Part shown: positions 1-64,000 of the stretch, piece after piece | How positions within the stretch are numbered: the stretch's first letter is position 1 | Layout of the letters: the number at the start of each line of letters is the position of its first letter | From: Streptomyces sp. NBC_01351 | GTDB lineage: Bacteria; Actinomycetota; Actinomycetes; Streptomycetales; Streptomycetaceae | NCBI RefSeq assembly: GCF_036237315.1 | Contig: NZ_CP108356.1 | Coordinates: 4,088,501-4,152,500 of the forward strand | DNA: 64,000 nucleotides | Direction of reading: 5' to 3' | Translations under genes and position numbers: made by a program | Notes under the pieces: model-generated | The model's input: the letters and a program-made list of their open reading frames with translations, nothing else | Told to the model about the DNA's origin: nothing | Database searches by the model: none

Positions 1-1
1 C

Positions 2-745
2 GTCGCCCTCGCCTACCTGTCCCGCAGGTGGACCGGCCGGCTCGCCGACACCCAGCCGACCGAGGTGGGGGCACCCGGCGATGTTTCACGTGAAACAGCC
101 ACCGATGTTTCGCCCCCAGCCACCGCTGGGGGTACCCCCAGTGAAACCGAGTCCGTCACCGTCCCGGCCGACCCCAAGCGAGCCGCCCAGCTGGCCCGCC
201 AGCACGCCGCCCGAGAGAGCGCGCGCGAGAAGCAGGTCCGCGACGCGGACCCGGACCGTACCGGTCTGCGCCGCTCCGTCCTCGCCGAGGCCGCTGTCGC
301 CGTGATCCTGCTCGCCGTCACCACGGTCCTCACCAGCACCGAGCCCGGGCGCACCGTCGAGCAGGAGACGAGCCGCGGTTCCGCCGCCCCCGCCGTGCCC
401 GACCGCGCGGTCAAGGTCACCTTGCCCTTCGACACCAGCGGCCCGAACGGCAAGGGGGCGGTCCGGCTGGAGCTCGACCCCGGCCGGGTCGGCGCCAACA
501 CCTTGCACCTGTGGGCCGAATCCGGAGACGGCAAGCCCCTCGACCTCCCCGAGATCAAGGTCGCCTTCACCCTCTCCGCCAAGGACATCGGGCCCCTGCC
601 GCTCGTCCCCGAACGCGCCGGCCCCGGACACTGGACCGCGTCCGGTGTCCAGCTGCCGCTCGCCGGGGAATGGCGCATCGACGTGACCGTACGCACCTCC
701 GACATCGACCAGACGACCGTCCAGAAGAACGTGAAGATCGGCTGA
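2..745 (+). CDS. CopC/CopD-type copper transport protein, C-terminal part (5' partial)
   Basis: The reading frame is open from the window edge to TGA at 743-745, so 247 codons of a longer gene are visible. The start of the fragment is basic, followed by a Ser/Thr/Pro linker, one hydrophobic helix (LAEAAVAVILLAVTTVL) and an extracytoplasmic beta-rich tail rich in G, P and W. This matches the C-terminus of actinobacterial CopC-CopD (YcnJ-like) fusions, which carry copper across the membrane. The next gene, 5 bp downstream, is a DyP peroxidase; in Streptomyces lividans the copper-trafficking genes lie beside dtpA (established, from memory). Two oddities sit inside the linker coding: a perfect parS site and a 43-bp repeat. 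The copper role is inferred from context and tail similarity because the CopD domain is outside the window. Confidence 0.72.
   Translation, partial: VALAYLSRRWTGRLADTQPTEVGAPGDVSRETATDVSPPATAGGTPSETESVTVPADPKRAAQLARQHAARESAREKQVRDADPDRTGLRRSVLAEAAVAVILLAVTTVLTSTEPGRTVEQETSRGSAAPAVPDRAVKVTLPFDTSGPNGKGAVRLELDPGRVGANTLHLWAESGDGKPLDLPEIKVAFTLSAKDIGPLPLVPERAGPGHWTASGVQLPLAGEWRIDVTVRTSDIDQTTVQKNVKIG
82..97. other. parS: parS site 1 (inside the copper gene)
   Basis: Perfect 16-bp palindrome TGTTTCACGTGAAACA, the Streptomyces ParB-binding parS consensus. It lies within coding sequence and encodes V-S-R-E-T in the copper protein linker. The 43-bp repeat element starts 8 bp after it. Confidence 0.93.
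105..147 (-). repeat. parS-associated 43-bp repeat element, copy 1
   Basis: Read on the minus strand this begins GTTTCAC, continues with G-rich sequence around a core CCCAGCGGTGGC, and ends GAAACAT. It matches the element at 8158-8201 apart from one indel and about six substitutions. Both copies sit within about 10 bp of a parS site. The plus strand encodes V-S-P-P-A-T-A-G within the copper protein linker. Both termini resemble half parS sites. Confidence 0.7.
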
Positions 746-750
746 ACAGC

Positions 751-2028
751 GTGACCGACAGCAACCCCGACATCGAGATCTCCCGGCGCCGGCTGCTGGG
801 CACCGTCGGCGCCGCAGGCGCCGCGGGGCTCGCGCTCGGCGCCGCCGGCGGCGCAGCCGCCCACTCCGCGTTCGCCGACCCCGGGAGGGGCTCCGCCTCC
901 GGCGGCGCCGGAAGCCTGTCCTCCCTCGGCGCCACCCGGGTCGCCTTCGACGGGGACCACCAGGCCGGCATCACCACCCCCCTCCAGGCCAAGGGCCACG
1001 TCCTCGCCTTCGACCTCGTCGCCGGAGCCGGCCGTACCGAGGCGGCCGCGCTGTTGCGGCGCTGGTCCGACACCGCACGGCGGCTGATGGCGGGCGAGAC
1101 CGCCACGACCGCCGACAGCGGCATCGCCCTCGACGCCGGGCCGTCCTCCCTCACCGTCACCTTCGGCTTCGGCCACTCCTTCTTCGACCGCACCGGTCTC
1201 ACAGCCCGCCGCCCCGCCGCTCTCGACCCGCTGCCGGACTTCTCCTCCGACCGGCTCGACGCCCAGCGCAGCAACGGCGACCTGTGGATCCAGATCGGCG
1301 CGAACGACGGACTCGTCGCCTTCCACGCCCTGCGTGCCCTGCAGAAGGACGCGGGGGACGCCGCCCGGGTCCGCTGGCAGATGAACGGCTTCAACCGGTC
1401 CCCCGGTGCGACCGGCACCCCGATGACCGCCCGCAACCTGATGGGCCAGATCGACGGCACCGGGAACCCGAAGCCCGCGCAGCCCGACTTCGACAAGCGG
1501 ATCTTCGTCCCCGATGCGGGCCCCGGTCCTGCCGAACACGCGTGGATGGCCGGGGGCTCGTACGCCGTCGTGCGACGCATCCGCATGCTCCTGGACGACT
1601 GGGACAAGCAGTCGCTCGCACAGCAGGAGCAGGTCATCGGCCGTACCAAGGCCACCGGCGCCCCGCTGACCGGCGGCACCGAGACCACCCCGATGGCACT
1701 GGACAAGTTCGGGGCCGACGGCAAGCCCGTCATCCCGTCCAATGCCCACGCCCGGATCTCCGCCCCGGCGCAGAACGGCGGGGCCGCCATGCTGCGGCGT
1801 CCCTTCTCCTTCCACGACGGGATCGCCGCCGACGGCACTCCCGACGCGGGGCTCCTCTTCATCTGCTGGCAGGCCGATCCGCTGCGCGGCTTCGTACCCG
1901 TCCAGCGCAAGCTCGACCGCGGCGACGCCCTGTCGGACTTCATCCGGCACGAGTCCAGCGGCCTGTACGCCGTCCCGCCCGGCCCGCGCGCCGGGGAGTA
2001 CGTGGGACAGCGGCTGCTCGAAGGGTGA
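751..2028 (+). CDS. dtpA: Tat-exported DyP-type haem peroxidase
   Basis: A 425-residue dye-decolourising peroxidase of the EfeB/DtpA type. I chose the GTG at 751 because it places a twin-arginine signal (SRRRLLGT, then an Ala/Gly-rich hydrophobic stretch ending A-F-A) at the N-terminus. Longer in-frame starts would bury that signal inside the copper gene. Family marks are the GxxDG motif at D235 (MGQIDGTGNP), a proximal haem ligand candidate H333 in NAHAR, and distal arginines R349/R350 in LRRPFSF. In S. lividans DtpA works with copper chaperones in maturing the oxidase GlxA at hyphal tips (literature, from memory). The 5-bp gap to the copper gene supports one operon. Confidence 0.93.
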   Translation: MTDSNPDIEISRRRLLGTVGAAGAAGLALGAAGGAAAHSAFADPGRGSASGGAGSLSSLGATRVAFDGDHQAGITTPLQAKGHVLAFDLVAGAGRTEAAALLRRWSDTARRLMAGETATTADSGIALDAGPSSLTVTFGFGHSFFDRTGLTARRPAALDPLPDFSSDRLDAQRSNGDLWIQIGANDGLVAFHALRALQKDAGDAARVRWQMNGFNRSPGATGTPMTARNLMGQIDGTGNPKPAQPDFDKRIFVPDAGPGPAEHAWMAGGSYAVVRRIRMLLDDWDKQSLAQQEQVIGRTKATGAPLTGGTETTPMALDKFGADGKPVIPSNAHARISAPAQNGGAAMLRRPFSFHDGIAADGTPDAGLLFICWQADPLRGFVPVQRKLDRGDALSDFIRHESSGLYAVPPGPRAGEYVGQRLLEG

Positions 2029-2058
2029 ACGGCACCCCGGCGGCGGACACCCCGGCAT

Positions 2059-2070
2059 TAGGCTGACCGC
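2059..2070 (+). promoter_or_regulatory. Leaderless-type promoter of pheA
   Basis: TAGGCT at 2059-2064 is followed by exactly 6 nt and then the ATG at 2071. This is the spacing expected when transcription begins at the start codon. No Shine-Dalgarno sequence is present in between. Confidence 0.6.
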
Positions 2071-3006
2071 ATGTCGGCCACCCGCTTCACGTATCTCGGT
2101 CCCGAGGGCACCTTCACCGAAGCCGCCCTGCGCACGCTCCCGGAAGCCGCCACCCGGGAGCTCGTCCCGATGGTGTCCGTCCCGGCGGCCCTGGACGCCG
2201 TGCGCAACGGCGAGGCCGCTGCCGCCCTCGTCCCGATCGAGAACTCGGTCGAGGGCGGGGTCACCGCCACCCTCGACGAGCTCGCCTCCGGCGAACCTCT
2301 GATGATCTACCGCGAAGTGCTGCTGCCCATCGCGTTCGCGCTGCTCGTGCGGCCCGGGACGGCGCTGTCCGACGTCAAGACCGTCACCGGACACCCGGTG
2401 GCCCAGCCGCAGGTGCGCAACTGGCTGCGGGCGAACCTGCCGGACGCGGCGTGGGAGTCGGCCGCCTCCAACGCCGACGGCGCCCGGCTGGTGCAGGAAG
2501 GGCGCTTCGACGCCGCTTTCGCCGGCGAGTTCGCCGCCGCCACCTACGGCCTCGTACCGCTGGTCACCGAGATCCACGACGCCGAGAACGCCGAGACCCG
2601 GTTCGTGCTCGTCGGGCGCCCCGCCCGGCCGGCCGCCCCGACGGGCGCGGACAAGACCTCCGTCGTGCTGTGGCTCGGCGACGACCACCCCGGCGCGCTG
2701 CTGGAGCTGCTCCAGGAGTTCGCCGTACGAGGGGTCAACCTCATGCTGATCCAGTCCCGGCCGACCGGTGAGGGCATCGGCAACTACTGCTTCGCCGTCG
2801 ACGCCGAGGGCCACATCTCCGACCGCAGGGTGAGCGAAGCCCTCATGGGGCTCAAGCGGACCTGCCCCCAGGTCCGCTTCCTCGGTTCCTACCCGAGGGC
2901 AGGCGTCACTCCGGGTGACGTCCGCACGCCCCGGCCGGGCACCTCCGACGGTGACTTCACGGCCGCCTCCGACTGGCTGACTCGCTGCCTCGACGGCCGG
3001 GCTTAA
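2071..3006 (+). CDS. pheA: Prephenate dehydratase
   Basis: A 311-residue monofunctional prephenate dehydratase, converting prephenate to phenylpyruvate in phenylalanine synthesis. The periplasmic-binding-like catalytic domain covers about residues 1-190, starting FTYLGPEGTFTEAAL and including the TRF motif (NAETRFVLVG) typical of the active site. An ACT regulatory domain follows, with a QSRPTGEGIGNYCF loop in place of the common ESRP, suggesting feedback control by phenylalanine. The N-terminus fits the family with the ATG at 2071, which directly follows a leaderless-type promoter. The gene is followed by a 527-bp intergenic region rich in DnaA boxes, then serS. Confidence 0.95.
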   Translation: MSATRFTYLGPEGTFTEAALRTLPEAATRELVPMVSVPAALDAVRNGEAAAALVPIENSVEGGVTATLDELASGEPLMIYREVLLPIAFALLVRPGTALSDVKTVTGHPVAQPQVRNWLRANLPDAAWESAASNADGARLVQEGRFDAAFAGEFAAATYGLVPLVTEIHDAENAETRFVLVGRPARPAAPTGADKTSVVLWLGDDHPGALLELLQEFAVRGVNLMLIQSRPTGEGIGNYCFAVDAEGHISDRRVSEALMGLKRTCPQVRFLGSYPRAGVTPGDVRTPRPGTSDGDFTAASDWLTRCLDGRA

Positions 3007-3018
3007 GACCCCCGTCCA

Positions 3019-3328
3019 CTGTCCACAGAGTTATCCACAGGCCACCAAGCCAGCCTGGGGACAAGTCGACAGAACGGTACGACAAGGTCGACATATCGGT
3101 CGCAGGACTCAGGTTTCGCGCTGGAGAGCGGAAGGTGAACGGCGTCACCCGCGTATCACCGATCAACTCTTTGGGGCGAGTCATTCCCACCCGAATGAGT
3201 GTGTGAGGGTGGTTTGAACCCTGATTCGCCTCCGCCTTCCACCGGTCGGGAATGATCTATTCCCGTGTCCACAGATGCGGCGCACAGCCTGTGGATAAGA
3301 TCGGGGCGCTGCGAATTCCTGTGGACAA
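3019..3328. promoter_or_regulatory. Intergenic DnaA-box cluster between pheA and serS
   Basis: The 527-bp gap 3007-3533 holds no convincing gene. It contains two perfect TTATCCACA boxes (plus strand 3031-3039, minus strand 3290-3298) and one perfect TTGTCCACA on the minus strand (3320-3328). Single-mismatch copies lie at 3019-3027, 3056-3064 (minus) and 3265-3273. Weaker ones with two mismatches are near 3448 and 3465. Clusters like this titrate DnaA away from oriC. I recall a high-affinity S. coelicolor cluster named D78, after the cosmid that I believe covers this gene neighbourhood; the identity is inferred. Confidence 0.78.
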
Positions 3329-3533
3329 GGAACGGCCTCCGGCCCTGATCAGGGCCCGGCGCCCCGCCGACCTTGTGTCCCTTTCCGGGGAATGGGGCGC
3401 TTTTATCGACCAGGCAGGAAGGGTCACTTCCGGCCGACCGCCAAGACTTATCCATTCGCCGCAATTGGGACAAAGCGACACGCAGCGTGATATCGGTGTG
3501 ATCCCAGGAACGCCAGCCCGGTAGCCTGGAGGG

Positions 3534-4811
3534 GTGATTGACCTCCGGCTGCTCCGTGAAGACCCTGACCGTGTCCGCGCCTCGCAGCGCGCTCGTGGAG
3601 AGGACGTCGAGCTCGTCGACGCACTGCTCTCCGCCGACGAGCGCCGCAGGTCCTCAGGCATGCGCTTCGACGAACTGCGCAATGAGCAGAGGTCGCTCGG
3701 CAAGCTCATCCCCAAGGCCTCCCCCGAGGAGCGGGCAGAGCTGCTGAAGAAGGCCGAGCGGCTCAAGCAGGACGTCAAGGCCGCCGAGGCCGAGCAGAAC
3801 GAGGCCGACGAGGCCGCGAAGCAGCTGCTCCTCAAGCTCGGCAACATCGTCCACGAGGACGTCCCCGTCGGCGGCGAAGAGGACTTCACCGTCCTGGAGA
3901 CGCACGGCACCATCCGCGACTTCGCCGCCGAGGGCTTCGAGCCCAAGGACCACCTGGAGCTCGGCGAGTCGCTGGGCGCCATCGACGTGGAGCGCGGCGC
4001 CAAGGTGTCGGGCTCGCGCTTCTACTACCTGACCGGCGTGGGCGCCCTGCTGGAGCTCGCCCTGGTCAACGCGGCGATCGCGCAGGCGACCGAGGCCGGC
4101 TTCATCCCGATGCTCACCCCGGCGCTGGTCCGCCCGCGCGCCATGGAGGGCACCGGCTTCCTCGGCCAGGCCGCGGAGAACGTCTACCACCTGGAGAAGG
4201 ACGACTTCTACCTGGTCGGCACCTCCGAGGTCCCGCTCGCCGCGTACCACATGGACGAGATCATCGACGCCGACAAGCTGCCGCTGCGGTACGCCGGCTT
4301 CTCGCCGTGCTTCCGCCGCGAGGCCGGTACGTACGGCAAGGACACCCGCGGGATCTTCCGCGTCCACCAGTTCGACAAGGTCGAGATGTTCTCGTACGTC
4401 GCGCCGGACGAGGCCGAGGCCGAGCACCAGCGGCTCCTGGAGTGGGAGAAGCAGTGGCTGACCAGCCTGGAGCTGCCGTTCCAGGTGATCGACGTCGCCA
4501 CCGGTGACCTCGGTTCCTCCGCCTCGCGCAAGTTCGACTGCGAGGCGTGGATCCCGACGCAGGGCAAGTACCGCGAGCTGACGTCCGCCTCGAACTGCGA
4601 CGGATTCCAGGCCCGCCGCCTGTCGATCCGCTACCGCGACGGCAAGAAGACCCAGCCGCTGTCCACGCTGAACGGCACGCTGTGCGCCGTACCGCGCACG
4701 ATCGTCGCGATCCTGGAGAACCACCAGCAGGCCGACGGTTCGGTCCGGGTGCCCCCCGTGCTGCGTCCGTACCTCGGCGGTCGCGAGGTCCTGGAGCCGA
4801 TCACCAAGTGA
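3534..4811 (+). CDS. serS: Seryl-tRNA synthetase
   Basis: A 425-residue class II aminoacyl-tRNA synthetase that charges tRNA-Ser. The N-terminal long helical hairpin (about residues 28-105, rich in Glu/Lys/Ala) binds the tRNA. The catalytic domain carries motif 2 ([22 protein letters not shown]) and motif 3 ([19 protein letters not shown]). The GTG start at 3534 gives the conserved N-terminus [19 protein letters not shown] hexamer at 3522-3527 ends exactly 6 nt before it, while GGAGG overlaps the same spacer, so either a leaderless or a very short leader transcript is possible. The stop overlaps the start of the next gene by 4 bp. Confidence 0.97.
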
Positions 4812-5620
4812 GCCCGGCCACGTTCCCGTACAAGCTCGTCGCGACCGATCTCGACGGCACGCTGCTGCGTGGCGACGACACCGTCTCGGAACGCACCCGT
4901 GAAGCGCTCGTCGCGGCCACCGCGGCGGGCGCGGCGCACATCATCGTCACCGGCCGGGCCGTGCCCTGGACCCGGCACGTACTGGACGATCTCGGCTACA
5001 AGGGGATCGCCGTGTGCGGGCAGGGCGCCCAGGTCTACGACGCGGGTGCGCACCGGCTGCTGACCTCGGTGACGCTGGACCGGCAGCTGGCCGCTCTGGC
5101 GCTGTCGAAGCTCGAAGCCGAGGTCGGTCCGCTGGCCCTGGCGGCGAGCCGGGACGGGGTCGACGGCGAGGTGCTGTTCGGGCCCGGCTACCAGGTGCAG
5201 GAGGGCCTTCCGGCCATATACCTGGAGGACACCGCAGCCGTGTGGACGGCTCCGCTGAACAAGCTGTACATCCAGCACCCCGGGCTGGACGAGGACGCGC
5301 TCGTCAAGGTGGCCCGGCAGACCGTGGGCAGCCTGGTCGACATCGTCATGGCGGGTCCGGGCATCGTGGAGATCCTGCCGCTGGGGCTGACCAAGGCCAC
5401 CGGGCTGTCGCTGGCCGCCCGTCGGCTGGGAGTGAAGGCGGCGGACACCATCGCATTCGGTGACATGCCCAACGACATCCCCATGTTCGGCTGGGCCGCG
5501 CACGGGGTGGCGATGGCCAATGCCCACGCGGAGCTCAAGGCCGTGGCCGACGAGGTGACGACCTCCAACGAGGAGGACGGCATCGCGGTGGTGCTGGAGC
5601 GTCTGCTGGGCGCCGCGTAA
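4808..5620 (+). CDS. HAD-superfamily (Cof-type) phosphatase coupled to serS
   Basis: A 270-residue Cof-type haloacid dehalogenase hydrolase that probably dephosphorylates small phosphorylated metabolites in the cytoplasm. The GTG at 4808 overlaps the serS stop (GTGA), indicating translational coupling, and gives N-terminus [19 protein letters not shown]. Motif I is DLDGTLL with the nucleophile Asp, motif II is the Thr in IIVTGR, and motif IV is [11 protein letters not shown] cap domain lies between. A related protein lies at 24976-25854. The substrate cannot be told from sequence. Confidence 0.9.
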
Positions 5621-5637
5621 CGGGCAAGACGTACGAG

Positions 5638-5694
5638 AGGTCCGGGGCAGCCCGCGCCAGATGGCGCGCTCGAAGTGGCTGCCCCGGACCTTTT
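5638..5694 (+). terminator. Strong intrinsic terminator after serS-HAD
   Basis: Perfect 15-bp arms (5638-5652 and 5677-5691, AGGTCCGGGGCAGCC) enclose a second perfect hairpin (CGCGCC/GGCGCG, 5653-5668). The structure is followed by TTTTGTT. It closes the operon before the convergent membrane gene. Confidence 0.9.
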
Positions 5695-5757
5695 GTTGCT
5701 CCCCGCACTGCTCACTCTGCCTCCGGCGCACTCCCCGTACCAGCGAATTTCTCCGCG

Positions 5758-6315
5758 TCAGCCGTGGAGCCTGCGGCGGCGCCAGTACGCGACGGTCACG
5801 ACCCCGAGGAGCGGGCCCCAGAGCACCAGCGGGGCGTAGCAGAGGGTCATCAGCCACCAGCCGGCCCCGGTGGGTGCTCCCGGCATCGCCATGTTGGAGG
5901 ACCAGGCGAAGGCACCGGGGACCGTCACCAGGGTCACTGCGATCGCCCCCAGGGCTGCGGGGACGACGGCCGCGAGGGGCGGGATCCGGCGGCCGCCCAG
6001 CCGGGGGATCCAGCTCGGCACCACCTCGCCCCAGCGCTGTACGAGGCCGAGAGTGAGCAGGCCGAGGCCTTCGGCGAGGGCGCTGAGGGCCAGCAGGTAG
6101 AAGGACCACACGCCCGGGAAGAGCTCCGCCTCCAGGCCGCTGCCGGCTCCCCAGCCGACGGGTATGCCGACCGCGATGGCGACCCTCCACAGGCCACTGG
6201 GGACGAGGGTGAACGCGGCCGCGTGGGCGGCCCAGCGGATCGGGCGGCTGACGGCGGGGTCGGTGGCAACGGCCGGAGCGGCGGGAGCGGCGGGAGCGGC
6301 GGTGAGCGTCGTCAT
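5758..6315 (-). CDS. Four-helix hypothetical membrane protein
   Basis: A 185-residue protein with an Ala/Pro-rich N-terminus (about 22 residues) and about four hydrophobic helices (roughly 28-50, 65-85, 112-132, 155-175). It ends in a short basic tail (WRRRRLHG). I recognise no catalytic motif. It is transcribed away from the histidine kinase gene at 6477 and shares a 161-bp divergent region with it, so it could be a target or partner of that two-component system. That link rests only on position. A polar purine-rich site before the ATG at 6315 is a plausible ribosome site. Confidence 0.8.
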   Translation of the reverse strand: MTTLTAAPAAPAAPAVATDPAVSRPIRWAAHAAAFTLVPSGLWRVAIAVGIPVGWGAGSGLEAELFPGVWSFYLLALSALAEGLGLLTLGLVQRWGEVVPSWIPRLGGRRIPPLAAVVPAALGAIAVTLVTVPGAFAWSSNMAMPGAPTGAGWWLMTLCYAPLVLWGPLLGVVTVAYWRRRRLHG

Positions 6316-6476
6316 GGTCCAAGTCCTTTTCGGAAGGCGTGGGGTGATGCCTCAAAGCCTGGTCCCGCGGGCGCCGCGGAACCATCCGCCGATCAGCAGG
6401 TCGGAAGGGCCGCGGGGCAGTGGGACTCTGCCGAACGGCAGATGCCCGGGGCGAGCGGGCCTCGTAGGGTCGTGGC

Positions 6477-7475
6477 GTGACCTTGAAGCCGAGTGCGCTG
6501 TACGCCCCCGCCCTGACCGCGGCAGCCCTGCTGTCCCTGCTCGGTTCGGCCGTGCGCGTGCCCGACACCTGGACGTTGGCGGGGATGGCGGTGCTGCTGC
6601 CCCTGCTTGCACTGGTGGCCCGCTGGTCCCCGGTACGGTCCGGGCGCCTCGCGGGCACACTGGGCGTGACCGCGGTGACGCTGTGGCCGGTGCCACTGAT
6701 CTGGGCGGACGGATCGTGGCTGGAGATCGTCGGGGCGGCGGCCTTCTGGGCGTTGCCGGCCCTCGGTGCGGTGACCGCCGGCGGCTACCTGCGCCGCCAG
6801 GCGGGCCGGTTGGAGCAGGCCGTGCGGAACGCGCGGCGCGACCAGCAGCTGGAACTGGCCCGGGATCTGCACGACTTCGTGGCGCACGACGTGAGCGCCA
6901 TCGTGGTGCGGGCCCAGGCGGCCCGGTTCGTGGCCGCGCAGGATCCCGGACAGGCTGTCCTCGCCCTGGAGCGGATCGAGGCGGCGGGGCTGAGTGCACT
7001 GGCGTCGATGGACCGTACGGTGCACGCACTGCAGGAGGCCGCGGGCGGGCCGCTGGCTCCGGTGCCCGGTCTGGCGGAACTCCCGGGGCTGGTGGATCGG
7101 TTCGAGGGCGGAGCCCTGGACGTGGACCCTGCGGTGGTGGGGGAGCTGTCGCGGGAGGCGGACACGACCGCGTACCGGGTGGCCGTGGAGGCGTTGACGA
7201 ACGTACGCAGGCACGGGCCCGGGGCCGCCGTGGTGCGGGTCTCCGTACGGCGGGCAGGAGCGGGCATAGAGGTCAGCGTGGCCAACTCCGCGCCGGGGCG
7301 GGGAGTTGGCCAGGGGCTGCGGGGGCTGGGGCGCAGGCGCCGGGGCGGGACGGGGCTGGCGGGTCTGCGGGGGCGGGTGGAGGCGGCGGGCGGGACGTTG
7401 CGGGCCGGGGCGAGCGCGGACGGCGGGTGGCTGGTTTCGGCGGTGTTCCCGGCGGCGCCCCCGTCTCAGGGGTGA
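6477..7475 (+). CDS. NarL-family sensor histidine kinase
   Basis: A 332-residue membrane sensor kinase of the HisKA_3 class. About three to four hydrophobic helices fill residues 8-105 with little extracellular loop. A dimerisation segment follows with the phosphoacceptor H132 in ARDLHDFVAHDVSAIVV. The ATPase half has N-box ALTNVRRHGPG and a G-box region GTGLAGLRGRVEAAGG. A TAGGGT hexamer at 6465-6470 lies 6 nt before the GTG, so the mRNA is probably leaderless. The response regulator begins 10 bp downstream. The absence of a large sensor loop suggests it reads the membrane or envelope, possibly through the four-helix protein divergent from it. Confidence 0.93.
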   Translation: MTLKPSALYAPALTAAALLSLLGSAVRVPDTWTLAGMAVLLPLLALVARWSPVRSGRLAGTLGVTAVTLWPVPLIWADGSWLEIVGAAAFWALPALGAVTAGGYLRRQAGRLEQAVRNARRDQQLELARDLHDFVAHDVSAIVVRAQAARFVAAQDPGQAVLALERIEAAGLSALASMDRTVHALQEAAGGPLAPVPGLAELPGLVDRFEGGALDVDPAVVGELSREADTTAYRVAVEALTNVRRHGPGAAVVRVSVRRAGAGIEVSVANSAPGRGVGQGLRGLGRRRRGGTGLAGLRGRVEAAGGTLRAGASADGGWLVSAVFPAAPPSQG

Positions 7476-7485
7476 TCATGGCGGC

Positions 7486-8130
7486 GTGACCACACGCATC
7501 CTGATAGCCGATGACCAAGAGGACATCCGTAGCGGTTTCCGGCTGATCCTCGGTTCGCAGCCGGACATGACCGTGGTGGGCGAGGCGGCGGACGGGGAGA
7601 GCGCCGTGGCGCTGGCCCGGGAGCTGCGGCCGGACGTGGTGCTGGCGGACATCCGGATGCCGCGCCTCGACGGTCTGGAGGTGACCCGGCTGCTGGCGTC
7701 GCAGACGCGGGTGCTGGTCGTGACCACCTTCGACCTGGACGAGTACGTGCACACGGCGCTGCGCAACGGTGCCTGCGGTTTCCTGCTGAAGCGGTCCGGG
7801 CCGGCGCTGCTGATCGAGGGCGTGCGGGCGGCGATGGCCGGGGACACGCTGATCAGTCCGCAGATCACGGTGCGGCTGCTGAGCAGGCTGACGCAGGCGG
7901 GTCCCGTCGCACGGCCCTCCGCGCACCCGCTGACTGCCCGGGAGGTGGAGATCGTACGGCTGGTGGCACGGGGGCTGACCAACTCGGAGATCGGCGAGGA
8001 GCTGTTCATCAGCGCGGGGACGGCGAAGACCCACATCGCGAATGTCCAGGCGAAGCTGGGGGCACGGAACCGGGTGGGGATCGCCGCGTGGGCGTGGGAG
8101 CACGGTGTGGCCAAGGCGGAGGACCGCTAA
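7486..8130 (+). CDS. NarL/FixJ-family response regulator
   Basis: A 214-residue two-domain regulator. The receiver domain has acidic pocket residues in ADDQEDI, the phosphoacceptor D55 in VVLADIRMPRLDG, Thr in VVTTFD, and Lys in GFLLKRSGP. A LuxR-type DNA-binding helix-turn-helix follows (LTAREVEIVRLVARGLTNSEIGEELFISAGTAKTHI). I chose the GTG at 7486, which starts the receiver fold directly; GATCAT at 7474-7479 lies 6 nt before it. It is the cognate partner of the kinase immediately upstream. Its 3' end is 3 bp from a parS site. Targets are unknown. Confidence 0.94.
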   Translation: MTTRILIADDQEDIRSGFRLILGSQPDMTVVGEAADGESAVALARELRPDVVLADIRMPRLDGLEVTRLLASQTRVLVVTTFDLDEYVHTALRNGACGFLLKRSGPALLIEGVRAAMAGDTLISPQITVRLLSRLTQAGPVARPSAHPLTAREVEIVRLVARGLTNSEIGEELFISAGTAKTHIANVQAKLGARNRVGIAAWAWEHGVAKAEDR

Positions 8131-8133
8131 CGT

Positions 8134-8149
8134 TGTTTCACGTGAAACA
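8134..8149. other. parS: parS site 2
   Basis: Perfect TGTTTCACGTGAAACA, extended to an 18-bp palindrome (8133-8150). It lies between the convergent response regulator and rhomboid-like genes and is followed at once by copy 2 of the 43-bp element. Confidence 0.95.
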
Positions 8150-8157
8150 ACGTTGGT

Positions 8158-8201
8158 GTTTCACAGGGGGCACCTCCCAGCGGTAGCCGGGGGAGAAACA
8201 A
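8158..8201 (+). repeat. parS-associated repeat element, copy 2
   Basis: Begins GTTTCAC, has a G-run, core CCCAGCGGTAGCCGGGGG, and ends GAAACAA. It is the same element as copy 1 (105-147) in opposite orientation. Its minus strand supplies the last 13 codons and the stop of the rhomboid-like gene, giving V-V-S-P-P-A-T-A-G-R-C-P-L. Confidence 0.7.
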
Positions 8202-8817
8202 CGTGCCGGGTGAGCGGCCAGGCGAGCAGGCCGACCGTGAGCGAGATGGCATGGCCGAGGTCGGTGAAGGTGCCGCCGGTGGCGAGCGGGATACCGAAGA
8301 AGGCGACCGCGCCCGCGAGGTAGAACCACCGCCAGGGGGTGGGGAGCCGGTAGGTGAGGACTCCGACCGCGGCCGCGAGTCCGTAGCTGACGCCGATGTC
8401 GACGACATGGGTCATGCTGCGCGGGACTTCGTGGGCCTGGATGGCCGTCAGCAGGACCTTCTGGCTGACGAGGGTGGCGACGATGTGGGCGGTCGCGACG
8501 ATCGCGAGCCAGCGCAGGGTGCCGAGCCAGCGTTCGACGGGGGCGTGGAAGACCTCGAAGAGCACGGCGTAGAGGGCGAGCGAGGCCGGGTTCTCGATCC
8601 AGAAGGCGCTGCTGAGGAGCGCCCGGACGGGGTATTTGACGAGCTGGTGGATGTTGCTGCTGTTGCGGTGCATCAGGACGCGCTCGACCTGGTCGGGCGC
8701 GATCACGACGACGATGCTGGTGACGGCGATGATCAGCAGCCAGATGTGCGTTCCGGGCGAGGAACGTATCCAGGACCGGATGGGCCTGGACGGCTCCGGC
8801 TCCCTGTGCTCGATCAT
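8161..8817 (-). CDS. Rhomboid-like integral membrane protein
   Basis: A 218-residue protein. I chose the ATG at 8817 (MIEHREPEPSRP) because upstream sequence in frame belongs to the ABC transporter region. About six hydrophobic helices are visible. Two features resemble rhomboid catalytic residues: Ser in DIGVSYGLAAAVGV (GxS) and His in FTDLGHAISLTVG, on consecutive membrane segments. This suits the actinobacterial rhomboid-like family, which may be intramembrane serine proteases; activity is not established. The C-terminal 13 residues are encoded by the 43-bp repeat element and so are probably not part of the conserved fold. It is the last gene of the minus-strand block, separated from the ABC genes by a hairpin. 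Confidence 0.75.
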   Translation of the reverse strand: MIEHREPEPSRPIRSWIRSSPGTHIWLLIIAVTSIVVVIAPDQVERVLMHRNSSNIHQLVKYPVRALLSSAFWIENPASLALYAVLFEVFHAPVERWLGTLRWLAIVATAHIVATLVSQKVLLTAIQAHEVPRSMTHVVDIGVSYGLAAAVGVLTYRLPTPWRWFYLAGAVAFFGIPLATGGTFTDLGHAISLTVGLLAWPLTRHVVSPPATAGRCPL

Positions 8818-8839
8818 GAACCGATCATGACCGGTAAAG

Positions 8840-8878
8840 CCGTGCCCCGCCTGGCCGAGTGGGCCGGGCGGGGCACGG
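8840..8878 (-). terminator. Hairpin after the ABC transporter operon
   Basis: Arms CCGTGCCCCGCC/GGCGGGGCACGG plus an inner GGCC/GGCC give about 17 bp with one wobble and a 5-nt loop. It lies 22 bp past the stop of the last ABC permease. There is no U-run, which is common for Streptomyces terminators. Confidence 0.75.
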
Positions 8879-8900
8879 TATGCGGAGCGGTCCCGCGGGC

Positions 8901-9620
8901 CTACTCCTCGCCCGCGAGGGTGAGGCTGCGGAGCTTCTGGCCCGCGTAGAAGGTGGCGCCCACGGTGACCACGGCGAGCAGGACGGCCGCGGTGGGCAGG
9001 GCGACGGTGGCGTCGACGTAGCCCGGTCCGGCGACCTTCTCGGCGAGGGCGAGGGCCCACTGCTGGACGCTGAGGGTCTTGGCTCCGGAGACCAGGCTGC
9101 CGAAGAGCGACTCCCAGATCAGGGCGTAGACGAGGCCGAAGACGACCGCGTTCCGGCTGACGGTGCCCAGCAGCAGGAACAGCGCGCTGTAGGCGATCGA
9201 GGCGACGAGGGCGGCGACCGTGTAGGCAACGGCGATCTGCTGGCCGTTGCCGTTGAGGATGAATCCGGCGATCAGGGTGGGGATCGCGGAGAAGACCATC
9301 GTGACGGCGATGGCCACGATCAGCTTGGTCATGATGATCGTCGGGCGCTTCACCGGTTTGGCGAGCAGGTAGACGATCGAGCCGTCGTCGATCTCCGGGC
9401 CGATGGCGCCGGTGCCCGCGATGACACCGATCAGCGGAACCATGGTGGCGAGGGCGAAGCCTCCGAGGAGGTCCGCGGCGACCCTGTCGTCCACTCCGGC
9501 GAAGCCGCGCACGGCGATCGCGATGACGATCAGCAGGGCGGGCAGCGCGAAGAGGATCAGCGCGCGGCGTCGGCCGAGCAGGGCCCGGTAGGTGAGCCGG
9601 GCAACGGTGGGGTTGTACAT
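8901..9620 (-). CDS. ABC-2 type transporter permease
   Basis: A 239-residue ABC-2 type permease with about six membrane helices and a short cytoplasmic N-terminus (MYNPTVARLTYRALLGRRRALIL). It begins 18 bp after the ATPase gene at 9639-10550, with which it should form an exporter. The motif-rich loop DDGSIVYLLAKPVKRPTIIMTKL matches permeases of the NosY/ABC-2 class. Substrate is unknown. It is the fourth gene of a minus-strand operon with two ATPase/permease pairs, and a strong hairpin follows it. Confidence 0.9.
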   Translation of the reverse strand: MYNPTVARLTYRALLGRRRALILFALPALLIVIAIAVRGFAGVDDRVAADLLGGFALATMVPLIGVIAGTGAIGPEIDDGSIVYLLAKPVKRPTIIMTKLIVAIAVTMVFSAIPTLIAGFILNGNGQQIAVAYTVAALVASIAYSALFLLLGTVSRNAVVFGLVYALIWESLFGSLVSGAKTLSVQQWALALAEKVAGPGYVDATVALPTAAVLLAVVTVGATFYAGQKLRSLTLAGEE

Positions 9621-9638
9621 GGTGGGTGCCAGCTCCTT

Positions 9639-10550
9639 TCAGGCCGTGACGAGGTAGGAGAAGACCGACTCGAGGGACTCGTCGGAGGGCGAGACCGTCA
9701 GGAGGCGGATGCCGTGCTCCCGGGCCACCCGGGGCAGCAGTTCGGTGAAGCGGCCGAAGTCGACGGCCTGGATGCGCAGCACGCCTTCCTTCAGGTCGAC
9801 TTCGATGCCGGCCGTGGAGGGGTCGGCGATCAGGGCCGCGGCGAGGGCGCGGTCGTCGGAGGAGCGGACCAGGTAGCGGTGCGGGCGGTCCGTCATGAGC
9901 CGGCGGATCTTGCGGAAGTCGCCGGAGGCCGCGTGCCGGCCGGCGACGACGACCTCGATGTGCGAGGCGAGCTGCTCGACCTCCTCCAGGATGTGGGAGG
10001 AGAACAGGACGGTGCGTCCCTCGTCGCCCATGCGCCGCAGCAGGTCCATCAGCTGCATGCGCTGGCGCGGGTCCATGCCGTTGAACGGCTCGTCCAGGAG
10101 CAGTACGGACGGGTCGTGGACGAGGGCGGAGGCCATCTTCACGCGCTGGCGCATGCCCTTGGAGTACGTGGAGATCTTGCGGTCCTGGGCGTACTCCATC
10201 TCGACGGTGGCGAGCGCCCGCTGGGCGTCCGCGTCGTCGAGTCCGTGCAGTTCGGCGTTGGCGACGACGAACTCCCGGCCGGTGAGGAAGTCGTACATGG
10301 CCTCGCGCTCGGGCACGACGCCGACCTGCTTGTAGACCTGCTCGTTGCGCCAGATCGGCGCGCCGTCGAGGGTGACGGTGCCCGTGGAGGGGGCGAGGAA
10401 GCCGCCCATCATGTTGATGAGCGTGGACTTGCCGGCGCCGTTGGGGCCGAGCAGTCCGGTGACGCCGGGGCCGATCCGCATGGTCACGTCGTTGACGGCG
10501 ACGACGTTCCCGAACCAGCGGGAGGTGTGGTCGATGTCGATGATGGTCAT
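9639..10550 (-). CDS. ABC transporter ATP-binding protein (pair 2)
   Basis: A 303-residue DrrA/CcmA-type ATPase. Walker A is GPNGAGKSTLINMMGG, the signature is YSKGMRQRVKMASAL, and Walker B is VLLLDEPFNGMDP, followed by the switch His in SSHIL. The C-terminal third is the accessory domain typical of ABC-2 exporter ATPases. It lies between permease 1 (10600-11487) and permease 2 (8901-9620). The alternation ATPase-permease-ATPase-permease suggests either two related exporters or one heteromeric exporter. Substrate is not indicated. Confidence 0.94.
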   Translation of the reverse strand: MTIIDIDHTSRWFGNVVAVNDVTMRIGPGVTGLLGPNGAGKSTLINMMGGFLAPSTGTVTLDGAPIWRNEQVYKQVGVVPEREAMYDFLTGREFVVANAELHGLDDADAQRALATVEMEYAQDRKISTYSKGMRQRVKMASALVHDPSVLLLDEPFNGMDPRQRMQLMDLLRRMGDEGRTVLFSSHILEEVEQLASHIEVVVAGRHAASGDFRKIRRLMTDRPHRYLVRSSDDRALAAALIADPSTAGIEVDLKEGVLRIQAVDFGRFTELLPRVAREHGIRLLTVSPSDESLESVFSYLVTA

Positions 10551-10599
10551 GGGCGCAGCCCATTCCTTAGAGGGGTGGTGGTGGGCGACGGGTGGGAGG

Positions 10600-11487
10600 T
10601 CACAGCCCGGCCTTCCGGTAGCGGGCCATCAGGGCGGCGTAGGAGCCGGCGATGAGGCCGAGGATGACGAGAAGGTAGGCGACACCGACGCCGGCCGAGG
10701 GGCCATGGCCTTCGGGGAAGGCGGAGCTGGCGCCGAGGAAGGCGGTCTGCAGGCCGTCGATGAGGGTGATCGGGGAGAACAGGCCCATCCACTCGATGGC
10801 CCCGGCGTTCCCGGTGGCGAAGGCGACGCCCTGCACCGCGGTGACCGCGCCGTAGGGGATCAGCAGCAGGGCGATGACGGCGGCGACGCCGAACCCGCGG
10901 CGCGGGGTGAGCGCGGCCATGACGAGGCCGAGGCCGGCGAAGAGCAGCGACAGCAGCAGAACGGACACCAGTCCCTGCCCGAATCCCTTGGTCTGGTCGG
11001 CGAAGTCGAACTTCGCCAGGAGCGCGCCGATCCACATGATGAACAGCGGGGTGGCGGTGAGGACGAACAGGGCCGAGGCCATGGCCGCGAACTTGGCCAC
11101 GACGTAGTCGACGCGCTCGATGGGCCGCGAGAAGTAGAGCGGCACCGTCTTGAAGCGCAGGTCCCGCGAGACGGTCTGCGGTGCCTGCGCGGCGAGGAAG
11201 AGATAGATGACCACCTGGGTGTACAGGGCGTACGCCGTGTACTTGATCGGGAGGTCGGTGGAGCCGGGCAGGTTGATGGCGACCGCGACGAGGATCAGCG
11301 CGGGGACGCACATCACCGCGAAGAGGATCATCGGCAGGACCTTGGACTTGGCGGAGCGGCCCAGTCCGTAGGCGCCGCGCAGGGACTGCGAGAACAGCGA
11401 CTTGCGGGCGTAGCCGCGGCCGAGCCGGGGCCCGTCGTAGGGCCGGTAGCCGATGTTGTGGATCTGGGTCGAGGTGTCAGGCGCCAT
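10600..11487 (-). CDS. ABC transporter permease (pair 1)
   Basis: A 295-residue membrane permease. A 60-residue soluble N-terminus (TQIHNIGYRPYDGPRLGRGYARKSLF) precedes about six helices. The motif IHNIGYRPYDG is typical of actinobacterial ABC-2 permeases of this kind. Its ATG at 11487 lies inside the last codons of the upstream ATPase (11-bp overlap), so the two are translationally coupled and should form one exporter. Confidence 0.9.
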   Translation of the reverse strand: MAPDTSTQIHNIGYRPYDGPRLGRGYARKSLFSQSLRGAYGLGRSAKSKVLPMILFAVMCVPALILVAVAINLPGSTDLPIKYTAYALYTQVVIYLFLAAQAPQTVSRDLRFKTVPLYFSRPIERVDYVVAKFAAMASALFVLTATPLFIMWIGALLAKFDFADQTKGFGQGLVSVLLLSLLFAGLGLVMAALTPRRGFGVAAVIALLLIPYGAVTAVQGVAFATGNAGAIEWMGLFSPITLIDGLQTAFLGASSAFPEGHGPSAGVGVAYLLVILGLIAGSYAALMARYRKAGL

Positions 11488-12466
11488 CGGAACCGGCTCC
11501 CTTCTGCTGGACGAGGTGCGAGGACTGGTCGTTGTCGCGGAAGACCTCCGCGATGTGGTGGCGGCGCTGTTCCATGCGGACCAGGCCGAGACCGAGGTCG
11601 GCGACGGTGTCGCGGACGGTGTCGTAGGTGTGCTCGCCGTCCGCCTCGACGAGGAGGATGTGGCCGGCGCCGGGCAGGCCCTGCTCCTCGCCCGCGTGGA
11701 GGGTGAGGCCGGCCGCGGCGAGCGCCCCGCGCAGGGCGGCGGTGCCGTCCGGGTGGGTGTCGGAGTCGGTGACCTCGACCGCGAGGGTCGTGGTGGTCTG
11801 GGTGAAGTCGCTGGTGGAGCTGGAGCGCAGCAGCTTGCCGCCGTCGACGACCACGACGTGGTCGCAGGTCCGCTCCAGTTCTCCGAGGAGGTGGGAGGTG
11901 ACCAGGACGGAGATGCCGAAGTCGGTGTAGATGCGGCGGATCAGGCCGAGCATCTCGTCCCGGCCGACCGGGTCCAGGCCGTTGGTCGGCTCGTCGAGCA
12001 GGACCAGCTGGGGGTCGTGGACCAGCGCCTGGGCGAGCTTGACGCGCTGCTTCATGCCGGTGGAGTAGCCGCCGATGGGACGGTAGCGCTCCTCGTACAG
12101 CCCGACGTGGCGCAGGGTGTCCGCCGTGCGTTCGCGGGCGGCCGTCGGCGGCAGCCCGGACATCCGGGCCATGTGGACGACGAACTCGGTGGCCGAGACG
12201 TCGGGTGGCAGGCAGTCGTGCTCGGGCATGTAGCCGACGCGTTCACGGATGGCGCTGCCATGCGTGGCGACGTCGAGGCCGAGCACGGCGGCGCTGCCCT
12301 CGGTGGCGGGGGACAGTCCCAGCAGGATCTTGATCAGCGTGGACTTGCCGGCTCCGTTGGCACCCACGAGGCCGGTCACACCAGGCCCGATGTCCAGGGA
12401 GAGCCGGTCGAGGGCGGTCACTCGGGGGTACCGCTTGCTCAGGCTTTCGGTCGCGATGACAGTCAC
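11477..12466 (-). CDS. ABC transporter ATP-binding protein (pair 1)
   Basis: A 329-residue ABC ATPase from the GTG at 12466 (VTVIATESLSKRYPRVTAL). A longer in-frame start is possible but would add an unconserved Arg-rich stretch. Walker A is GANGAGKSTLIKILLG, the signature YSTGMKQRVKLAQAL, and Walker B VLLDEPTNGLDP. It is the first gene of the four-gene ABC operon. The 5' region 12467-12682 is shared with the divergent M24 gene and contains a perfect DnaA box. Confidence 0.93.
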   Translation of the reverse strand: MTVIATESLSKRYPRVTALDRLSLDIGPGVTGLVGANGAGKSTLIKILLGLSPATEGSAAVLGLDVATHGSAIRERVGYMPEHDCLPPDVSATEFVVHMARMSGLPPTAARERTADTLRHVGLYEERYRPIGGYSTGMKQRVKLAQALVHDPQLVLLDEPTNGLDPVGRDEMLGLIRRIYTDFGISVLVTSHLLGELERTCDHVVVVDGGKLLRSSSTSDFTQTTTTLAVEVTDSDTHPDGTAALRGALAAAGLTLHAGEEQGLPGAGHILLVEADGEHTYDTVRDTVADLGLGLVRMEQRRHHIAEVFRDNDQSSHLVQQKGAGSDGA

Positions 12467-12570
12467 GGCTCCGACGTTAGTGGCGCAGCCCTCGCGAAAC
12501 GTCAGACCTTGAGCTGGATCCCGTCTCCGCCTTCCGGCGTATGTACCCGTACTGGAGGCTGATGTGGCCC

Positions 12571-12587
12571 GGACAAGTTTGTCCACA
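12571..12587. promoter_or_regulatory. Single perfect DnaA box in a divergent intergenic region
   Basis: TTGTCCACA at 12579-12587 overlaps a palindrome GGACAAGTTTGTCC (12571-12584), giving an inverted partial box on the other strand. It lies between the ABC operon and the M24 operon. Whether it regulates either promoter is unknown. Confidence 0.6.
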
Positions 12588-12682
12588 GGTCCGTGCACGG
12601 GCCTTGACGTGATCTCCAGGCATTGTCACATTCATCAGTGTCAACTTACGGGCGCGTACGGCTACAGGGGCGGACTGCTGGC

Positions 12683-13540
12683 ATGGCTGGGGACACCAAG
12701 CAACGCACCGCGCAGCTCACTGCCGACCTGCGCGGGTTCAGGGAAGTGCAACGCCTCTCCTACGAATGCGCGGAGGCCGTCGCGGCCCGGCTGCGGCCCG
12801 GGGTGACCGAGCGCGAAGCCGCGCGGATGCAGCGCGAGTGGCTGCGCGAGCGGGGCGTGCGGGACTGGTTCCACCTGCCGTTCGCCTGGTTCGGGGACCG
12901 CACCGCCTTCGTGAACTTCAAGATCCCGCTGCAGTTCTTCCCGACCAACCGGAAGCTGGAGCCGGGGATGCCGTTCATCCTCGACATGGCTCCGGTCTTC
13001 AAGGGGTACGCGGCGGACATCGGGTACTCCGGCAGCCTCGGGCTCAACCCCGTGCAGGACCGGCTCATGTCCGACCTGAGCGAACACCGCGTGCTGATCC
13101 TGGAGCAGGTGCGGGAGCGCCGCTCGCTGCGGGAGATCTACGAGAACGTCGAGCGGCTGATGAACCGGCAGGGGTACGCCAACCGGCACCGCGCGTATCC
13201 CTTCGGCGTCATCGCCCACAAGATCGACCGGGTCAAGGAGCGGCGCTGGTCGCCCACCGCGTTCGGTTTCGGCACGCAGTCCCTCAAGGGGCTGGCCAGT
13301 GATGCCCTGCACGGGCACCGTGAGGGCTGGTCCCCGCTGTGGAGCCCGTACCACTTCTCCGACCACCCGCCGCAGCCCGGGCTGTGGGCGGTGGAGCCGC
13401 ACCTGGGCTTCCGGGGCACGGGGGCGAAGTTCGAGGAGATCCTGGTCGTCACCGACTCCCGGGATCCCCAGGAGAGCGCGTTCTGGCTGGACGACGATCT
13501 GCCGCACGTGCGGCGCTGGGCCGAGGAGAAGGCAGCATGA
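12683..13540 (+). CDS. M24 family metallopeptidase-like protein
   Basis: A 285-residue pita-bread fold protein, starting at the ATG 12683 (MAGDTKQRTAQL). An upstream TTG at 12623 is possible but lacks a ribosome site. Candidate metal ligands of M24 aminopeptidases are present: two Asp in FILDMAPVFKGYAADIGYSG, His in GVIAHKI, and Glu in VEPHLGF and FEEILVV. The protein is unusually divergent (tryptophan-rich stretch HREGWSPLWSPYHFSD), so it may hydrolyse something other than Xaa-Pro peptides. Its stop overlaps the next start (ATGA), making it the first gene of a coupled four-gene run with lipid-type enzymes. Confidence 0.85.
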   Translation: MAGDTKQRTAQLTADLRGFREVQRLSYECAEAVAARLRPGVTEREAARMQREWLRERGVRDWFHLPFAWFGDRTAFVNFKIPLQFFPTNRKLEPGMPFILDMAPVFKGYAADIGYSGSLGLNPVQDRLMSDLSEHRVLILEQVRERRSLREIYENVERLMNRQGYANRHRAYPFGVIAHKIDRVKERRWSPTAFGFGTQSLKGLASDALHGHREGWSPLWSPYHFSDHPPQPGLWAVEPHLGFRGTGAKFEEILVVTDSRDPQESAFWLDDDLPHVRRWAEEKAA

Positions 13541-15354
13541 GCGGCATGAGCGGCATGAACGGGACGAACGGCGCCGGCGGAGCGGGCGCGGCGGGATTGG
13601 CCGGCGCGCGCGAGCGCTGGGTCGCCACCGGTGGCATCGAGCTGTGCGTCGTCGAGCTCGGCGACGCGGACCGGCCGACCGTGGTGCTCGTGCACGGCTA
13701 CCCGGACAGCAAGGAGGTCTGGTCGGACGTCGCCGAGCGGCTCGCGGAGCGCTTCCACGTGGTGCTGTACGACGTACGCGGCCACGGCCGCTCCAGCGCA
13801 CCGCAGCCCCTGCGCGGCGGGTTCACCCTGGAGAAGCTGACCGACGACTTCCTCGCCGTGGCGGACGCCGTCAGTCCGGACCGGCCGGTGCACCTGGTCG
13901 GCCACGACTGGGGCTCGGTACAGGGCTGGGAGTTCGCGACGGTCGCCCGCACCGAGGGCCGGATCGCCTCCTTCACCTCGGTGTCGGGGCCGTCCCTCGA
14001 CCACTTCGGGCACTGGATCAAGAAGCGGATGACCCGGCCCACCCCGCGCCGGGCGGCGCAGCTGCTCGGCCAGGGCGCCAAGTCCTGGTACGTGTACATG
14101 CTGCACACGCCCGTCCTGCCGGAGCTCGCCTGGCGCGGGCCGCTCGGCAAGCGCTGGCCGGCGATCCTGGAGCGCATCGAGAAGGTCCCCGCCGGGGACT
14201 ACCCGACGGCCTCGCTGCCCTCGGACGCGGCGCACGGCGCCTGGCTCTACCGGGACAACGTACGGCCCCGCCTGCGCAAGCCGCGCGAGGACGCGTTCGC
14301 GCACGCACCGGTGCAGCTGATCACCCCGAGCGGGGACGCTTTCCTCTCGGAGCGGCTCTACGACGATCTGGAGCGGTGGGCGCCGGACCTGCTGCGGCGG
14401 ACCCTGCCCGCCAAGCACTGGGTGCCGCGGACCCGGCCCGACCAGCTCGCAGCCTGGATCACCGAGTTCGTCACCGACCGGGAGGAGCCGGCGACCCGGG
14501 CTCCGGAGCTGAAGGCCCCGGGCAAGTACACCGACCGTTTCGGCGGGCAACTGGTCCTGGTGACCGGCGCGGCCAGCGGTATCGGCCGGGCCACCGTCTT
14601 CGCCTTCGCGGAGGCCGGGGCCCGGGTGGTAGCCGTGGACCGGGACGGAGAGGGCGCGGCGCGCACGGCCGACATGGCCCGCCTCGTCGGCGCCGCCGAG
14701 GCCTGGGGCGAGTGCGTGGACGTGAGCGACGAGCAGGCGATGGAGAAGCTCGCGGCGAAGGTCGCCGCCGAGTACGGGATCGTGGACGTCCTGGTCAACA
14801 ACGCGGGGATCGGCCTGTCCGGGGCCTTCCTCGACACCAGCGCCGAGGACTGGAAGAAGGTCCTCGACGTCAATCTGTGGGGCGTCATCCACGGCTGCCG
14901 GATCTTCGGGAAGCAGATGGCCGACCGGGGCCAGGGCGGGCACATCGTCAACACCGCCTCCGCCGCCGCCTACCTACCCTCCAGGACGCTGCCCGCCTAC
15001 AGCACCTCGAAGGCCGCGGTGCTGATGTTGTCGGAGTGCCTGCGCGCGGAGCTGGCCTCGAAGTCGATCGGCGTCTCGGCGATCTGCCCCGGCATCGTCA
15101 ACACCAACATCACCGCCACCTCGCGCTTCGCCGGGGTGGACGCGGCCGAGGAGAAGCGCCGCCAGGAGCGCTCCTCCCGGCTGTACGGTCTGCGCAACTT
15201 CCCGCCGGAGAAGGTTGCCGACGCGATCCTGCGGGCGGTCGTGCGCAACGAGGCACTGGTCCCGGTGACTCCGGAGTCCAAGGGCGCCCTGTGGATGTCC
15301 CGCTTCGCGCCCCGGACCCTGCGGCGCATCGCGAGGCTGGAGCCCAAGCTGTGA
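13537..15354 (+). CDS. EphD-like fusion: epoxide hydrolase domain plus short-chain dehydrogenase
   Basis: A 605-residue two-domain protein. Residues about 28-310 are an alpha/beta hydrolase of epoxide hydrolase type, with oxyanion motif VHGYPDS and nucleophile Asp in GHDWGS. Residues about 330-605 are a short-chain dehydrogenase with TGAASGIGRA for the cofactor, NNAG, and the catalytic Ser-Tyr-Lys set (NTASAA, YSTSK). The order matches mycobacterial EphD, linked to cell-envelope lipid metabolism (established family knowledge). The start ATG at 13537 overlaps the M24 stop. The N-terminal 25 residues are a Gly/Asn/Met-rich low-complexity tail. Substrate is unknown; streptomycetes lack mycolic acids, so another lipid is likely. 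Confidence 0.92.
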   Translation: MSGMSGMNGTNGAGGAGAAGLAGARERWVATGGIELCVVELGDADRPTVVLVHGYPDSKEVWSDVAERLAERFHVVLYDVRGHGRSSAPQPLRGGFTLEKLTDDFLAVADAVSPDRPVHLVGHDWGSVQGWEFATVARTEGRIASFTSVSGPSLDHFGHWIKKRMTRPTPRRAAQLLGQGAKSWYVYMLHTPVLPELAWRGPLGKRWPAILERIEKVPAGDYPTASLPSDAAHGAWLYRDNVRPRLRKPREDAFAHAPVQLITPSGDAFLSERLYDDLERWAPDLLRRTLPAKHWVPRTRPDQLAAWITEFVTDREEPATRAPELKAPGKYTDRFGGQLVLVTGAASGIGRATVFAFAEAGARVVAVDRDGEGAARTADMARLVGAAEAWGECVDVSDEQAMEKLAAKVAAEYGIVDVLVNNAGIGLSGAFLDTSAEDWKKVLDVNLWGVIHGCRIFGKQMADRGQGGHIVNTASAAAYLPSRTLPAYSTSKAAVLMLSECLRAELASKSIGVSAICPGIVNTNITATSRFAGVDAAEEKRRQERSSRLYGLRNFPPEKVADAILRAVVRNEALVPVTPESKGALWMSRFAPRTLRRIARLEPKL

Positions 15355-16322
15355 GCGGGGCCGGGCAGCCTGGCGGCGGATTCCGTGGCAGCGGATTGTC
15401 CGGCAGCGGGCTGCCGGGAGGCGGGGCCTCGTACGCGATCGCCCCGCGCCGGGTGTCCTTCGATTGGAAGAGCACCCCGCTGCACTGGATACCCGACGAG
15501 CCCACCGCCACCCACGTCATCAACGTGCTGCACCTGCTGCTGCCCGCCGGGGAGCGGTGGTTCGTGAAGGTGTTCAAGGAGGGCCTGCCCCTGGTCACGG
15601 ACCCCGCGCTGCGGAGGGACGTGAAGGGGTTCATGGGCCAGGAGGCCACGCACAGCGTGCAGCACTCCTCCGTGCTGGACCACCTCGCCGAGCAGCGGCT
15701 GCCGACGGAGGCGTACACGCGGCACGTGGACTTCCTCTTCGAGAAGCTGCTCGGGGAGACCCCTCCCTTCGGGGTCCCGATCACGGCGCAGGAATGGCTG
15801 CGCTTCCGGCTCGCGCTGGTCGCCGCGATCGAGCAGTTCACGGCGGTTCTCGGAGACTGGGTCCTGCGCGCCGAAGGGCTCGACCGGGCCGGCGCGGACG
15901 AGATCATGCTGGACCTGCTGCGCTGGCACGGCGCGGAGGAGGTGGAGCACCGCTCCGTCGCCTTCGACATGTACCAGCACTGCGGCGGGAGCGGCCTGCC
16001 CCGCTACGCGCGGCGCATCGAGGGGATGGTCGTGGTCGCGCCCGTACTGGCCTGGCTGTGGGTGTGGGGGGCCTCGTACCTCATCCGCAACGACCCCGAA
16101 CTGGGTGGCCGGCTGCGCTATTCGCTGCGCGCGCACAACCGGGCGGTCGCCAAGGGTCTGCTTCCCACCTGGAGAGAGCTCGGCATGGCCATACCCCGCT
16201 ACATCCGGCGGTCGTACCATCCCTCGCAGGAGGGCTCGCTGCGCAGGGCGGTCGAGTACCTTGCGGCTTCACCTGCCGCCCGGGCCGCGGCGGGCGCGGT
16301 CGGCCGAGCCGCGATGTCGTAG
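15351..16322 (+). CDS. Metal-dependent hydrolase-like protein (PF10118 type)
   Basis: A 323-residue protein whose GTG at 15351 overlaps the stop of the EphD-like gene. After a Gly/Ser-rich tail of about 27 residues the conserved region begins (RRVSFDWKSTPLHWIPDEP). Paired motifs GQEATHSVQH and GAEEVEHRSVAFD look like a ferritin-like di-iron site (ExxH and EExEH), and other Glu/His pairs sit between. Two hydrophobic segments (about 215-240) suggest membrane contact. Co-transcription with an epoxide hydrolase/SDR fits a role in oxidising or cleaving a lipid; that is inference. Confidence 0.83.
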   Translation: MSGAGQPGGGFRGSGLSGSGLPGGGASYAIAPRRVSFDWKSTPLHWIPDEPTATHVINVLHLLLPAGERWFVKVFKEGLPLVTDPALRRDVKGFMGQEATHSVQHSSVLDHLAEQRLPTEAYTRHVDFLFEKLLGETPPFGVPITAQEWLRFRLALVAAIEQFTAVLGDWVLRAEGLDRAGADEIMLDLLRWHGAEEVEHRSVAFDMYQHCGGSGLPRYARRIEGMVVVAPVLAWLWVWGASYLIRNDPELGGRLRYSLRAHNRAVAKGLLPTWRELGMAIPRYIRRSYHPSQEGSLRRAVEYLAASPAARAAAGAVGRAAMS

Positions 16323-16332
16323 GGAGCCGGGA

Positions 16333-17247
16333 TTGTCCGATCAGGCGGTAGCCGAGTACCGGATCGAGGATCTGGCGCACCACAGCGGGGCGACGGTGCG
16401 CACGATCCGTGCGTACCAGGACCGCGGTCTGCTGCCGAAGCCGGAGCGGCGGGGCCGTTCCAACGTCTACCGGGACACGCACCTGGCGCGGCTGCGCCAG
16501 ATCGCGGACCTGCTGGACCGCGGCTACACGCTGGCCTCCATCAAGGAGTTGCTGGAGGCCTGGGACGCCGGGCGCGGGCTGGGCGGCGTACTGGGGCTGG
16601 TCGCCGAGGTGCACGGGCCGTGGACCGACGAGGAGGCGGCCCGGATTACCCGGGAGGAGCTGAACGAACGGTTCGGCGGCAAGCCCGACGACGACGCCGT
16701 GGGCGAGGCGTGCGAGCTGGGGGTGCTGGAGCGGATCCCGGGGCGCCCGGACCAGTTCCTGGTGCCCTCCCCGCAGGAGCTGGCCGTGGCCGCCGAGCTG
16801 TACGCGGCCGGGGTGCCGCTGCCGGCGATCACCGGGCATCTGCGGGAGCTGCGCGGACAGGTCGAGCACATCGCCTCGCGGTTCCTGGAGTTCACCACCG
16901 AGCACGTCTTCGCGCGCTACCTCGGACACGTGCCGCCGACCGACGCGGACGCGGCGGAGGCGGCGACGATGGTGCGGCGGCTGCGGCCGCTGGCCCAGCA
17001 GACGGTGGATGCGGAGCTGGCGCGGGCGATGCGGCTGTTCGCGACCCGGCACCTGCAGCGGCACCTGGGGGCGGCCGGCGCGCCCCAGCCCTCGGGCCCG
17101 TCGCCGGTGGCGCTGCCGGCGGGGACGGTGCGGGCGGTGCAGGAGCTGGTGGGCGCGGAGCACGTGGCGGAGTTCGTCCGGGCCGCGACCGAGCGGGAGC
17201 TCCAGGCCCGGACGATGAACGATCTGGCCCGTCGGGGGGAGCCGTAG
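16333..17247 (+). CDS. MerR-family transcriptional regulator
   Basis: A 304-residue regulator. The TTG at 16333 is the best start: AGGGAG lies 6 nt upstream and the protein then begins MSDQAVAEYRIEDLAHHSG. The MerR winged helix is clear (ATVRTIRAYQDRGLLPKPERRGRSNVYRDTHLARLRQIADLLDRGYTLASIKELLEA). The C-terminal 200 residues are helical and likely bind an effector; no Cys metal-binding set is seen. It follows the hydrolase operon by 10 bp and may control it. Confidence 0.9.
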   Translation: MSDQAVAEYRIEDLAHHSGATVRTIRAYQDRGLLPKPERRGRSNVYRDTHLARLRQIADLLDRGYTLASIKELLEAWDAGRGLGGVLGLVAEVHGPWTDEEAARITREELNERFGGKPDDDAVGEACELGVLERIPGRPDQFLVPSPQELAVAAELYAAGVPLPAITGHLRELRGQVEHIASRFLEFTTEHVFARYLGHVPPTDADAAEAATMVRRLRPLAQQTVDAELARAMRLFATRHLQRHLGAAGAPQPSGPSPVALPAGTVRAVQELVGAEHVAEFVRAATERELQARTMNDLARRGEP

Positions 17248-17320
17248 GGGGGGTGCGCCCGCCCGATCAGTAGTCCACAGGGCGGATCTCGCGTTTGCCG
17301 TCAAAACGCACCCAATCAGC

Positions 17321-17335
17321 TGTGGACAAGTCCAC
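17321..17335. promoter_or_regulatory. Single perfect DnaA box between convergent genes
   Basis: TGTGGACAA (17321-17329; TTGTCCACA on the minus strand) forms part of a perfect palindrome GTGGACAAGTCCAC (17322-17335). The flanking genes (MerR and aquaporin) are convergent, so a promoter role is unlikely. Confidence 0.55.
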
Positions 17336-17364
17336 TTTGCCTGTGGGCAACAGGGCCCGGACCC

Positions 17365-18168
17365 TCAACCTATGGTCTCGAACTCCTCCTTGACCGGGGT
17401 CACGCCGTCCACAGGCGCGGTCTCGGCCAGAACCGGCTCGACCAGACCCGGCTCGACCAGAACCGGCTCGGCGTGCTCGGGGGCGCGGGTGGTCCCGTAG
17501 AGGAAGCCCGCGAGCACGAGGCCGAGGATCCCGCCGATCAGCTGGGCGGCCACGAACCCCGGCAGCGACTGCGGGGCGATGCCGGTGAAGGAGTCGCTGA
17601 AGGCTCGCCCGACGGTGCCCGCCGGGTTGGCGAAGGATCCGGAGGAGGTGAACCAGATCGCGGCGGCGATGTACGCGGCCACCGCGGCCGGGATGAGCCT
17701 CGGGCGCCCGATGCGCCCCAGGCCCTGGATGACCAGGACGAGCCCGGCGGTGGCGACCACCTCGCCGATGAGCAGGTGCCCGCCGTCGCGGACCTGGGTC
17801 GCGAAGGCGCCCGGGGTCCGCCCGAACATGGCTTCCGCGAGGACGGCGCCGCCGATGGCCCCCGCGGTCTGCGCCGCGGTGTAGACGAGGGCCTCCCGCC
17901 CGCTGAGCCCCTCGCCGCCGGTGCGCCGGGCCCACCAGCTGGTGAGTGTGACCACCGGGTTGAGGTGCGCCCCGGACAGCGGCCCGAAGAGCGTGATGAT
18001 CAGCCCGAGGCCGATGGCCGAGGCGAGCGAGTTGGCTATGAGGGCGACACCCGTGTCGGGGCTGAGTGCGGAAGCCTGGATTCCGGAACCGATCACGACC
18101 ACGAGGAGACCGGCGGTGCCGATGAGCTCGGCGGCCGCACGGCGTGACAGAGAGGTATGGAATGTCAT
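17365..18168 (-). CDS. Aquaporin / MIP-family channel
   Basis: A 267-residue channel protein with six membrane helices. Both half-helix signature loops are present: GAHLNPVVT (NPV) after helix 2 and SFANPAGTVGRAF (NPA) after helix 5. I chose the ATG at 18168 because a GGGGGAG ribosome site lies just upstream; a longer ORF would add a Cys-rich non-conserved stretch. The C-terminus has a Pro/Val/Glu repeat (EPVLVEPGLVEPVLAE). Water or small neutral solute transport is the family function. It is divergent from kptA. Confidence 0.92.
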   Translation of the reverse strand: MTFHTSLSRRAAAELIGTAGLLVVVIGSGIQASALSPDTGVALIANSLASAIGLGLIITLFGPLSGAHLNPVVTLTSWWARRTGGEGLSGREALVYTAAQTAGAIGGAVLAEAMFGRTPGAFATQVRDGGHLLIGEVVATAGLVLVIQGLGRIGRPRLIPAAVAAYIAAAIWFTSSGSFANPAGTVGRAFSDSFTGIAPQSLPGFVAAQLIGGILGLVLAGFLYGTTRAPEHAEPVLVEPGLVEPVLAETAPVDGVTPVKEEFETIG

Positions 18169-18301
18169 GGTTTCTCCCCCTGGGCAGAAGCGACAGCGGA
18201 AAATGTATTCCGTATCTTGGAAAAACGATAGCGGTGTCCAGCACCGCCCGGCACCACGAAAATCCCTTTTCGGAAGGTCCTCCACCCGGCACGCTGGGCT
18301 T

Positions 18302-18841
18302 ATGGATGAAAGACGCATCGTCAAGGTGTCCAAATACGTCTCGAAACACCTGAGGCATCAGCCGGAACGGATCGGACTGATGCTCGACCCCCACGGTTGG
18401 GTGGAGATCGACGATCTTCTGCGGGCGGCCTCCGGGCACGGGTTCCATTTCACCCGCGCCGAGCTCGACCACGTCGTCGCCTCCAACGACAAGCAGCGGT
18501 TTGCCGTCGACGGCACCCGGATCCGCGCCAGCCAGGGGCACACGGTGCCCGTGGACCTCGGCCTTCCGGAAGCCGAGCCGCCCGCGTACCTCTACCACGG
18601 CACCGTCGCCGCGGCCCTGGACGCGATCCGCGCCGAGGGCCTGCGCCCGATGGCGCGCCACCACGTGCACCTGTCCCCCGACCGGGAGACCGCGACCCGG
18701 GTCGGCGCACGGCGCGGCCGGCCGGTCGTGCTCAGCGTGGACGCGGCGGCGATGCACGAGGCCGGGCACGTCTTCCGGATCAGCGCCAACGGGGTGTGGC
18801 TGGTGGACTCGGTGCCGCCGCGCTTCCTCCGCTTCCAATAG
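18302..18841 (+). CDS. kptA: RNA 2'-phosphotransferase (Tpt1/KptA family)
   Basis: A 179-residue KptA homologue, the full family length. The signature near the N-terminus is SKYVSKHLRHQPERIGL, and LYHGT plus HVHLSPDRETATRVGARR cover the NAD-binding half. In eukaryotes the enzyme removes a splice-junction 2'-phosphate from tRNA using NAD. Bacteria lack that splicing, so the cellular substrate is uncertain (RNA repair or ADP-ribosylated RNA ends have been suggested). CACGCT ends 6 nt before the ATG, so the transcript may be leaderless. An Hsp90-family gene follows on the same strand after 133 bp. Confidence 0.94.
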   Translation: MDERRIVKVSKYVSKHLRHQPERIGLMLDPHGWVEIDDLLRAASGHGFHFTRAELDHVVASNDKQRFAVDGTRIRASQGHTVPVDLGLPEAEPPAYLYHGTVAAALDAIRAEGLRPMARHHVHLSPDRETATRVGARRGRPVVLSVDAAAMHEAGHVFRISANGVWLVDSVPPRFLRFQ

Positions 18842-18974
18842 CGGCCCCGAGGCCCGGGAATTCCCGCTGAGATTGTCGGACCGTCCCCCTAATGTGTGTC
18901 CCACTCCGGGATCAGTGAGGGGGGGTACCTCGCGATCGCCGAACCATCACTGCACGCACGCGAGGTGACGCACC

Positions 18975-20861
18975 ATGACGTCGACGTCCGCATCCCCGTC
19001 CTCCGAATCCCATGGTTTCCAGGTAGATCTGCGCGGTCTGGTCGATCTCCTCTCCCACCACCTCTACTCCAGCCCGCGCGTCTACGTCCGCGAGCTCCTG
19101 CAGAACGCCGTGGACGCGGTCACCGCCCGCCACGCGCTCGACCCCGATGCCCGGGTCCGCATCCGGCTGTCGGCCTCCGGCGGCCGCGTCACCATCGAGG
19201 ACAGCGGCATCGGCCTGACCGCCGCCGAGGCCCACTCGCTCCTCGCCACCATCGGACGCAGCTCCAAGCGCGGCGGCGACCACGGCGTGGAGGCCGCCGG
19301 CCTGGAGGACACCCGCCGCGAGTTCCTGGGCCAGTTCGGCATCGGGCTGCTCGCCTGCTTCGTCGTGGCCCGCCAGATCCGTGTCATCACCCGCTCCGCC
19401 CGCGACCCCCTGGCCGCGCCCGTCGAATGGCTGGCCACGGACGACGGTTCGTACACCGTCCGCGAACTGCCCCACGAGGCACGCCCGGAGCCCGGCACCA
19501 CCGTCGTACTGGAGGCCCGCCCCGGGGCCGCGGAATGGACCACCCCGGCCAAGGTCGAGCAGCTGGCCCGCGACTACGGCTCCCTGCTCCCCTACGACAT
19601 CACCTTCGACGACGGCGGGGACGGCGAGCCGCGCCCCGTCACCGACCGGCCCGCCGTGTGGGACCGGCCCTTCCCCACCCCCACCGCCCGCCGCGTCGCG
19701 CTCGCCGGGCACTGCGCCCGGCTCTTCGGCTTCACCCCGCTCGACAGCATCGACCTCGACCTGCCGGTCGCGGGGGTGCGCGGAGTGGCGTACGTATTGC
19801 CCGAACCGACCAGCCCCGCCCACCGGGCCGGACACCGCGTCCACCTCAAGGGCATGCTGCTGACCGACCGGGCCGACAACCTGCTCCCGGACTGGGCGTT
19901 CTTCGTCCGCGTCGTCCTCGACACGGACAGCCTGCGGCCGACGGCCTCCCGCGAGAACCTTTACGACGACGAGACCCTGTCCGCCGTGCGCGAGGCCCTC
20001 GGCGCCCGCGTCCGCGGGTGGCTCGCCGAGCTCGCGGCGAGCGACCCGGAGCGCCTGGCCGCCTTCCTGCGCGTCCACCACCTGGGCGTGAAGTCCATGG
20101 CCCGGCACGACTCCGCACTGCTCGCACTGATGCTGCCGTGGCTCCCGTTCGAGACCAGCGACGGCTCGATGAGCCTGGAGGAGTTCGCGGCCGCCCACAC
20201 GGACATCCACTTCACCCGCACCGTCGAGGAGTTCCGCCAGATCGCCCCGATCGCCGCGGCCCACGGCCTCGGCGTCATCAACGCCGGCTACACGTACGAC
20301 GCGGACCTGCTGGCCCTGCTGCCCGCCGTACGGCCGGGGCTCAAGGTCACCGAACTCGACGCCGGAGCCGTCACCGAGCGCCTCGACCCGGTGCCGACCT
20401 CCGCGGAGCTGGCGCTCGCGCCCTTCCTCGCCACCGCGCGCACCCGGCTCGAAGCCCAGGGCTGTGACGTGGTGCTGCGCGCCTTCCAGCCCGTCGCCGT
20501 CCCCGCGCTCTACCTCGACGACCGCCAGGCCCGCCAGGAGCGCGACCGGACCGCCGCGCTGGAGAACGCCGACTCCCTGTGGAGCGGCATCCTGGGCGCG
20601 CTGCGCGGCTCCGCGCCCCGTGCCCGCCTGGTCCTCAACCACAACAACCCGCTGATCCGCCGGATCTCCGCCCTCCCCGACGAAGCGCTGACCGGCACCG
20701 CCGTCGAATCGCTGTACGGGCAGGCCCTGCTGATGTCCCAGCGGCCGCTGCGCCCCGCCGACTCGACCCTGCTCAACCGGGCCTTCCTCGGGCTCCTGGA
20801 GTGGGCGACCCACTCCGCCGACGCCACCGACGCCCGCGACACCCAGGAGGACCAGAAGTGA
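18975..20861 (+). CDS. Hsp90-family protein
   Basis: A 628-residue protein with the GHKL ATPase head of Hsp90: VRELLQNAVDA (N44 for Mg-ATP), DSGIGLT, a lid GRSSKRGG, GQFGIGLLACFVVA, and GTTVVLEARPG. The middle domain has the conserved LNPT-like region replaced by RPTASRENLYDD, which contains the usual SREN motif. The sequence differs from classic HtpG and belongs to an actinobacterial branch. The start ATG at 18975 follows GGTGACGCACC without a strong ribosome site. Its stop overlaps the start of a large repeat protein by 4 bp, so the pair probably acts together. Confidence 0.9.
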   Translation: MTSTSASPSSESHGFQVDLRGLVDLLSHHLYSSPRVYVRELLQNAVDAVTARHALDPDARVRIRLSASGGRVTIEDSGIGLTAAEAHSLLATIGRSSKRGGDHGVEAAGLEDTRREFLGQFGIGLLACFVVARQIRVITRSARDPLAAPVEWLATDDGSYTVRELPHEARPEPGTTVVLEARPGAAEWTTPAKVEQLARDYGSLLPYDITFDDGGDGEPRPVTDRPAVWDRPFPTPTARRVALAGHCARLFGFTPLDSIDLDLPVAGVRGVAYVLPEPTSPAHRAGHRVHLKGMLLTDRADNLLPDWAFFVRVVLDTDSLRPTASRENLYDDETLSAVREALGARVRGWLAELAASDPERLAAFLRVHHLGVKSMARHDSALLALMLPWLPFETSDGSMSLEEFAAAHTDIHFTRTVEEFRQIAPIAAAHGLGVINAGYTYDADLLALLPAVRPGLKVTELDAGAVTERLDPVPTSAELALAPFLATARTRLEAQGCDVVLRAFQPVAVPALYLDDRQARQERDRTAALENADSLWSGILGALRGSAPRARLVLNHNNPLIRRISALPDEALTGTAVESLYGQALLMSQRPLRPADSTLLNRAFLGLLEWATHSADATDARDTQEDQK

Positions 20862-23800
20862 CGAGTGTGACGCGTGAGGACATCGTGCGGGGTCTGGCGG
20901 AGAACCGCGAAGCCCCGAACGGCTCCGCCCGCAACACGCATGCCGAGGCCCTGGCCGGGGCGGCGGAGGCGAGCGGTGACCCGGTGCTGTTCCGGGAGGC
21001 GCTGGACAACCTGATCAACGCGTACGTGTTCAGCTCCGAGTCCCCGAAGATCCTGGTGCCCTTCGCCCGGCTGCTCCAGGAGTACGACAAGGACCCGAGC
21101 GCCTTCTCCGAAGGGGACGCGCACTCGCTGTTCTGGCAGTTCAAGTGGGTGGCCACGGCCATCTCCGACTCCCCCGACGTCCCGCTGGAGTCGGCCACCG
21201 GCTGGCTTGAGGAGATGGAGCGCCGCTACCGGACCGCGGGGTACAGCGAGCGGCCCGTCCGCGAGGCCGAGCTGTGGCTCGCCCACGCGATCGGCGAGGA
21301 CGAGCGGGCGGAGCGGGCCTTCGAACGCTGGCAGGCGGCCGACCACGACACGATGAGCGACTGCCGGGCCTGCGAGCGGGGCGGCCAGGGCCAGTACGCC
21401 GTCCTGCACGGGGACGACGCCGAGGCCCTCGACATCTGGAAGCCGGTCCTCGAAGGCGATCTGACCTGCGCCGAGGAGCCCCACCGGGTGCTCGCCACCT
21501 CGCTGCTGCCGCTGCTGCGGCTCGGCCGGACGGACGAGGCCCGCTCGCACCACGTGCGCGGGTACCGCCTGGCCCGGGGCAACGACAGCCTGCTCCCCGC
21601 GGTCGGCCGGCACATCGAGTTCTGCGCGCTCACCGGCAACGAGTCGCGCGGCCTGGAGATCCTCGCCGAACACGCCCCGTACGTGGGCCCGCTCGCCAAC
21701 GTCGACGACCAGCTGGCCTTCCACGGCGGGCTCCTCGTCCTGCTGCGCCGCCTGGAGCAACTGGGGCACGGCACGCTCCCCGCGGTCCCCTACGAGGGGA
21801 TTCCGCGGACCGTCTCCGAGCTCCACGGGATCCTGTACGCGGAAGCCCTCGACATCGCCCGGCGGTTCGACGCGCGCAACGGCACCTCCCGCGTCTCGGA
21901 CCGTTTCCTGGCGCGCGTCACGCGCGAGCCGCTGGTCGACGCGCTCCCGCTCGGCGTGCGGGGGGCGGCACTGCCGCAGGCCGTTCCCGGTCCGGCGGCT
22001 TCGGCCGAGCCGACCGCGCCCGCAGCTCCCGCCGCGCCCGCCGCCGGCTTCGACGAACTCGTGGAACGGGCCCGCAACGCCCGTGACCTGGGACATCCCG
22101 GCGCGGACGCGCTGTGGGGCGAGGTCGCCCTACGCCTGGACGCGCACCCGGCGCCCGACCCCCTGGCCGTCGCCGACCTCGCGGACCACCGCGCCCTCGC
22201 CGCCGCGCGGAGCGGCGCCGAGGAGGCGCCGGAGCTGCTGACTGCGGTCCGGGACGAGTACCGGGCGCTGGGCCGGGCTGAGCGTGCGGCGCTGGCCGAG
22301 CTCCGGCTGGCGAGCTTCGCCGCGCAGTCGGGGGCGGCGCCCGCACGGATCAGGGAACTGCTGGGGGCGGCCGTACGGGCAGCGGAGGCGCTGGACCCGG
22401 CCGAACCGCTGCGCGCCCGCCGGATCGCCCACGCGGAACTGTCGGTGATCCGCGTGGAGTCGTACCTGCGCTCGGTGGAGGCGGAGGCGACGGACGGCCA
22501 CGACCACGACCACGGTCGCGGCGATCTCGCCGCCGAACTGACCAGCTTCGTCGCGGCCTACGAGGACACGGCGGCGGACCTGGTGGCGGAAGCCGAGGAG
22601 ATGCTCGCCCGGATCGCCCTGTCGCAGGGCGACCCGGACCGGTCCGTGGCGCTGCTGGCGGGGGCCGCCGCACGGGCGGTCACGGCGGGCCGGCCGTGGC
22701 AGGCGGTGGACCTGCTGGTGCTGAGTGCCGGACTCCTGATGTCGCTGGAGCGTACGGAGGAGGCGGAGCGCGCGGCCCGTGCCGGGCTGGAGCACGCAGC
22801 CGAGGTGACCGACCTCCAGATGCACGGAGTCGTACGGCTGGCCCTCGCGAACGCTCTCCTGGTCAACGGGGAGGCTGCGGAGACCGCCGAGCACGCGCTG
22901 GCGGCGTCCCACTGGTTCGACCAGGCGGGTCTCACCGCCGACGGCGGCGCACAGGCCCGACTCCTGCTGGCCCGTGCGTATGCGCAGGACGGCCGGGCGG
23001 CCGAGGCCGCGGAGGTCCTGCAGTCGGCGCTGCCCGACCTGCTGGTCCACGGCGACCAGCAGGTGGTGTTCGTACGGGAGTTCCTGGGCGATCTGCTGCG
23101 CCGGCTGCACGAGCCCCGGTCGGCGGCGGAGCAGTACCTCCTCGCCGCGGAGGTGACCAAGGACTGGGAGGATCCGCGCCCGCAGGCGAGCCTCGCGCAG
23201 CTGGCCGCCGACACCCTCTCCGACGCGGGGCTGGCCATGGAGGCGATCGCCGCCTACGAGCGGTCCCTCGAACTGCACCGGCTGACGGGTGACACCCCGG
23301 TCGCCGAGGTGCGGATCCTGCGCTCGCTGGCCTGGCTGGGACTGCGCGAGAAGGTCACCGCCGAGGCGGTGGCGGGGGCCCGGGGCCGGATGGCCGAGGC
23401 CGGTGCGCTGCTGGAGGCCGCCTCGGCGGCGGATCCCGGCTCCCCCGAGCTGCGCTCCGAACTCGCCCAGACCTGGCACCAGCTGGCACAGGTGCTCGAC
23501 CGGCACGTGACCGCGAACGTGCCGTCCTCCGAGGACTGGGAGGACTGGGAGGAGCGGGAGAACGGAGAGGACGAGGGGAACGAGGCTCCCGCCCTGTCCG
23601 ACGCCGAAGTCGACGCGCTGCGCCTGGAGGAGATCGAGCTGTGGAACCGGGCCGCCCGGATCTACGCGGAGCTCGGGCCGGATCACCTGCGGGACCGGTT
23701 CCAGTGCCTGAACAACGCGGCCTGGACGGAGCAGGAGCGGGGTGACGCGGAGGCGGGCGCCCTGCGCATCTCCGCGCTGGTCGACGAGGTCCGTGCGCTG

Positions 23801-23869
23801 CCCGAAGGCGAGGTACCCGACTGGGTCCTACCCAACGCGGAGCGCCTGATCGGGCAGTTGCGGGCCTGA
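20858..23869 (+). CDS. Large helical-repeat (TPR-like) protein coupled to Hsp90
   Basis: A 1003-residue, almost wholly alpha-helical protein from the GTG at 20858, overlapping the Hsp90 stop (GTGA). Repeated Ala/Leu/Glu helical pairs, for example RLLLARAYAQDGRAAEAAEVLQSAL and EAIAAYERSLELHRLTGD, resemble tetratricopeptide repeats over about residues 400-870. The N-terminal 370 residues are also helical with REALDNLINAYVFS. An acidic stretch (EDWEDWEERENGEDEGNE) lies near residue 890. No enzyme motif is seen. TPR proteins are classic Hsp90 co-chaperones in eukaryotes, so this is a candidate partner of the upstream chaperone. A 19-bp hairpin terminator follows. Confidence 0.88.
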   Translation: MTSVTREDIVRGLAENREAPNGSARNTHAEALAGAAEASGDPVLFREALDNLINAYVFSSESPKILVPFARLLQEYDKDPSAFSEGDAHSLFWQFKWVATAISDSPDVPLESATGWLEEMERRYRTAGYSERPVREAELWLAHAIGEDERAERAFERWQAADHDTMSDCRACERGGQGQYAVLHGDDAEALDIWKPVLEGDLTCAEEPHRVLATSLLPLLRLGRTDEARSHHVRGYRLARGNDSLLPAVGRHIEFCALTGNESRGLEILAEHAPYVGPLANVDDQLAFHGGLLVLLRRLEQLGHGTLPAVPYEGIPRTVSELHGILYAEALDIARRFDARNGTSRVSDRFLARVTREPLVDALPLGVRGAALPQAVPGPAASAEPTAPAAPAAPAAGFDELVERARNARDLGHPGADALWGEVALRLDAHPAPDPLAVADLADHRALAAARSGAEEAPELLTAVRDEYRALGRAERAALAELRLASFAAQSGAAPARIRELLGAAVRAAEALDPAEPLRARRIAHAELSVIRVESYLRSVEAEATDGHDHDHGRGDLAAELTSFVAAYEDTAADLVAEAEEMLARIALSQGDPDRSVALLAGAAARAVTAGRPWQAVDLLVLSAGLLMSLERTEEAERAARAGLEHAAEVTDLQMHGVVRLALANALLVNGEAAETAEHALAASHWFDQAGLTADGGAQARLLLARAYAQDGRAAEAAEVLQSALPDLLVHGDQQVVFVREFLGDLLRRLHEPRSAAEQYLLAAEVTKDWEDPRPQASLAQLAADTLSDAGLAMEAIAAYERSLELHRLTGDTPVAEVRILRSLAWLGLREKVTAEAVAGARGRMAEAGALLEAASAADPGSPELRSELAQTWHQLAQVLDRHVTANVPSSEDWEDWEERENGEDEGNEAPALSDAEVDALRLEEIELWNRAARIYAELGPDHLRDRFQCLNNAAWTEQERGDAEAGALRISALVDEVRALPEGEVPDWVLPNAERLIGQLRA

Positions 23870-23881
23870 GCCACGACCGTT

Positions 23882-23923
23882 GCTCGTCGCCGCTTCCCGC
23901 CCGTGCGGGAGGCGGCGACGAGC
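23882..23923. terminator. Bidirectional terminator between convergent genes
   Basis: A 19-bp stem (GCTCGTCGCCGC, one T-G wobble, TCCCGC) with a CCGT loop. It lies between the TPR gene and the convergent oxidoreductase, 7 bp from the stop of the latter. Confidence 0.88.
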
Positions 23924-23929
23924 GGCGGA

Positions 23930-24835
23930 TCAGCCGCCCAGCTGGGACAGGGCCTCGGTGGCGATCTTCTCGAAGACGCCCTCGTCCGCGGCGAAGTCGG
24001 AGTCCGGGATCGGCGCGTGGATCACCAGCTCCGTGAAGCCCAGGTCGCGGTGGCGGCCGGCGAAGTCGACGAACGCGTCCACGGACTCCAGCACGCGGTT
24101 GGCCTCGGGCGTGAAGCCGGTCAGCAGGACCTTCTCCATCGGCTCGGACTCCCGTCCGATCTCGGCCTGCGCCTTGTGGAGCCGTTCGAGCTGCCCGCGC
24201 AGGGCCTCCCTCGACTGCTCGGGCGTGCCCTCCTCGAAGAGCTTCGGGTCCCCCGTGGTCACCCAGGCCTGGCCGTGGCGGGCGGCGAGCCGCAGACCGC
24301 GCGGCCCGGTCGCGGCCACCGCGAACGGCAGCCTCGGCCGCTGCACGCAGCCGGGGATGTTGCGGGCCTCCTCGGCGGAGTAGAAGGTCCCCTCGTGACT
24401 CACCGCGCCCTCGGTCAGCAACCGGTCCAGCAGCGGCACGAACTCGGCGAAGCGGTCGGCGCGCTCACGCGGGCTCCAAGCCTCCTGCCCCAGCGCCGTC
24501 GCGTCGAAGCCGTTGCCGCCCGCGCCGATGCCGAGGGTGACGCGTCCCCCGGAGATGTCGTCGAGGGAGATGAGCTCCTTGGCCAGGGTCACCGGGTGCC
24601 GGAAGTTCGGCGAGGTCACGAGCGTGCCCAGGCGCAGCCGATCGGTGACGGTGGCCGCCGCGGTCAGGGTGGGCAGCGCACCGAACCACGGTCCATCGCG
24701 GAAGGAGCGCCACGAAAGGTGGTCATAGGTGTAGGCGGTGTGGAAGCCGAGCTGCTCGGCCCGAAGCCACTGGTCGCGGCCTCCCTCGTGCCATCGACGT
24801 ACCGGAAGGATCACCGTGCTCAGACGCAGACTCAT
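23930..24835 (-). CDS. LLM-class (luciferase-like) F420-dependent oxidoreductase
   Basis: A 301-residue TIM-barrel oxidoreductase of the bacterial luciferase/F420 family. Typical segments are RLRLGTLVTSPNFRHPVTLAKELISLDDISGGRVTLGIGAGGN and GPRGLRLAARHGQAWVTTGD. In actinobacteria these usually use F420, made by Streptomyces; the substrate is unknown. TAGGCT on the minus strand (24842-24847) lies 6 nt before the ATG, so the mRNA is probably leaderless. The expected -35 region of this promoter falls inside parS site 3, which may affect expression. Confidence 0.9.
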   Translation of the reverse strand: MSLRLSTVILPVRRWHEGGRDQWLRAEQLGFHTAYTYDHLSWRSFRDGPWFGALPTLTAAATVTDRLRLGTLVTSPNFRHPVTLAKELISLDDISGGRVTLGIGAGGNGFDATALGQEAWSPRERADRFAEFVPLLDRLLTEGAVSHEGTFYSAEEARNIPGCVQRPRLPFAVAATGPRGLRLAARHGQAWVTTGDPKLFEEGTPEQSREALRGQLERLHKAQAEIGRESEPMEKVLLTGFTPEANRVLESVDAFVDFAGRHRDLGFTELVIHAPIPDSDFAADEGVFEKIATEALSQLGG

Positions 24836-24850
24836 GCGTCGAGCCTACGG

Positions 24851-24882
24851 CGAGGCGATGTTTCACGTGAAACATCGCCTCG
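24851..24882. other. parS: parS site 3 within a 32-bp perfect palindrome
   Basis: The parS core (24859-24874) extends symmetrically with CGAGGCGA on the left and TCGCCTCG on the right, giving 32 bp without mismatch. It lies in the divergent promoter region between the F420 oxidoreductase and the HAD gene. Confidence 0.95.
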
Positions 24883-24975
24883 GCACAACGGTCCGATCCG
24901 GCCAGGATCCGGCCGGTCTCTGGCTGGAGCCCGACCGTGGTCCTGTCGTTCGGGGTCATGGGCGAAGATGGGGCG

Positions 24976-25854
24976 GTGACCTCGGCCTCCCAGCGCCCGG
25001 ACGGGACGACCCCCGTGCCCCGGCTCATCGCCACCGACCTCGACGGAACCCTGCTGCGCGACGACAAGTCCGTATCGGACCGCACCGTCGCCGCGCTCGC
25101 CGCCGCCGAGGAGGCCGGCATCGAGGTCTTCTTCGTGACCGGCCGCCCGGCCCGCTGGATGGATGTGGTCAGCGATCACGTCCACGGGCACGGCCTCGCG
25201 ATCTGCGCCAATGGCGCGGCGGTCGTCGACCTCCACGCGGGACGTGAGTTCGTCAAGGTCAGAGCCCTGCCCCGGGCCGCCGCACTGACCGTCGTCGAAG
25301 CCCTGCGCGCAGCGGCTCCCGGTACCTCCTTCGCCGTCGAGCTGACGACCGGCATCAACTACGAACCTGCCTACCCGCCGTTCTTCAAGGACCCGGGGGC
25401 GAAGCTGGCCACCGCCGAGAAGCTGCTGCACAAGGATCTGGACGGCAACGCCGCACCCGTGCTCAAGCTCCTCGCGCACCACGCCGAGCTCGCCCCGGAC
25501 GAGTTCCTGGAGCTGGCCCGCTCCGCCGCCGGGGCCTACGCGTCGATCACCCGCTCCAGCCCGACCGCCCTCCTGGAGATCAGCGGGCACGGGGTCTCCA
25601 AGGCGAGCACCCTGGCGCTGTGCTGCGCCGAGCGGGGCATCTCCCCCGACGAGGTGGTCGCCTTCGGGGACATGCCGAACGACGTGGAGATGCTCGGCTG
25701 GGCGGGCACCTCGTACGCGATGGGCAACGCCCACCCCGACGTGATCGCCGCCGCGTCCGGTCGTACGACCGCCAACAACGAGGACGGGGTCGCCGTCGTC
25801 ATCGAGCGCATCGTCGCCGAACGCCTCGCACGGCGGCAGCAGGGACACGTCTAG
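24976..25854 (+). CDS. HAD-superfamily (Cof-type) phosphatase
   Basis: A 292-residue Cof-type hydrolase related to the serS-linked HAD protein. Motif I is [12 protein letters not shown], motif II FVTGRPARW, and motif [16 protein letters not shown] chose the GTG at 24976 since GAAGAT ends 6 nt before it (leaderless pattern); an ATG at 24958 would add six residues. The two HAD paralogues share the NN/SNEEDG(I/V)AVV ending. Substrate is unknown. Confidence 0.88.
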   Translation: MTSASQRPDGTTPVPRLIATDLDGTLLRDDKSVSDRTVAALAAAEEAGIEVFFVTGRPARWMDVVSDHVHGHGLAICANGAAVVDLHAGREFVKVRALPRAAALTVVEALRAAAPGTSFAVELTTGINYEPAYPPFFKDPGAKLATAEKLLHKDLDGNAAPVLKLLAHHAELAPDEFLELARSAAGAYASITRSSPTALLEISGHGVSKASTLALCCAERGISPDEVVAFGDMPNDVEMLGWAGTSYAMGNAHPDVIAAASGRTTANNEDGVAVVIERIVAERLARRQQGHV

Positions 25855-25860
25855 GGCACC

Positions 25861-25900
25861 GGTCCGGGTACGTCCAGGGCCTACGTCCAGGGCCCGGACC
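25861..25900. terminator. Hairpin between convergent HAD and kinase genes
   Basis: Arms GGTCCGGG (25861-25868) and CCCGGACC (25893-25900). The 24-nt loop carries two direct copies of TACGTCCAGGGCC. It sits between two convergent stops and probably terminates both. Confidence 0.6.
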
Positions 25901-25911
25901 ACGGGCAGGCC

Positions 25912-27648
25912 CTAGAGCGGGGCCTCCCACACCAGGGTGGTTCCGCCGCCGTCCTCGCCGATGCCCGGGCCGTACGAGCTCGCGCCGCCCAGCGACTCCG
26001 CCCGCCGGCGCAGGTTCCGCAGCCCGCTGCGGCGGCCGCCCTCGGGGATGCCCACTCCGTCGTCGGCGACCTCCAGCCGGACCCCGGGCCGCCCGTCGGC
26101 GAGGGTGACGGTGGCGTCCAGGACCACCTCGATCCGGTGCGCCTCCGCGTGCCGGAAGGCGTTGGACAGGGCCTCGCGCAGCGCGGCGATCAGGTTCTTG
26201 CCCACGAGCTCGCCGACGACGGCGTCGATCGGGCCGAGGAAGCGGTGCGCGGGCTTGAAGCCCAGGGGCACGGCGGCCATGTTGATCTCCCGCAGCACCC
26301 GGGTGCGCAGCCCGGACGGGGCTTCGGCCGGGCCCTGCTGGAGCGCGAAGATCGCGGTGCGGATCTCCTGGATCGTCACGTCGAGCTCGTCCACGGCCTT
26401 GCCCACGCCGTCGCGGACCTCGGGGACGATGGACCGGCGCTGGGCGCCTTCCAGCATCATTCCGGTGGCGAACAGCCGTTGGATGACGAGGTCGTGCAGG
26501 TCGCGGGCGATCCGGTCGCGGTCCTCGAAGACCGCGAGCCGCTCCCGGTCGCGCTGGGCCTCGGCCATCATCAGGGCGAGGGCGGCCTGGGAGGCGAACT
26601 GGGTGGCCAGCGTCCGCTCGGCTTCGCTGAAGGGTCGCTTGCCGCGGGCCCTGGGGGTGACCAGCGCACCCAGCACCCGCCCCCCGCTGTGCAGCGGCAG
26701 CATCATGCACGGGCCGTACTGGCTGGTCATCTTGCTGATCATGCGGGGGTCGGAGGCGGCGTCCTCCACGAAGACCGGCTCGCCCTGGAGCAGCCTGTCC
26801 ACCACGGGACTCTCCGCCGGGATCACCACGCCCAGCGAGGTGGCCGGGTTTTCGGCGGAGACGGCGACGATCTCCATCCCGCCCTCCTCGGCCGGGAGCA
26901 TCACGATGCCGGCGGCGGAGTCCGCCAGGTGGCGGGCCTGTTCGGCCACCACCGCGAGGGCGTCGTCGGCGTCCCCGCCGGACAGCAGGGCGGTGGTCAC
27001 GGCCACCGAGCCGTCGATCCAGCGCTCGCGCTGGGTGGCGGCCTCGTAGAGCCGGGCGTTGCCGATGGCGATGCCGGCCTCGGTGGCGAGCACCCGGACC
27101 ATGTGGACGTCGTAGTCGTTGAACTCGCCGCCGCCGTTCTTCTCCGCGAGGTAGAGATTGCCGAAGATCTCTCCCTGCACCCGGATCGGGACCCCGAGGA
27201 AGGTCTTCATGGGCGGGTGGTGCGCCGGGAACCCGGCCGCCCGCGGATCCTGGGTCAGGTCGGCGAGCCGCACCGTGTCGGGATGCGAGATCAGCGCACC
27301 GAGCAGGCCCCGCTTGCCGTCCGGACGGTGCCCGATCTTCCGGGCCAGGGCGGAACTGATCCCGAAGGTGACGAAGTCGGAGAGCCCCCGGCCCTCCGTG
27401 TCGACGACGCCGATCGCCGCGTAGCGCGCGTCCGCGAGCTCGGCGGCGGTCTCGCAGATGCGGTCGAGCGTGGAGTGCAGCTCAAGCCCGGTGCCGACCG
27501 ACCTCATGGCCTCCAGCAGTTGCGGTACCCGGGCCGTGAGCTCGGTGGACAGCCCGTGCAGACTCCTGGTGGCCTGGGTGGCGGCCTCCAACGGGTCCGG
27601 TGTTCCAGGTGATGGCTCGGGTGATTCCTGCGACTCCTGCGCTGACAT
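25912..27648 (-). CDS. Orphan GAF-domain histidine kinase (DevS-like)
   Basis: A 578-residue soluble kinase. Two GAF domains occupy about residues 40-195 and 205-365, joined to a HisKA_3 domain with H385 in DRDRIARDLHDLVIQRLF, and a C-terminal ATPase domain (NALREALSNAFRHAEA-like N-box, DDGVGIPEG, GLRNLRRRAESLGG). The layout matches mycobacterial DevS/DosT and Streptomyces OsdK-like sensors of redox or gases. No response regulator is adjacent. TAGGCT lies 7 nt before the ATG at 27648. The cydABCD cytochrome bd genes lie just upstream, so a role in oxygen or redox sensing is attractive but inferred. Confidence 0.92.
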   Translation of the reverse strand: MSAQESQESPEPSPGTPDPLEAATQATRSLHGLSTELTARVPQLLEAMRSVGTGLELHSTLDRICETAAELADARYAAIGVVDTEGRGLSDFVTFGISSALARKIGHRPDGKRGLLGALISHPDTVRLADLTQDPRAAGFPAHHPPMKTFLGVPIRVQGEIFGNLYLAEKNGGGEFNDYDVHMVRVLATEAGIAIGNARLYEAATQRERWIDGSVAVTTALLSGGDADDALAVVAEQARHLADSAAGIVMLPAEEGGMEIVAVSAENPATSLGVVIPAESPVVDRLLQGEPVFVEDAASDPRMISKMTSQYGPCMMLPLHSGGRVLGALVTPRARGKRPFSEAERTLATQFASQAALALMMAEAQRDRERLAVFEDRDRIARDLHDLVIQRLFATGMMLEGAQRRSIVPEVRDGVGKAVDELDVTIQEIRTAIFALQQGPAEAPSGLRTRVLREINMAAVPLGFKPAHRFLGPIDAVVGELVGKNLIAALREALSNAFRHAEAHRIEVVLDATVTLADGRPGVRLEVADDGVGIPEGGRRSGLRNLRRRAESLGGASSYGPGIGEDGGGTTLVWEAPL

Positions 27649-27672
27649 GCCCTTGAGCCTAGTTAGTCCTGA

Positions 27673-30600
27673 TTAGAGGGGAAAGTCGGCCAAAGTCCCT
27701 TCCACTGCCCGTTCCCGCTCCAACAGCCTGCGCAGCGGGCCCTCTGCAGCGGCGAGCTCCGCGTACGCACCACGCTGTACGACGTCCCCGTGATCCAGTA
27801 CGAGCACCTCGTCGACCGCTTCCAGACCTGCCAGCCGGTGCGTGATCAGCACGGTCGTACGGCCCTCGGTCGCGGCCAGCAGGTCCGCCGTCAGGGCGTC
27901 CGCCGTGGCCAGGTCCAGGTGCTCGGCCGGCTCGTCGAGGACCAGTACGGGGAAATCCGCGAGCAGCGCCCGGGCCAGGGCCAGGCGCTGGCGCTGGCCG
28001 CCCGAGATCCGCTCCCCGTGCTCGCCGACCAGCGTGTCCAGCCCGTCCGGCAGGCTGTCGGCCCACTCCAGGAGCCGGGCCGCGGCCAGCGCCGCGCGCA
28101 GCTCCTCCTCGCTCGCCCCGGTCCGGGCGAGCCGCAGGTTCTCCCGGACCGAGCTGTCGAAGATGTGCGCGTCCTGGGCGCACAGGCCCACCAGCGCGCG
28201 CACGTCGTCCCCGTCGAGGGTGCGGGCGTCGCTCCCGCCCAGGGTGTACGTGCCTTCCAGAGGGTCCAGGAACCGGAGCAGGACCTGGGCCAGGGTGGTC
28301 TTGCCGGAACCCGAGGGGCCGACGACGGCGATGCGGCGGCCTGCCTCCAGGGTCAGGTCGAGCCCCCGCAGTGCGTCACGGTCCTGGCCCGGGTGGCGGG
28401 CGGCGAGACCGGTGAGCCGCAGCGGGAACGGCGAGACGGGTGCCGCGGCGGGCTGCTCGGGCTCGACGACCGGCACGGGCGCGTCGATGACCTCGTACAG
28501 CCGCTCGGCGCTGCGCCGCACCCGTCGGCGGTACCGGACCGCGAGCGGCAGGCCGCTGACCGCTTCGAAAGCGGCGAGCGGGGTCAGGACGGCGACGGCC
28601 ATGGCCACCCCGGAGAGCCTTCCCTCGTGCACGGCGTTCGCGGCGAGCGCCGAGGCGGCCACCACGGTCAGCCCGCACACCAGGGCGGACAGCCCGTCAC
28701 CCAGCCCGCTCGCGGCGGCGCCCCGCGCGGCGATCCGCGTCAGCACGCCGTCGCTCTCGCGCGCCCGGCCCTTGCGGTCCTCCAGCGCACCGGCCACGGT
28801 CAGCTCCGCGGTGCCGGTCAGCAGATCGGCCACCCGGGTGGCGAGTTCGCCCCGGACGGGCGCGAGCCGGCGCTCGGCACGGCGGGCGCAGGCCCCGCTG
28901 ACCAGCGGCACCGCGATGCCCCCGGCGAGCAGGCCGACGGCGAGCACCGCCCCCGCCTCGGGCAGCAGCCAGGCGGTGAAGGCGACCGAGCCGGTACCGA
29001 CGAGCACCGCGGTGCCGACCGGCAGCAGCCAGCGCAGCCAGTAGTCCTGCAGCGCGTCGGCGTCGGCGACGAGGCGGGCCAGCAGGTCCCCGCGCCGGTG
29101 CTCGCGCAGCCCGGCGGGCGCGATGCGCTCCAGCCTCCGGTACACGGCCACGCGCAGGTCGGCGAGCATCCGCAGGACGGCGTCGTGCGAGACGAGCCGC
29201 TCGGCGTACCGGAACACGGCCCGGCCCATCCCGAAGGCGCGGGTGGCGGTGACGGCCACCATCAGATAGAGCACGGGCGGCTGTTCGGAGGCCCTCGAGA
29301 TCAGCCAGCCGGACACGGCCATCAGGCCGACGCTGCACCCGACGGCCAGCGCCCCCAGCAGCAGCCCGAGCCGGAACCGCCCCTGCCAGGCCTCGGCCGC
29401 GGCCCGGACCCGCGCGAGCGGGTTCGCCCCCGAGCTCCCCGCCTTCGCCCCCGAGCCCCCCGCCTTCTCTCCCGGGCTCCCCGCCGGGGCCTGCCCGGCG
29501 GGCAGCGTGTCATCGACGTCCGGGGCGAAGTCCCGCTCCGCGTCCCGCGCTCGGAGCCCGGCGGAAGCCTCCGGAAGGGTCGCGGTCGGGGTCAGCCCCG
29601 CGGGGCTGACCTCCACGACCCGGTCGGCCAGCGCCAGCAGCGCCGGGCGGTGCACGACCAGCAGCACGGTCCGCCCCACGGCGAGCCGGCGTACGGCCTC
29701 CACGATCCCGGCCTCGGTCTCCCCGTCCAGGGCCGCGGTCGGCTCGTCCAGCAGCAGCACGGGCCGGTCCGCGAGGAACGCCCGCGCCAGGGCGAGCCGC
29801 TGGCGCTGGCCGGCGGACAGCCCTGCACCGCCCTCGCCCAGCAGGGTCCCCGTCCCGTCGGGCAGCGCGGATACGAACGGCCACGCGCCGGCCTCTTCCA
29901 GCGCGGCGGCCACCTCGGCGTCCGAGGCCCCGGGCCGGGCGAGCTTCACGTTCTCGGCGATCGTCCCGGCGAACAGGTGCGGCCGCTGCGGCACCCACGC
30001 GATCCGCGACCGCCACTGCTCCGGCGCCAGTTCGGCCAGGTCCACGCCCGCCACCCGGACCCGCCCCGTGGTCGGGGCCACGAACCCGAGCAGCACCTGG
30101 AGCAGCGTGGACTTCCCGGCCCCGCTCGGGCCGGTGAGCGCCACGCACTCCCCCGGGTCGACGGTCAGCGAGAGGGGGCCGGGCGAGTCCTCGCCCCGGC
30201 CCTCGTAGCGGACGGCGACCCCGTCGATCTCGATCCTCAGCGGAGCGCCGACCGGGAGCTCCGCCCCGCCGGACGGGCCGGAGAGCGGGGCCTCCAGTAC
30301 CTCGAAGATCTCCTCCGCGGCCGCCAGCCCCTCGGCGGCCGCGTGGTACTGCGCGCCCACCTGCCGCAGCGGCAGGTACGCCTCGGGGGCCAGGATCAGG
30401 ATGACCAGCCCGGTGTAGAGGTCCAGGCCGCCGTGGACCAGCCGCATGCCGATGGTCACGGCCACCAGCGCCACCGACAGGGTGGCCAGCAACTCCAGTG
30501 CGAAGGAGGAGAGGAAGGCGATGCGCAGGGTCCGCATCGTCGCGCGCCGGTAGTCGTCCGTGATCTTGCGGATCGACTCGGCCTGCGCCTTGGCCCGCCC

Positions 30601-31248
30601 GAACACCTTCAGGGTCGGCAGGCCGGCCACCACGTCGAGGAAGTGCCCCGACAGCCGCGAAAGCAGCCGCCACTGGCGGTCCATCCGCGACTGGGTGGCC
30701 ATGCCGATGAGGACCATGAACAGGGGGATCAGCGGCAGTGTGACCACGATGATGGCCGCCGACACCCAGTCCTCGGTGACGATGCGGGCGAGCACCGCCA
30801 CCGGTACGACCACGGCGAGCCCCAGCTGGGGCAGGTAGCGGGAGAAGTAGTCGTCGAGGGCGTCCACGCCCCGGGTGGCCAGGGAGACCAGCGAGCCGGT
30901 CCGCTGACCGGTGAGCCGGCCGGGCCCCAGCTCCGCGGCCCGCTCCAGGAGCCTGCCCCGCAGCTCCGACTTGACGGCCGCGCCGGCCCGGTGCGCGGCC
31001 AGTTCCGTCAGCCAGGCGACCAGGCCGCGCCCCAGCGCCACCGCCGCGAGCAGCAGCAGCGGCGTCCGGAGCGCTTCCCCGCCCAGCCCCTCCTCGAAGG
31101 CGCCGACCACGATCTCGGCTATGAGCATCGCCTGACCGACGACCAGCCCCGCCCCGGCAATGCCCAGGGCCACCACCGCCCCCAGGAAGAGGCGGGTGGC
31201 GCGGGCGTACCGAAGCAGGCGCGGGTCGATCGGTTTCACGTGAAACAT
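27673..31248 (-). CDS. cydCD: Fused CydD-CydC thiol-reductant ABC exporter
   Basis: An 1191-residue fusion of two ABC half-transporters. The CydD-like half has six helices and Walker A TGPSGAGKSTLLQ with signature LSAGQRQRLALARA. A Gly/Ala/Pro linker (about 575-600) leads to the CydC-like half with Walker A VGPSGSGKTTLAQ and signature ISGGQRQRLALARA. CydDC exports cysteine/glutathione and is needed to assemble cytochrome bd. It is the last gene of cydA-cydB-cydCD. The initiation codons encode M-F-H-V-K, which is a parS site, so the true start might lie slightly downstream. Confidence 0.95.
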   Translation of the reverse strand: MFHVKPIDPRLLRYARATRLFLGAVVALGIAGAGLVVGQAMLIAEIVVGAFEEGLGGEALRTPLLLLAAVALGRGLVAWLTELAAHRAGAAVKSELRGRLLERAAELGPGRLTGQRTGSLVSLATRGVDALDDYFSRYLPQLGLAVVVPVAVLARIVTEDWVSAAIIVVTLPLIPLFMVLIGMATQSRMDRQWRLLSRLSGHFLDVVAGLPTLKVFGRAKAQAESIRKITDDYRRATMRTLRIAFLSSFALELLATLSVALVAVTIGMRLVHGGLDLYTGLVILILAPEAYLPLRQVGAQYHAAAEGLAAAEEIFEVLEAPLSGPSGGAELPVGAPLRIEIDGVAVRYEGRGEDSPGPLSLTVDPGECVALTGPSGAGKSTLLQVLLGFVAPTTGRVRVAGVDLAELAPEQWRSRIAWVPQRPHLFAGTIAENVKLARPGASDAEVAAALEEAGAWPFVSALPDGTGTLLGEGGAGLSAGQRQRLALARAFLADRPVLLLDEPTAALDGETEAGIVEAVRRLAVGRTVLLVVHRPALLALADRVVEVSPAGLTPTATLPEASAGLRARDAERDFAPDVDDTLPAGQAPAGSPGEKAGGSGAKAGSSGANPLARVRAAAEAWQGRFRLGLLLGALAVGCSVGLMAVSGWLISRASEQPPVLYLMVAVTATRAFGMGRAVFRYAERLVSHDAVLRMLADLRVAVYRRLERIAPAGLREHRRGDLLARLVADADALQDYWLRWLLPVGTAVLVGTGSVAFTAWLLPEAGAVLAVGLLAGGIAVPLVSGACARRAERRLAPVRGELATRVADLLTGTAELTVAGALEDRKGRARESDGVLTRIAARGAAASGLGDGLSALVCGLTVVAASALAANAVHEGRLSGVAMAVAVLTPLAAFEAVSGLPLAVRYRRRVRRSAERLYEVIDAPVPVVEPEQPAAAPVSPFPLRLTGLAARHPGQDRDALRGLDLTLEAGRRIAVVGPSGSGKTTLAQVLLRFLDPLEGTYTLGGSDARTLDGDDVRALVGLCAQDAHIFDSSVRENLRLARTGASEEELRAALAAARLLEWADSLPDGLDTLVGEHGERISGGQRQRLALARALLADFPVLVLDEPAEHLDLATADALTADLLAATEGRTTVLITHRLAGLEAVDEVLVLDHGDVVQRGAYAELAAAEGPLRRLLERERAVEGTLADFPL
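31233..31246. other. parS: parS site 4 at the cydCD start codon
   Basis: GTTTCACGTGAAAC, a perfect 14-bp core. It overlaps codons 1-6 of cydCD and lies 77 bp past the cydB stop. Confidence 0.92.
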
Positions 31249-31322
31249 CCCTCGGGGCAGGGTCCAGCGGGAGGGCCGGGCGTCAGTGCGTCAGGACATC
31301 AATGCGTCAGGGCGTGAGGGCA

Positions 31323-32324
31323 TCAGTGCGCGTCGACGATGTGCTGCGTACCGATGCGCTTGCGGAACACCCAGTACGTCCAGCCCTGGTAGAGCATGAC
31401 GAGCGGGGTGGCCACGGCCGCGCACCAGGTCATGATCTTCAGGGTGTACGCGCTGGACGAAGAGTTGGTGACCGTGAGGTTCCAGGCGTCGTCCAGCGAG
31501 GACGGCATGACGTTCGGGAAGAGCGTCAGGAAGAGCATCGCGACGGCCGCCGCGATGGTGACCCCGGACAGCGCGAACGACCAGCCCTCACGGCCCGCCA
31601 GGTTGAAGCCGAGGGCCCCGACCAGTGCGAGCACCGCGATGACCATGGCGACCAGGCTCTTGGCGTCGCCGCGGGTGAACTGGGTCCAGGTCAGGAAGAC
31701 CAGGGCCAGCGCCGCGGTGGCCACGCCCAGCTGCGTCGCGAGCTTGCGCGAGCGGTCCCGGATGTCACCGACCGTCTTGAGCGAGGTGAAGACCGCGCCG
31801 TGGAAGGTGAACAGGGTGAGGGTGACCAGGCCGCCGAGGATCGCGTAGGGGTTGAGCAGGTCGAAGAAGGTACCGACGTACTCCTTGTGCTGGTCGATCT
31901 TCACGCCGCGCACGATGTTGGCGAAGGCCACGCCCCACAGGAACGCGGGGATCAGCGAGGTCCAGAAGATCGCGTGCTCCCAGTTGGTCTGCCAGCGCTC
32001 CTCGTCCCGCTTGTGCCGGTACTCGAAGGCGACACCGCGGACGATGAGGCAGCCCAGGATGAGCAGCAGCGGCAGGTAGAACCCCGAGAAGAGGGTGGCG
32101 TACCAGTCGGGGAAGGCCGCGAAGGTCGCGCCGCCCGCGGTGAGCAGCCAGACCTCGTTGCCGTCCCAGACGGGCCCGATCGTGTTGATCAGGACCCGCT
32201 TCTCGGTGCGGTCGCGGGCGAGCAGCTTGGTCAGTACGCCGACCCCGAAGTCGAAGCCCTCCAGGAAGAAGTAGCCGATCCACAGAACGGCGATGAGTAC
32301 GAACCAGACGTCGTGGAGTTGCAT
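31323..32324 (-). CDS. cydB: Cytochrome bd oxidase subunit II
   Basis: A 333-residue integral membrane subunit with about eight to nine helices. The N-terminus MQLHDVWFVLIAVLWIGYFFLEGFDFGVG is characteristic of CydB, as is VLINTIGPVWDGNEVWLLTAGGATFAAFP. It pairs with CydA to form the high-affinity quinol oxidase. It starts 18 bp after the cydA stop, in one operon under Rex-type control. Confidence 0.97.
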   Translation of the reverse strand: MQLHDVWFVLIAVLWIGYFFLEGFDFGVGVLTKLLARDRTEKRVLINTIGPVWDGNEVWLLTAGGATFAAFPDWYATLFSGFYLPLLLILGCLIVRGVAFEYRHKRDEERWQTNWEHAIFWTSLIPAFLWGVAFANIVRGVKIDQHKEYVGTFFDLLNPYAILGGLVTLTLFTFHGAVFTSLKTVGDIRDRSRKLATQLGVATAALALVFLTWTQFTRGDAKSLVAMVIAVLALVGALGFNLAGREGWSFALSGVTIAAAVAMLFLTLFPNVMPSSLDDAWNLTVTNSSSSAYTLKIMTWCAAVATPLVMLYQGWTYWVFRKRIGTQHIVDAH

Positions 32325-32342
32325 GGTGTGGTCTCCCCAGCC

Positions 32343-33848
32343 TCAGTACGAGAAGGCCATCGGGCGGTCGGCGTTCTTGTCGTCCCCGCCGATCTTGGTG
32401 GGCGGGTTGAGGTCGGCCTCGGTGAGCTCGGGCGGGCCGGCCTTGACGTACTTGACGAGGAGCTTGACCTCGATGACGGCGAGCACGGCGTAGAGCAGGG
32501 TGAAGCCGATCATCGACGTGAGCACCTCGCCCTGCGAGACGTTCGGCGAGACCGCGTCCCGGGTGCGCAGGACTCCGTAGACCACCCACGGCTGGCGGCC
32601 CATCTCGGTGAAGATCCAGCCCCAGGAGTTCGCGATGAGCGGGAAGCCCATCGTCCAGAGGGCGACGATCCAGTACATCCGCCCCCACTTCGGGCTCAGC
32701 GCCTTCTTGAAGAGGACCAGGTTGGGGACCTCCTCCTCCGAGGTGCGCAGCCCCGGCGGCAGCATGAACTTCTTGCGGGTCAGCCACAGCCCCAGCACGC
32801 CGAGGCCCAGCGAGGCCATGCCGAAGCCGATCATCCAGCGGAAGCCCCAGTAGGCGACCGGGATGTTGGGCCGGTAGTCGCCGGGCCCGAACTGCTCCTG
32901 CGAGGCCTTGTTGACGTCGTTGATGCCCGGGACGAAGGAGGTGAAGTCGTCCTTCGCGAGGAAGGACAGCAGCCCCGGGATCTCTATCGCCACCTTGTTG
33001 TGGCCCTTGTCGACATCGCCGTACGCGAAGATCGAGAAGGGTGCCGGAGCCTCGCCGTCCCAGAGCGCCTCGGCGGCGGCCATCTTCATCGGCTGCTGCT
33101 CGTACATCACCTTGCCGAGCAGGTCGCCGCTGATGGCCGTGCCCGTTCCGGCGATGATCAGGGTGATCAGGCCGAGCCGCAGCGAGGTGCGCATCACGGG
33201 GACGTGCTTCTTGCGCGCCAGGTGGAAGGCGGCGATGCCGACCATGAAGCCGCCGCCGACGAGGAAGGCGGCCGTCATGGTGTGGAAGAACTGGGTGAGC
33301 GCGGTGTTCTGGGTGAGGACCAGCCAGAAGTCGGTGAGCTCGGCCCGGCCCCGCTCCTCGTTGATGCGGTACCCGACGGGGTGCTGCATCCAGGAGTTCG
33401 CCGCCAGGATGAAGTAGGCGGACAGGATGGTGCCGATGGACACCATCCAGATGCAGGCCAGGTGGATCTTCTTCGGCAGCTTGTCCCAGCCGAAGATCCA
33501 CAGACCGATGAAGGTCGACTCGAAGAAGAAGGCGATCAGCGCCTCGAAGGCCAGCGGCGCCCCGAAGATGTCGCCGACGAAGCGCGAGTAGTCGGACCAG
33601 TTCATGCCGAACTGGAACTCCTGGACGATGCCGGTGACGACACCCATCGCGATATTGATCAAGAAAAGCTTTCCCCAGAACTTCGTCGCCCTGAGGTACT
33701 TCTGCTTCTCGGTACGCACCCACGCGGTCTGCAGGCCGGCCGTGAGGGCGGCGAGCGAGATCGTCAGTGGGACGAAGAGGAAGTGGTAGACGGTGGTAAT
33801 GCCGAACTGCCAACGCGCCAATGTTTCTGGCGCCAAAGCTAGGTCCAC
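32343..33848 (-). CDS. cydA: Cytochrome bd oxidase subunit I
   Basis: A 501-residue membrane subunit with about nine helices that carries haems b558, b595 and d. Recognisable elements are the N-terminal FGITTVYHFLFVPLTI (haem His), GWIFTEMGRQPWVVYGVLRT (GRQPW quinol-site motif), and RWMIGFGM. The Q-loop is of the short type, as in other actinobacteria. The ATG at 33848 is preceded by a divergent control region with a Rex operator. Cytochrome bd supports respiration at low oxygen and during redox stress. Confidence 0.97.
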   Translation of the reverse strand: MDLALAPETLARWQFGITTVYHFLFVPLTISLAALTAGLQTAWVRTEKQKYLRATKFWGKLFLINIAMGVVTGIVQEFQFGMNWSDYSRFVGDIFGAPLAFEALIAFFFESTFIGLWIFGWDKLPKKIHLACIWMVSIGTILSAYFILAANSWMQHPVGYRINEERGRAELTDFWLVLTQNTALTQFFHTMTAAFLVGGGFMVGIAAFHLARKKHVPVMRTSLRLGLITLIIAGTGTAISGDLLGKVMYEQQPMKMAAAEALWDGEAPAPFSIFAYGDVDKGHNKVAIEIPGLLSFLAKDDFTSFVPGINDVNKASQEQFGPGDYRPNIPVAYWGFRWMIGFGMASLGLGVLGLWLTRKKFMLPPGLRTSEEEVPNLVLFKKALSPKWGRMYWIVALWTMGFPLIANSWGWIFTEMGRQPWVVYGVLRTRDAVSPNVSQGEVLTSMIGFTLLYAVLAVIEVKLLVKYVKAGPPELTEADLNPPTKIGGDDKNADRPMAFSY

Positions 33849-33932
33849 GTCGTCTTCTCCTTGTCGTCGCCGTGGTCACAGCCGCAGTCTGCCTGGCGGG
33901 TTCCCTCCATACCGGGAGGAAGCAGGACACGC

Positions 33933-33956
33933 TTGTGAACGCGTTCACATTCACAA
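33933..33956 (-). promoter_or_regulatory. Rex operator upstream of cydA
   Basis: TTGTGAACGCGTTCACAT (33933-33950) is one base from the Rex consensus TTGTGAA-N4-TTCACAA. A further half site, TTCACAA, ends at 33956, so two sites overlap. Rex, the NADH/NAD-sensing repressor, controls cydABCD in S. coelicolor (established). The site lies 85 bp upstream of the cydA start. Confidence 0.9.
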
Positions 33957-34011
33957 GCATTATTACGTACCGGCTTCCGACCCTTCGCAGCGGGGGTCCC
34001 CTAGCCAATCG

Positions 34012-34030
34012 ATTCAACAAATTGTTGAAT
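34012..34030. promoter_or_regulatory. 19-bp perfect palindrome before the cyclophilin-fold gene
   Basis: ATTCAACAAATTGTTGAAT is an odd palindrome centred on A34021 and ends 7 bp before the ATG at 34038. It is AT-rich in a GC-rich region and has the look of a repressor operator (GntR-like symmetry). The cognate regulator is not visible here. Confidence 0.65.
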
Positions 34031-34037
34031 ATGGCTC

Positions 34038-34406
34038 ATGAAGATTCGAATCTCCTGGCCCGCGGGCCTGCTCACCGCAACCCTCGACGAGACCCCGACC
34101 AGCAAGGCACTGGCCGCGGCCCTTCCGATCTCCGCCTCCGCCAACACCTGGGGCGAGGAGGTCTACTTCGACACCGGCGTCTCCGTGGCCCTGGAAGACG
34201 ACGCCCAGCAGGTCGTCGAGCCCGGCACGGTCGCGTTCTGGACCGAGGGCGACGCGCTCGCGCTGCCCTACGGCCCCACGCCCATCTCGCGCGGAGGCGA
34301 GAGCCGCCTGGCGAGCCCCTGCAACGTGCTCGGCTCGTTCGACGGCGACCCCCGCCTGCTGGCCACCGTCCGTGACGGCGACCCCATCCGCGTGGAACTG
34401 GTCTGA
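34038..34406 (+). CDS. Cyclophilin-like fold protein
   Basis: A 122-residue small beta-rich protein with the pattern MKIRISWPAGLLTATLDETPTSKALAAALP and WGEEVYFDTGVSVALEDDAQQVVEPGTVAFWTEGDALALPYGPTPISRG. This matches small bacterial cyclophilin-like fold proteins (PF04126-type). These lack the catalytic residues of true prolyl isomerases, so enzymatic activity is unclear. It is divergent from cydA, convergent with hisC, and preceded by a 19-bp palindrome that covers its leader. Confidence 0.85.
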   Translation: MKIRISWPAGLLTATLDETPTSKALAAALPISASANTWGEEVYFDTGVSVALEDDAQQVVEPGTVAFWTEGDALALPYGPTPISRGGESRLASPCNVLGSFDGDPRLLATVRDGDPIRVELV

Positions 34407-34454
34407 CGACCTACAGCTCCTATGGCCCTGCCTCTCCTGCGGCTCCTACAGCTC

Positions 34455-35534
34455 CTACAGCTCCTTGAAGAACGCCGCGGCCGTGTGCAGGAAGAGGTCG
34501 TTCGCCTCCGGCTCGCCGATCGTGACCCGCAGGCCCTCGCCCGCGAAGGGCCGGACCACCACACCGGCCTTCTCGCAGGCCGCCGCGAAGTCGACGGTGC
34601 GCTCCCCCAGCCGCATCCACACGAAGTTCGCCTGGGTGTCCGGCACCGCCCAGCCCTGCGCCAGCAGCGTCTGGTGGACCCGCGCGCGCTCCCCCACCAG
34701 GGACCCGACGCGCCCCATCAGCTCGTCCTCGGCGCGCAGCGAGGCCACCGCCGCGTCCTGCGCGAGCTGGCTGACACCGAAGGGCACCGCCGTCTTGCGC
34801 AGCGCCGCGGCCACCGGCTCGTGCGCGATCGCGAAGCCGACGCGCAGGCCCGCGAGCCCGTACGCCTTGGAGAAGGTACGCAGAACACAGACGTTCGGCC
34901 GGTCGCGGTACAGCTCGACGCCGTCCGGCACGTCCGTGTCGCGCACGAACTCCCGGTAGGCCTCGTCCAGCACCACCAGGACGTCCGACGGCACCCGGTC
35001 CAGGAACCGCTCCAGCTCGGCGCGGCGCACCGCCGTACCGGTGGGGTTGTTCGGGTTGCAGACGAAGATCAGCCGGGTCCGGTCGGTGATCGCCGCGGCC
35101 ATCGCGTCCAGGTCGTGCACGTCGCCGTCGGTCAGCGGGACCTGGACGGAGGTGGCGCCGGAGATCTGCGTGATGATCGGGTACGCCTCGAAGGAACGCC
35201 AGGCGTACATGACCTCGTCGCCCGGGCCGGCCGTCGACTGGATCAGGGACTGGGCCACGCCCACCGAGCCGGTGCCGGTGGCCACGTGCTCGACCGGCAC
35301 CCCGAAGCGCTCCGCGATCTCGTTCACCAGGCCGGTGCACGCCATGTCGGGGTAGCGGTTGAAGTTGCCCGCCGCCGCGACCGCGCTCTCCAGCACCCCG
35401 TGCAGCGGCGGGTACGGGTTCTCGTTCGAAGACAGCTTGTACGCGACGGCACCGCCCGCGGCAGCCGGCTTGCCGGGCTTGTATGTCGGAATGCCGTCCA
35501 GCTCGGCGCGCAGCTTCGGGCTCTTCTCGCTCAC
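34455..35534 (-). CDS. hisC: Histidinol-phosphate / aromatic aminotransferase
   Basis: A 359-residue class I/II PLP aminotransferase. The PLP lysine is in [26 protein letters not shown] and the Arg near the C-terminus ([15 protein letters not shown]) bind the substrate carboxylate. The family performs the HisC step in histidine synthesis; this branch may act as an aromatic aminotransferase because no other his genes adjoin it. The ATG at 35534 follows GAGGAGGACCTGCG, a good ribosome site. Short CTCCTACAG repeats lie beyond its stop. Confidence 0.9.
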
Positions 35535-35641
35535 CGCAGGTCCTCCTCGACCGTCCCGTACGACGTCGCCGTCGACTCAATACTGCTCACCTTATGAGGA
35601 TTCCGCTCTTCCGAGAATGGGGGCGCCTGGAATGCGGGGGA

Positions 35642-35663
35642 GCGCGCGCATATATGCGCGCGC
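35642..35663. repeat. 22-bp perfect GC/AT palindrome
   Basis: A run of alternating GC flanks a central CATATATG; the whole 22 bp is a perfect palindrome. It lies in the 361-bp gap between hisC and the LacI gene. Alternating purine-pyrimidine sequence could form cruciform or Z-DNA. Confidence 0.7.
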
Positions 35664-35840
35664 CGGTGGCCTGCGCCGTGGCGCGCATCCCTCGTACAGG
35701 TGAGTTGAGACCGGTCCGAGACCTCACCGGCTTGGCATGCCCGGACCCGCCGACAAGCGGCACCCTCGCCACGCACACCCAAATACCTTCGTTTCCAAGG
35801 TCATTGGGGGTGGCGAAACGTGCAGAATCGTGCCTGTCAA

Positions 35841-35858
35841 CGGGTGCATATGCACCCG
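35841..35858. promoter_or_regulatory. 18-bp palindrome, candidate LacI-type operator
   Basis: CGGGTGCATATGCACCCG is perfect. It lies 38 bp before the LacI-family start and 22 bp before a -10-like TACTAT (35881-35886), so it covers the -35 region. This is a natural autoregulatory site. Confidence 0.65.
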
Positions 35859-35895
35859 GTCCGCCCCGGTCCCAGAGCCCTACTATCGGCTCGCC

Positions 35896-37011
35896 ATGAC
35901 AGCAGCAGGGAAGCATCAGGTGAGCCGGACCGAGACCACCCGGCGGGCCGCCGGCCGACAGGGCCGGGCCGGCATCAGGGACGTGGCCGCCGCGGCGGGC
36001 GTCTCCATCACGACCGTCTCCGACGCGCTCAATGGCAAGGGACGTCTGCCCGACGCCACCCGCCGCCACGTTCGAGAGGTCGCAGACCGCCTCGGCTACC
36101 GCCCGTCGGCCGCCGCCCGCACCCTCCGTACCGGCAAGTCGGGCCTCATCGGCCTGACCGTGACGACGTACGGGGATGAACCTTTCACCTTCACCGAATT
36201 CGCCTACTTCGCGGAGATGGCCAGGGCCGCGACCTCCGCCGCACTAGCCCGCGGCTACGCCCTCGTCATCCTCCCCGCCACCTCCCGGCACGACGTGTGG
36301 TCGAACGTCGCCCTCGACGGCACCGTCGTCATCGATCCGTCCGACCACGATCCCGTCGTCACCGAACTGGTCCGCCAGGGACTCCCCGTCGTCTCCGACG
36401 GCCGCCCCGCGGGCTCCCTCCCCGTCACCGCCTGGGTCGACAACGACCACGAGGCCGCCGTACTGGGCCTGCTCGACCACCTCGCCGCCGCCGGCGCCCG
36501 CCGCATCGGGCTGCTGACCGGCACCACCACCGACACCTACACCCGGCTCTCCACCACCGCCTACCTCAACTGGTGCGAGCGCGTCGGCCAGGACCCCGTG
36601 TACGAGTCCTACCCCGCCCACGACCCCTGCGCGGGCGCCGTCGCCGCCGACCGGCTCCTCGCCCGCCCCGACCGGCCCGACGCCGTCTACGGCCTCTTCG
36701 ACCCCAACGGCACCGACCTGCTCGCCGCCGCCCGGCGCTACGGCCTGCGCGTCCCCGAGGACCTGCTGCTCGTGTGCTGCAGCGAGTCCACCGTGTACGC
36801 CAACACCGAACCGCCGATCACCACGCTCTCCCTCAAACCCCGCCGCATCGGCACCGCCGTGGTGCAGCTCCTGATCGACGCCATCGAAGGAGTGGACACC
36901 GGACGGCCCGTGGAACAGGTCGTCCCGACCGAGCTGATCATCCGTACCTCGTCCCAGCGCAGGCAGCCCCGTACGACCGTCAGCCCGCCCCGTTCCCCGT
37001 CACAGGACTGA
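35896..37011 (+). CDS. LacI-family transcriptional regulator
   Basis: A 371-residue repressor. The ATG at 35896 (MTAAGKHQVSRTE) is chosen over longer starts that would run through the palindrome and promoter. The DNA-binding head is GIRDVAAAAGVSITTVSDALNGKGRLPDATRRHVREVADRLGYRPSAAARTLRTG with the hinge helix. A periplasmic-binding-like effector domain follows (GLIGLTV, LVVSDGRP, GARRIGLLTG). The ligand is probably a sugar or nucleoside, but no metabolic genes adjoin it to say which. Confidence 0.94.
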   Translation: MTAAGKHQVSRTETTRRAAGRQGRAGIRDVAAAAGVSITTVSDALNGKGRLPDATRRHVREVADRLGYRPSAAARTLRTGKSGLIGLTVTTYGDEPFTFTEFAYFAEMARAATSAALARGYALVILPATSRHDVWSNVALDGTVVIDPSDHDPVVTELVRQGLPVVSDGRPAGSLPVTAWVDNDHEAAVLGLLDHLAAAGARRIGLLTGTTTDTYTRLSTTAYLNWCERVGQDPVYESYPAHDPCAGAVAADRLLARPDRPDAVYGLFDPNGTDLLAAARRYGLRVPEDLLLVCCSESTVYANTEPPITTLSLKPRRIGTAVVQLLIDAIEGVDTGRPVEQVVPTELIIRTSSQRRQPRTTVSPPRSPSQD

Positions 37012-37140
37012 CCTCCGAGCAGTTCAACAACGGCCATTTCAGGAGAAAGCAGCAGGAACGACTGGTTCCGCACAGGATTCACCACCCCTGGTGCGTCACA
37101 GAGCGCGAGCTGCATTCCTATGATGGGCGCACGACATCAC

Positions 37141-37171
37141 GGACCCTCCTCCCCGGAGGTCAGGAGGGTCC
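37141..37171 (+). terminator. 10-bp hairpin between LacI and metallophosphatase genes
   Basis: GGACCCTCCT/AGGAGGGTCC with an 11-nt loop. It follows the LacI stop by 130 bp and lies downstream of a TATGAT hexamer (37120-37125), so it may instead be a 5'-leader structure of the next gene. Confidence 0.4.
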
Positions 37172-37208
37172 GCAGGTGTACGGCAGCGCGACGGTGGTGG
37201 AGGGGTCG

Positions 37209-38540
37209 ATGACTCAGGGGGCCGGTCAGGGACCCGCGATGCGGACGGAGACGCTGCGGGACTTCCGGGTGCCGGTCGGCGAACCTGTCACCGAACCCGC
37301 CCCGTACGCCGTATCCGCCGGGATTCCCGGCGAGGCTCCCGTGTACGGCGAGTACCCCGCGTACTACGCCGACGGCGGCGTCGAACCCCACGCCGAGACG
37401 TACGACGAGCCGTACGGCGAGGCCTACGCCAAGCCTTACGCCGAGCAGTACGCCGACCACTTCACCGAGCCCCCGGCTGGGCCCCCGGCAGGACCCCCGA
37501 CTGGGCCCCCCGCAGGATTCGCGGAGATCCCCGCCGCGCGCCCCGCCTCCGGCCCCGTCCTCATGAGCCGGGCTCCCGAGGAGCCCGAGGACGAAGACCC
37601 CGAGGGCTACACCCCCACCTTCCGCGACCTGCCGGTCATCGGCCGCGGCGCCCTCGGCGGCCCCGGCGACACCGTCCAGGTCACGTACGTCCCCCAGGAC
37701 GACCAGGCCGCCGGCCCGGGCCCGCTCTACGTGGTCGGCGACGTCCACGGCTACCTCGACGAACTCGTCTCCGAGCTCCGGGTCCAGGGCCTGATCGACG
37801 CGGACTGCCGCTGGTCCGCCGGAAACGCCCGGCTCTGGTTCCTCGGCGACTTCACCGACCGCGGCCCGGACGGCATCGGCGTCATCGACCTCGTCATGCG
37901 GCTCTCCGCCGAGGCCGCCGCCGCCGGCGGCTACTGCAAGGCCCTCATGGGCAACCACGAGCTGCTGCTCATCGGCGCCAAGCGGTTCGGCGACACCCCC
38001 ATCGCCTCCGGCGCCGGCACCGCCACCTTCCAGGCCGCCTGGCTCCTCAACGGCGGCCAGCGCACCGACATGGAACGCCTCCAGGACGTGCACCTGCAGT
38101 GGATGTCGCGCCTCGACGCGGCCGTCCTGGTGGAGGACCACCTCCTGCTGCACTCCGACACCACGGCCTACCTCGACTACGGCGACTCCGTCGAGGACGT
38201 CAACGACACCATCCACGAGCTGCTCAACCGCGGCGACGCCGACATCACCTGGGACCTCTTCCGCAAGTTCACCAAGCGGTTCGCCTTCCGCGACGAGGAG
38301 ACCGGCCCGCAGGCCGTGCGCGAACTGCTCGGGACGTACGGCGGCAGCCGCGTCGTACACGGCCACAGCCCCATCCCCTACCTGCTCGGCGAAGTGGGCA
38401 CCGAGGACGGCGACGAGTCACGCGGCCCCGAGGCCGTCGACGGCCCGCACGTGTACGCGCAGGGCCTCGCCATCGCGATGGACGGCGGGGTCACGATGGC
38501 GGGCAAGCTTCTCGTCGTACAACTCCCGCTGAGCAACTAA
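37209..38540 (+). CDS. Metallophosphatase (Ser/Thr phosphatase-like) with a disordered N-terminus
   Basis: A 443-residue protein. The ATG at 37209 follows GGAGGGGTCG and gives MTQGAGQGPAMRTE. The first 150 residues are low complexity with Tyr/Pro/Glu/Gly repeats (EPYGEAYAKPYAEQYADH, GPPAGPPTGPPAG). From about residue 175 the calcineurin-like domain carries the metal-binding set GDVHGYLDEL, LGDFTDRGPDG, GNHELL and VHGHSP. It probably removes phosphate from proteins or nucleotides. The N-terminal tail may tether or localise it. Confidence 0.9.
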   Translation: MTQGAGQGPAMRTETLRDFRVPVGEPVTEPAPYAVSAGIPGEAPVYGEYPAYYADGGVEPHAETYDEPYGEAYAKPYAEQYADHFTEPPAGPPAGPPTGPPAGFAEIPAARPASGPVLMSRAPEEPEDEDPEGYTPTFRDLPVIGRGALGGPGDTVQVTYVPQDDQAAGPGPLYVVGDVHGYLDELVSELRVQGLIDADCRWSAGNARLWFLGDFTDRGPDGIGVIDLVMRLSAEAAAAGGYCKALMGNHELLLIGAKRFGDTPIASGAGTATFQAAWLLNGGQRTDMERLQDVHLQWMSRLDAAVLVEDHLLLHSDTTAYLDYGDSVEDVNDTIHELLNRGDADITWDLFRKFTKRFAFRDEETGPQAVRELLGTYGGSRVVHGHSPIPYLLGEVGTEDGDESRGPEAVDGPHVYAQGLAIAMDGGVTMAGKLLVVQLPLSN

Positions 38541-38578
38541 GGGTTCACGCATAGGAGTTGGCGGCTTTTGTGCCGTCA

Positions 38579-38598
38579 GATCACTCTTTTGAGTGATC
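38579..38598. repeat. Perfect hairpin upstream of the TnpB-type gene
   Basis: GATCACTCTTTTGAGTGATC: 8-bp arms around TTTT, 62 bp before the gene. Its position suits a left-end hairpin of an IS200/IS605-like element, but the element boundary cannot be set. It could instead be a terminator of the metallophosphatase gene, whose stop is 38 bp away. Confidence 0.5.
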
Positions 38599-38660
38599 GT
38601 GCGTTCGAGTGAGTGTGGTTACGGTCGTGGGCATGAACCTGAAGGAGTCGGCGGCGCAGG

Positions 38661-40307
38661 GTGGCTGAGCCGGGAAAGCAGCTCCGAGCGATCGCTTCGC
38701 CGTTCGTTGCCCTGGGCCCGTCGGGTGTGTCGATTCGTGACCGTCTCAAGGGACTGACCGGCGAGGACGAGACGCTGTTGCGGCTCGTCGGCGCGCACCT
38801 GGGGGCCTTGGCCGGGCGGGACCTCAAGGCCCGGTGCGCTGACGCTCTACAGCATTCCAACGAGTCGTGGGCCGACCGCAAGCGCGACCTGACCGCGTTT
38901 TCGTCGTCCCGGTGGGCCGGGAGTCTGACGAAAGCCACGCATGACCAGTGGTCGCTGTCCCGTCGCGCTCAGGCCACCCACCTGGCTGGGCTTGATGCGG
39001 GGATCCGCATGCTCCGCCACCGCCTGTCCCTCCCGATCGGGGAACAGAACACCAAACGAGCTCCAGGTGGCTACCGGTCACAGCGTGAGTGGTTTGCCAA
39101 GTCACGCCGTCTCGCGTGTCTGGAGGAACGCCGCGAGCAGGTCGCTGCTGACCGTAATGCCAGCCGGGTTCGTGTCGTGCGCGGTGGCCGGAAACTGGCG
39201 AACACCCGCCACCACCTGGAAGCTGCCGGGCTCACCGAAGCTGAGTGGCGGGAGCGGTGGGAGGTCGCACGCTGGTTTCTGTCCGCGGACGGCGAGTCGG
39301 GTAAACGATTCGGGAACGAGACGATCCGGGTCACCCCCGACGGTGAGGTCAGCATCAAGCTGCCCGCCCCGCTCGCCGGATACGCCAACAGCAGGAACGG
39401 GCGGTACACGCTGACGGCGCGTGTCGCATTCCCTCACCGGGGCACGGAGTGGCGTGACCGGGTTTCGGCGGATCGGGCCGTCGCCTACCGCATCCACTAC
39501 GACAGCTCACGGGGCCGCTGGTACCTGGACGCCGCCTGGAGCCGCCCCGCTGTCCAGACGGTGCCCCTTGCTGCGGCCCGCGCGAACGGCATCGTGGGCG
39601 TGGACACCAACGCGGACCACTTCGCCGCCTGGCGGCTCGACTCCCACGGCAACCCCGTCGGTGATCCCCACCGTTTCCCCTACGAGCTCACCGGCACCAC
39701 CCAGCACCGGGACGCGCAGATCCGCCACGCCATCACCCAACTTCTCCACTGGGCGCAGCGGTGCGGGGTTCAGGCGATCGCCATCGAAGACCTTGATTTC
39801 ACCGAGGAGAAGACCCGGGAGAAGCACGGCCGACGGAAGAAGTTCCGGCAGCTGATCTCCGGCATTCCCACAGGGAAGCTCCGCGCACGGCTCGTGTCGA
39901 TGGCCGCCGAGCAGGGTCTGGCGGTTGTCGCGGTCGATCCTGCGTACACCAGCGTGTGGGGCGCGCAGCACTGGCAGAAGCCGATGGCCGCGCCCCAGCG
40001 CACCACCACCCGACACGATGCCGCAAGCATCGCGATCGGACGACGCGCCCTCGGGCACCCGATCCGGCGACGGACGGCACCGCCCCACGACGACCAGAGC
40101 GATCGTCGTGGGCATCGGACCGTCCAGGCCGGACCGGGCACCCGAGGGCGTGAGGAAACCCGACACCGCGTTCCCGGACCACGCACACGATGCGCGCAGC
40201 CCGGACACGGAGAGAAAGCGGGCAACCAGCACGCCCAACACCGTTCGGGGCGCGCGGCTGAGAGAGACAAGTCTTGGCAACAGGACACACTCCCACTCGG
40301 TTTCTAG
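38661..40307 (+). CDS. tnpB: TnpB-related RuvC-type nuclease (IS200/IS605 family)
   Basis: A 548-residue protein. RuvC motifs are complete: D315 in GIVGVDTNADHFAAW, E376 in AIAIEDLDF, D453 in TRHDAASIAIGRRALGH. A helical N-terminal half with Arg/Lys-rich segments would bind RNA and DNA. Unusual points: the CxxC zinc ribbon normally between motifs II and III is absent (VDPAYTSVWGAQHWQKPM instead). The last roughly 88 residues after motif III are Arg/Gly/Pro-rich with no TnpB homology, and their DNA forms a long hairpin. No tnpA is next to it. GAAGGAG lies about 15 nt before the GTG, which is far, so the start is only fairly secure. I recall this zinc-ribbon-free type as common in Streptomyces. 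Confidence 0.88.
   Translation: MAEPGKQLRAIASPFVALGPSGVSIRDRLKGLTGEDETLLRLVGAHLGALAGRDLKARCADALQHSNESWADRKRDLTAFSSSRWAGSLTKATHDQWSLSRRAQATHLAGLDAGIRMLRHRLSLPIGEQNTKRAPGGYRSQREWFAKSRRLACLEERREQVAADRNASRVRVVRGGRKLANTRHHLEAAGLTEAEWRERWEVARWFLSADGESGKRFGNETIRVTPDGEVSIKLPAPLAGYANSRNGRYTLTARVAFPHRGTEWRDRVSADRAVAYRIHYDSSRGRWYLDAAWSRPAVQTVPLAAARANGIVGVDTNADHFAAWRLDSHGNPVGDPHRFPYELTGTTQHRDAQIRHAITQLLHWAQRCGVQAIAIEDLDFTEEKTREKHGRRKKFRQLISGIPTGKLRARLVSMAAEQGLAVVAVDPAYTSVWGAQHWQKPMAAPQRTTTRHDAASIAIGRRALGHPIRRRTAPPHDDQSDRRGHRTVQAGPGTRGREETRHRVPGPRTRCAQPGHGEKAGNQHAQHRSGRAAERDKSWQQDTLPLGF
40046..40150 (+). ncRNA. Candidate omega-RNA scaffold hairpin at the tnpB 3' end
   Basis: The arms pair almost continuously from 40046-40055 with 40141-40150 (CGCCCTCGGG/CCCGAGGGCG). 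Inward, 40058-40061 pairs with 40135-40138, 40063-40068 with 40128-40133, 40072-40077 with 40120-40125, and 40084-40093 with 40103-40112 (CCCACGACGA/TCGTCGTGGG). That makes about 36 base pairs and a 9-nt loop. It begins right after the RuvC-III codons. In characterised systems the guide RNA of TnpB overlaps the 3' end of its gene and runs to the element's right end. Processing and function are inferred. Confidence 0.5.
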
Positions 40308-40450
40308 GAACGGTATTTCCGGAAAGCCCCTGTCACGGCGTGGTGTGGGCGCTCTACCATCGCTCTATCCGTAGCAGGCTCTCCTCCGTTTGTGCCGGCG
40401 CCCGGGTCTACGCGGGCATACCGGCTTCTACGGAGCATCGGGGGATGCAC

Positions 40451-41260
40451 ATGACCAGCGCTCCGCACCTGCTGACCGAAGACCGACCGGAGTTCGATCG
40501 GCTCCTCGACGAGGCGCTGCGCACCGCACACGAACGGCCCGAGCTCGCCACCCTCGGCGAACGGCTGAACGCCGAACAACTGCGCACCATGGCCCTCGGG
40601 GCCCGCGCACTGCTCACGTCCGCCGCCGCGGCCGAGTACGACCACTACGTGAAGGTCCGCGAGGAACGCCGCGACGAGGTCCTCTCCACCCCGGGGAACA
40701 CGGGGGACGAGCACGGTGAGCAGGACAGCGGCGGTGGCGCGGGCGTCAGCGCGGTGGTCGCGGTCCTCGCGCCCGTCCTGGCGGGCACGGCCATGCTGAT
40801 CTTCCTGCTCGTGGGCTACGGCCTGAAGATGGTCGAGCCCGAACCCGCCTTCGCGGAGACGATGCTGACGGCCGGTTGGCTCTTCGGCGCGCTCACCGCG
40901 GCCGGCCTGCTCTTCGCCGTGATCGCTCTGCTGGTGACGGCCGTCCGCAACAGCGCGACCGAGGTGGGGGTGGCCGAGACCGAGGCGGTACCCGACGAGG
41001 TCGCGCGGGCCAGGGAAGCCTGGCGCAATGCCCTGCTGGAGCGGGGGATCATGCCGTTCCTGCGGGACGCGCTGGCCGATCCGAGCGCGGGCCCGGGGCT
41101 TCCCAGGCCCCGCAGGGGTGGCAGCCGGATGCCCGATCTGGGCTACACGGCACCTGATTTCACGAGTCCGGGGGCCCCCAACGAGGGCCCCCGGCCGGGT
41201 TACACGTCACCGGACTTCACGAGTCCGGACTTCGGCGGCCCGGAGCACGAGCCGGACTGA
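40451..41260 (+). CDS. Hypothetical two-helix membrane protein with repeated C-terminal motif
   Basis: A 269-residue protein. GGGGG lies 6 nt before the ATG at 40451, which I prefer to the ATG at 40445. The N-terminal 75 residues are soluble (RPEFDRLLDEALRTAHERPELATLGERLNAEQLRTMALGARALL), then two membrane helices (about 102-124 and 140-162), then a cytoplasmic or outer tail. The tail carries a repeated 10-residue motif, GYTAPDFTSP, GYTSPDFTSP and a partial copy. I recognise no family. It lies between the TnpB gene and the collagen-like genes and is convergent with the latter. Confidence 0.82.
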   Translation: MTSAPHLLTEDRPEFDRLLDEALRTAHERPELATLGERLNAEQLRTMALGARALLTSAAAAEYDHYVKVREERRDEVLSTPGNTGDEHGEQDSGGGAGVSAVVAVLAPVLAGTAMLIFLLVGYGLKMVEPEPAFAETMLTAGWLFGALTAAGLLFAVIALLVTAVRNSATEVGVAETEAVPDEVARAREAWRNALLERGIMPFLRDALADPSAGPGLPRPRRGGSRMPDLGYTAPDFTSPGAPNEGPRPGYTSPDFTSPDFGGPEHEPD

Positions 41261-41329
41261 GGTCCGGCCGCGCTCCGGGTCGCGGAGGTTGGTGCCGGGT
41301 GCGGGGCTACCGCGTCGGTTCCGGCTGCG

Positions 41330-42241
41330 TCAGCCGAGCTTGGCCCCCTTCGGGACGTCCAGCTGCGACGCCGCGGAGCGGCTCAGGGGGACGACACCGC
41401 TCGGGCCCGGAATCCTCTGGGTCCAGGGACCCGCACCGTCGTCCTGCGGGACCATGGGGTCGTCCGTGCAGTCGAGCTCGAAGTTGCGCGGCGTCACCGG
41501 GTCGCCCTCGGGGACGACGAAGCAGAGGGTCTCCCAGAGCTGGTTGGACTCGGTCAGCACCTGGATCGAGACGTTGTTCGCCTGGTGCGCGATGGAGATC
41601 GCGCACGCGTCCGACGGGTAGTTCGTGTGCGGCGGGTTGATGGTGAGGTTGTGCCAGCTGAACTCGGTCGTGTTGGGGCCGTTGAACGAGCCCTGGGTGT
41701 CGCGGATACCGACGAAGGCGGTGCGGTCCGCCGTCAGAGCGGCCTTCACCTCCCAGGCGTTGTTGTCCGCGACGGCGTCGACGTCCACGCACCTCGCCGG
41801 ACCGGTCGCACCCGTCGGGCCCGTGGCACCGGTCGCGCCCGTCGCGCCCGTCGCACCGGTCGCACCGGTCGCACCCGTGGCACCATCCGCGCCCGGCTCA
41901 CCCGGGTCACCGGTCGCGCCCGTGGCGCCGGTGGGACCCGTCGGGCCGGTCGGGCCCGGCTTGCCCTTGTCGCACCTGTCGTCACCGACGGGCCCGGCAA
42001 CCTCGGAGAGCGAGGCCGACTTCGGCTTGTAGTTCGGCTTGTGGGGCTTGCAGGGGTCGCTGCCCACGGCCTCCGCCACCCTGGCCGTCTCCGCGGCCTG
42101 AACGGTCTGGCCGACGGCGAACGCGGGACTGGCGACTCCCATCAAAACCAGGGTCATCGATGCGAGGGTTCCGCCGGTCAGCCAGCCACTGCGCCGGGGC
42201 AGGGGGCCGAGGGTTGACCTGGTCTTGTTCTCGGGGCTCAT
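41330..42241 (-). CDS. Secreted collagen-like protein 1
   Basis: A 303-residue secreted protein from the ATG at 42241 (GAAGGAG 8 nt upstream). The first 45 residues are basic ([13 protein letters not shown]) then a hydrophobic signal segment ([17 protein letters not shown]). After a spacer, 19 uninterrupted Gly-X-Y triplets follow, mostly G-A-T and G-P-T. A globular C-terminal domain of about 150 residues holds paired cysteines ([35 protein letters not shown]). No sortase or anchor motif is present. Structure resembles Bacillus BclA-type stalk-plus-head proteins. The partner at 42456-43508 is a tandem paralogue with a conserved upstream region. Confidence 0.9.
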
Positions 42242-42455
42242 GTACGCCGCTCCTTCTCGATCCGGATCGAACGATGTGCGAGGGGGTCTTTCGACCGCCC
42301 CGGCCATCGTGAGGATCCCGGCCCCAAGCGGCAGGACACCTCGCAGGAAAGTCCACTTATCGGACTAGTGATACGCACCCAATGGCGGCGGCCCGGAGCA
42401 AGCGCCGGACTGAATCGTCCGACGGCGCTCCGGGCCGCCCGGGGTTACTGCTGCA

Positions 42456-43508
42456 CTACTTCTGGTTCAGCATCTTGCGGTCCGTGAGGACGTCGAGCTT
42501 GCTCTTGAACCTGTCGAGCGGCGGGGCCGGCGGGCCGTCCGAGCCGGGGGTCGGGGTGGACAGCTGCTCCCAGTCGTTGCCGCAGTCGAGGACGAACCCG
42601 ATTTCGGGGTCCGTGTCCTGGTTGATCGCGCAGGTGATCTCCCAGACTTCACCCCCGGTGGTCAGCACCTGGACCGAGACGCCATCCTCCGCGTTGGTCT
42701 GGGCGGCGATGGAGATGGCGCAGGCGCCATCCGGGAAGTCGGTCTCGGTGTCCGTCAGGTCGTACCAGAGGAACGGCGTCGGCTCCGGCGTCAGGTCTCG
42801 GATACCGGCGTACGCAACGTCTCCGCTGAGCACGGCCTTGGTCTCGTTGGCGTTGCTGGGGGTGTAGGCGTCGACGTCGCTGCACACGCTGGCGCCGGTC
42901 GCACCCGTGGCACCCGTCGCGCCCGTCGCGCCCGGGGCACCGTCCTGGCCGTCAGCACCGTCGGCACCGGGGGGACCCTGCTCACCCGTCGCACCCGTCG
43001 CGCCGGTCGCGCCGCCGCCCGGACCCGTCGCGCCCGTGGCGCCCGTCGCGCCCGGGGCACCGTCCTGGCCGTCAGCACCGTCGGCACCGGGGGGACCCTG
43101 CTCACCCGTCGCACCGGTCGCACCCGTCGCGCCGCCGCCGCCCGGACCCGTCGCGCCGGTGGCACCCGTGGCACCGGTGGCACCCGTCGCGCCGGTGGCG
43201 CCCGTGGCACCGGTGGCGCCCGGCTTGCCCTCGTCGCACTTGTCGTCGCCGTGGGGTCCGTCCAGCCAGGCGTCCGCTCCCCACGGGTGGTCCTCGCCCG
43301 GCTCGCCGTGGTGCTCCTCGCAGGGGTCACCGGGAGGGTTCGCCGCCACTACCGCCTGCGTGGCCTGGATGGTCTGGCCCGCGGCGAGCGCGGGGGTGGC
43401 GACACCCATCAAAACCAGGGCGAGCGAGGCGAGGGTTCCGCCCGTGACCCAACCGCTCCGCCGGGGCAGGGGGCCGAGCGTCGACCTGGTCTTGTTCTCG
43501 GGATACAT
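42456..43508 (-). CDS. Secreted collagen-like protein 2 (tandem paralogue)
   Basis: A 350-residue paralogue from the ATG at 43508 (GAAGGAG upstream). The signal peptide matches that of protein 1 almost word for word ([18 protein letters not shown]...[19 protein letters not shown]). The stalk is longer, about 110 residues of Gly-X-Y interrupted by G-P-G-G-G kinks, and carries a 40-residue internal duplication containing [19 protein letters not shown]. The C-terminal head ([46 protein letters not shown]) aligns with protein 1. The glycosyltransferase divergent from it could modify stalk threonines. Likely displayed on the hyphal or spore surface; inferred. Confidence 0.9.
42921..43115. repeat. 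120-bp direct repeat inside the collagen stalk
   Basis: 42921-42995 and 43041-43115 are identical over 75 bp at a spacing of exactly 120 bp. That equals 40 codons, so the reading frame is kept. It looks like a recent in-frame duplication in the stalk. Confidence 0.85.
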
Positions 43509-43683
43509 ATACGCCGCTCCTTCTAGAAACCGGATCCAACGATGTGCGATGGGGCCTTGTGGGCCGCCTCGGTCATAGTGGTGATCGGATTTCAAGAGCG
43601 GTGGGACGCCTCGCAACGAGGTCAACAGATCGGACCAGTAATGCGCCCCCGAATGGCGCCTTTCTCGTATTGCGGTCACGCTT

Positions 43684-43703
43684 CCTTGCAAGCCATTGCA
43701 AGG
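43684..43703. promoter_or_regulatory. 20-bp inverted repeat upstream of the glycosyltransferase
   Basis: CCTTGCAA-GCCA-TTGCAAGG, perfect 8-bp arms, 49 bp before the glycosyltransferase start. It lies in the 244-bp divergent region with collagen-like gene 2 and could serve either promoter. Confidence 0.55.
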
Positions 43704-43752
43704 ATCCCTACCGTCGACGTGCGACTTACGGGCACTGTCATCACCACAGTGG

Positions 43753-44874
43753 ATGGGATCCTTGAAAGCAACAGTCTGCTTGAATATGATCGTAAAAAAT
43801 GAGGCCCCCGTGATCCGGAAGTGTCTGGAGTCGGTGCGCCCTTTGATCGATACATGGGTGATCGTGGACACCGGCTCCACCGACGGCACTCAAGAGATCA
43901 TCCGAGAATTCTTCAGCGATTTGCCCGGAGTGCTGCACGAGCGGCCCTGGAAGGGGTTCGACGGCAGCCGCAGCGAGGCCATCGACCTCGCCCGCTCCAG
44001 CGCGGACTACCTGCTGTTCATCGACGCCGACGACGTGATGGAAGTACAGCCCGGTTTTCGCATGCCGGACCTGAGCCACGATCTGTACAGCGTCGCAATT
44101 CACCACGCCCCCGTCATTCACTGGCGTCCCGCACTGGTGTCGACCCGATTGCCGTGGCGATACGTCGGCGTACTCCACGAGTACCTGGAGTGCGAATCGA
44201 CCCGGTACAGCCGTGGAGTTCTCGAAGGCGCCAACATTCTCATCGTCGGCGGTGGAGCACGCCTCAGGGAAGGCGGCGAGCGGCAGAAATACCTGCGCGA
44301 CGCGGAGGTTCTGGAACAGGGCCTCCTCAAGGAACCGAAAAACGCCCGCTACGCGTTCTACCTCGCCCAGAGCTGGCGCGACGCGGGAGAACCGGAGAAG
44401 TCCCTGGCCGCCTACGACCGCCGGGCGGGCATGGGCGGCTTCGCCGAGGAGGCCTTCTGCTCCCAGCTCTACGCGGCGCGGATCGCGGCAAGCCTCGACC
44501 GGCCGCGGGCCGACGTGATGGACCGCTTCCTGCGCGCACACGAGAGCCGCCCCACGCGCGCCGAGGCGCTCGGCAGCCTCGCCCGGATCTGCCGGCAGCA
44601 GAGCCGCTTCCCGCTGGCGTACGTGTTCGCCCGGCAGGCAGCACTGATCCCCCGGCCGGAGGACATCCTGTTCGTCGAGTTCGACTGGTACGAATGGCGC
44701 GCGCTCGACGAACTCGCGGTGGCCGCCTACTGGGTCGGCGAGTACCGGGAGTCTTCGGACTGCTGCGAACGCCTCCTGGAGTCGGACAGGCTGCCGGCCG
44801 ATCAGCGCGACCGCGTCCGCGCCAACCTCGACTTCGCACGGCGCAAGCTGGACCCGCACCTCGTCCCCGCCTGA
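43753..44874 (+). CDS. Family 2 glycosyltransferase with helical-repeat C-terminus
   Basis: A 373-residue protein. The N-terminal 200 residues are a GT-A fold: [43 protein letters not shown] binds the nucleotide sugar and [10 protein letters not shown] is the DxD metal site. The C-terminal half has TPR-like helices ([32 protein letters not shown]). This layout is common in glycosyltransferases that modify peptides. I chose the ATG at 43753, just before the conserved N-terminus, but no ribosome site precedes it. The first 60 bases are AT-rich for this genome. It is divergent from collagen-like gene 2. Confidence 0.88.
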
Positions 44875-44893
44875 CGCACAGGCACAGGCACTA

Positions 44894-44942
44894 CGCACCG
44901 CGCACCGCGCACCGCGCACCGCGCACCGCGCACCGCGCACCG
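44894..44942. repeat. Heptamer tandem repeat (CGCACCG)x7
   Basis: Seven perfect head-to-tail copies of CGCACCG, 49 bp. It lies between the glycosyltransferase stop and the bidirectional terminator, outside any gene. Confidence 0.95.
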
Positions 44943-44951
44943 GCAAAGCGA

Positions 44952-44988
44952 ACGGGCCCGCGACTCCCCCCAAGGGTCGCGGGCCCGT
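44952..44988. terminator. Bidirectional terminator between glycosyltransferase and thiC
   Basis: Perfect 13-bp arms ACGGGCCCGCGAC/GTCGCGGGCCCGT with an 11-nt loop. It lies 17 bp past the thiC stop and serves both convergent genes. Confidence 0.85.
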
Positions 44989-45005
44989 CCACGTCTCAGG
45001 TCCGG

Positions 45006-46924
<1,919 letters not shown>

Positions 46925-47009
46925 GCGTTGTGCAAAGTAGCCCCCACGCTAGCGTCATCCATGGCGTGCTGAACAGTGGGCCCCCCTCATCTCTTGCGAT
47001 GATCTGCCG

Positions 47010-48401
47010 GTGACGTCCTCGCCGCAGCCCCCCAACGAGCCCACAGAGCCCCATGGCCACACCGGCCACGAGCACTCAGGTCCCGGTCACGGAGCCGGTC
47101 ACGGAGCCGGCCACGGGCACAGCCATGGCCATGGTCCGGCGGCCCCCGTCTCGAAGCACCTGCGCAAGGTCATCGCGGCCGTACTGATCCCCTTCGCCAC
47201 CGCCGTCTTCGTCGGCATGGCGGTGCTCTGGCCGGGCGGCGCCCCTGCCCACGAGCGCACGGGGGTCGGTTTCGACCGGCAGACGCAGCAGGGCACGGTC
47301 ATCTCACTGGAACGTGTCGACTGCAAATCCGTGAACGCCGCCCAGGTGCCACCGACGGGCGACACGTCCACCCCCGAGGGGCGCGAGGCACAGGCCGCGC
47401 AGACGGGGGAGTGCAAGAAGGCCACCGTCGAGGTCGGCACCGGCTCGGACAAGGGCCGGACCTTCGTGGAGGTCGTCCAGCCGGGTGCGCCACGGCAGCT
47501 GGAGAAGGGCCAGGAGGTGGTGGTGGCCTACGCGCCGGACGCCCCGCGCGACCTCCAGTACTCGGTCATCGACGTGAACCGAAAGTTCCCGTTGGCAGTG
47601 CTGGCCGGCATCTTCGCCGTCGCGGTCGTGATCGTAGGGCGGATGCGCGGGCTGTTCGCACTGATCGCGCTGGTCATCAGCTTCGGCGTGCTGACCCTCT
47701 TCATCCTCCCGGCCATCCTGCAGGGCTCGAATCCACTGCTCGTCGCCGTCATCGGCGCGAGCGCCATCATGCTGATCTCCCTGTACCTGTGCCACGGTCT
47801 GACGGCCCGGACCTCGGTCGCCGCCCTCGGCACGCTCATCTCGCTGCTGCTGATCGGGCTGCTGGGCTCGCTGTTCATCGACTGGGCGTCCCTCAGCGGC
47901 AACACCGACGACAACACCGGCCTGATCCACGGGCTCTATCCGGACATCGACATGAGCGGTTTGCTGCTCGCCAGTGTGATCATCGGATCCCTGGGTGTAC
48001 TCGACGACGTGACGGTCACCCAGACCTCGGCGGTCTGGGAACTCCACCAGGCCGACCCGTCGATGGGCCCGCGCGGCCTGTACCGGGCGGCGATCCGGAT
48101 CGGCCGCGACCACATCGCGTCGGTGGTCAACACGCTCGTACTGGCCTACGCGGGTGCCGCGCTGCCGCTGCTCCTGCTGTTCTCGATCGCGAACAGCAGC
48201 ATGGGGTCCGTGGCCAACAGCGAGCTGGTCGCGGTGGAGATCGTACGGACTCTCGTGGGCTCGATCGGGCTCGTGGCCTCGGTCCCGGTGACCACGGCGC
48301 TGGCCGCACTGGTCGTTTCGGCCGACCGGCCGGGATCCCCGGTCGCCTCGCCGGCCTCGGGGCCGGTCCGCGGCGGCCGGGGCCGGCGGCGCAAGCGCTG
48401 A
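47010..48401 (+). CDS. YibE/F-family membrane protein with a His-rich N-terminus
   Basis: A 463-residue protein starting at the GTG 47010, 6 nt after GATGAT (leaderless pattern). The first 45 residues contain many His/Gly pairs (HGHTGHEHSGPGHGAGHG...HSHGHG), a likely metal-binding stretch. A single helix (about 55-78) precedes a soluble domain of about 100 residues with two cysteines, then about seven helices carry the YibE/F core (LIHGLYPDIDMSGLLLASVIIGSLGVLDDVTVTQTSAV). Function of the family is not established. It is divergent from thiC. Confidence 0.9.
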   Translation: MTSSPQPPNEPTEPHGHTGHEHSGPGHGAGHGAGHGHSHGHGPAAPVSKHLRKVIAAVLIPFATAVFVGMAVLWPGGAPAHERTGVGFDRQTQQGTVISLERVDCKSVNAAQVPPTGDTSTPEGREAQAAQTGECKKATVEVGTGSDKGRTFVEVVQPGAPRQLEKGQEVVVAYAPDAPRDLQYSVIDVNRKFPLAVLAGIFAVAVVIVGRMRGLFALIALVISFGVLTLFILPAILQGSNPLLVAVIGASAIMLISLYLCHGLTARTSVAALGTLISLLLIGLLGSLFIDWASLSGNTDDNTGLIHGLYPDIDMSGLLLASVIIGSLGVLDDVTVTQTSAVWELHQADPSMGPRGLYRAAIRIGRDHIASVVNTLVLAYAGAALPLLLLFSIANSSMGSVANSELVAVEIVRTLVGSIGLVASVPVTTALAALVVSADRPGSPVASPASGPVRGGRGRRRKR

Positions 48402-48407
48402 ATGGAG

Positions 48408-48426
48408 GTTCCCGGACGACGGGAAC
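48408..48426 (+). terminator. Short hairpin after the YibE/F gene
   Basis: GTTCCCG-GACGA-CGGGAAC, 7-bp stem, 7 bp after the stop. A weak terminator, no U-run. Confidence 0.45.
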
Positions 48427-48587
48427 GCAGGGTACGTCGGCGGACGCGGCTGGTCAGGTCGCGTGCCGTGCGGACCGGTGAAAGTCGGTGGGACGTGGCG
48501 CTCAGCGCGTCGGCACGCTGAGGCGGTCCTCATGGTCGGGGTCGTCCGTTGGTCAGCGGACGCCGGTGTTGCCTGCACTGCTGGTGC

Positions 48588-48632
48588 TGCCTGTACTGCC
48601 TGTACTGCCTGTACTGCCTGTACTGCCTGTAC
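48588..48632. repeat. 9-bp minisatellite downstream of ssgA
   Basis: Five perfect copies of TGCCTGTAC, with degenerate copies (GCCTGCACTGCTGGTGC) on the left. It lies 33 bp past the ssgA stop, between the convergent YibE/F and ssgA genes. Confidence 0.9.
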
Positions 48633-48664
48633 TGCTGATGCTGCCGTTGTGCGGTGATGGTGCT

Positions 48665-49114
48665 TCAGCCCGCGTTCTGTTCGTTCTGCTTGGACTCCGC
48701 GAGGATCTTGCCGAGCGCCTCGTCAAGGTTCTCCTCGAAATCACCCAGGTTCCGCTCCTGACCGAGCGGAACGATCCGGTCGGTCCGGTCGAGGAACGCG
48801 ACGAGCGGTGCCGCGCTGGCGCGGAACAGGGCTCGGTCGGCACCGACCTGGAGCCTGATGTGGACATCGGACAGTTCCTCTGGATCGGTGGGGGCGATGT
48901 GCACATCGCCGTCACCGCACGGCTTGTTGATGCCGTCGAGGAGAAGCTCCCGGCCGAACGCCCAGGTCACGGGCGCGTCTCCGGGAAGGTGGAAGGTCAG
49001 GCGGACTGCGTAGGGGTCACGAGCGTCGTACCGGAGTTCCACCGGAATCCGGAACGAGAGCTCCTCGGAAACGAGGAAGCTCATCATGACCTCTGCCTGT
49101 ACCGACTCGCGCAT
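48665..49114 (-). CDS. ssgA: Sporulation-specific cell division activator SsgA
   Basis: A 149-residue SALP-family protein, slightly longer than S. coelicolor SsgA as I recall it because of an extended C-terminal QNEQNAG tail. The N-terminus MRESVQAEVMMSFLVSEELSFRIPVELRY and HLPGDAPVTWAFGRELLLDG are SsgA hallmarks. In Streptomyces, SsgA controls septum-site selection and sporulation-specific division (established). Its activator ssgR lies 97 bp upstream on the same strand. Confidence 0.97.
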   Translation of the reverse strand: MRESVQAEVMMSFLVSEELSFRIPVELRYDARDPYAVRLTFHLPGDAPVTWAFGRELLLDGINKPCGDGDVHIAPTDPEELSDVHIRLQVGADRALFRASAAPLVAFLDRTDRIVPLGQERNLGDFEENLDEALGKILAESKQNEQNAG

Positions 49115-49211
49115 TGCCTACCCCGCTGTAGTGGAAGTGGCCAGGAATGATCCCCCAAGGCCCTCTTGACAAGAGTGGTGGAAGCGCTAGCAGATCACAA
49201 GGAGTGAGTTT

Positions 49212-49982
49212 TCAGATACTGATAGAGAACGAGAGGGTGCTCAACAGCGCGCCTACTTCACTCCGTAGCCGATCGACCGCACACAGCAATCGTTCTTCGT
49301 GGTGCAGAGGGAGAGAAATCGCCATGGTTGCCGCGGTATCGCCCGCAGTGATGGGGATGGCGGCGCAGACTGTGCCGAGGGCATATTCCTGGCGTTCGGT
49401 CACTGGCTGCATTCGGCCGAGCGCCCCGATCCGGTTCTCCAGGGAGCGCAGATCCCGCACGGTATAAGGGGTGATGGCCTCGACCGGGTGGCGGTCGTAG
49501 TACTCCCGGCGGGCCTCGTCGTCGAGCTGTCCGAGCAGGCACTGCCCGATGGCGTGCGCGTGGCCCGTCTCCCGGAAGTCGGCCCACTCCTCGCAGGCCG
49601 GGTTCGCCGGGGTGTCCGAAACACCCACGACCTCGATCTCACCCTCGCGGTAGACCGCGAAGTAGACGGGGGCCCCGACCGCGTCGCGGAAGTGCGCGAG
49701 GGAGTCGAGGATCATGCTGCGACGTTTCTGCTGAAGTCCGCCATCGGCGAGCCGTCCGGCGGCGTCGCCCAGGACGAACACTCCACTCTCTCTGCGGAGG
49801 TATCCCTCGTGCGTGAGGGTGCGCAGCAGGTGGTACGCGGTGGGAAGCGGGAGCCCGGCTTCGCGTGCCAGCTGTTTCGCCGGGGCTCCCTCGCTATGGG
49901 ATCCCACTGCTTCGAGGAGCCTCAGCGCCCTCTGCACCGAACCGATCAGAGTCGGCACACCGGCATTGTGAACCGAAGACAA
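49212..49982 (-). CDS. ssgR: IclR-family regulator SsgR, activator of ssgA
   Basis: A 256-residue IclR-type regulator. The winged helix is SVQRALRLLEAVGSHSEGAPAKQLAREAGLPLPTAYHLLRTLTHEGYLRRES. The effector domain includes GHAHAIGQCLLGQL and LGTVCAAIPI. In S. coelicolor SsgR is the transcription activator of ssgA (established). The ATG at 49982 is the longest candidate, so the true start could lie a few codons in. The upstream gap 49983-50240 holds two GC-rich hairpins. Confidence 0.95.
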   Translation of the reverse strand: MSSVHNAGVPTLIGSVQRALRLLEAVGSHSEGAPAKQLAREAGLPLPTAYHLLRTLTHEGYLRRESGVFVLGDAAGRLADGGLQQKRRSMILDSLAHFRDAVGAPVYFAVYREGEIEVVGVSDTPANPACEEWADFRETGHAHAIGQCLLGQLDDEARREYYDRHPVEAITPYTVRDLRSLENRIGALGRMQPVTERQEYALGTVCAAIPITAGDTAATMAISLPLHHEERLLCAVDRLRSEVGALLSTLSFSISI

Positions 49983-50001
49983 AGCTCACCCCCAGGCGTG
50001 G

Positions 50002-50044
50002 CGGCGGGCCTTTGGGGAGGCCCGCCCTGCGGGGGCCGCCCCCG
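50002..50044. repeat. Two GC-rich hairpins upstream of ssgR
   Basis: GGCGGGCCT-TTGGGG-AGGCCCGCC (50002-50025) and GCGGGGG-CCG-CCCCCGC (50028-50044). They lie 20 bp before the ssgR start on its promoter side and could be leader structures or a terminator for upstream transcripts. The rest of the 258-bp gap holds nothing I can name. Confidence 0.6.
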
Positions 50045-50240
50045 CACATGCCATCGATCCTGGGGGGCGTACTCGGCGGCTACTTGACATAACCGCAGGT
50101 CAGGGCGGCGGAACCGGCTTTCGGTGCCCAGGGAACGGCACAGATTGCCACTCTATCCGCCGATTCCCGGCGTGTGAGCGGTTTACCGCGTCACGTTCCC
50201 TCACCTGGCGCAATCGCGGAAGCGTTCCGTCCGCATACTT

Positions 50241-50471
50241 CTACCACTCGGTGGACGAGGACTTCGAACCGCCCCGGCCGCCAACCTTCTTGACGACGAA
50301 GATCAGGGCGCCGACGAGGCCGGCGAAGACGAGCAGCTTGAAGACGACGCTGATCAGCACGCCCAGGATGCTGGTGATCACGCCGCCGAAGACGAACAGC
50401 ACCAGCAGCGGAACGGCGACCCACTTGACCCACCAGGGCATGCCCGCGAACGTCTCTCGGATCCCGTCCAT
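50241..50471 (-). CDS. DUF5326-type small membrane protein
   Basis: A 76-residue protein with two adjacent membrane helices (about 16-35 and 38-60) and a Gly/Ser-rich basic tail ending KSSSTEW. The leader before the ATG is purine-rich (GAGGAAGAGGAAGAGG). It matches the small actinobacterial DUF5326 family, whose function is unknown. Its position beside ssgR is conserved in S. coelicolor as I recall. Confidence 0.85.
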   Translation of the reverse strand: MDGIRETFAGMPWWVKWVAVPLLVLFVFGGVITSILGVLISVVFKLLVFAGLVGALIFVVKKVGGRGGSKSSSTEW

Positions 50472-50640
50472 GTCTCCTCGACCTCTTCCTCTTCCTCGTC
50501 CACTTCCGTGACTTCCTGCTCCCGATGCTAGGAGCCGACGGATGCCCGCGGGGGGCCGCGAGCCCCCGGAGTCCCCTGATCCGCCCCCTAGGGGCCGACC
50601 GCCGGATCGGCCCTTCGACCCTGAGACCCCGGTGGGCCGC

Positions 50641-50958
50641 TCAGCCCTCCGGCGGGGAGAACACCACCATCACCTTCAGGTCCTCGGTGATGTGGTGGAA
50701 CTTGTGGGGGACCCCCGCCGGGACGTAGACCACGCTGCCCCGCGCCACCATCGTCGTCTCCTCCCCGACCGTGATCGAGGCCCTCCCGCTCACCACGAAG
50801 TACACCTCGTCCTGCCCGTGCGGCTGCTGCGGGTCGCTCTGACCCGCGTCGAGTGCGTACAGCCCGACCGACATGTTCCGCTCACGCAGGAACTGCAGAT
50901 AGGCGCCGTCGTTGGCGGCCCGCTCCGCTTCGAGCTCGTCCAGCCGGAACGCTTTCAT
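50641..50958 (-). CDS. Single-domain cupin protein
   Basis: A 105-residue cupin. Cupin motif 1 is in DPQQPHGQDEVYFVVSGRASITVGEE and motif 2 in VYVPAGVPHKFHHITEDLKVMVVF; His and Glu at the usual metal positions are present (PHGQDE, GVPHKF). A small cytoplasmic metal-binding protein, either enzyme or sensor. GGGGAACAAGGA precedes the ATG at 50958. Confidence 0.9.
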   Translation of the reverse strand: MKAFRLDELEAERAANDGAYLQFLRERNMSVGLYALDAGQSDPQQPHGQDEVYFVVSGRASITVGEETTMVARGSVVYVPAGVPHKFHHITEDLKVMVVFSPPEG

Positions 50959-51047
50959 CGTCCTTGTTCCCCTTGTGTTCAGTCGTCCCCGGGTATCCGC
51001 TGATCTGCGGATGTCCCATCGGGATCTTCTCTGCCACGATCAGACAC

Positions 51048-51428
51048 ATGACGAATTTCGTAGTCAAGACGCTCGCCAACGCGGCAGCCCTCGCCGTCGC
51101 CATCTGGCTGCTCGCCGGCATAACCCTCGACGACGGCAGCAGCCTCGGCCGCCGGACGGTGACCCTGCTGCTGGTCGCGCTGGTCTTCGGCCTGGTCAAC
51201 TTCATCGTCAAGCCCGTGGTGAAGCTGCTCTCGCTGCCGCTGTTCATCCTCACCCTGGGCCTGTTCACCCTCGTCGTGAACGCCCTGATGCTGATGCTGA
51301 CCTCCTGGCTGGCCAAGCAGTTCGACCTCAGCTTCCACGTCGACGGCTTCTGGACCGCCCTCGTCGGCGCTCTGATCATCTCCATCGTCAGCTGGGCCGT
51401 GAACATGGTCCTGCCCGACAAGAACTGA
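51048..51428 (+). CDS. Phage-holin-4-like small membrane protein (PF04020)
   Basis: A 126-residue protein of four helices (FVVKTLANAAALAVAIWLLAGITL, TLLLVALVFGLVNFIVKPVVKLLSLPLFILTLGLFTLVVNALMLMLTSWLA, and a C-terminal helix). This is the mycobacterial/streptomycete phage holin family 4 type, probably unrelated to lysis in chromosomes. CACGAT lies 7 nt before the ATG. The ptpA gene follows by 10 bp, so they may be co-transcribed. Confidence 0.9.
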   Translation: MTNFVVKTLANAAALAVAIWLLAGITLDDGSSLGRRTVTLLLVALVFGLVNFIVKPVVKLLSLPLFILTLGLFTLVVNALMLMLTSWLAKQFDLSFHVDGFWTALVGALIISIVSWAVNMVLPDKN

Positions 51429-51438
51429 GCGGGCTCAC

Positions 51439-51936
51439 ATGTACCGCGTGTGCTTCGTCTGCACGGGCAACATCTGCCGCTCGCCCATGGCCGAGTCCGT
51501 CTTCCGCGCCCGCGTCGCGGAGGCCGGACTCGACGCCCTGGTCGAGGTGGACAGTGCCGGTACCGGCGGCTGGCACGAGGGCCACCCGGCCGACCCGCGC
51601 ACAGTCTCCGTCCTGCAGGCCGCCGGGTACGAGCAGGGCCACCGGGCCCGGCAGTTCCGGTCTTCCTGGTTCGCCGCACTCGACCTCGTCGTCGCACTCG
51701 ACGCCGGACACCTCCGGGACCTCCGGGCACTCGCCCCCACGCCCGAGGACGCCGCCAAGGTCAGGCTGCTGCGGTCCTTCGACCCGGCGGCCACCGCCGC
51801 CGAGGGCGACGTACCCGACCCCTACTACGGGTCGCTCGACGGGTTCGAGGAGTGCCTTCAGCTCGTCGAGGCGGCGAGCCCCGGCCTGCTGGAGACCGTA
51901 CGGGAAGCCCTGGCCCTGAAGGAGCACACCGCGTGA
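51439..51936 (+). CDS. ptpA: Low-molecular-weight protein tyrosine phosphatase
   Basis: A 165-residue LMW-PTP. The catalytic P-loop is VCFVCTGNICRSPMAES (Cys-x5-Arg-Ser) near the N-terminus, and the general acid Asp is in DVPDPYYGS. In S. coelicolor PtpA affects antibiotic production and development (literature, from memory). Its stop overlaps the GTG start of the PLP lyase (GTGA), showing coupling. Confidence 0.95.
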   Translation: MYRVCFVCTGNICRSPMAESVFRARVAEAGLDALVEVDSAGTGGWHEGHPADPRTVSVLQAAGYEQGHRARQFRSSWFAALDLVVALDAGHLRDLRALAPTPEDAAKVRLLRSFDPAATAAEGDVPDPYYGSLDGFEECLQLVEAASPGLLETVREALALKEHTA

Positions 51937-53096
51937 ACGAGCAGCCAACCACGGGCAGCGCCCCGGCAGCCCGGCTCGGCGACGGCACCCTCGCCGTCCG
52001 CGCCGGGCTGCCGGCGCCCGTCAAGAACGAGCCGACCCTGCCCGGGCCGGCCTTCGCCGCCCACTTCCATCTGCCCGGCGACGTCGAAGGCCCGTACACC
52101 TACGGCCGCGACACCAACCCGACCTGGACCCTGCTGGAGCAGGCGATCGGGGAACTGGAAGCCCCCGGCCAGGACGCGCACACCGTGGTCTTCGCCTCCG
52201 GCATGGCCGCGGTCTCCGCCGTGCTCCTCTCGCAGGCACGCCACGGCGACACCGTCGTCCTGCCCGACGACGGCTACCAGGCACTGCCGCTGCTGCGCGA
52301 GCAGATGGAGGCGTACGGAATCCACGTGCGCACCGCTCCGACCGCCGACGAGGCCCAACTCACCGTCCTGGACGGGGCCCGGCTGCTGTGGATCGAGACC
52401 CCCTCCAACCCGGGGCTCGACGTCTGCGACGTACGCCGCCTCGTGGACGCCGCGCACGCCGGCGGGACCCTGGTCGCCGTCGACAACACCCTGGCCACGC
52501 CGCTCGGCCAGCGGCCCCTGGACCTCGGAGCGGACTTCTCCGTCGCCAGCGGCACCAAGGGCCTCACCGGCCACGGCGACCTGCTCCTCGGCTACGTGGT
52601 CTGCCGGGACGCCGAACTCGCCGCCCTCGTCCGCCGCTGGCGCAAGATCGTCGGCGCGATCCCCGGCCCCATGGAGGCCTGGCTCGCCCACCGCTCCCTG
52701 GCCACCATCCAGTTGCGCGCACAGCGCCAGTGGGCCAACGCGCTGGCCCTGGCCGAGGCCCTGACCGGCCGCACCGAGGTGACCGGGCTGCGCTACCCCG
52801 GCCTGGCCACTGACCCCTCCCACAAGACGGCCGCCCGCCAGATGCGCGGCTTCGGCTCGGTCGTCTCCTTCACGCTGCCCGACCGCGCGCACGCGGAACG
52901 CTTCATGAGCGCTCTTCATCTGGTCGAGGACGCCACGAGCTTCGGCTCGGTACGGTCCACCGCCGAGCGGCGCGGACGGTGGGGCGGGGACGCCGTCCCG
53001 GAGGGCTTCATCCGCTTCTCCGCCGGCGCCGAGGACACCGAGGACCTGATCGCGGACGTCCTGCGGGCCCTCGAATCGGCCGGTTCCGGCAGCTGA
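51933..53096 (+). CDS. Cystathionine gamma-lyase/synthase-family PLP enzyme
   Basis: A 387-residue Cys/Met metabolism PLP enzyme. PLP-binding residues are in YTYGRDTNPTW, FASGMAAVSAVL, SNPGLDV, VDNTLATPLGQRPLDLGADF and the Schiff-base Lys in SGTKGLTGHGD. The GTG at 51933 overlaps the ptpA stop. The family interconverts cystathionine, homocysteine and cysteine; lyase versus synthase cannot be settled by reading. A 12-bp hairpin follows the stop. Confidence 0.92.
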   Translation: MNEQPTTGSAPAARLGDGTLAVRAGLPAPVKNEPTLPGPAFAAHFHLPGDVEGPYTYGRDTNPTWTLLEQAIGELEAPGQDAHTVVFASGMAAVSAVLLSQARHGDTVVLPDDGYQALPLLREQMEAYGIHVRTAPTADEAQLTVLDGARLLWIETPSNPGLDVCDVRRLVDAAHAGGTLVAVDNTLATPLGQRPLDLGADFSVASGTKGLTGHGDLLLGYVVCRDAELAALVRRWRKIVGAIPGPMEAWLAHRSLATIQLRAQRQWANALALAEALTGRTEVTGLRYPGLATDPSHKTAARQMRGFGSVVSFTLPDRAHAERFMSALHLVEDATSFGSVRSTAERRGRWGGDAVPEGFIRFSAGAEDTEDLIADVLRALESAGSGS

Positions 53097-53110
53097 GAGG
53101 GCCGTGGAAA

Positions 53111-53145
53111 GCGGTCCGAGCCTCCCCCCTCATGGCTCGGACCGC
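53111..53145 (+). terminator. Terminator after ptpA-lyase operon
   Basis: Perfect 12-bp arms GCGGTCCGAGCC/GGCTCGGACCGC with an 11-nt loop of Cs and Ts, 15 bp after the stop. Confidence 0.85.
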
Positions 53146-53288
53146 CCCGGTTCATCGGGGGAGAACCACCGCCGAGAACCACGCGACAAGGCTAGTTGAC
53201 TCAGCGTCAGAGTCCAATCACGGTAACGACAGGGGCCTATCCGCATATTTATAGTTGAAGGCCCCCACCGAGAGGTCGAGGTGCCGCC

Positions 53289-54185
53289 ATGGACCTTGCT
53301 CTGCTGCGCACCTTCGTCGCCGTCCACCGGGCCGGGTCCTTCACCCGAGCCGCCGCCCTCCTCGGACTGTCCCAACCCGCCGTCACCTCACAGATCCGCA
53401 CCCTCGAACGGCAGCTGGGCCGCCCCCTCTTCCACCGCCGCGCCCGCGGCGTCACCCCCACCGCCGTCGGCGACGAACTCGCCCACAAGGCCGCCCCGCA
53501 CCTCGACGCCCTGCTGCGGATCACCGAGACCGAGCGGGAGGCCACCGGAGCGTTACGCACCCTCCACGTCGCCGGACCCCCCGAATTCCTGGGCCTGCGG
53601 GTACTGCCCGCCCTCGCACCGCTGGTCGGCCAGGGCCACACGCTGCGCGCCACCCTGCTGACCGGCGCCGAGGAGACCCTCGAGGGCCTCGCCGCCGGCC
53701 ACCACGACCTCGTCGTCACCACCGCCCGCCCGCGCGGAGGGCTCTTCACCGCCACCGCCCTGTGCGACGAGGAGCACGTCCTGGTGGCCGCGCCCTACTG
53801 GGCCGCCCTCGTCGACCGGGACCGGCTGCGCGAGGAGGGTCCCGCCGCGCTCGACGGCATCCCGCTCGTCGAGGTCCACGAGAGCCTGCCCCTCGCCACC
53901 CGCTACTGGGCCACCGTCTTCGAGGTACCGCCCCAGCACGCCGCCACCGTGGTCGTGCCCGATCTGCGCGCCGTACTGGAATGCGTGCGCTCCGGAGCCG
54001 GACTGGCCGTGATTCCCCGCTACCTGTGCCAGGACGCCCTCGACAGCGGCCGGATCGTGGCCCTGGCGGAGCCGGCGGTGCCGCCGCTGCGCACCTGGTT
54101 CCTCGTCGTACGGGCCGGCAGTCTCGCCCTCGCCCATCTCGCCCGGGCCCACGAGCTGCTGTTTCACGCCGCCGCGCACTGGTGA
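53289..54185 (+). CDS. LysR-family transcriptional regulator
   Basis: A 298-residue LysR regulator. The DNA-binding region is LLRTFVAVHRAGSFTRAAALLGLSQPAVTSQIRTLERQLGRPLFHRRARGVTPTAVGD. The effector-binding domain follows with no distinctive ligand residues. GAGGTCGAGGTGCC precedes the ATG at 53289. The AT-rich leader (CGCATATTTATAGTTGAAGG) is unusual here. It might act on the lyase upstream or on the flavohaemoglobin downstream, but neither is divergent from it, so no target is supported. Confidence 0.93.
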   Translation: MDLALLRTFVAVHRAGSFTRAAALLGLSQPAVTSQIRTLERQLGRPLFHRRARGVTPTAVGDELAHKAAPHLDALLRITETEREATGALRTLHVAGPPEFLGLRVLPALAPLVGQGHTLRATLLTGAEETLEGLAAGHHDLVVTTARPRGGLFTATALCDEEHVLVAAPYWAALVDRDRLREEGPAALDGIPLVEVHESLPLATRYWATVFEVPPQHAATVVVPDLRAVLECVRSGAGLAVIPRYLCQDALDSGRIVALAEPAVPPLRTWFLVVRAGSLALAHLARAHELLFHAAAHW

Positions 54186-54244
54186 GCTCCCGTTCGAGAC
54201 CCTTGGCGCGTTTCAGAAGCGGAGTCGTGGGCCACTCTTCTCCC

Positions 54245-54724
54245 ATGACCGAACGTCCCGTGGTCAAACGCACCGCCCGCGCGATCCTGCTCGACGGTGA
54301 CGACCTGATCCTCATCAAGCGCACCAAGCCCGGCGTCGATCCCTACTGGCTCACCCCCGGCGGGGGAGTGGAGTCCTCGGACGCCACCGTCGTCGACGCC
54401 CTCCACCGGGAGGTCCACGAGGAACTCGGCGCGAAGATCACCGATGTGGTGCCCTGCTTCGTCGACACCGTCGAACACATCGCCGACGGGGGAGTGACCG
54501 GCGTGAAGGTGCAGCACTTCTTCGTCTGCCACCTCGAATCCATGGACCCCAGCCAACGGCACGGACCCGAAGTCGACGAGCCCGAGGGCGAGTACGAGAT
54601 CGTCCGCGTGCCCTTCAGCCGCGTCGGCATCGCCGCCGTCCATCTCGTCCCGCTGTCCCTGCGGCACTACCTCGACGGCAACATCGAGGGGGTCCGCGCC
54701 ATGCACGCTCCCGACCTGGGCTGA
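54245..54724 (+). CDS. Nudix hydrolase
   Basis: A 159-residue Nudix protein. The box reads GGGVESSDATVVDALHREVHEELGA: the catalytic REVHEE and following Gly are intact, but counting back from it the usual Glu of GX5E is Ala. CACTCT ends 6 nt before the ATG at 54245 (leaderless pattern). The extended tail includes a YEIVRVPFSRV motif. It likely cleaves nucleoside diphosphate derivatives; the substrate is unknown. Confidence 0.9.
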   Translation: MTERPVVKRTARAILLDGDDLILIKRTKPGVDPYWLTPGGGVESSDATVVDALHREVHEELGAKITDVVPCFVDTVEHIADGGVTGVKVQHFFVCHLESMDPSQRHGPEVDEPEGEYEIVRVPFSRVGIAAVHLVPLSLRHYLDGNIEGVRAMHAPDLG

Positions 54725-54764
54725 AACGGGTCCCGGCCGAAACGGACCGGGCTGAAACGGGTCC
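54718..54764. repeat. 16-bp direct repeats after the Nudix gene
   Basis: GGGCTGAAACGGGTCC occurs at 54718-54733 and 54749-54764, with a degenerate copy between. It starts in the final codons of the Nudix gene. Confidence 0.75.
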
Positions 54765-54773
54765 GGGCCGACG

Positions 54774-54794
54774 CCGGCGGGAACTGCCCGCCGG
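54774..54794. terminator. Hairpin between convergent Nudix and flavohaemoglobin genes
   Basis: CCGGCGGG-AACTG-CCCGCCGG, 8-bp stem, directly abutting the flavohaemoglobin stop at 54797. Confidence 0.65.
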
Positions 54795-54796
54795 TG

Positions 54797-55984
54797 TCAG
54801 CCCGCGACGCCCGCCAGCTCCTCCACCGCGTCGTGCCGGATCCGCTCGTCGGGGATCCCTATCCGCTTGAGCTCGTCCACCCCGTTGCGGATCATCGCGG
54901 GCGGCCCGGAGATGAACGCGTCGTACGAACTCCACGGCCCGTGCTCACCGATGGCCTGCGGCAGCTGTCCGGCCAGGCCGTCTCCGACCACCGGGCGCAC
55001 CGACAGCCACGGGTGCGTGCGCTGCAACCCCAGCAGGGTGTCCTTGTCGTAGAGGTCGTGGTCGCTGCGCGCCCCGTAGAACACCTCCACCGGCCGCCGC
55101 TCCCCGTGCTCGGCCACGTCCTCGATCATCGCTTTGATCGGCGCGATGCCGGTCCCGCCGCCCAGGCACAGCATCCCGTTGTCCGTGGTGTGGTCGACGA
55201 CCATCGACCCGGCCGGCGGCCCCAGGCGCAGCACGTCCCCCGGGCGTGCGTGGCGCACCAGTGCGTTGGAGACCCAGCCGGCGGGAACGGCCTTGACGTG
55301 GAAGGACAGCAGCCCGTCGGCGCGCGGCGCCGAGGCGAAGGAGTAGTGCCGCCACACCCGCGGCCACCAGGGGGTCTCCAGGCTCGCGTACTGGCCGGCC
55401 ACAAAGGCGTACGGCTGGTCGGGGCGGACCGTCAGCACCGCGATGTCGGGGGTGCGCAGATCGTGGGAGACCACCTCCGCCTGCCACCACGCGGGTGCCT
55501 TCACCTCGTCCTGCGCCGCCGCGTCGATCATGATCTGGGAGATGGCGATGTACGCCCGCACCCAGGCGGCCTCCGTCTCCGGACCCCAGGTCTCGTGCGC
55601 GTACCGGGCCAGCGCCCCGATCAGGGCCTCGCCGACCACGGGGTAATGCCCGGCCACGGTGCCGTACTTGCGGTGCCCGGTGCCCAGCCGGCGCAGGTAG
55701 GGCACGAGCACGTCCGGATTGTCGATGTGCTCGGCGGCGGTGAGCAGCGCCTTCAGCAGCCGGTCCCGCTGCGCGTCCATCGCGGCGGGGAACATGCCGC
55801 GGACCTCGGGATGCCCGGTGAACACCAGTGCGTAGAAGTACGAGGTCACCCTGTCGGCGACGGGCGCGATCTCCGCGAGGGTCCGGCGGATCAGCATGGC
55901 GTCGGGTGAGGCCTCGGGCTCCGCTCCCTCGCCGGGTATCCGGGCCGTTCCCCGTCTGGCCGATCTGGTGGGCGGAGCGTCCAT
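54797..55984 (-). CDS. Flavohaemoglobin-like protein (globin + FAD/NAD reductase)
   Basis: A 395-residue protein. An N-terminal globin domain (residues about 30-160) has the distal region TSYFYALVFTGHPEVRGMFP and proximal His in GTGHRKYGTVAGHYPVVG. The reductase domains follow with RHYSFASAP for FAD and GGGTGIAPI for NAD(P). Flavohaemoglobins detoxify nitric oxide. I chose the ATG at 55984 since GAGG lies 6 nt before it; upstream starts (56005, 56059) would add up to 25 residues. The N-terminal tail of about 20 residues is low complexity. Confidence 0.92.
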   Translation of the reverse strand: MDAPPTRSARRGTARIPGEGAEPEASPDAMLIRRTLAEIAPVADRVTSYFYALVFTGHPEVRGMFPAAMDAQRDRLLKALLTAAEHIDNPDVLVPYLRRLGTGHRKYGTVAGHYPVVGEALIGALARYAHETWGPETEAAWVRAYIAISQIMIDAAAQDEVKAPAWWQAEVVSHDLRTPDIAVLTVRPDQPYAFVAGQYASLETPWWPRVWRHYSFASAPRADGLLSFHVKAVPAGWVSNALVRHARPGDVLRLGPPAGSMVVDHTTDNGMLCLGGGTGIAPIKAMIEDVAEHGERRPVEVFYGARSDHDLYDKDTLLGLQRTHPWLSVRPVVGDGLAGQLPQAIGEHGPWSSYDAFISGPPAMIRNGVDELKRIGIPDERIRHDAVEELAGVAG

Positions 55985-56128
55985 GCGGTGCCTCGCTTCG
56001 AACATCTCGGTCGGGTCTGCACACGCCACGGCCTGTGAATCCGTGGTTCCGGGCTTCACAGCGTGCCAGCAGCCCCCAGAGGCCTGCGGGGAAATGCGGA
56101 AAATCCGCGTTTCGAACCCACTTTCCCC

Positions 56129-56779
56129 TTAAGATGCCTCAACTCCCGGGCGTGCCACCCCTACGAGCTGGTATGCCTCTCGAAGGTCCCTGCCCTGGTA
56201 GACGTGGGTCGCGCGCTCCGCGAGAAAGGGTCGCGCGTTGACGGCCACGGAGACCGGCACGGCCTCGAAGAGCACGGCATCGGTCATCGAATCCCCGTAC
56301 GCGACGCAGTCGCCCCGGCCCACCCCGAACCTCTCGCACAGCCGGTCCGCCACCATGACCTTGCCCTCGGGCGTCAGGATCCCCGCCTCCTCCACGGGCC
56401 GGGTGAACGGCACCTCCGGGAAGACCGAACCGTGCGCGGCGTGGGCGCCCCACTCCAGCAGCAGCTCCACGAAGAAGGACGGCGACAGGGAGATCACCGC
56501 GCAGTAGTCCCCGCGCTCCCGGATCTCCCGCCACACGTCCCGGATGCCCGCGAGCCAGGGAGCCCCCTCGAACGCCGCCCGGACGTGCTCGGGCGTCAGG
56601 TCCGACCAGAGCGCGTGGGCCGCCACCGAAAACTGGTGCGGCCCGATCTCGCCGGCACCGAAGGACCGCTCCAGCGCGGCGATCTCGGCGCTCACGCCGA
56701 GCTGACGGGAGATCTCGACCGGCGCCGCCGAGCCGTACATCAGCGTCCCGTCGAGGTCGAAGAGGTGCAGGAGGGTCAT
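56129..56779 (-). CDS. HAD-superfamily phosphatase (phosphoserine phosphatase-like)
   Basis: A 216-residue HAD-IB type hydrolase. Motif I is LFDLDGTLMY, motif II VISLSPSF (Ser in place of Thr), and motif III/IV VAYGDSMTD. The small cap between suits aminoalkyl-phosphate or phosphoserine-like substrates; specificity is not determinable. TAGCCT lies 8 nt before the ATG at 56779. Two parS sites lie just upstream. Confidence 0.88.
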   Translation of the reverse strand: MTLLHLFDLDGTLMYGSAAPVEISRQLGVSAEIAALERSFGAGEIGPHQFSVAAHALWSDLTPEHVRAAFEGAPWLAGIRDVWREIRERGDYCAVISLSPSFFVELLLEWGAHAAHGSVFPEVPFTRPVEEAGILTPEGKVMVADRLCERFGVGRGDCVAYGDSMTDAVLFEAVPVSVAVNARPFLAERATHVYQGRDLREAYQLVGVARPGVEAS

Positions 56780-56815
56780 AGGCGTCGAGGCTAGCGGCTC
56801 GGCAGCACAGGGGGA

Positions 56816-56831
56816 TGTTTCACGTGAAACA
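56816..56831. other. parS: parS site 5
   Basis: Perfect TGTTTCACGTGAAACA, symmetric out to GATG...CATC. It is 36 bp upstream of the HAD start and 44 bp from parS site 6, making the only close pair in the window. Confidence 0.95.
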
Positions 56832-56859
56832 TCGATCCGTTTCCCCGGCGGGCGGGGGA

Positions 56860-56875
56860 TGTTTCACGTGAAACA
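56860..56875. other. parS: parS site 6
   Basis: Perfect TGTTTCACGTGAAACA, second of the pair in the divergent HAD/GNAT intergenic region. It is 38 bp upstream of the -10-like CAGTCT of the GNAT gene. Confidence 0.95.
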
Positions 56876-56925
56876 TCGACCCAAATCCTCTGGACGGGCC
56901 CCTGTCGATGATCCAGTCTGGGCCG

Positions 56926-57819
56926 GTGACACCACCACACATCACAGATCTGCCGATCCGGGCGCTGAGCGTGGACGATCTCCGCCGCTGCGCCGACCTG
57001 TCAGAGAACCGCGGCTGGCCACGCGAAGACCACAAATGGGGACTCCTCCTCGCCGCCGGAAACGGCTACGGAGTGGACGCCCCCGATGGCCGGGGACTCG
57101 CGGCAGCCTGCGTCGTCACCCCGTACGGCCACACCCACGCCGGACCGGAGCTCGCCGCCATCGGGATGGTCCTGGTAGCCGACCGCTACGCCCGCCAGGG
57201 CCTGGGCCGCCGCCTGATGGAGCACGTCTGCGACGAGGTCCTCAAGGGCGTCCCCCTCACCCTGCACGCCACCCCCTACGGCCGCCCCCTCTACGAGGAA
57301 CTCGGCTTCGACACCACCGGCCGCGCCGAGATGCTCACGGGCACCTTCCGCCCCGACGGCGCCCCCGGCACCTACGGCACACCCCTGGTCCGGCCGGCCA
57401 ACGCCGAGGACCTCCAGCGCATCCTGCGTCTGGACGCCGAGGTCTTCGGCACCGACCGCACCCACATGATCACCCGGCTGCCCGCCTTCGCCGATCAACT
57501 CCTCGTCGCCGAGGACCGCACCGGCGACGGCACCCTCACGGGCTACGCGGCGGCCTGGCCCAACATGGAGACCCATGTCATCGGCCCGCTGGTCGCCCAC
57601 GACCTCGGCACCGCCCAGTCCCTGATCACCGCGCTCGCCTCGGGCACCGACCGCCCGCTGCGCACCGATGTCGACGTCCGCCACGAGGAGCTGCTCGGCT
57701 GGCTCAAGGACCGCGGCCTCGACTCCATCGCTTTCAACGCCGTCATGACCCGGGGCATCCCCGGGCTGCCCGGCGACTGGACCCGCCGCTGGGCACCGCT
57801 CACCGTGGCCGCCGGCTGA
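56926..57819 (+). CDS. GNAT-family N-acetyltransferase (double domain)
   Basis: A 297-residue protein with an N-terminal GNAT domain (motif A: GMVLVADRYARQGLGRRLMEHVCDEVL) and a second GNAT-like half (about residues 155-280, LVRPANAEDLQRILRLDAEVFG). The GTG at 56926 has CAGTCT 6 nt before it; an ATG at 56908 is also possible. The acceptor is unknown. It is followed 15 bp later by another GNAT gene with an AAGGA ribosome site. Confidence 0.86.
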   Translation: MTPPHITDLPIRALSVDDLRRCADLSENRGWPREDHKWGLLLAAGNGYGVDAPDGRGLAAACVVTPYGHTHAGPELAAIGMVLVADRYARQGLGRRLMEHVCDEVLKGVPLTLHATPYGRPLYEELGFDTTGRAEMLTGTFRPDGAPGTYGTPLVRPANAEDLQRILRLDAEVFGTDRTHMITRLPAFADQLLVAEDRTGDGTLTGYAAAWPNMETHVIGPLVAHDLGTAQSLITALASGTDRPLRTDVDVRHEELLGWLKDRGLDSIAFNAVMTRGIPGLPGDWTRRWAPLTVAAG

Positions 57820-57834
57820 CAAGGAACGAGCACC

Positions 57835-58314
57835 ATGACCGACACCCCGAACCCGACCGACCTCTCCGGCCTGTCCATCCGCCCGGCCACCGAGGCCGAT
57901 CTGCCCGCCATCGTCGCCATGCTCGCCGACGACCCGCTCGGCGCCACCCGCGAGTCCCCGGACGACCTCACCCCGTACCGCACGGCCCTGAAGCGCCTGG
58001 CCGACGACCCGAACCAGCACCTGGTCGTCGCCGTCCGCGCGGACCGGGTCGTCGGCACCCTCCAGCTGACGGTCGTCCCCGGGCTCTCCCGCAAGGGATC
58101 CACCCGCTCGATCATCGAAGGCGTCCGCGTCCACGCCGACGAGCGGGGCAGCGGCCTCGGCACCCGTTTCATCGAATGGGCCATCGAGAAGTCCCGCGCC
58201 GAGGGCTGCGACCTCGTGCAGCTGACCTCGGACGCGACCCGGACCGACGCGCACCGCTTCTACGAACGGCTCGGCTTCGCCGCCTCCCACGTCGGGTTCA
58301 AACTGCAGCTCTGA
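57835..58314 (+). CDS. GNAT-family N-acetyltransferase
   Basis: A 159-residue single-domain acetyltransferase. The acetyl-CoA site is VRVHADERGSGLGTRFIEWAIEKSRAEGC (Q/RxxGxG/A type), and LTSDATRTDAHRFYERLGF closes the fold. Co-transcribed with the upstream GNAT gene. Substrate is unknown. Confidence 0.92.
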   Translation: MTDTPNPTDLSGLSIRPATEADLPAIVAMLADDPLGATRESPDDLTPYRTALKRLADDPNQHLVVAVRADRVVGTLQLTVVPGLSRKGSTRSIIEGVRVHADERGSGLGTRFIEWAIEKSRAEGCDLVQLTSDATRTDAHRFYERLGFAASHVGFKLQL

Positions 58315-58371
58315 CAGAGCGCACCGGCAGGCCGGGCCGCACTGTCCGCGGCCCGGCCTACGATCGGGAGG

Positions 58372-59547
58372 ATGAGCCCGAGCCTCCCCCTCGTCACCAC
58401 TGCCGAGCGCCGCGACCGGCTCGGCCGGCGCCACCGGCTGGCCCCCTCCGCCCGTACCGCCACCGTGTCCCAGGCCGCCGACGCCGTCGTCGCCCTGCAC
58501 GCCACCGACGCCGCGACCGTCTTCCTCTCCGCCCGCGCCCGGCTGACCGACAGCGGCCCCGCCACGATCGAGCGGGCGCTCTACGAGGACGTCAGCCTCG
58601 TGCGGCTGCTCAGCATGCGCAACACGCTCTTCGCCATGTCCGCCGAACTCGCCCCGTACGTCGACTCCTCCACCGCCCGCGGGATCGCCGCCAAGGAGCG
58701 CCGCACCCTCCTCAAACACCTCGACGAGGACGGCCAGGGCCTCGACGCCGACTGGCTGACCGGGGCGGAAGCCGCCGCCCTCGACGCACTCGACACCCGC
58801 GGCCCGTCCACCGGCAGCCAGCTGTCCGCGGCCGTACCGGCCCTGCGCCAGAAGATCACCATCGGCCGCGGCAAGAAGTACGAGACCGAGACGGGCGTCG
58901 CCACCCGGGTCATCCGCCTGCTCGCCGCCGACGGCCGGATCCGCCGTGACCGCCCGCGCGGATCCTGGACCTCCAGCCAGTACCGCTGGGTCCACACCGA
59001 GCCGTGGCCCGCCGTACCAGCCGCCGAGGCCCGCGCCGAGATCGCCCGGCGCTGGCTCCACGCGTACGGCCCGGCCACCGAGGCCGACCTCAAGTGGTGG
59101 ACCGGCTGGACCCTCACCGACGTGCGCAAGGCACTCGCCGCCGTGGGGACCGAGCAGGTCCGCCTCGACGACGGCTCCACCGCCCTCGTCGGGCCCGGTG
59201 ACACCGCGCCCGAGCCGGCCACCGAGCCCTGGGCCGCCTTCCTGCCCGGCCTCGACCCCACCGCCATGGGCTGGGCCGACCGCGGCTTCCACCTCGACCC
59301 CGCGCACAAGAGCGCCCTCTTCGACTACGCCGGCAACATCGGCCCCACCGTGTGGTGGAACGGGGAGGTCGTCGGCGGCTGGGCCCAGCGCGCCGACGGA
59401 GAGGTCGTCTGGCGGCTGCTCGGCAGCCCGGGCCGGGCCGCCGAGGAGGCGATCACCGCCGAGGCCGGCCGGCTCGCCGCCTGGGTGGGGGAGGCCCGCA
59501 TCACCCCGCGCTTCCGCACTCCGCTGGAGCGCGAGCTCGTCGCCTGA
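58372..59547 (+). CDS. Winged-helix DNA-binding protein (AlkZ/YcaQ superfamily)
   Basis: A 391-residue protein of the HTH_42/AlkZ superfamily, whose characterised members are DNA glycosylases removing alkylated or crosslinked bases. Recognisable segments are LLSMRNTLFAMSAELAPYV, LDALDTRGPSTGSQLSAAVP and VWWNGEVVGGWAQRADGEVVWRLLGS. TACGAT lies 7 nt before the ATG at 58372, and GGGAGG is in the spacer. Such proteins often protect producers against DNA-damaging metabolites, but nothing local supports that here. Confidence 0.85.
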   Translation: MSPSLPLVTTAERRDRLGRRHRLAPSARTATVSQAADAVVALHATDAATVFLSARARLTDSGPATIERALYEDVSLVRLLSMRNTLFAMSAELAPYVDSSTARGIAAKERRTLLKHLDEDGQGLDADWLTGAEAAALDALDTRGPSTGSQLSAAVPALRQKITIGRGKKYETETGVATRVIRLLAADGRIRRDRPRGSWTSSQYRWVHTEPWPAVPAAEARAEIARRWLHAYGPATEADLKWWTGWTLTDVRKALAAVGTEQVRLDDGSTALVGPGDTAPEPATEPWAAFLPGLDPTAMGWADRGFHLDPAHKSALFDYAGNIGPTVWWNGEVVGGWAQRADGEVVWRLLGSPGRAAEEAITAEAGRLAAWVGEARITPRFRTPLERELVA

Positions 59548-59566
59548 GGCGCCCTCGAACGAGCGG

Positions 59567-59650
59567 TCCCTCGGCCGGTCCCTCGGCCGGTTCCGCCGCC
59601 GGTCCCTCCGCCGGTCCCTCGGCCGGTCCCTCGGCCGGTTCCGCCGCCGG
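59567..59650. repeat. 12-bp tandem repeat, seven units
   Basis: Units TCCCTCGGCCGG and TTCCGCCGCCGG alternate in the order A-A-B-A'-A-A-B over 84 bp. It lies between the winged-helix stop and the convergent serine hydrolase stop. Confidence 0.9.
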
Positions 59651-59654
59651 CCCG

Positions 59655-61037
59655 TCAGCCGATGCCCCGCCAGCCCTGCGGGTCCACCCCACCGGGCACC
59701 GGGGCCTCGGCGTCGTACGGCTCCCGCGTGAACACGAAGGACGCGAGATCGAGGTGGCTCACCGAGCCGTCCTCGCGACGCACCGCCCGCAGCGACTCGC
59801 CCGCGTAGTAGCCGGACAGTCCCGTCCAGCTGCCGTCCGGCTCCGCCCGGAACCGCGCCGACCGCCCGGCCGCGCCCACCGGCCCCAGCTCCAGCGACCC
59901 GTCCGCCTTCAGCCGCACCACCTGCGCCGAAGTCCCCCAGTACCAGGGGCCGCACAGCTCCAGCGCCACCCGATCGGCCTCCAGGAACGGCCGCCACGGC
60001 TCCGGGATCCGCGGCTCGGCCTCCGCGACGATCCCCACGAGGTCCGCGGCCACCGTCGAGGCAGGCACCCCGGAGGTGCAGTTCGCGAGCACCACCGCCG
60101 CCACGTCGTCCGCCTCGCTCAGCCACAGCCCCGCGACGAAACCGGGCAGCGATCCGCTGTGGCCCACCAGTCGGCGCGCGCCGTCGGCCGCCAGCTGCAC
60201 GCCCCAGCCGTAGCCGAGGTCGGCGCCCGGCTCCGGGGGCGCGGCCGACGTCCGCATCTCCCGTACGGTCTCCGCTCCCAGTACCCGCTCGTCACCGCGC
60301 AGCAGGAAGTCCGCGAACCGCGCCAAGTCCCTGGTGGTGGACCACAGCTGACCGGCCGGAGCCATCAGCCCCAGATCCTCCAGCGGCTCGGGCATCATCA
60401 CGTCCGCCCACGGATGCACCGCCCAGCCGCCCGCGTGCGGGGCCTGCGGCCACCCACTGGTACGGCTCAGCCCCAGCGGCTCCAGCACTTCGGCGCGCAG
60501 TACCTCTTCCCACGGCTTCCCGCGCAGCGCCTCGACGAGCGAACCGAGCAGCGTGTACCCGGGGTTGGAGTAGTGGAACCGGCGGCCGGGCGTGTGCTTG
60601 AACGGCTCCGCACCGAGTACGTCGGCCAGCTCGGGCCGCATGTCACCGGGCGTGCGCTCCCACCACGGGCCGGGCGTCTCCGCGGCCAGACCACCGGTGT
60701 GCGCCAGCAGTTGGGCGATGGTCACCTCACCGGCCCCGGTCCCCGGCAGGTGCTGCTCCAGCCGGTCCGCGAGCGTGAGCAGCCCCTCGTCACGCAGGCG
60801 CAGCACGAGAACGGCGGTGAAGGTCTTGCTGATCGACCCGATCCGGTACTGGACGTCCCCGTCCGGTCCGTGGCCCTCGACACAGGTCCGGGATCCCTCC
60901 CAGACCACCTCCCCGCCCCGCACCACGGCCGCCACGACGGACGGCGCCCGCCCCTCGCTCTGGGCGACGGCGAGCCGGTGCCTCAGTGCGCGCCGGGTAG
61001 CGGGGAGAAGTTCCAGGTCCTCAGAGCGCTCATCCAT
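59655..61037 (-). CDS. Serine hydrolase, beta-lactamase class C / esterase family
   Basis: A 460-residue hydrolase. The catalytic SxxK is IGSISKTFTAVL and the YxN motif FHYSNPGY; the third motif is HSGSLPG. The C-terminal 130 residues form a lipocalin-like extension found in many esterase members. No signal peptide, so it is cytoplasmic. TACCAT lies 6 nt before the ATG at 61037. Esterase or peptidase action is more likely than antibiotic resistance. Confidence 0.88.
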   Translation of the reverse strand: MDERSEDLELLPATRRALRHRLAVAQSEGRAPSVVAAVVRGGEVVWEGSRTCVEGHGPDGDVQYRIGSISKTFTAVLVLRLRDEGLLTLADRLEQHLPGTGAGEVTIAQLLAHTGGLAAETPGPWWERTPGDMRPELADVLGAEPFKHTPGRRFHYSNPGYTLLGSLVEALRGKPWEEVLRAEVLEPLGLSRTSGWPQAPHAGGWAVHPWADVMMPEPLEDLGLMAPAGQLWSTTRDLARFADFLLRGDERVLGAETVREMRTSAAPPEPGADLGYGWGVQLAADGARRLVGHSGSLPGFVAGLWLSEADDVAAVVLANCTSGVPASTVAADLVGIVAEAEPRIPEPWRPFLEADRVALELCGPWYWGTSAQVVRLKADGSLELGPVGAAGRSARFRAEPDGSWTGLSGYYAGESLRAVRREDGSVSHLDLASFVFTREPYDAEAPVPGGVDPQGWRGIG

Positions 61038-61084
61038 GATCGAATGGTAGGCCCAGGGCCCCGGGGCGTCCTGTGATGCGCAGT

Positions 61085-61498
61085 TCAGTGCGGGGCGAAG
61101 ACGAAGGTGTCGCGGCGGAGGAAAGCGCCCTCCCCGTCCACGACGAAGAAGTCGGAGAACCGCAGGTCCACCGGGGAGCCGTCGTGCAGGACCCCCCGGA
61201 AGGCGCCGTGAACGGAGACGTTCCGGCCGTGGGCGATGGCCGTCTCCAGGCTGTGCCGCCCGGAGCGGATCGGGCGGATCCGCGTGTAGAAGTCCCGGAT
61301 GCCGGACCGGCCGAGGAAGGGTTCGTGGCCGGGCCGGTGGTAGATCGCGTCCGGGGCGAAGAGAAAGACCATCGAGGCCACGTCCCCCGTGTCGATCAGG
61401 TCGAAGTGACGGATCACGCGGGCGATGGCGGCCGCCTCGGGCGAGTCCTCGGCATGGCCGGCGAACAGGTCCGCACCGGCGTGGGAGATGGCGGTCAT
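61085..61498 (-). CDS. NTF2-like (SnoaL-type) protein
   Basis: A 137-residue NTF2-fold protein: AAIARVIRHFDLIDTGDVASMVFLFAPDAIYHRPGHEPFLGRSGIRDFY and FSDFFVVDGEGAFLRRDTFVF. Members act as small isomerases, hydratases or binding proteins. AAGGA lies 7 nt before the ATG. It borders the 635-bp upstream region of the diaminopropionate genes and could belong to that cluster, since NTF2 proteins are common there; inference only. Confidence 0.82.
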   Translation of the reverse strand: MTAISHAGADLFAGHAEDSPEAAAIARVIRHFDLIDTGDVASMVFLFAPDAIYHRPGHEPFLGRSGIRDFYTRIRPIRSGRHSLETAIAHGRNVSVHGAFRGVLHDGSPVDLRFSDFFVVDGEGAFLRRDTFVFAPH

Positions 61499-61763
61499 CC
61501 TCGGTCCTTCACGAGCGGGGCAGGGTGCGGGAGGCGGCCGGGAAGCGGCCGAGGGCCGGCCACAGCTCCTCGTGGTTCAGCTCGGCCGAGGCGCATTGGC
61601 CCAGGGCGCTGGTCAAGAGGCGCGGTTCGACGGCCCGGCCGCCGAAGGCCAGGGCAGTGGCCGCGCGAGCCCCGTCGTGCGCGCCCAGTCCCTCGCGCCG
61701 TCGCCTCGGTCGACCGTAGGGGCGGCCGGGGGCGGTGCCGGGCAGGAGGAGCGGCAGCGGTGA

Positions 61764-61817
61764 GGCAGTTTCCGGGGCCGTCGCAAAAGGGGGTTCGGGG
61801 GGCGGCCGGAAACTGCC
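61764..61817. promoter_or_regulatory. 12-bp perfect inverted repeat upstream of the Dap locus
   Basis: GGCAGTTTCCGG (61764-61775) and CCGGAAACTGCC (61806-61817), 30 bp apart. The gap 61499-61904 has no convincing gene. The repeat lies 88 bp before the truncated B12-type reading frame and could be an operator pair or a terminator. Confidence 0.55.
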
Positions 61818-61904
61818 CACACGCTGCCGGGCGCACTGCCGCGCGGCCCCGATTCGCGTGCCTAGTGTGTCGATTCGCTCCCGACGTCCAGAGAAATCAA
61901 AGGC

Positions 61905-62072
61905 ATGGAACCCGACACAGCATTCGGCACAGTCGACACCCGGCCGCGCGAACGTCGCACGGTCGCGGTTTCGGGCATGGCGTCCGATTCCCACACGTGG
62001 AATCTCGTGTTCCTGCAATTGCTCCTAGAGGAACCCGGCAATGACCGCCTCCCCTCGGGCGCGCGGCTGTGA
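61905..62072 (+). pseudogene. Truncated cobalamin-binding (glutamate mutase sigma-like) subunit
   Basis: A 55-codon reading frame too short for a full gene. Residues 19-43 read RTVAVSGMASDSHTWNLVFLQ...LLEE, the N-terminus of B12-binding GlmS/MutS-like subunits as I recall it, including the DxH that ligands cobalt. After LLLEE the family continues into a VVNLGPCVP segment; here it diverges and stops. The ATG at 61905 has only a weak AAAGG. The remainder of the domain is not visible in other frames, so this is a remnant rather than a simple frameshift. It precedes the sbnA-like gene by 62 bp. Confidence 0.5.
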
Positions 62073-62133
62073 GGCCCCGCCCGTCGTCGTCCTCCGCGAC
62101 CGCACCTGCCGAGCACGAGCCTGGAGAGAACAA

Positions 62134-63144
62134 GTGACAGCTGAGCGGGTTTCCGATGCCAGCGGTGGGAACGCCTTCCTCGAACTGCCGCATTTCCTTC
62201 CGTCCTTCGACACCTTCGTCAAATTGGAGGGGCTCAACCCTGCCGGATCCATCAAGATGAAGGCCGCCCGGGAAATGGTGGACGCGGCGGAGGCGCAGGG
62301 CCTCATAGGGCCCGACACACGGCTGATCGAATCGACTTCGGGGAATCTCGGGATCGCCCTCGCCTCGATCTGCGCCGCCCGGGGATATCCGCTCACCGTG
62401 GTGACGGACCCGAACGCCAACGCGCGCAGCCTGAAGTACGTCCGGGCCCTGGGCGCCGATCTCGTCGTCGTGACGGACCGGGACGCCGCCGGCGGCTACC
62501 TGCGGACCCGCATCGACCTGATCCGGCGCCGGGTCGCCGCCGACCCCCGGCTGCTGTGGCTGAACCAGTACACCAACCCCGCCAACGTGAACGCCCACGT
62601 CAACCACACCGGGCCGGAGATCTTCGAGGGCTTCGGGCTGCCCGACTGGCTGTTCGTGGGCACGGGCACCTCCGGCACCCTGATGGGCTGCGTGCGCTAC
62701 CTGCGGAACATGGGCGCGCCGACCACGGTCGTCGCCGTCGACGCCCTCGGCTCGGTGACCTTCGGCGGGCCACCCGGCCGCCGGCTGCTGCCGGGCCTCG
62801 GTGCGAGCCGGCGCCCCGAGATCTTCCACGACGACGGCTCCTTCCTGAAGGCGGTCATCGGCGAGGAGGACACCATCCGCGCCTGCCGCCGGGTGGCCCG
62901 CGAGTACGGACTGCTGCTCGGGGGCTCGTCCGGCACCGTCCTGGCCGCCGTGGACTCCTTCCGCGACCGGATCGCGCCCGGCAGCCGCGTCCTGGCCATC
63001 TCCCCGGACATGGGGGACGGCTATCTCGACTCGATCTACGACGACCGCTGGGTCGCCGAACGCTTCGGGGTCGGGGCGCTCGAACCCGCCCGGCCCGTCC
63101 GCTCCCCCCGGTCCCCCGTCTCCCAAGGAACCCTCCATGTCTGA
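62134..63144 (+). CDS. sbnA: SbnA-like 2,3-diaminopropionate biosynthesis PLP enzyme
   Basis: A 336-residue fold-type II PLP enzyme (cysteine synthase superfamily). The Lys-containing KLEGLNPAGSIKMKAA replaces the cysteine synthase motif, and STSGNLGIALA and GTGTSGTLMGCVRYLR bind the phosphate. Family function: condensing O-phosphoserine with glutamate to give N-(1-amino-1-carboxy-2-ethyl)glutamate. I chose the GTG at 62134 because GGAGAG lies 6 nt before it; an ATG at 62041 is possible but overlaps the truncated upstream frame. Stop overlaps the sbnB-like start by 8 bp. Confidence 0.9.
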   Translation: MTAERVSDASGGNAFLELPHFLPSFDTFVKLEGLNPAGSIKMKAAREMVDAAEAQGLIGPDTRLIESTSGNLGIALASICAARGYPLTVVTDPNANARSLKYVRALGADLVVVTDRDAAGGYLRTRIDLIRRRVAADPRLLWLNQYTNPANVNAHVNHTGPEIFEGFGLPDWLFVGTGTSGTLMGCVRYLRNMGAPTTVVAVDALGSVTFGGPPGRRLLPGLGASRRPEIFHDDGSFLKAVIGEEDTIRACRRVAREYGLLLGGSSGTVLAAVDSFRDRIAPGSRVLAISPDMGDGYLDSIYDDRWVAERFGVGALEPARPVRSPRSPVSQGTLHV

Positions 63145-64000
63145 GTCCCCGACCACACCGACCACCCCGGCCACCGAAGAGGCCCCGGCCACCGAGCCGG
63201 TCGTGCCCGCGTTCTCCGTGCTCAACGGGCGGGACGTGGTGACGCTGCTCGACGGCCGCGAGCGCGAGACCATCGACCGGGTCGCGCGCGCCTACCTGGC
63301 CCACGAGGCCGGCGACAGCGTCAACCCCGACAGCTACTTCCTGCGCTTCCCGCAGAAGCCGGAGGCCCGGATCATCGCCCTCCCCGCCTACCTGGGCGGG
63401 GACGTGGAGATGGCCGGCCTGAAGTGGATCGGCAGCTTCCCCGGCAACGTCGCCTCCGGGCTGCCCCGGGCCTCGGCCGTCCTCGTCCTCAACGACTTCG
63501 CCACCGGCTACCCCGTCGCCGTGATGGAGGCCGGAACCGTGAGCGCCGCCCGCACGGCCGCCTCGGCGGCCCTGGCCGCGACCACCCTCGGCGTCGGGAA
63601 GCCGCGCTCGGTGGGTGTGGTCGGCGGCGGCGTGATCGCCCGGACCATCTGCCGCTACCTGGCCGCCGCGGACGTGCCGCTGACCGAGGTTCGCTGCCAC
63701 GACCTCGACGCCGCCTCCGCCACGGCGCTCGCCTGCCACCTGCGGGAGCGGTACGGCTCCGAGGCCGTCCCGGCCGGCCTGGCCGAGGCCCTCGACTGCG
63801 ACCTCGTCGTCCTCGCCACCACCGCCGCGGAGCCGTACGTCCCGGCCGACACCCGGTTCCGCCCCGGACAGCTCGTCCTCAACATCTCCCTGCGCGACCT
63901 GGCTCCCGAGATCCTCTTCGAGGTCGACAACGTCTTCGACGACGTCGAGCACTGCATGAAGGCCAACACCTCGCCCCACCTGGCCGAACAGCTCAGCGGT
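63137..64000 (+). CDS. sbnB: SbnB-like 2,3-diaminopropionate biosynthesis dehydrogenase (3' partial)
   Basis: 288 codons open to the window end. An ornithine cyclodeaminase/mu-crystallin fold: SYFLRFPQKPEARIIALPAYLGGDVEMAGLKWIGSFPGN and NAD motif VGVVGGGVIARTICRYL. In Staphylococcus SbnB oxidises the SbnA product to release L-2,3-diaminopropionate and 2-oxoglutarate (established). The ATG at 63137 has AAGGA 8 nt upstream. The first 22 residues are Thr/Pro/Glu-rich. This marks the entry into a siderophore or peptide antibiotic cluster to the right. Confidence 0.93.
   Translation, partial: MSESPTTPTTPATEEAPATEPVVPAFSVLNGRDVVTLLDGRERETIDRVARAYLAHEAGDSVNPDSYFLRFPQKPEARIIALPAYLGGDVEMAGLKWIGSFPGNVASGLPRASAVLVLNDFATGYPVAVMEAGTVSAARTAASAALAATTLGVGKPRSVGVVGGGVIARTICRYLAAADVPLTEVRCHDLDAASATALACHLRERYGSEAVPAGLAEALDCDLVVLATTAAEPYVPADTRFRPGQLVLNISLRDLAPEILFEVDNVFDDVEHCMKANTSPHLAEQLSG

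Follow-up and report, generated by a model that had tools for sequence, protein, structure and literature searches.

A 105-nt hairpin at the 3' end of a Streptomyces tnpB gene is probably the 5' domain of the guide RNA of an IS607-type transposon

The hairpin at 40046-40150 of the window (the whole stretch of 64,000 nucleotides analysed, from Streptomyces sp. NBC_01351) was very probably the 5' domain of a right-end guide RNA (omega-RNA or reRNA) of an IS607-type transposon. It would form the 5' domain only of a scaffold of about 269 nt (40046-40314; Table 1). By sequence, the system appeared to be the omega-RNA of a variant IS607 TnpB, with a scaffold almost wholly in the gene, a GT core, a D-E-H active site and no zinc ribbon. 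The initial annotation had proposed the hairpin as a guide-RNA scaffold candidate; this reading was supported by covariation, and gained from the abrupt right end, from empty sites, from relatives that carry an IS607-type transposase gene and from a guide-flanking pseudoknot.

The scan of species genomes returned 365 stretches encoding a relative. The best 80 of the 365 were kept; they showed 66-87% identity in their best segments, and 73 of them carried Streptomyces in the title. Alignable 3' ends were obtained for 83 loci, the window included. The organism's own genome (8.9 Mb) held three long open copies, counting that of the window, and pieces of two more. The covariance model of the hairpin matched 12 of the 61 genomes of the genus, among them the organism's own. 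Among 27 loci examined (26 covariance-model matches and one more; six further matches were left out), the TnpB core lay upstream in 23 and reached the hairpin or stopped no more than 50 nt from it; the remaining four were one internally deleted copy and three loci without TnpB and right end. As candidates for independent hairpin RNAs, L164, L165 and L171 (E from 1e-13 to 3e-12), which lie away from tnpB, were rejected; none had a right-end match. L165 and L171 held part of the 3' block and looked like truncated remnants. L164, in another genome of the genus, contained the hairpin alone, well kept, with neither tnpB nor right end.

The window copy of 40046-40150 folded into a single arm of 40 pairs at -77.6 kcal/mol, and 0 of 200 dinucleotide shuffles was as deep (mean -46.5; z -8.22). 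The fold began after the RuvC-III codons of the tnpB frame. About 36 nested pairs had initially been counted; the one-armed nesting stood and the count became 40. The hairpin alignment (A1) comprised 82 loci including the window (81 distinct rows; L003 left out). Standard pairs made up 89.9% of the hairpin pair cells, and two-sided changes occurred in 16 of the 40 pairs (296 cells vs. 115 shuffled). The covariation score was 0.231, compared with 0.073 +/- 0.004 for shuffled alignments, and the signal was gone in control structures shifted by 1-3 columns (score at most 0.071). Six adjacent pairs of the apical stem exchanged GC, CG, AU and UA with pairing kept, and the inner pairs of the basal stem covaried. 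Seven pairs in columns 13-20/86-93 were broken in 17-38 of 81 rows, almost uncompensated; RNAalifold omitted these pairs with default scoring and retained most of them with RIBOSUM scoring. The hairpin, which had been described as nearly continuous, was so in the window copy only, because these pairs break across relatives. In the family, the middle third is not a conserved helix; conservation covers the basal and central stems and an apical stem that is hypervariable in sequence and yet paired almost always.

The adjoining 164 nt (40151-40314) contained 31 pairs, with 95.7% of cells paired, two-sided changes in 17 pairs and a covariation score of 0.274 vs. 0.101 shuffled, in the 78 rows of the second-block alignment (A4; L003, L022, L053, L042 and L049 were out because of divergence, insertions or an absent right-end match). 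The covariance across homologous copies that the initial annotation had envisaged was thus found in the stems of both the hairpin (82 loci) and the second block (78 rows). Within this region, the loop strand ACCGTTC was the exact complement of the terminal GAACGGT, the two strands lying 61 nt apart. Six of the seven pseudoknot pairs were missing from at most one of the 78 rows, and the seventh was retained in 61. With a restrictive pattern search, both strands were read in 80 of 83 loci, and 80 of these 80 paired at 6-7 of 7 positions; the pairing was also present in L122 and L123 (45-46% protein identity). Because the pseudoknot pairs hardly vary, their covariation came from one copy, L042 (outside A4), with one pair changed on both strands and compensated. 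Pairing of guide-adjacent bases with a stem-loop is reported in IS200/IS605 and IS607 reRNAs, and ISXfa1 needs its guide-flanking pseudoknot, according to PMC10711439. The likely 3' stem-loop fell into two sequence classes that were misaligned by MAFFT, its pairs holding in 34-65 of 78 rows; searched per sequence, a stem of at least 5 bp was present in 60 of 78 rows, not always the identical stem.

The apical-stem pairs usually changed on both sides together (on the tree, 14-21 double changes for each pair), as would be expected from template switching or exchange of the whole hairpin, and G-U was not favoured. Both observations would suit a DNA-level feature without RNA function, either a palindrome that resembles a terminator or binds a transposase, or arms whose complementarity is maintained by replication template switching. 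This account was considered highly improbable, since conservation extended to unpaired bases adjacent to stems, to the second block and to the distant pseudoknot strands, no T-run was present in the sequence downstream of 40150, and IS607 ends are described in PMC6188088 with short direct repeats, not hairpins.

The scaffold overlapped the tnpB frame except for its final 7 nt. Across 78 loci (L003, L054, L059 and L070 left out of the codon count), divergence from the window at third codon positions was 0.465 for the core and dropped to 0.204 for the hairpin, and the ratio of third-position to mean first- and second-position divergence was 2.32 in the core, 1.43 in the hairpin and then 1.26. 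The low third-position divergence points to RNA-level constraint on the overprinted frame. The encoded tail had been anticipated as Arg/Gly/Pro-rich and shaped by RNA structure, and both parts were borne out: the composition was present, with AlphaFold pLDDT below 50 at residues 470-548, and with third positions constrained, synonymous changes were not found to break pairing freely. In 67 of 81 copies, 7 nt separated the end of the tnpB stop from the right end, and length modulo 3 was constant in 76 of 81, with which frame-keeping of the tail may remain compatible. The open frame was rejected as proof of a protein tail (frame +1 was open in 71 of 81 copies, the true frame in 76).

Nucleotide conservation was high as far as T40314, the right end, and then fell abruptly to about 0.3-0.5 (83 loci); therefore, different host DNA follows different copies. 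The left end was placed at 38557 from two sources: the empty-site junction in 10 relatives (L089-L098), and an alignment to L119 and the 24 tnpA-bearing loci. The element-free site of the 10 relatives read ...GGGT and then the host bases found after 40314 in the window, or a close variant of this guide-side sequence (extra A in L096, substitutions in L097; the eight others without such differences). GGGT also preceded the left end in 23 of 24 tnpA-bearing copies. The insertion at this one site was most simply explained by recombination, without target duplication, at a GT core preceded by G-rich DNA. A GG core was rejected: it required a 2-nt length change relative to the closest empty sites (L089, L090), and GT required none. 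With a GT core, the right-flanking T would be fixed and the guide would run from 40315. The guide had initially been placed after 40307; the conservation drop and the empty sites, a comparison also suggested there, moved its start about 7 nt further on.

Table 1. Coordinates of the tnpB element, its scaffold and the predicted guide (window positions).
Feature	Position	Strand	Remarks
tnpB-only derivative of IS607-type element	38557..40314	+	GT core to GT core: 38557-38558, 40313-40314
Putative tnpA remnant, MNLKESAAQGG then stop	38633..38668	+	11 codons
tnpB, 548 aa	38661..40307	+	D315/E376/H452 at RuvC-I/II/III; no zinc ribbon; disordered tail about 470-548
5' extended hairpin of scaffold	40046..40150	+	Folding, covariation, RNAalifold consensus
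Second structured block	40159..40222	+	Stem 40159-40162/40219-40222 enclosing covarying hairpin 40180-40185/40191-40196
Stem-loop with pseudoknot loop	40229..40255	+	Stem 40229-40236/40248-40255 covaries
Pseudoknot loop strand ACCGTTC	40240..40246	+	Pairs with 40308-40314
Likely 3' stem-loop	40257..40301	+	40257-40262 with 40296-40301; support weaker than for other parts
Right-end terminal strand GAACGGT	40308..40314	+	Directly 3' of tnpB stop; last scaffold bases before guide
Predicted guide	40315..40334	+	Host DNA; 20 nt length assumed

A serine-recombinase tnpA (like the L031 gene) lay directly upstream in 24 of the 83 aligned loci, a set that includes the window, and the L031 TnpA, the one tnpA checked, matched resolvase family PF00239 at 6e-17. 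The element was assigned to the IS607 type because its relatives carry this tnpA. Of the 59 tnpA-free loci, four (L009, L023, L057, L071) had too little upstream sequence, under 250 nt, for a tnpA to be seen. In the window, 38633-38668 looks like a tnpA start joined to a tnpA end; its start resembled MNLKGWAKAQG of L119, and the 15 nt ending with the tnpB start codon were identical to those of L012, which carries tnpA. Because its own tnpA was lost, the window copy would be mobile only with a transposase in trans. In the own genome, an open tnpA of the serine-recombinase type (L151; C1:3134314-3134868, minus strand) lay near a zinc-ribbon TnpB match; its product shares 57% identity with the L031 TnpA and could act in trans. 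Near the left end of the element, a perfect palindrome (GATCACTC-TTTT-GAGTGATC, 38579-38598) had close versions in L119, L002/L120, L012 and L046 and was perhaps a transposase-binding site.

The hairpin of the window folded deeper on the minus strand (-94.3, z -9.8) than on the sense strand (z -8.2), and its z was lower on the minus strand in 33 of 41 loci folded (41 of 82 hairpin rows and 39 of 78 second-block rows were folded per locus). Consensus folds were deeper on the minus than on the plus strand with two scorings, both for the hairpin (-55.2 vs. -32.7 and -116.7 vs. -97.4) and for the second block (-39.8 vs. -25.7 and -91.1 vs. -85.9). In the sense reading, A-C mismatch cells exceeded G-U in the named pairs (263 vs. 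113), as did single-step events on the tree (113 vs. 65), and the excess was seen at all three codon positions (mutation control: every seventh core column). Much of it lay in pairs 3-103, 10-96, 29-78 and 32-75, which were absent from the sense structure that RNAalifold gave by default; that structure joins 32 to 78 instead.

Some IS transposases are repressed by antisense RNAs. The deeper minus-strand folds and the A-C excess would suit a cis-encoded antisense RNA starting near the right end and repressing tnpB, with the antisense strand as the structured RNA, an explanation judged very unlikely. Against it, the second block had a marginally lower mean z in the sense orientation (-2.16 vs. 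-1.88; 39 loci), and no sigma-70-like promoter was found on either strand of 38500-40500, a weak test in Streptomyces. The energy measure was given no deciding weight because its control split by scoring: among 22 loci examined, the 3' ends of nine canonical Streptomyces TnpBs, for which a sense omega-RNA is expected from ISDra2, gave the deeper consensus on the minus strand with default scoring (-40.7 vs. -31.5) and on the plus strand with the other (-78.8 vs. -72.8). The structured RNA was probably the sense strand, preferred because of polarity: a guide at the 3' end, a pseudoknot beside the guide and a sharp edge at the right end best suit a sense RNA entering host DNA.

The predicted TnpB structure had a Cas12f/TnpB fold with RuvC and resembled Cas12f (PDB 9i8y, 7wju). 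The protein scored above the cut-off for TIGR01766 (32.6; cut-off 32) and below it for NF040570, guided TnpB (49.3; cut-off 100), and PF07282 (17.2; cut-off 26.3). D315, E376 and H452 were invariant in 47 of 47 aligned proteins (A3; 47 of 85 available), with His in place of the usual Asp at RuvC-III; the canonical Streptomyces TnpB comparison set, chosen by that motif, had Asp in 11 of 11. H452 was placed at RuvC-III by motif and helix start, the hhalign alignment with canonical TnpBs ending at 432. The residue following this His was Asp in 39 of 47; it was Ala, Gln or Glu in L028, L048, L074, L076, L081 and L084, and His in L003 and L122. A CxxC zinc ribbon between RuvC-II and -III was absent, with no Cys within residues 425-460 in the 47 proteins. 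Canonical RuvC-III Asp and a zinc ribbon are both present in ISDra2 TnpB, and Cas12f has a zinc ribbon.

The consistent His, the incomplete conservation of the Asp after it and the missing zinc ribbon would be in line with a real omega-RNA serving a non-cutting TnpB, an RNA-guided binder or repressor. This was held to be unlikely: three invariant residues would be odd for a dead site, Thermus RuvC is active with His143 as third active-site residue, less so than with Asp (PMC3834835), models of SpCas9 have H983 as a metal ligand (PMC8112549) and GtFanzor1 cleaves with Asn in its triad (PMC11423790).

With a cutting TnpB guided by the sense RNA, the tnpB messenger would continue past the right end into host DNA, and the last 269 or so bases of the element would fold into the 105-nt hairpin, the second stem block and the stem-loop, whose loop would pair with the final GAACGGU. 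After presumed RNA processing, TnpB would bind the scaffold, and host bases from 40315 would serve as guide. The target would be the empty or sister site, in which the same bases follow the G-rich ...GGGT motif, the putative TAM; cleavage there would help the element to return or to be retained. Somewhat short of an even chance was given to the further proposal of a distinct IS607 TnpB lineage in Streptomyces and relatives, in which a Cas9- or Thermus-RuvC-like D-E-H site without zinc ribbon would be combined with a scaffold that shares nearly all its bases with the codons of a disordered, translated tail. Guide-RNA formation would then compete with translation for the same bases, because ribosomes that read as far as the stop, 7 nt short of the right end, would melt the scaffold, and the nuclease would be self-limiting.

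The TnpB/reRNA of ISXfa1 (IS607), as described in PMC10711439, was alike in its serine-recombinase transposon with fixed dinucleotide core, in the right-flanking base being part of the scaffold, in the guide-flanking pseudoknot with a stem-loop and in a G-rich motif (GGG) adjoining the target; it differed in reRNA length (about 150 nt) and core (GG). The motif searches given in that paper require a zinc finger and then Asp, and the window TnpB has neither. ISDra2 (IS200/IS605; PMC8612924) likewise has a guide RNA from the tnpB 3' end and right end with a host-flank guide, but a Y1 transposase and a reRNA of about 150 nt, whereas relatives of the window element carry a serine-recombinase tnpA and the scaffold is longer. 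Cas12f (PDB 9i8y, 7wju) differs from the present system in its CRISPR guide and in being a dimer (PMC8612924). RAGATH-18 reRNAs share an IS607 partner and a structured RNA beside tnpB; their authors describe them as totally independent of the coding sequence, with TnpBs of about 390 aa and 97.8% of strains in Firmicutes (PMC11061315), whereas the scaffold here lies almost wholly within the gene of a 548-aa TnpB. Because of this contrast with a gene-independent IS607 reRNA, overlap of guide RNA and gene would not be a trait of IS200/IS605 alone.

No RAGATH-18 match was found with Rfam in the whole window (gathering cut-off) or in 39900-40400 (E up to 10). A minus-strand match to MIR5387 (E 0.0021; 27.6 bits vs. 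a cut-off of 69) was put down to chance, given a GC-rich hairpin. Elsewhere in the window, Rfam matched the Streptomyces sRNA Scr3920 at 53106-53241 (minus strand; 90.8 bits), and two adjacent minus-strand frames, 41330-42307 and 42456-43889, encoded collagen-like Gly-Ala-Thr-repeat proteins with similar N-terminal regions.

In PMC10278001, a RuvC-III-rearranged clade, RIII-r4, is mentioned, with TnpBs up to 550 aa and scaffolds up to 466 nt; the window TnpB could belong to such a clade. Among the titles listed from the open-licence literature, none named a Streptomyces TnpB of this kind. The large survey of TnpB diversity by Altae-Tran and others may already list this clade. An exact guide RNA, core site and motif are now predicted for an actinobacterial TnpB group with hairpin matches in 12 of the 61 genomes, and if H452 is catalytic, the range of known TnpB active sites widens.
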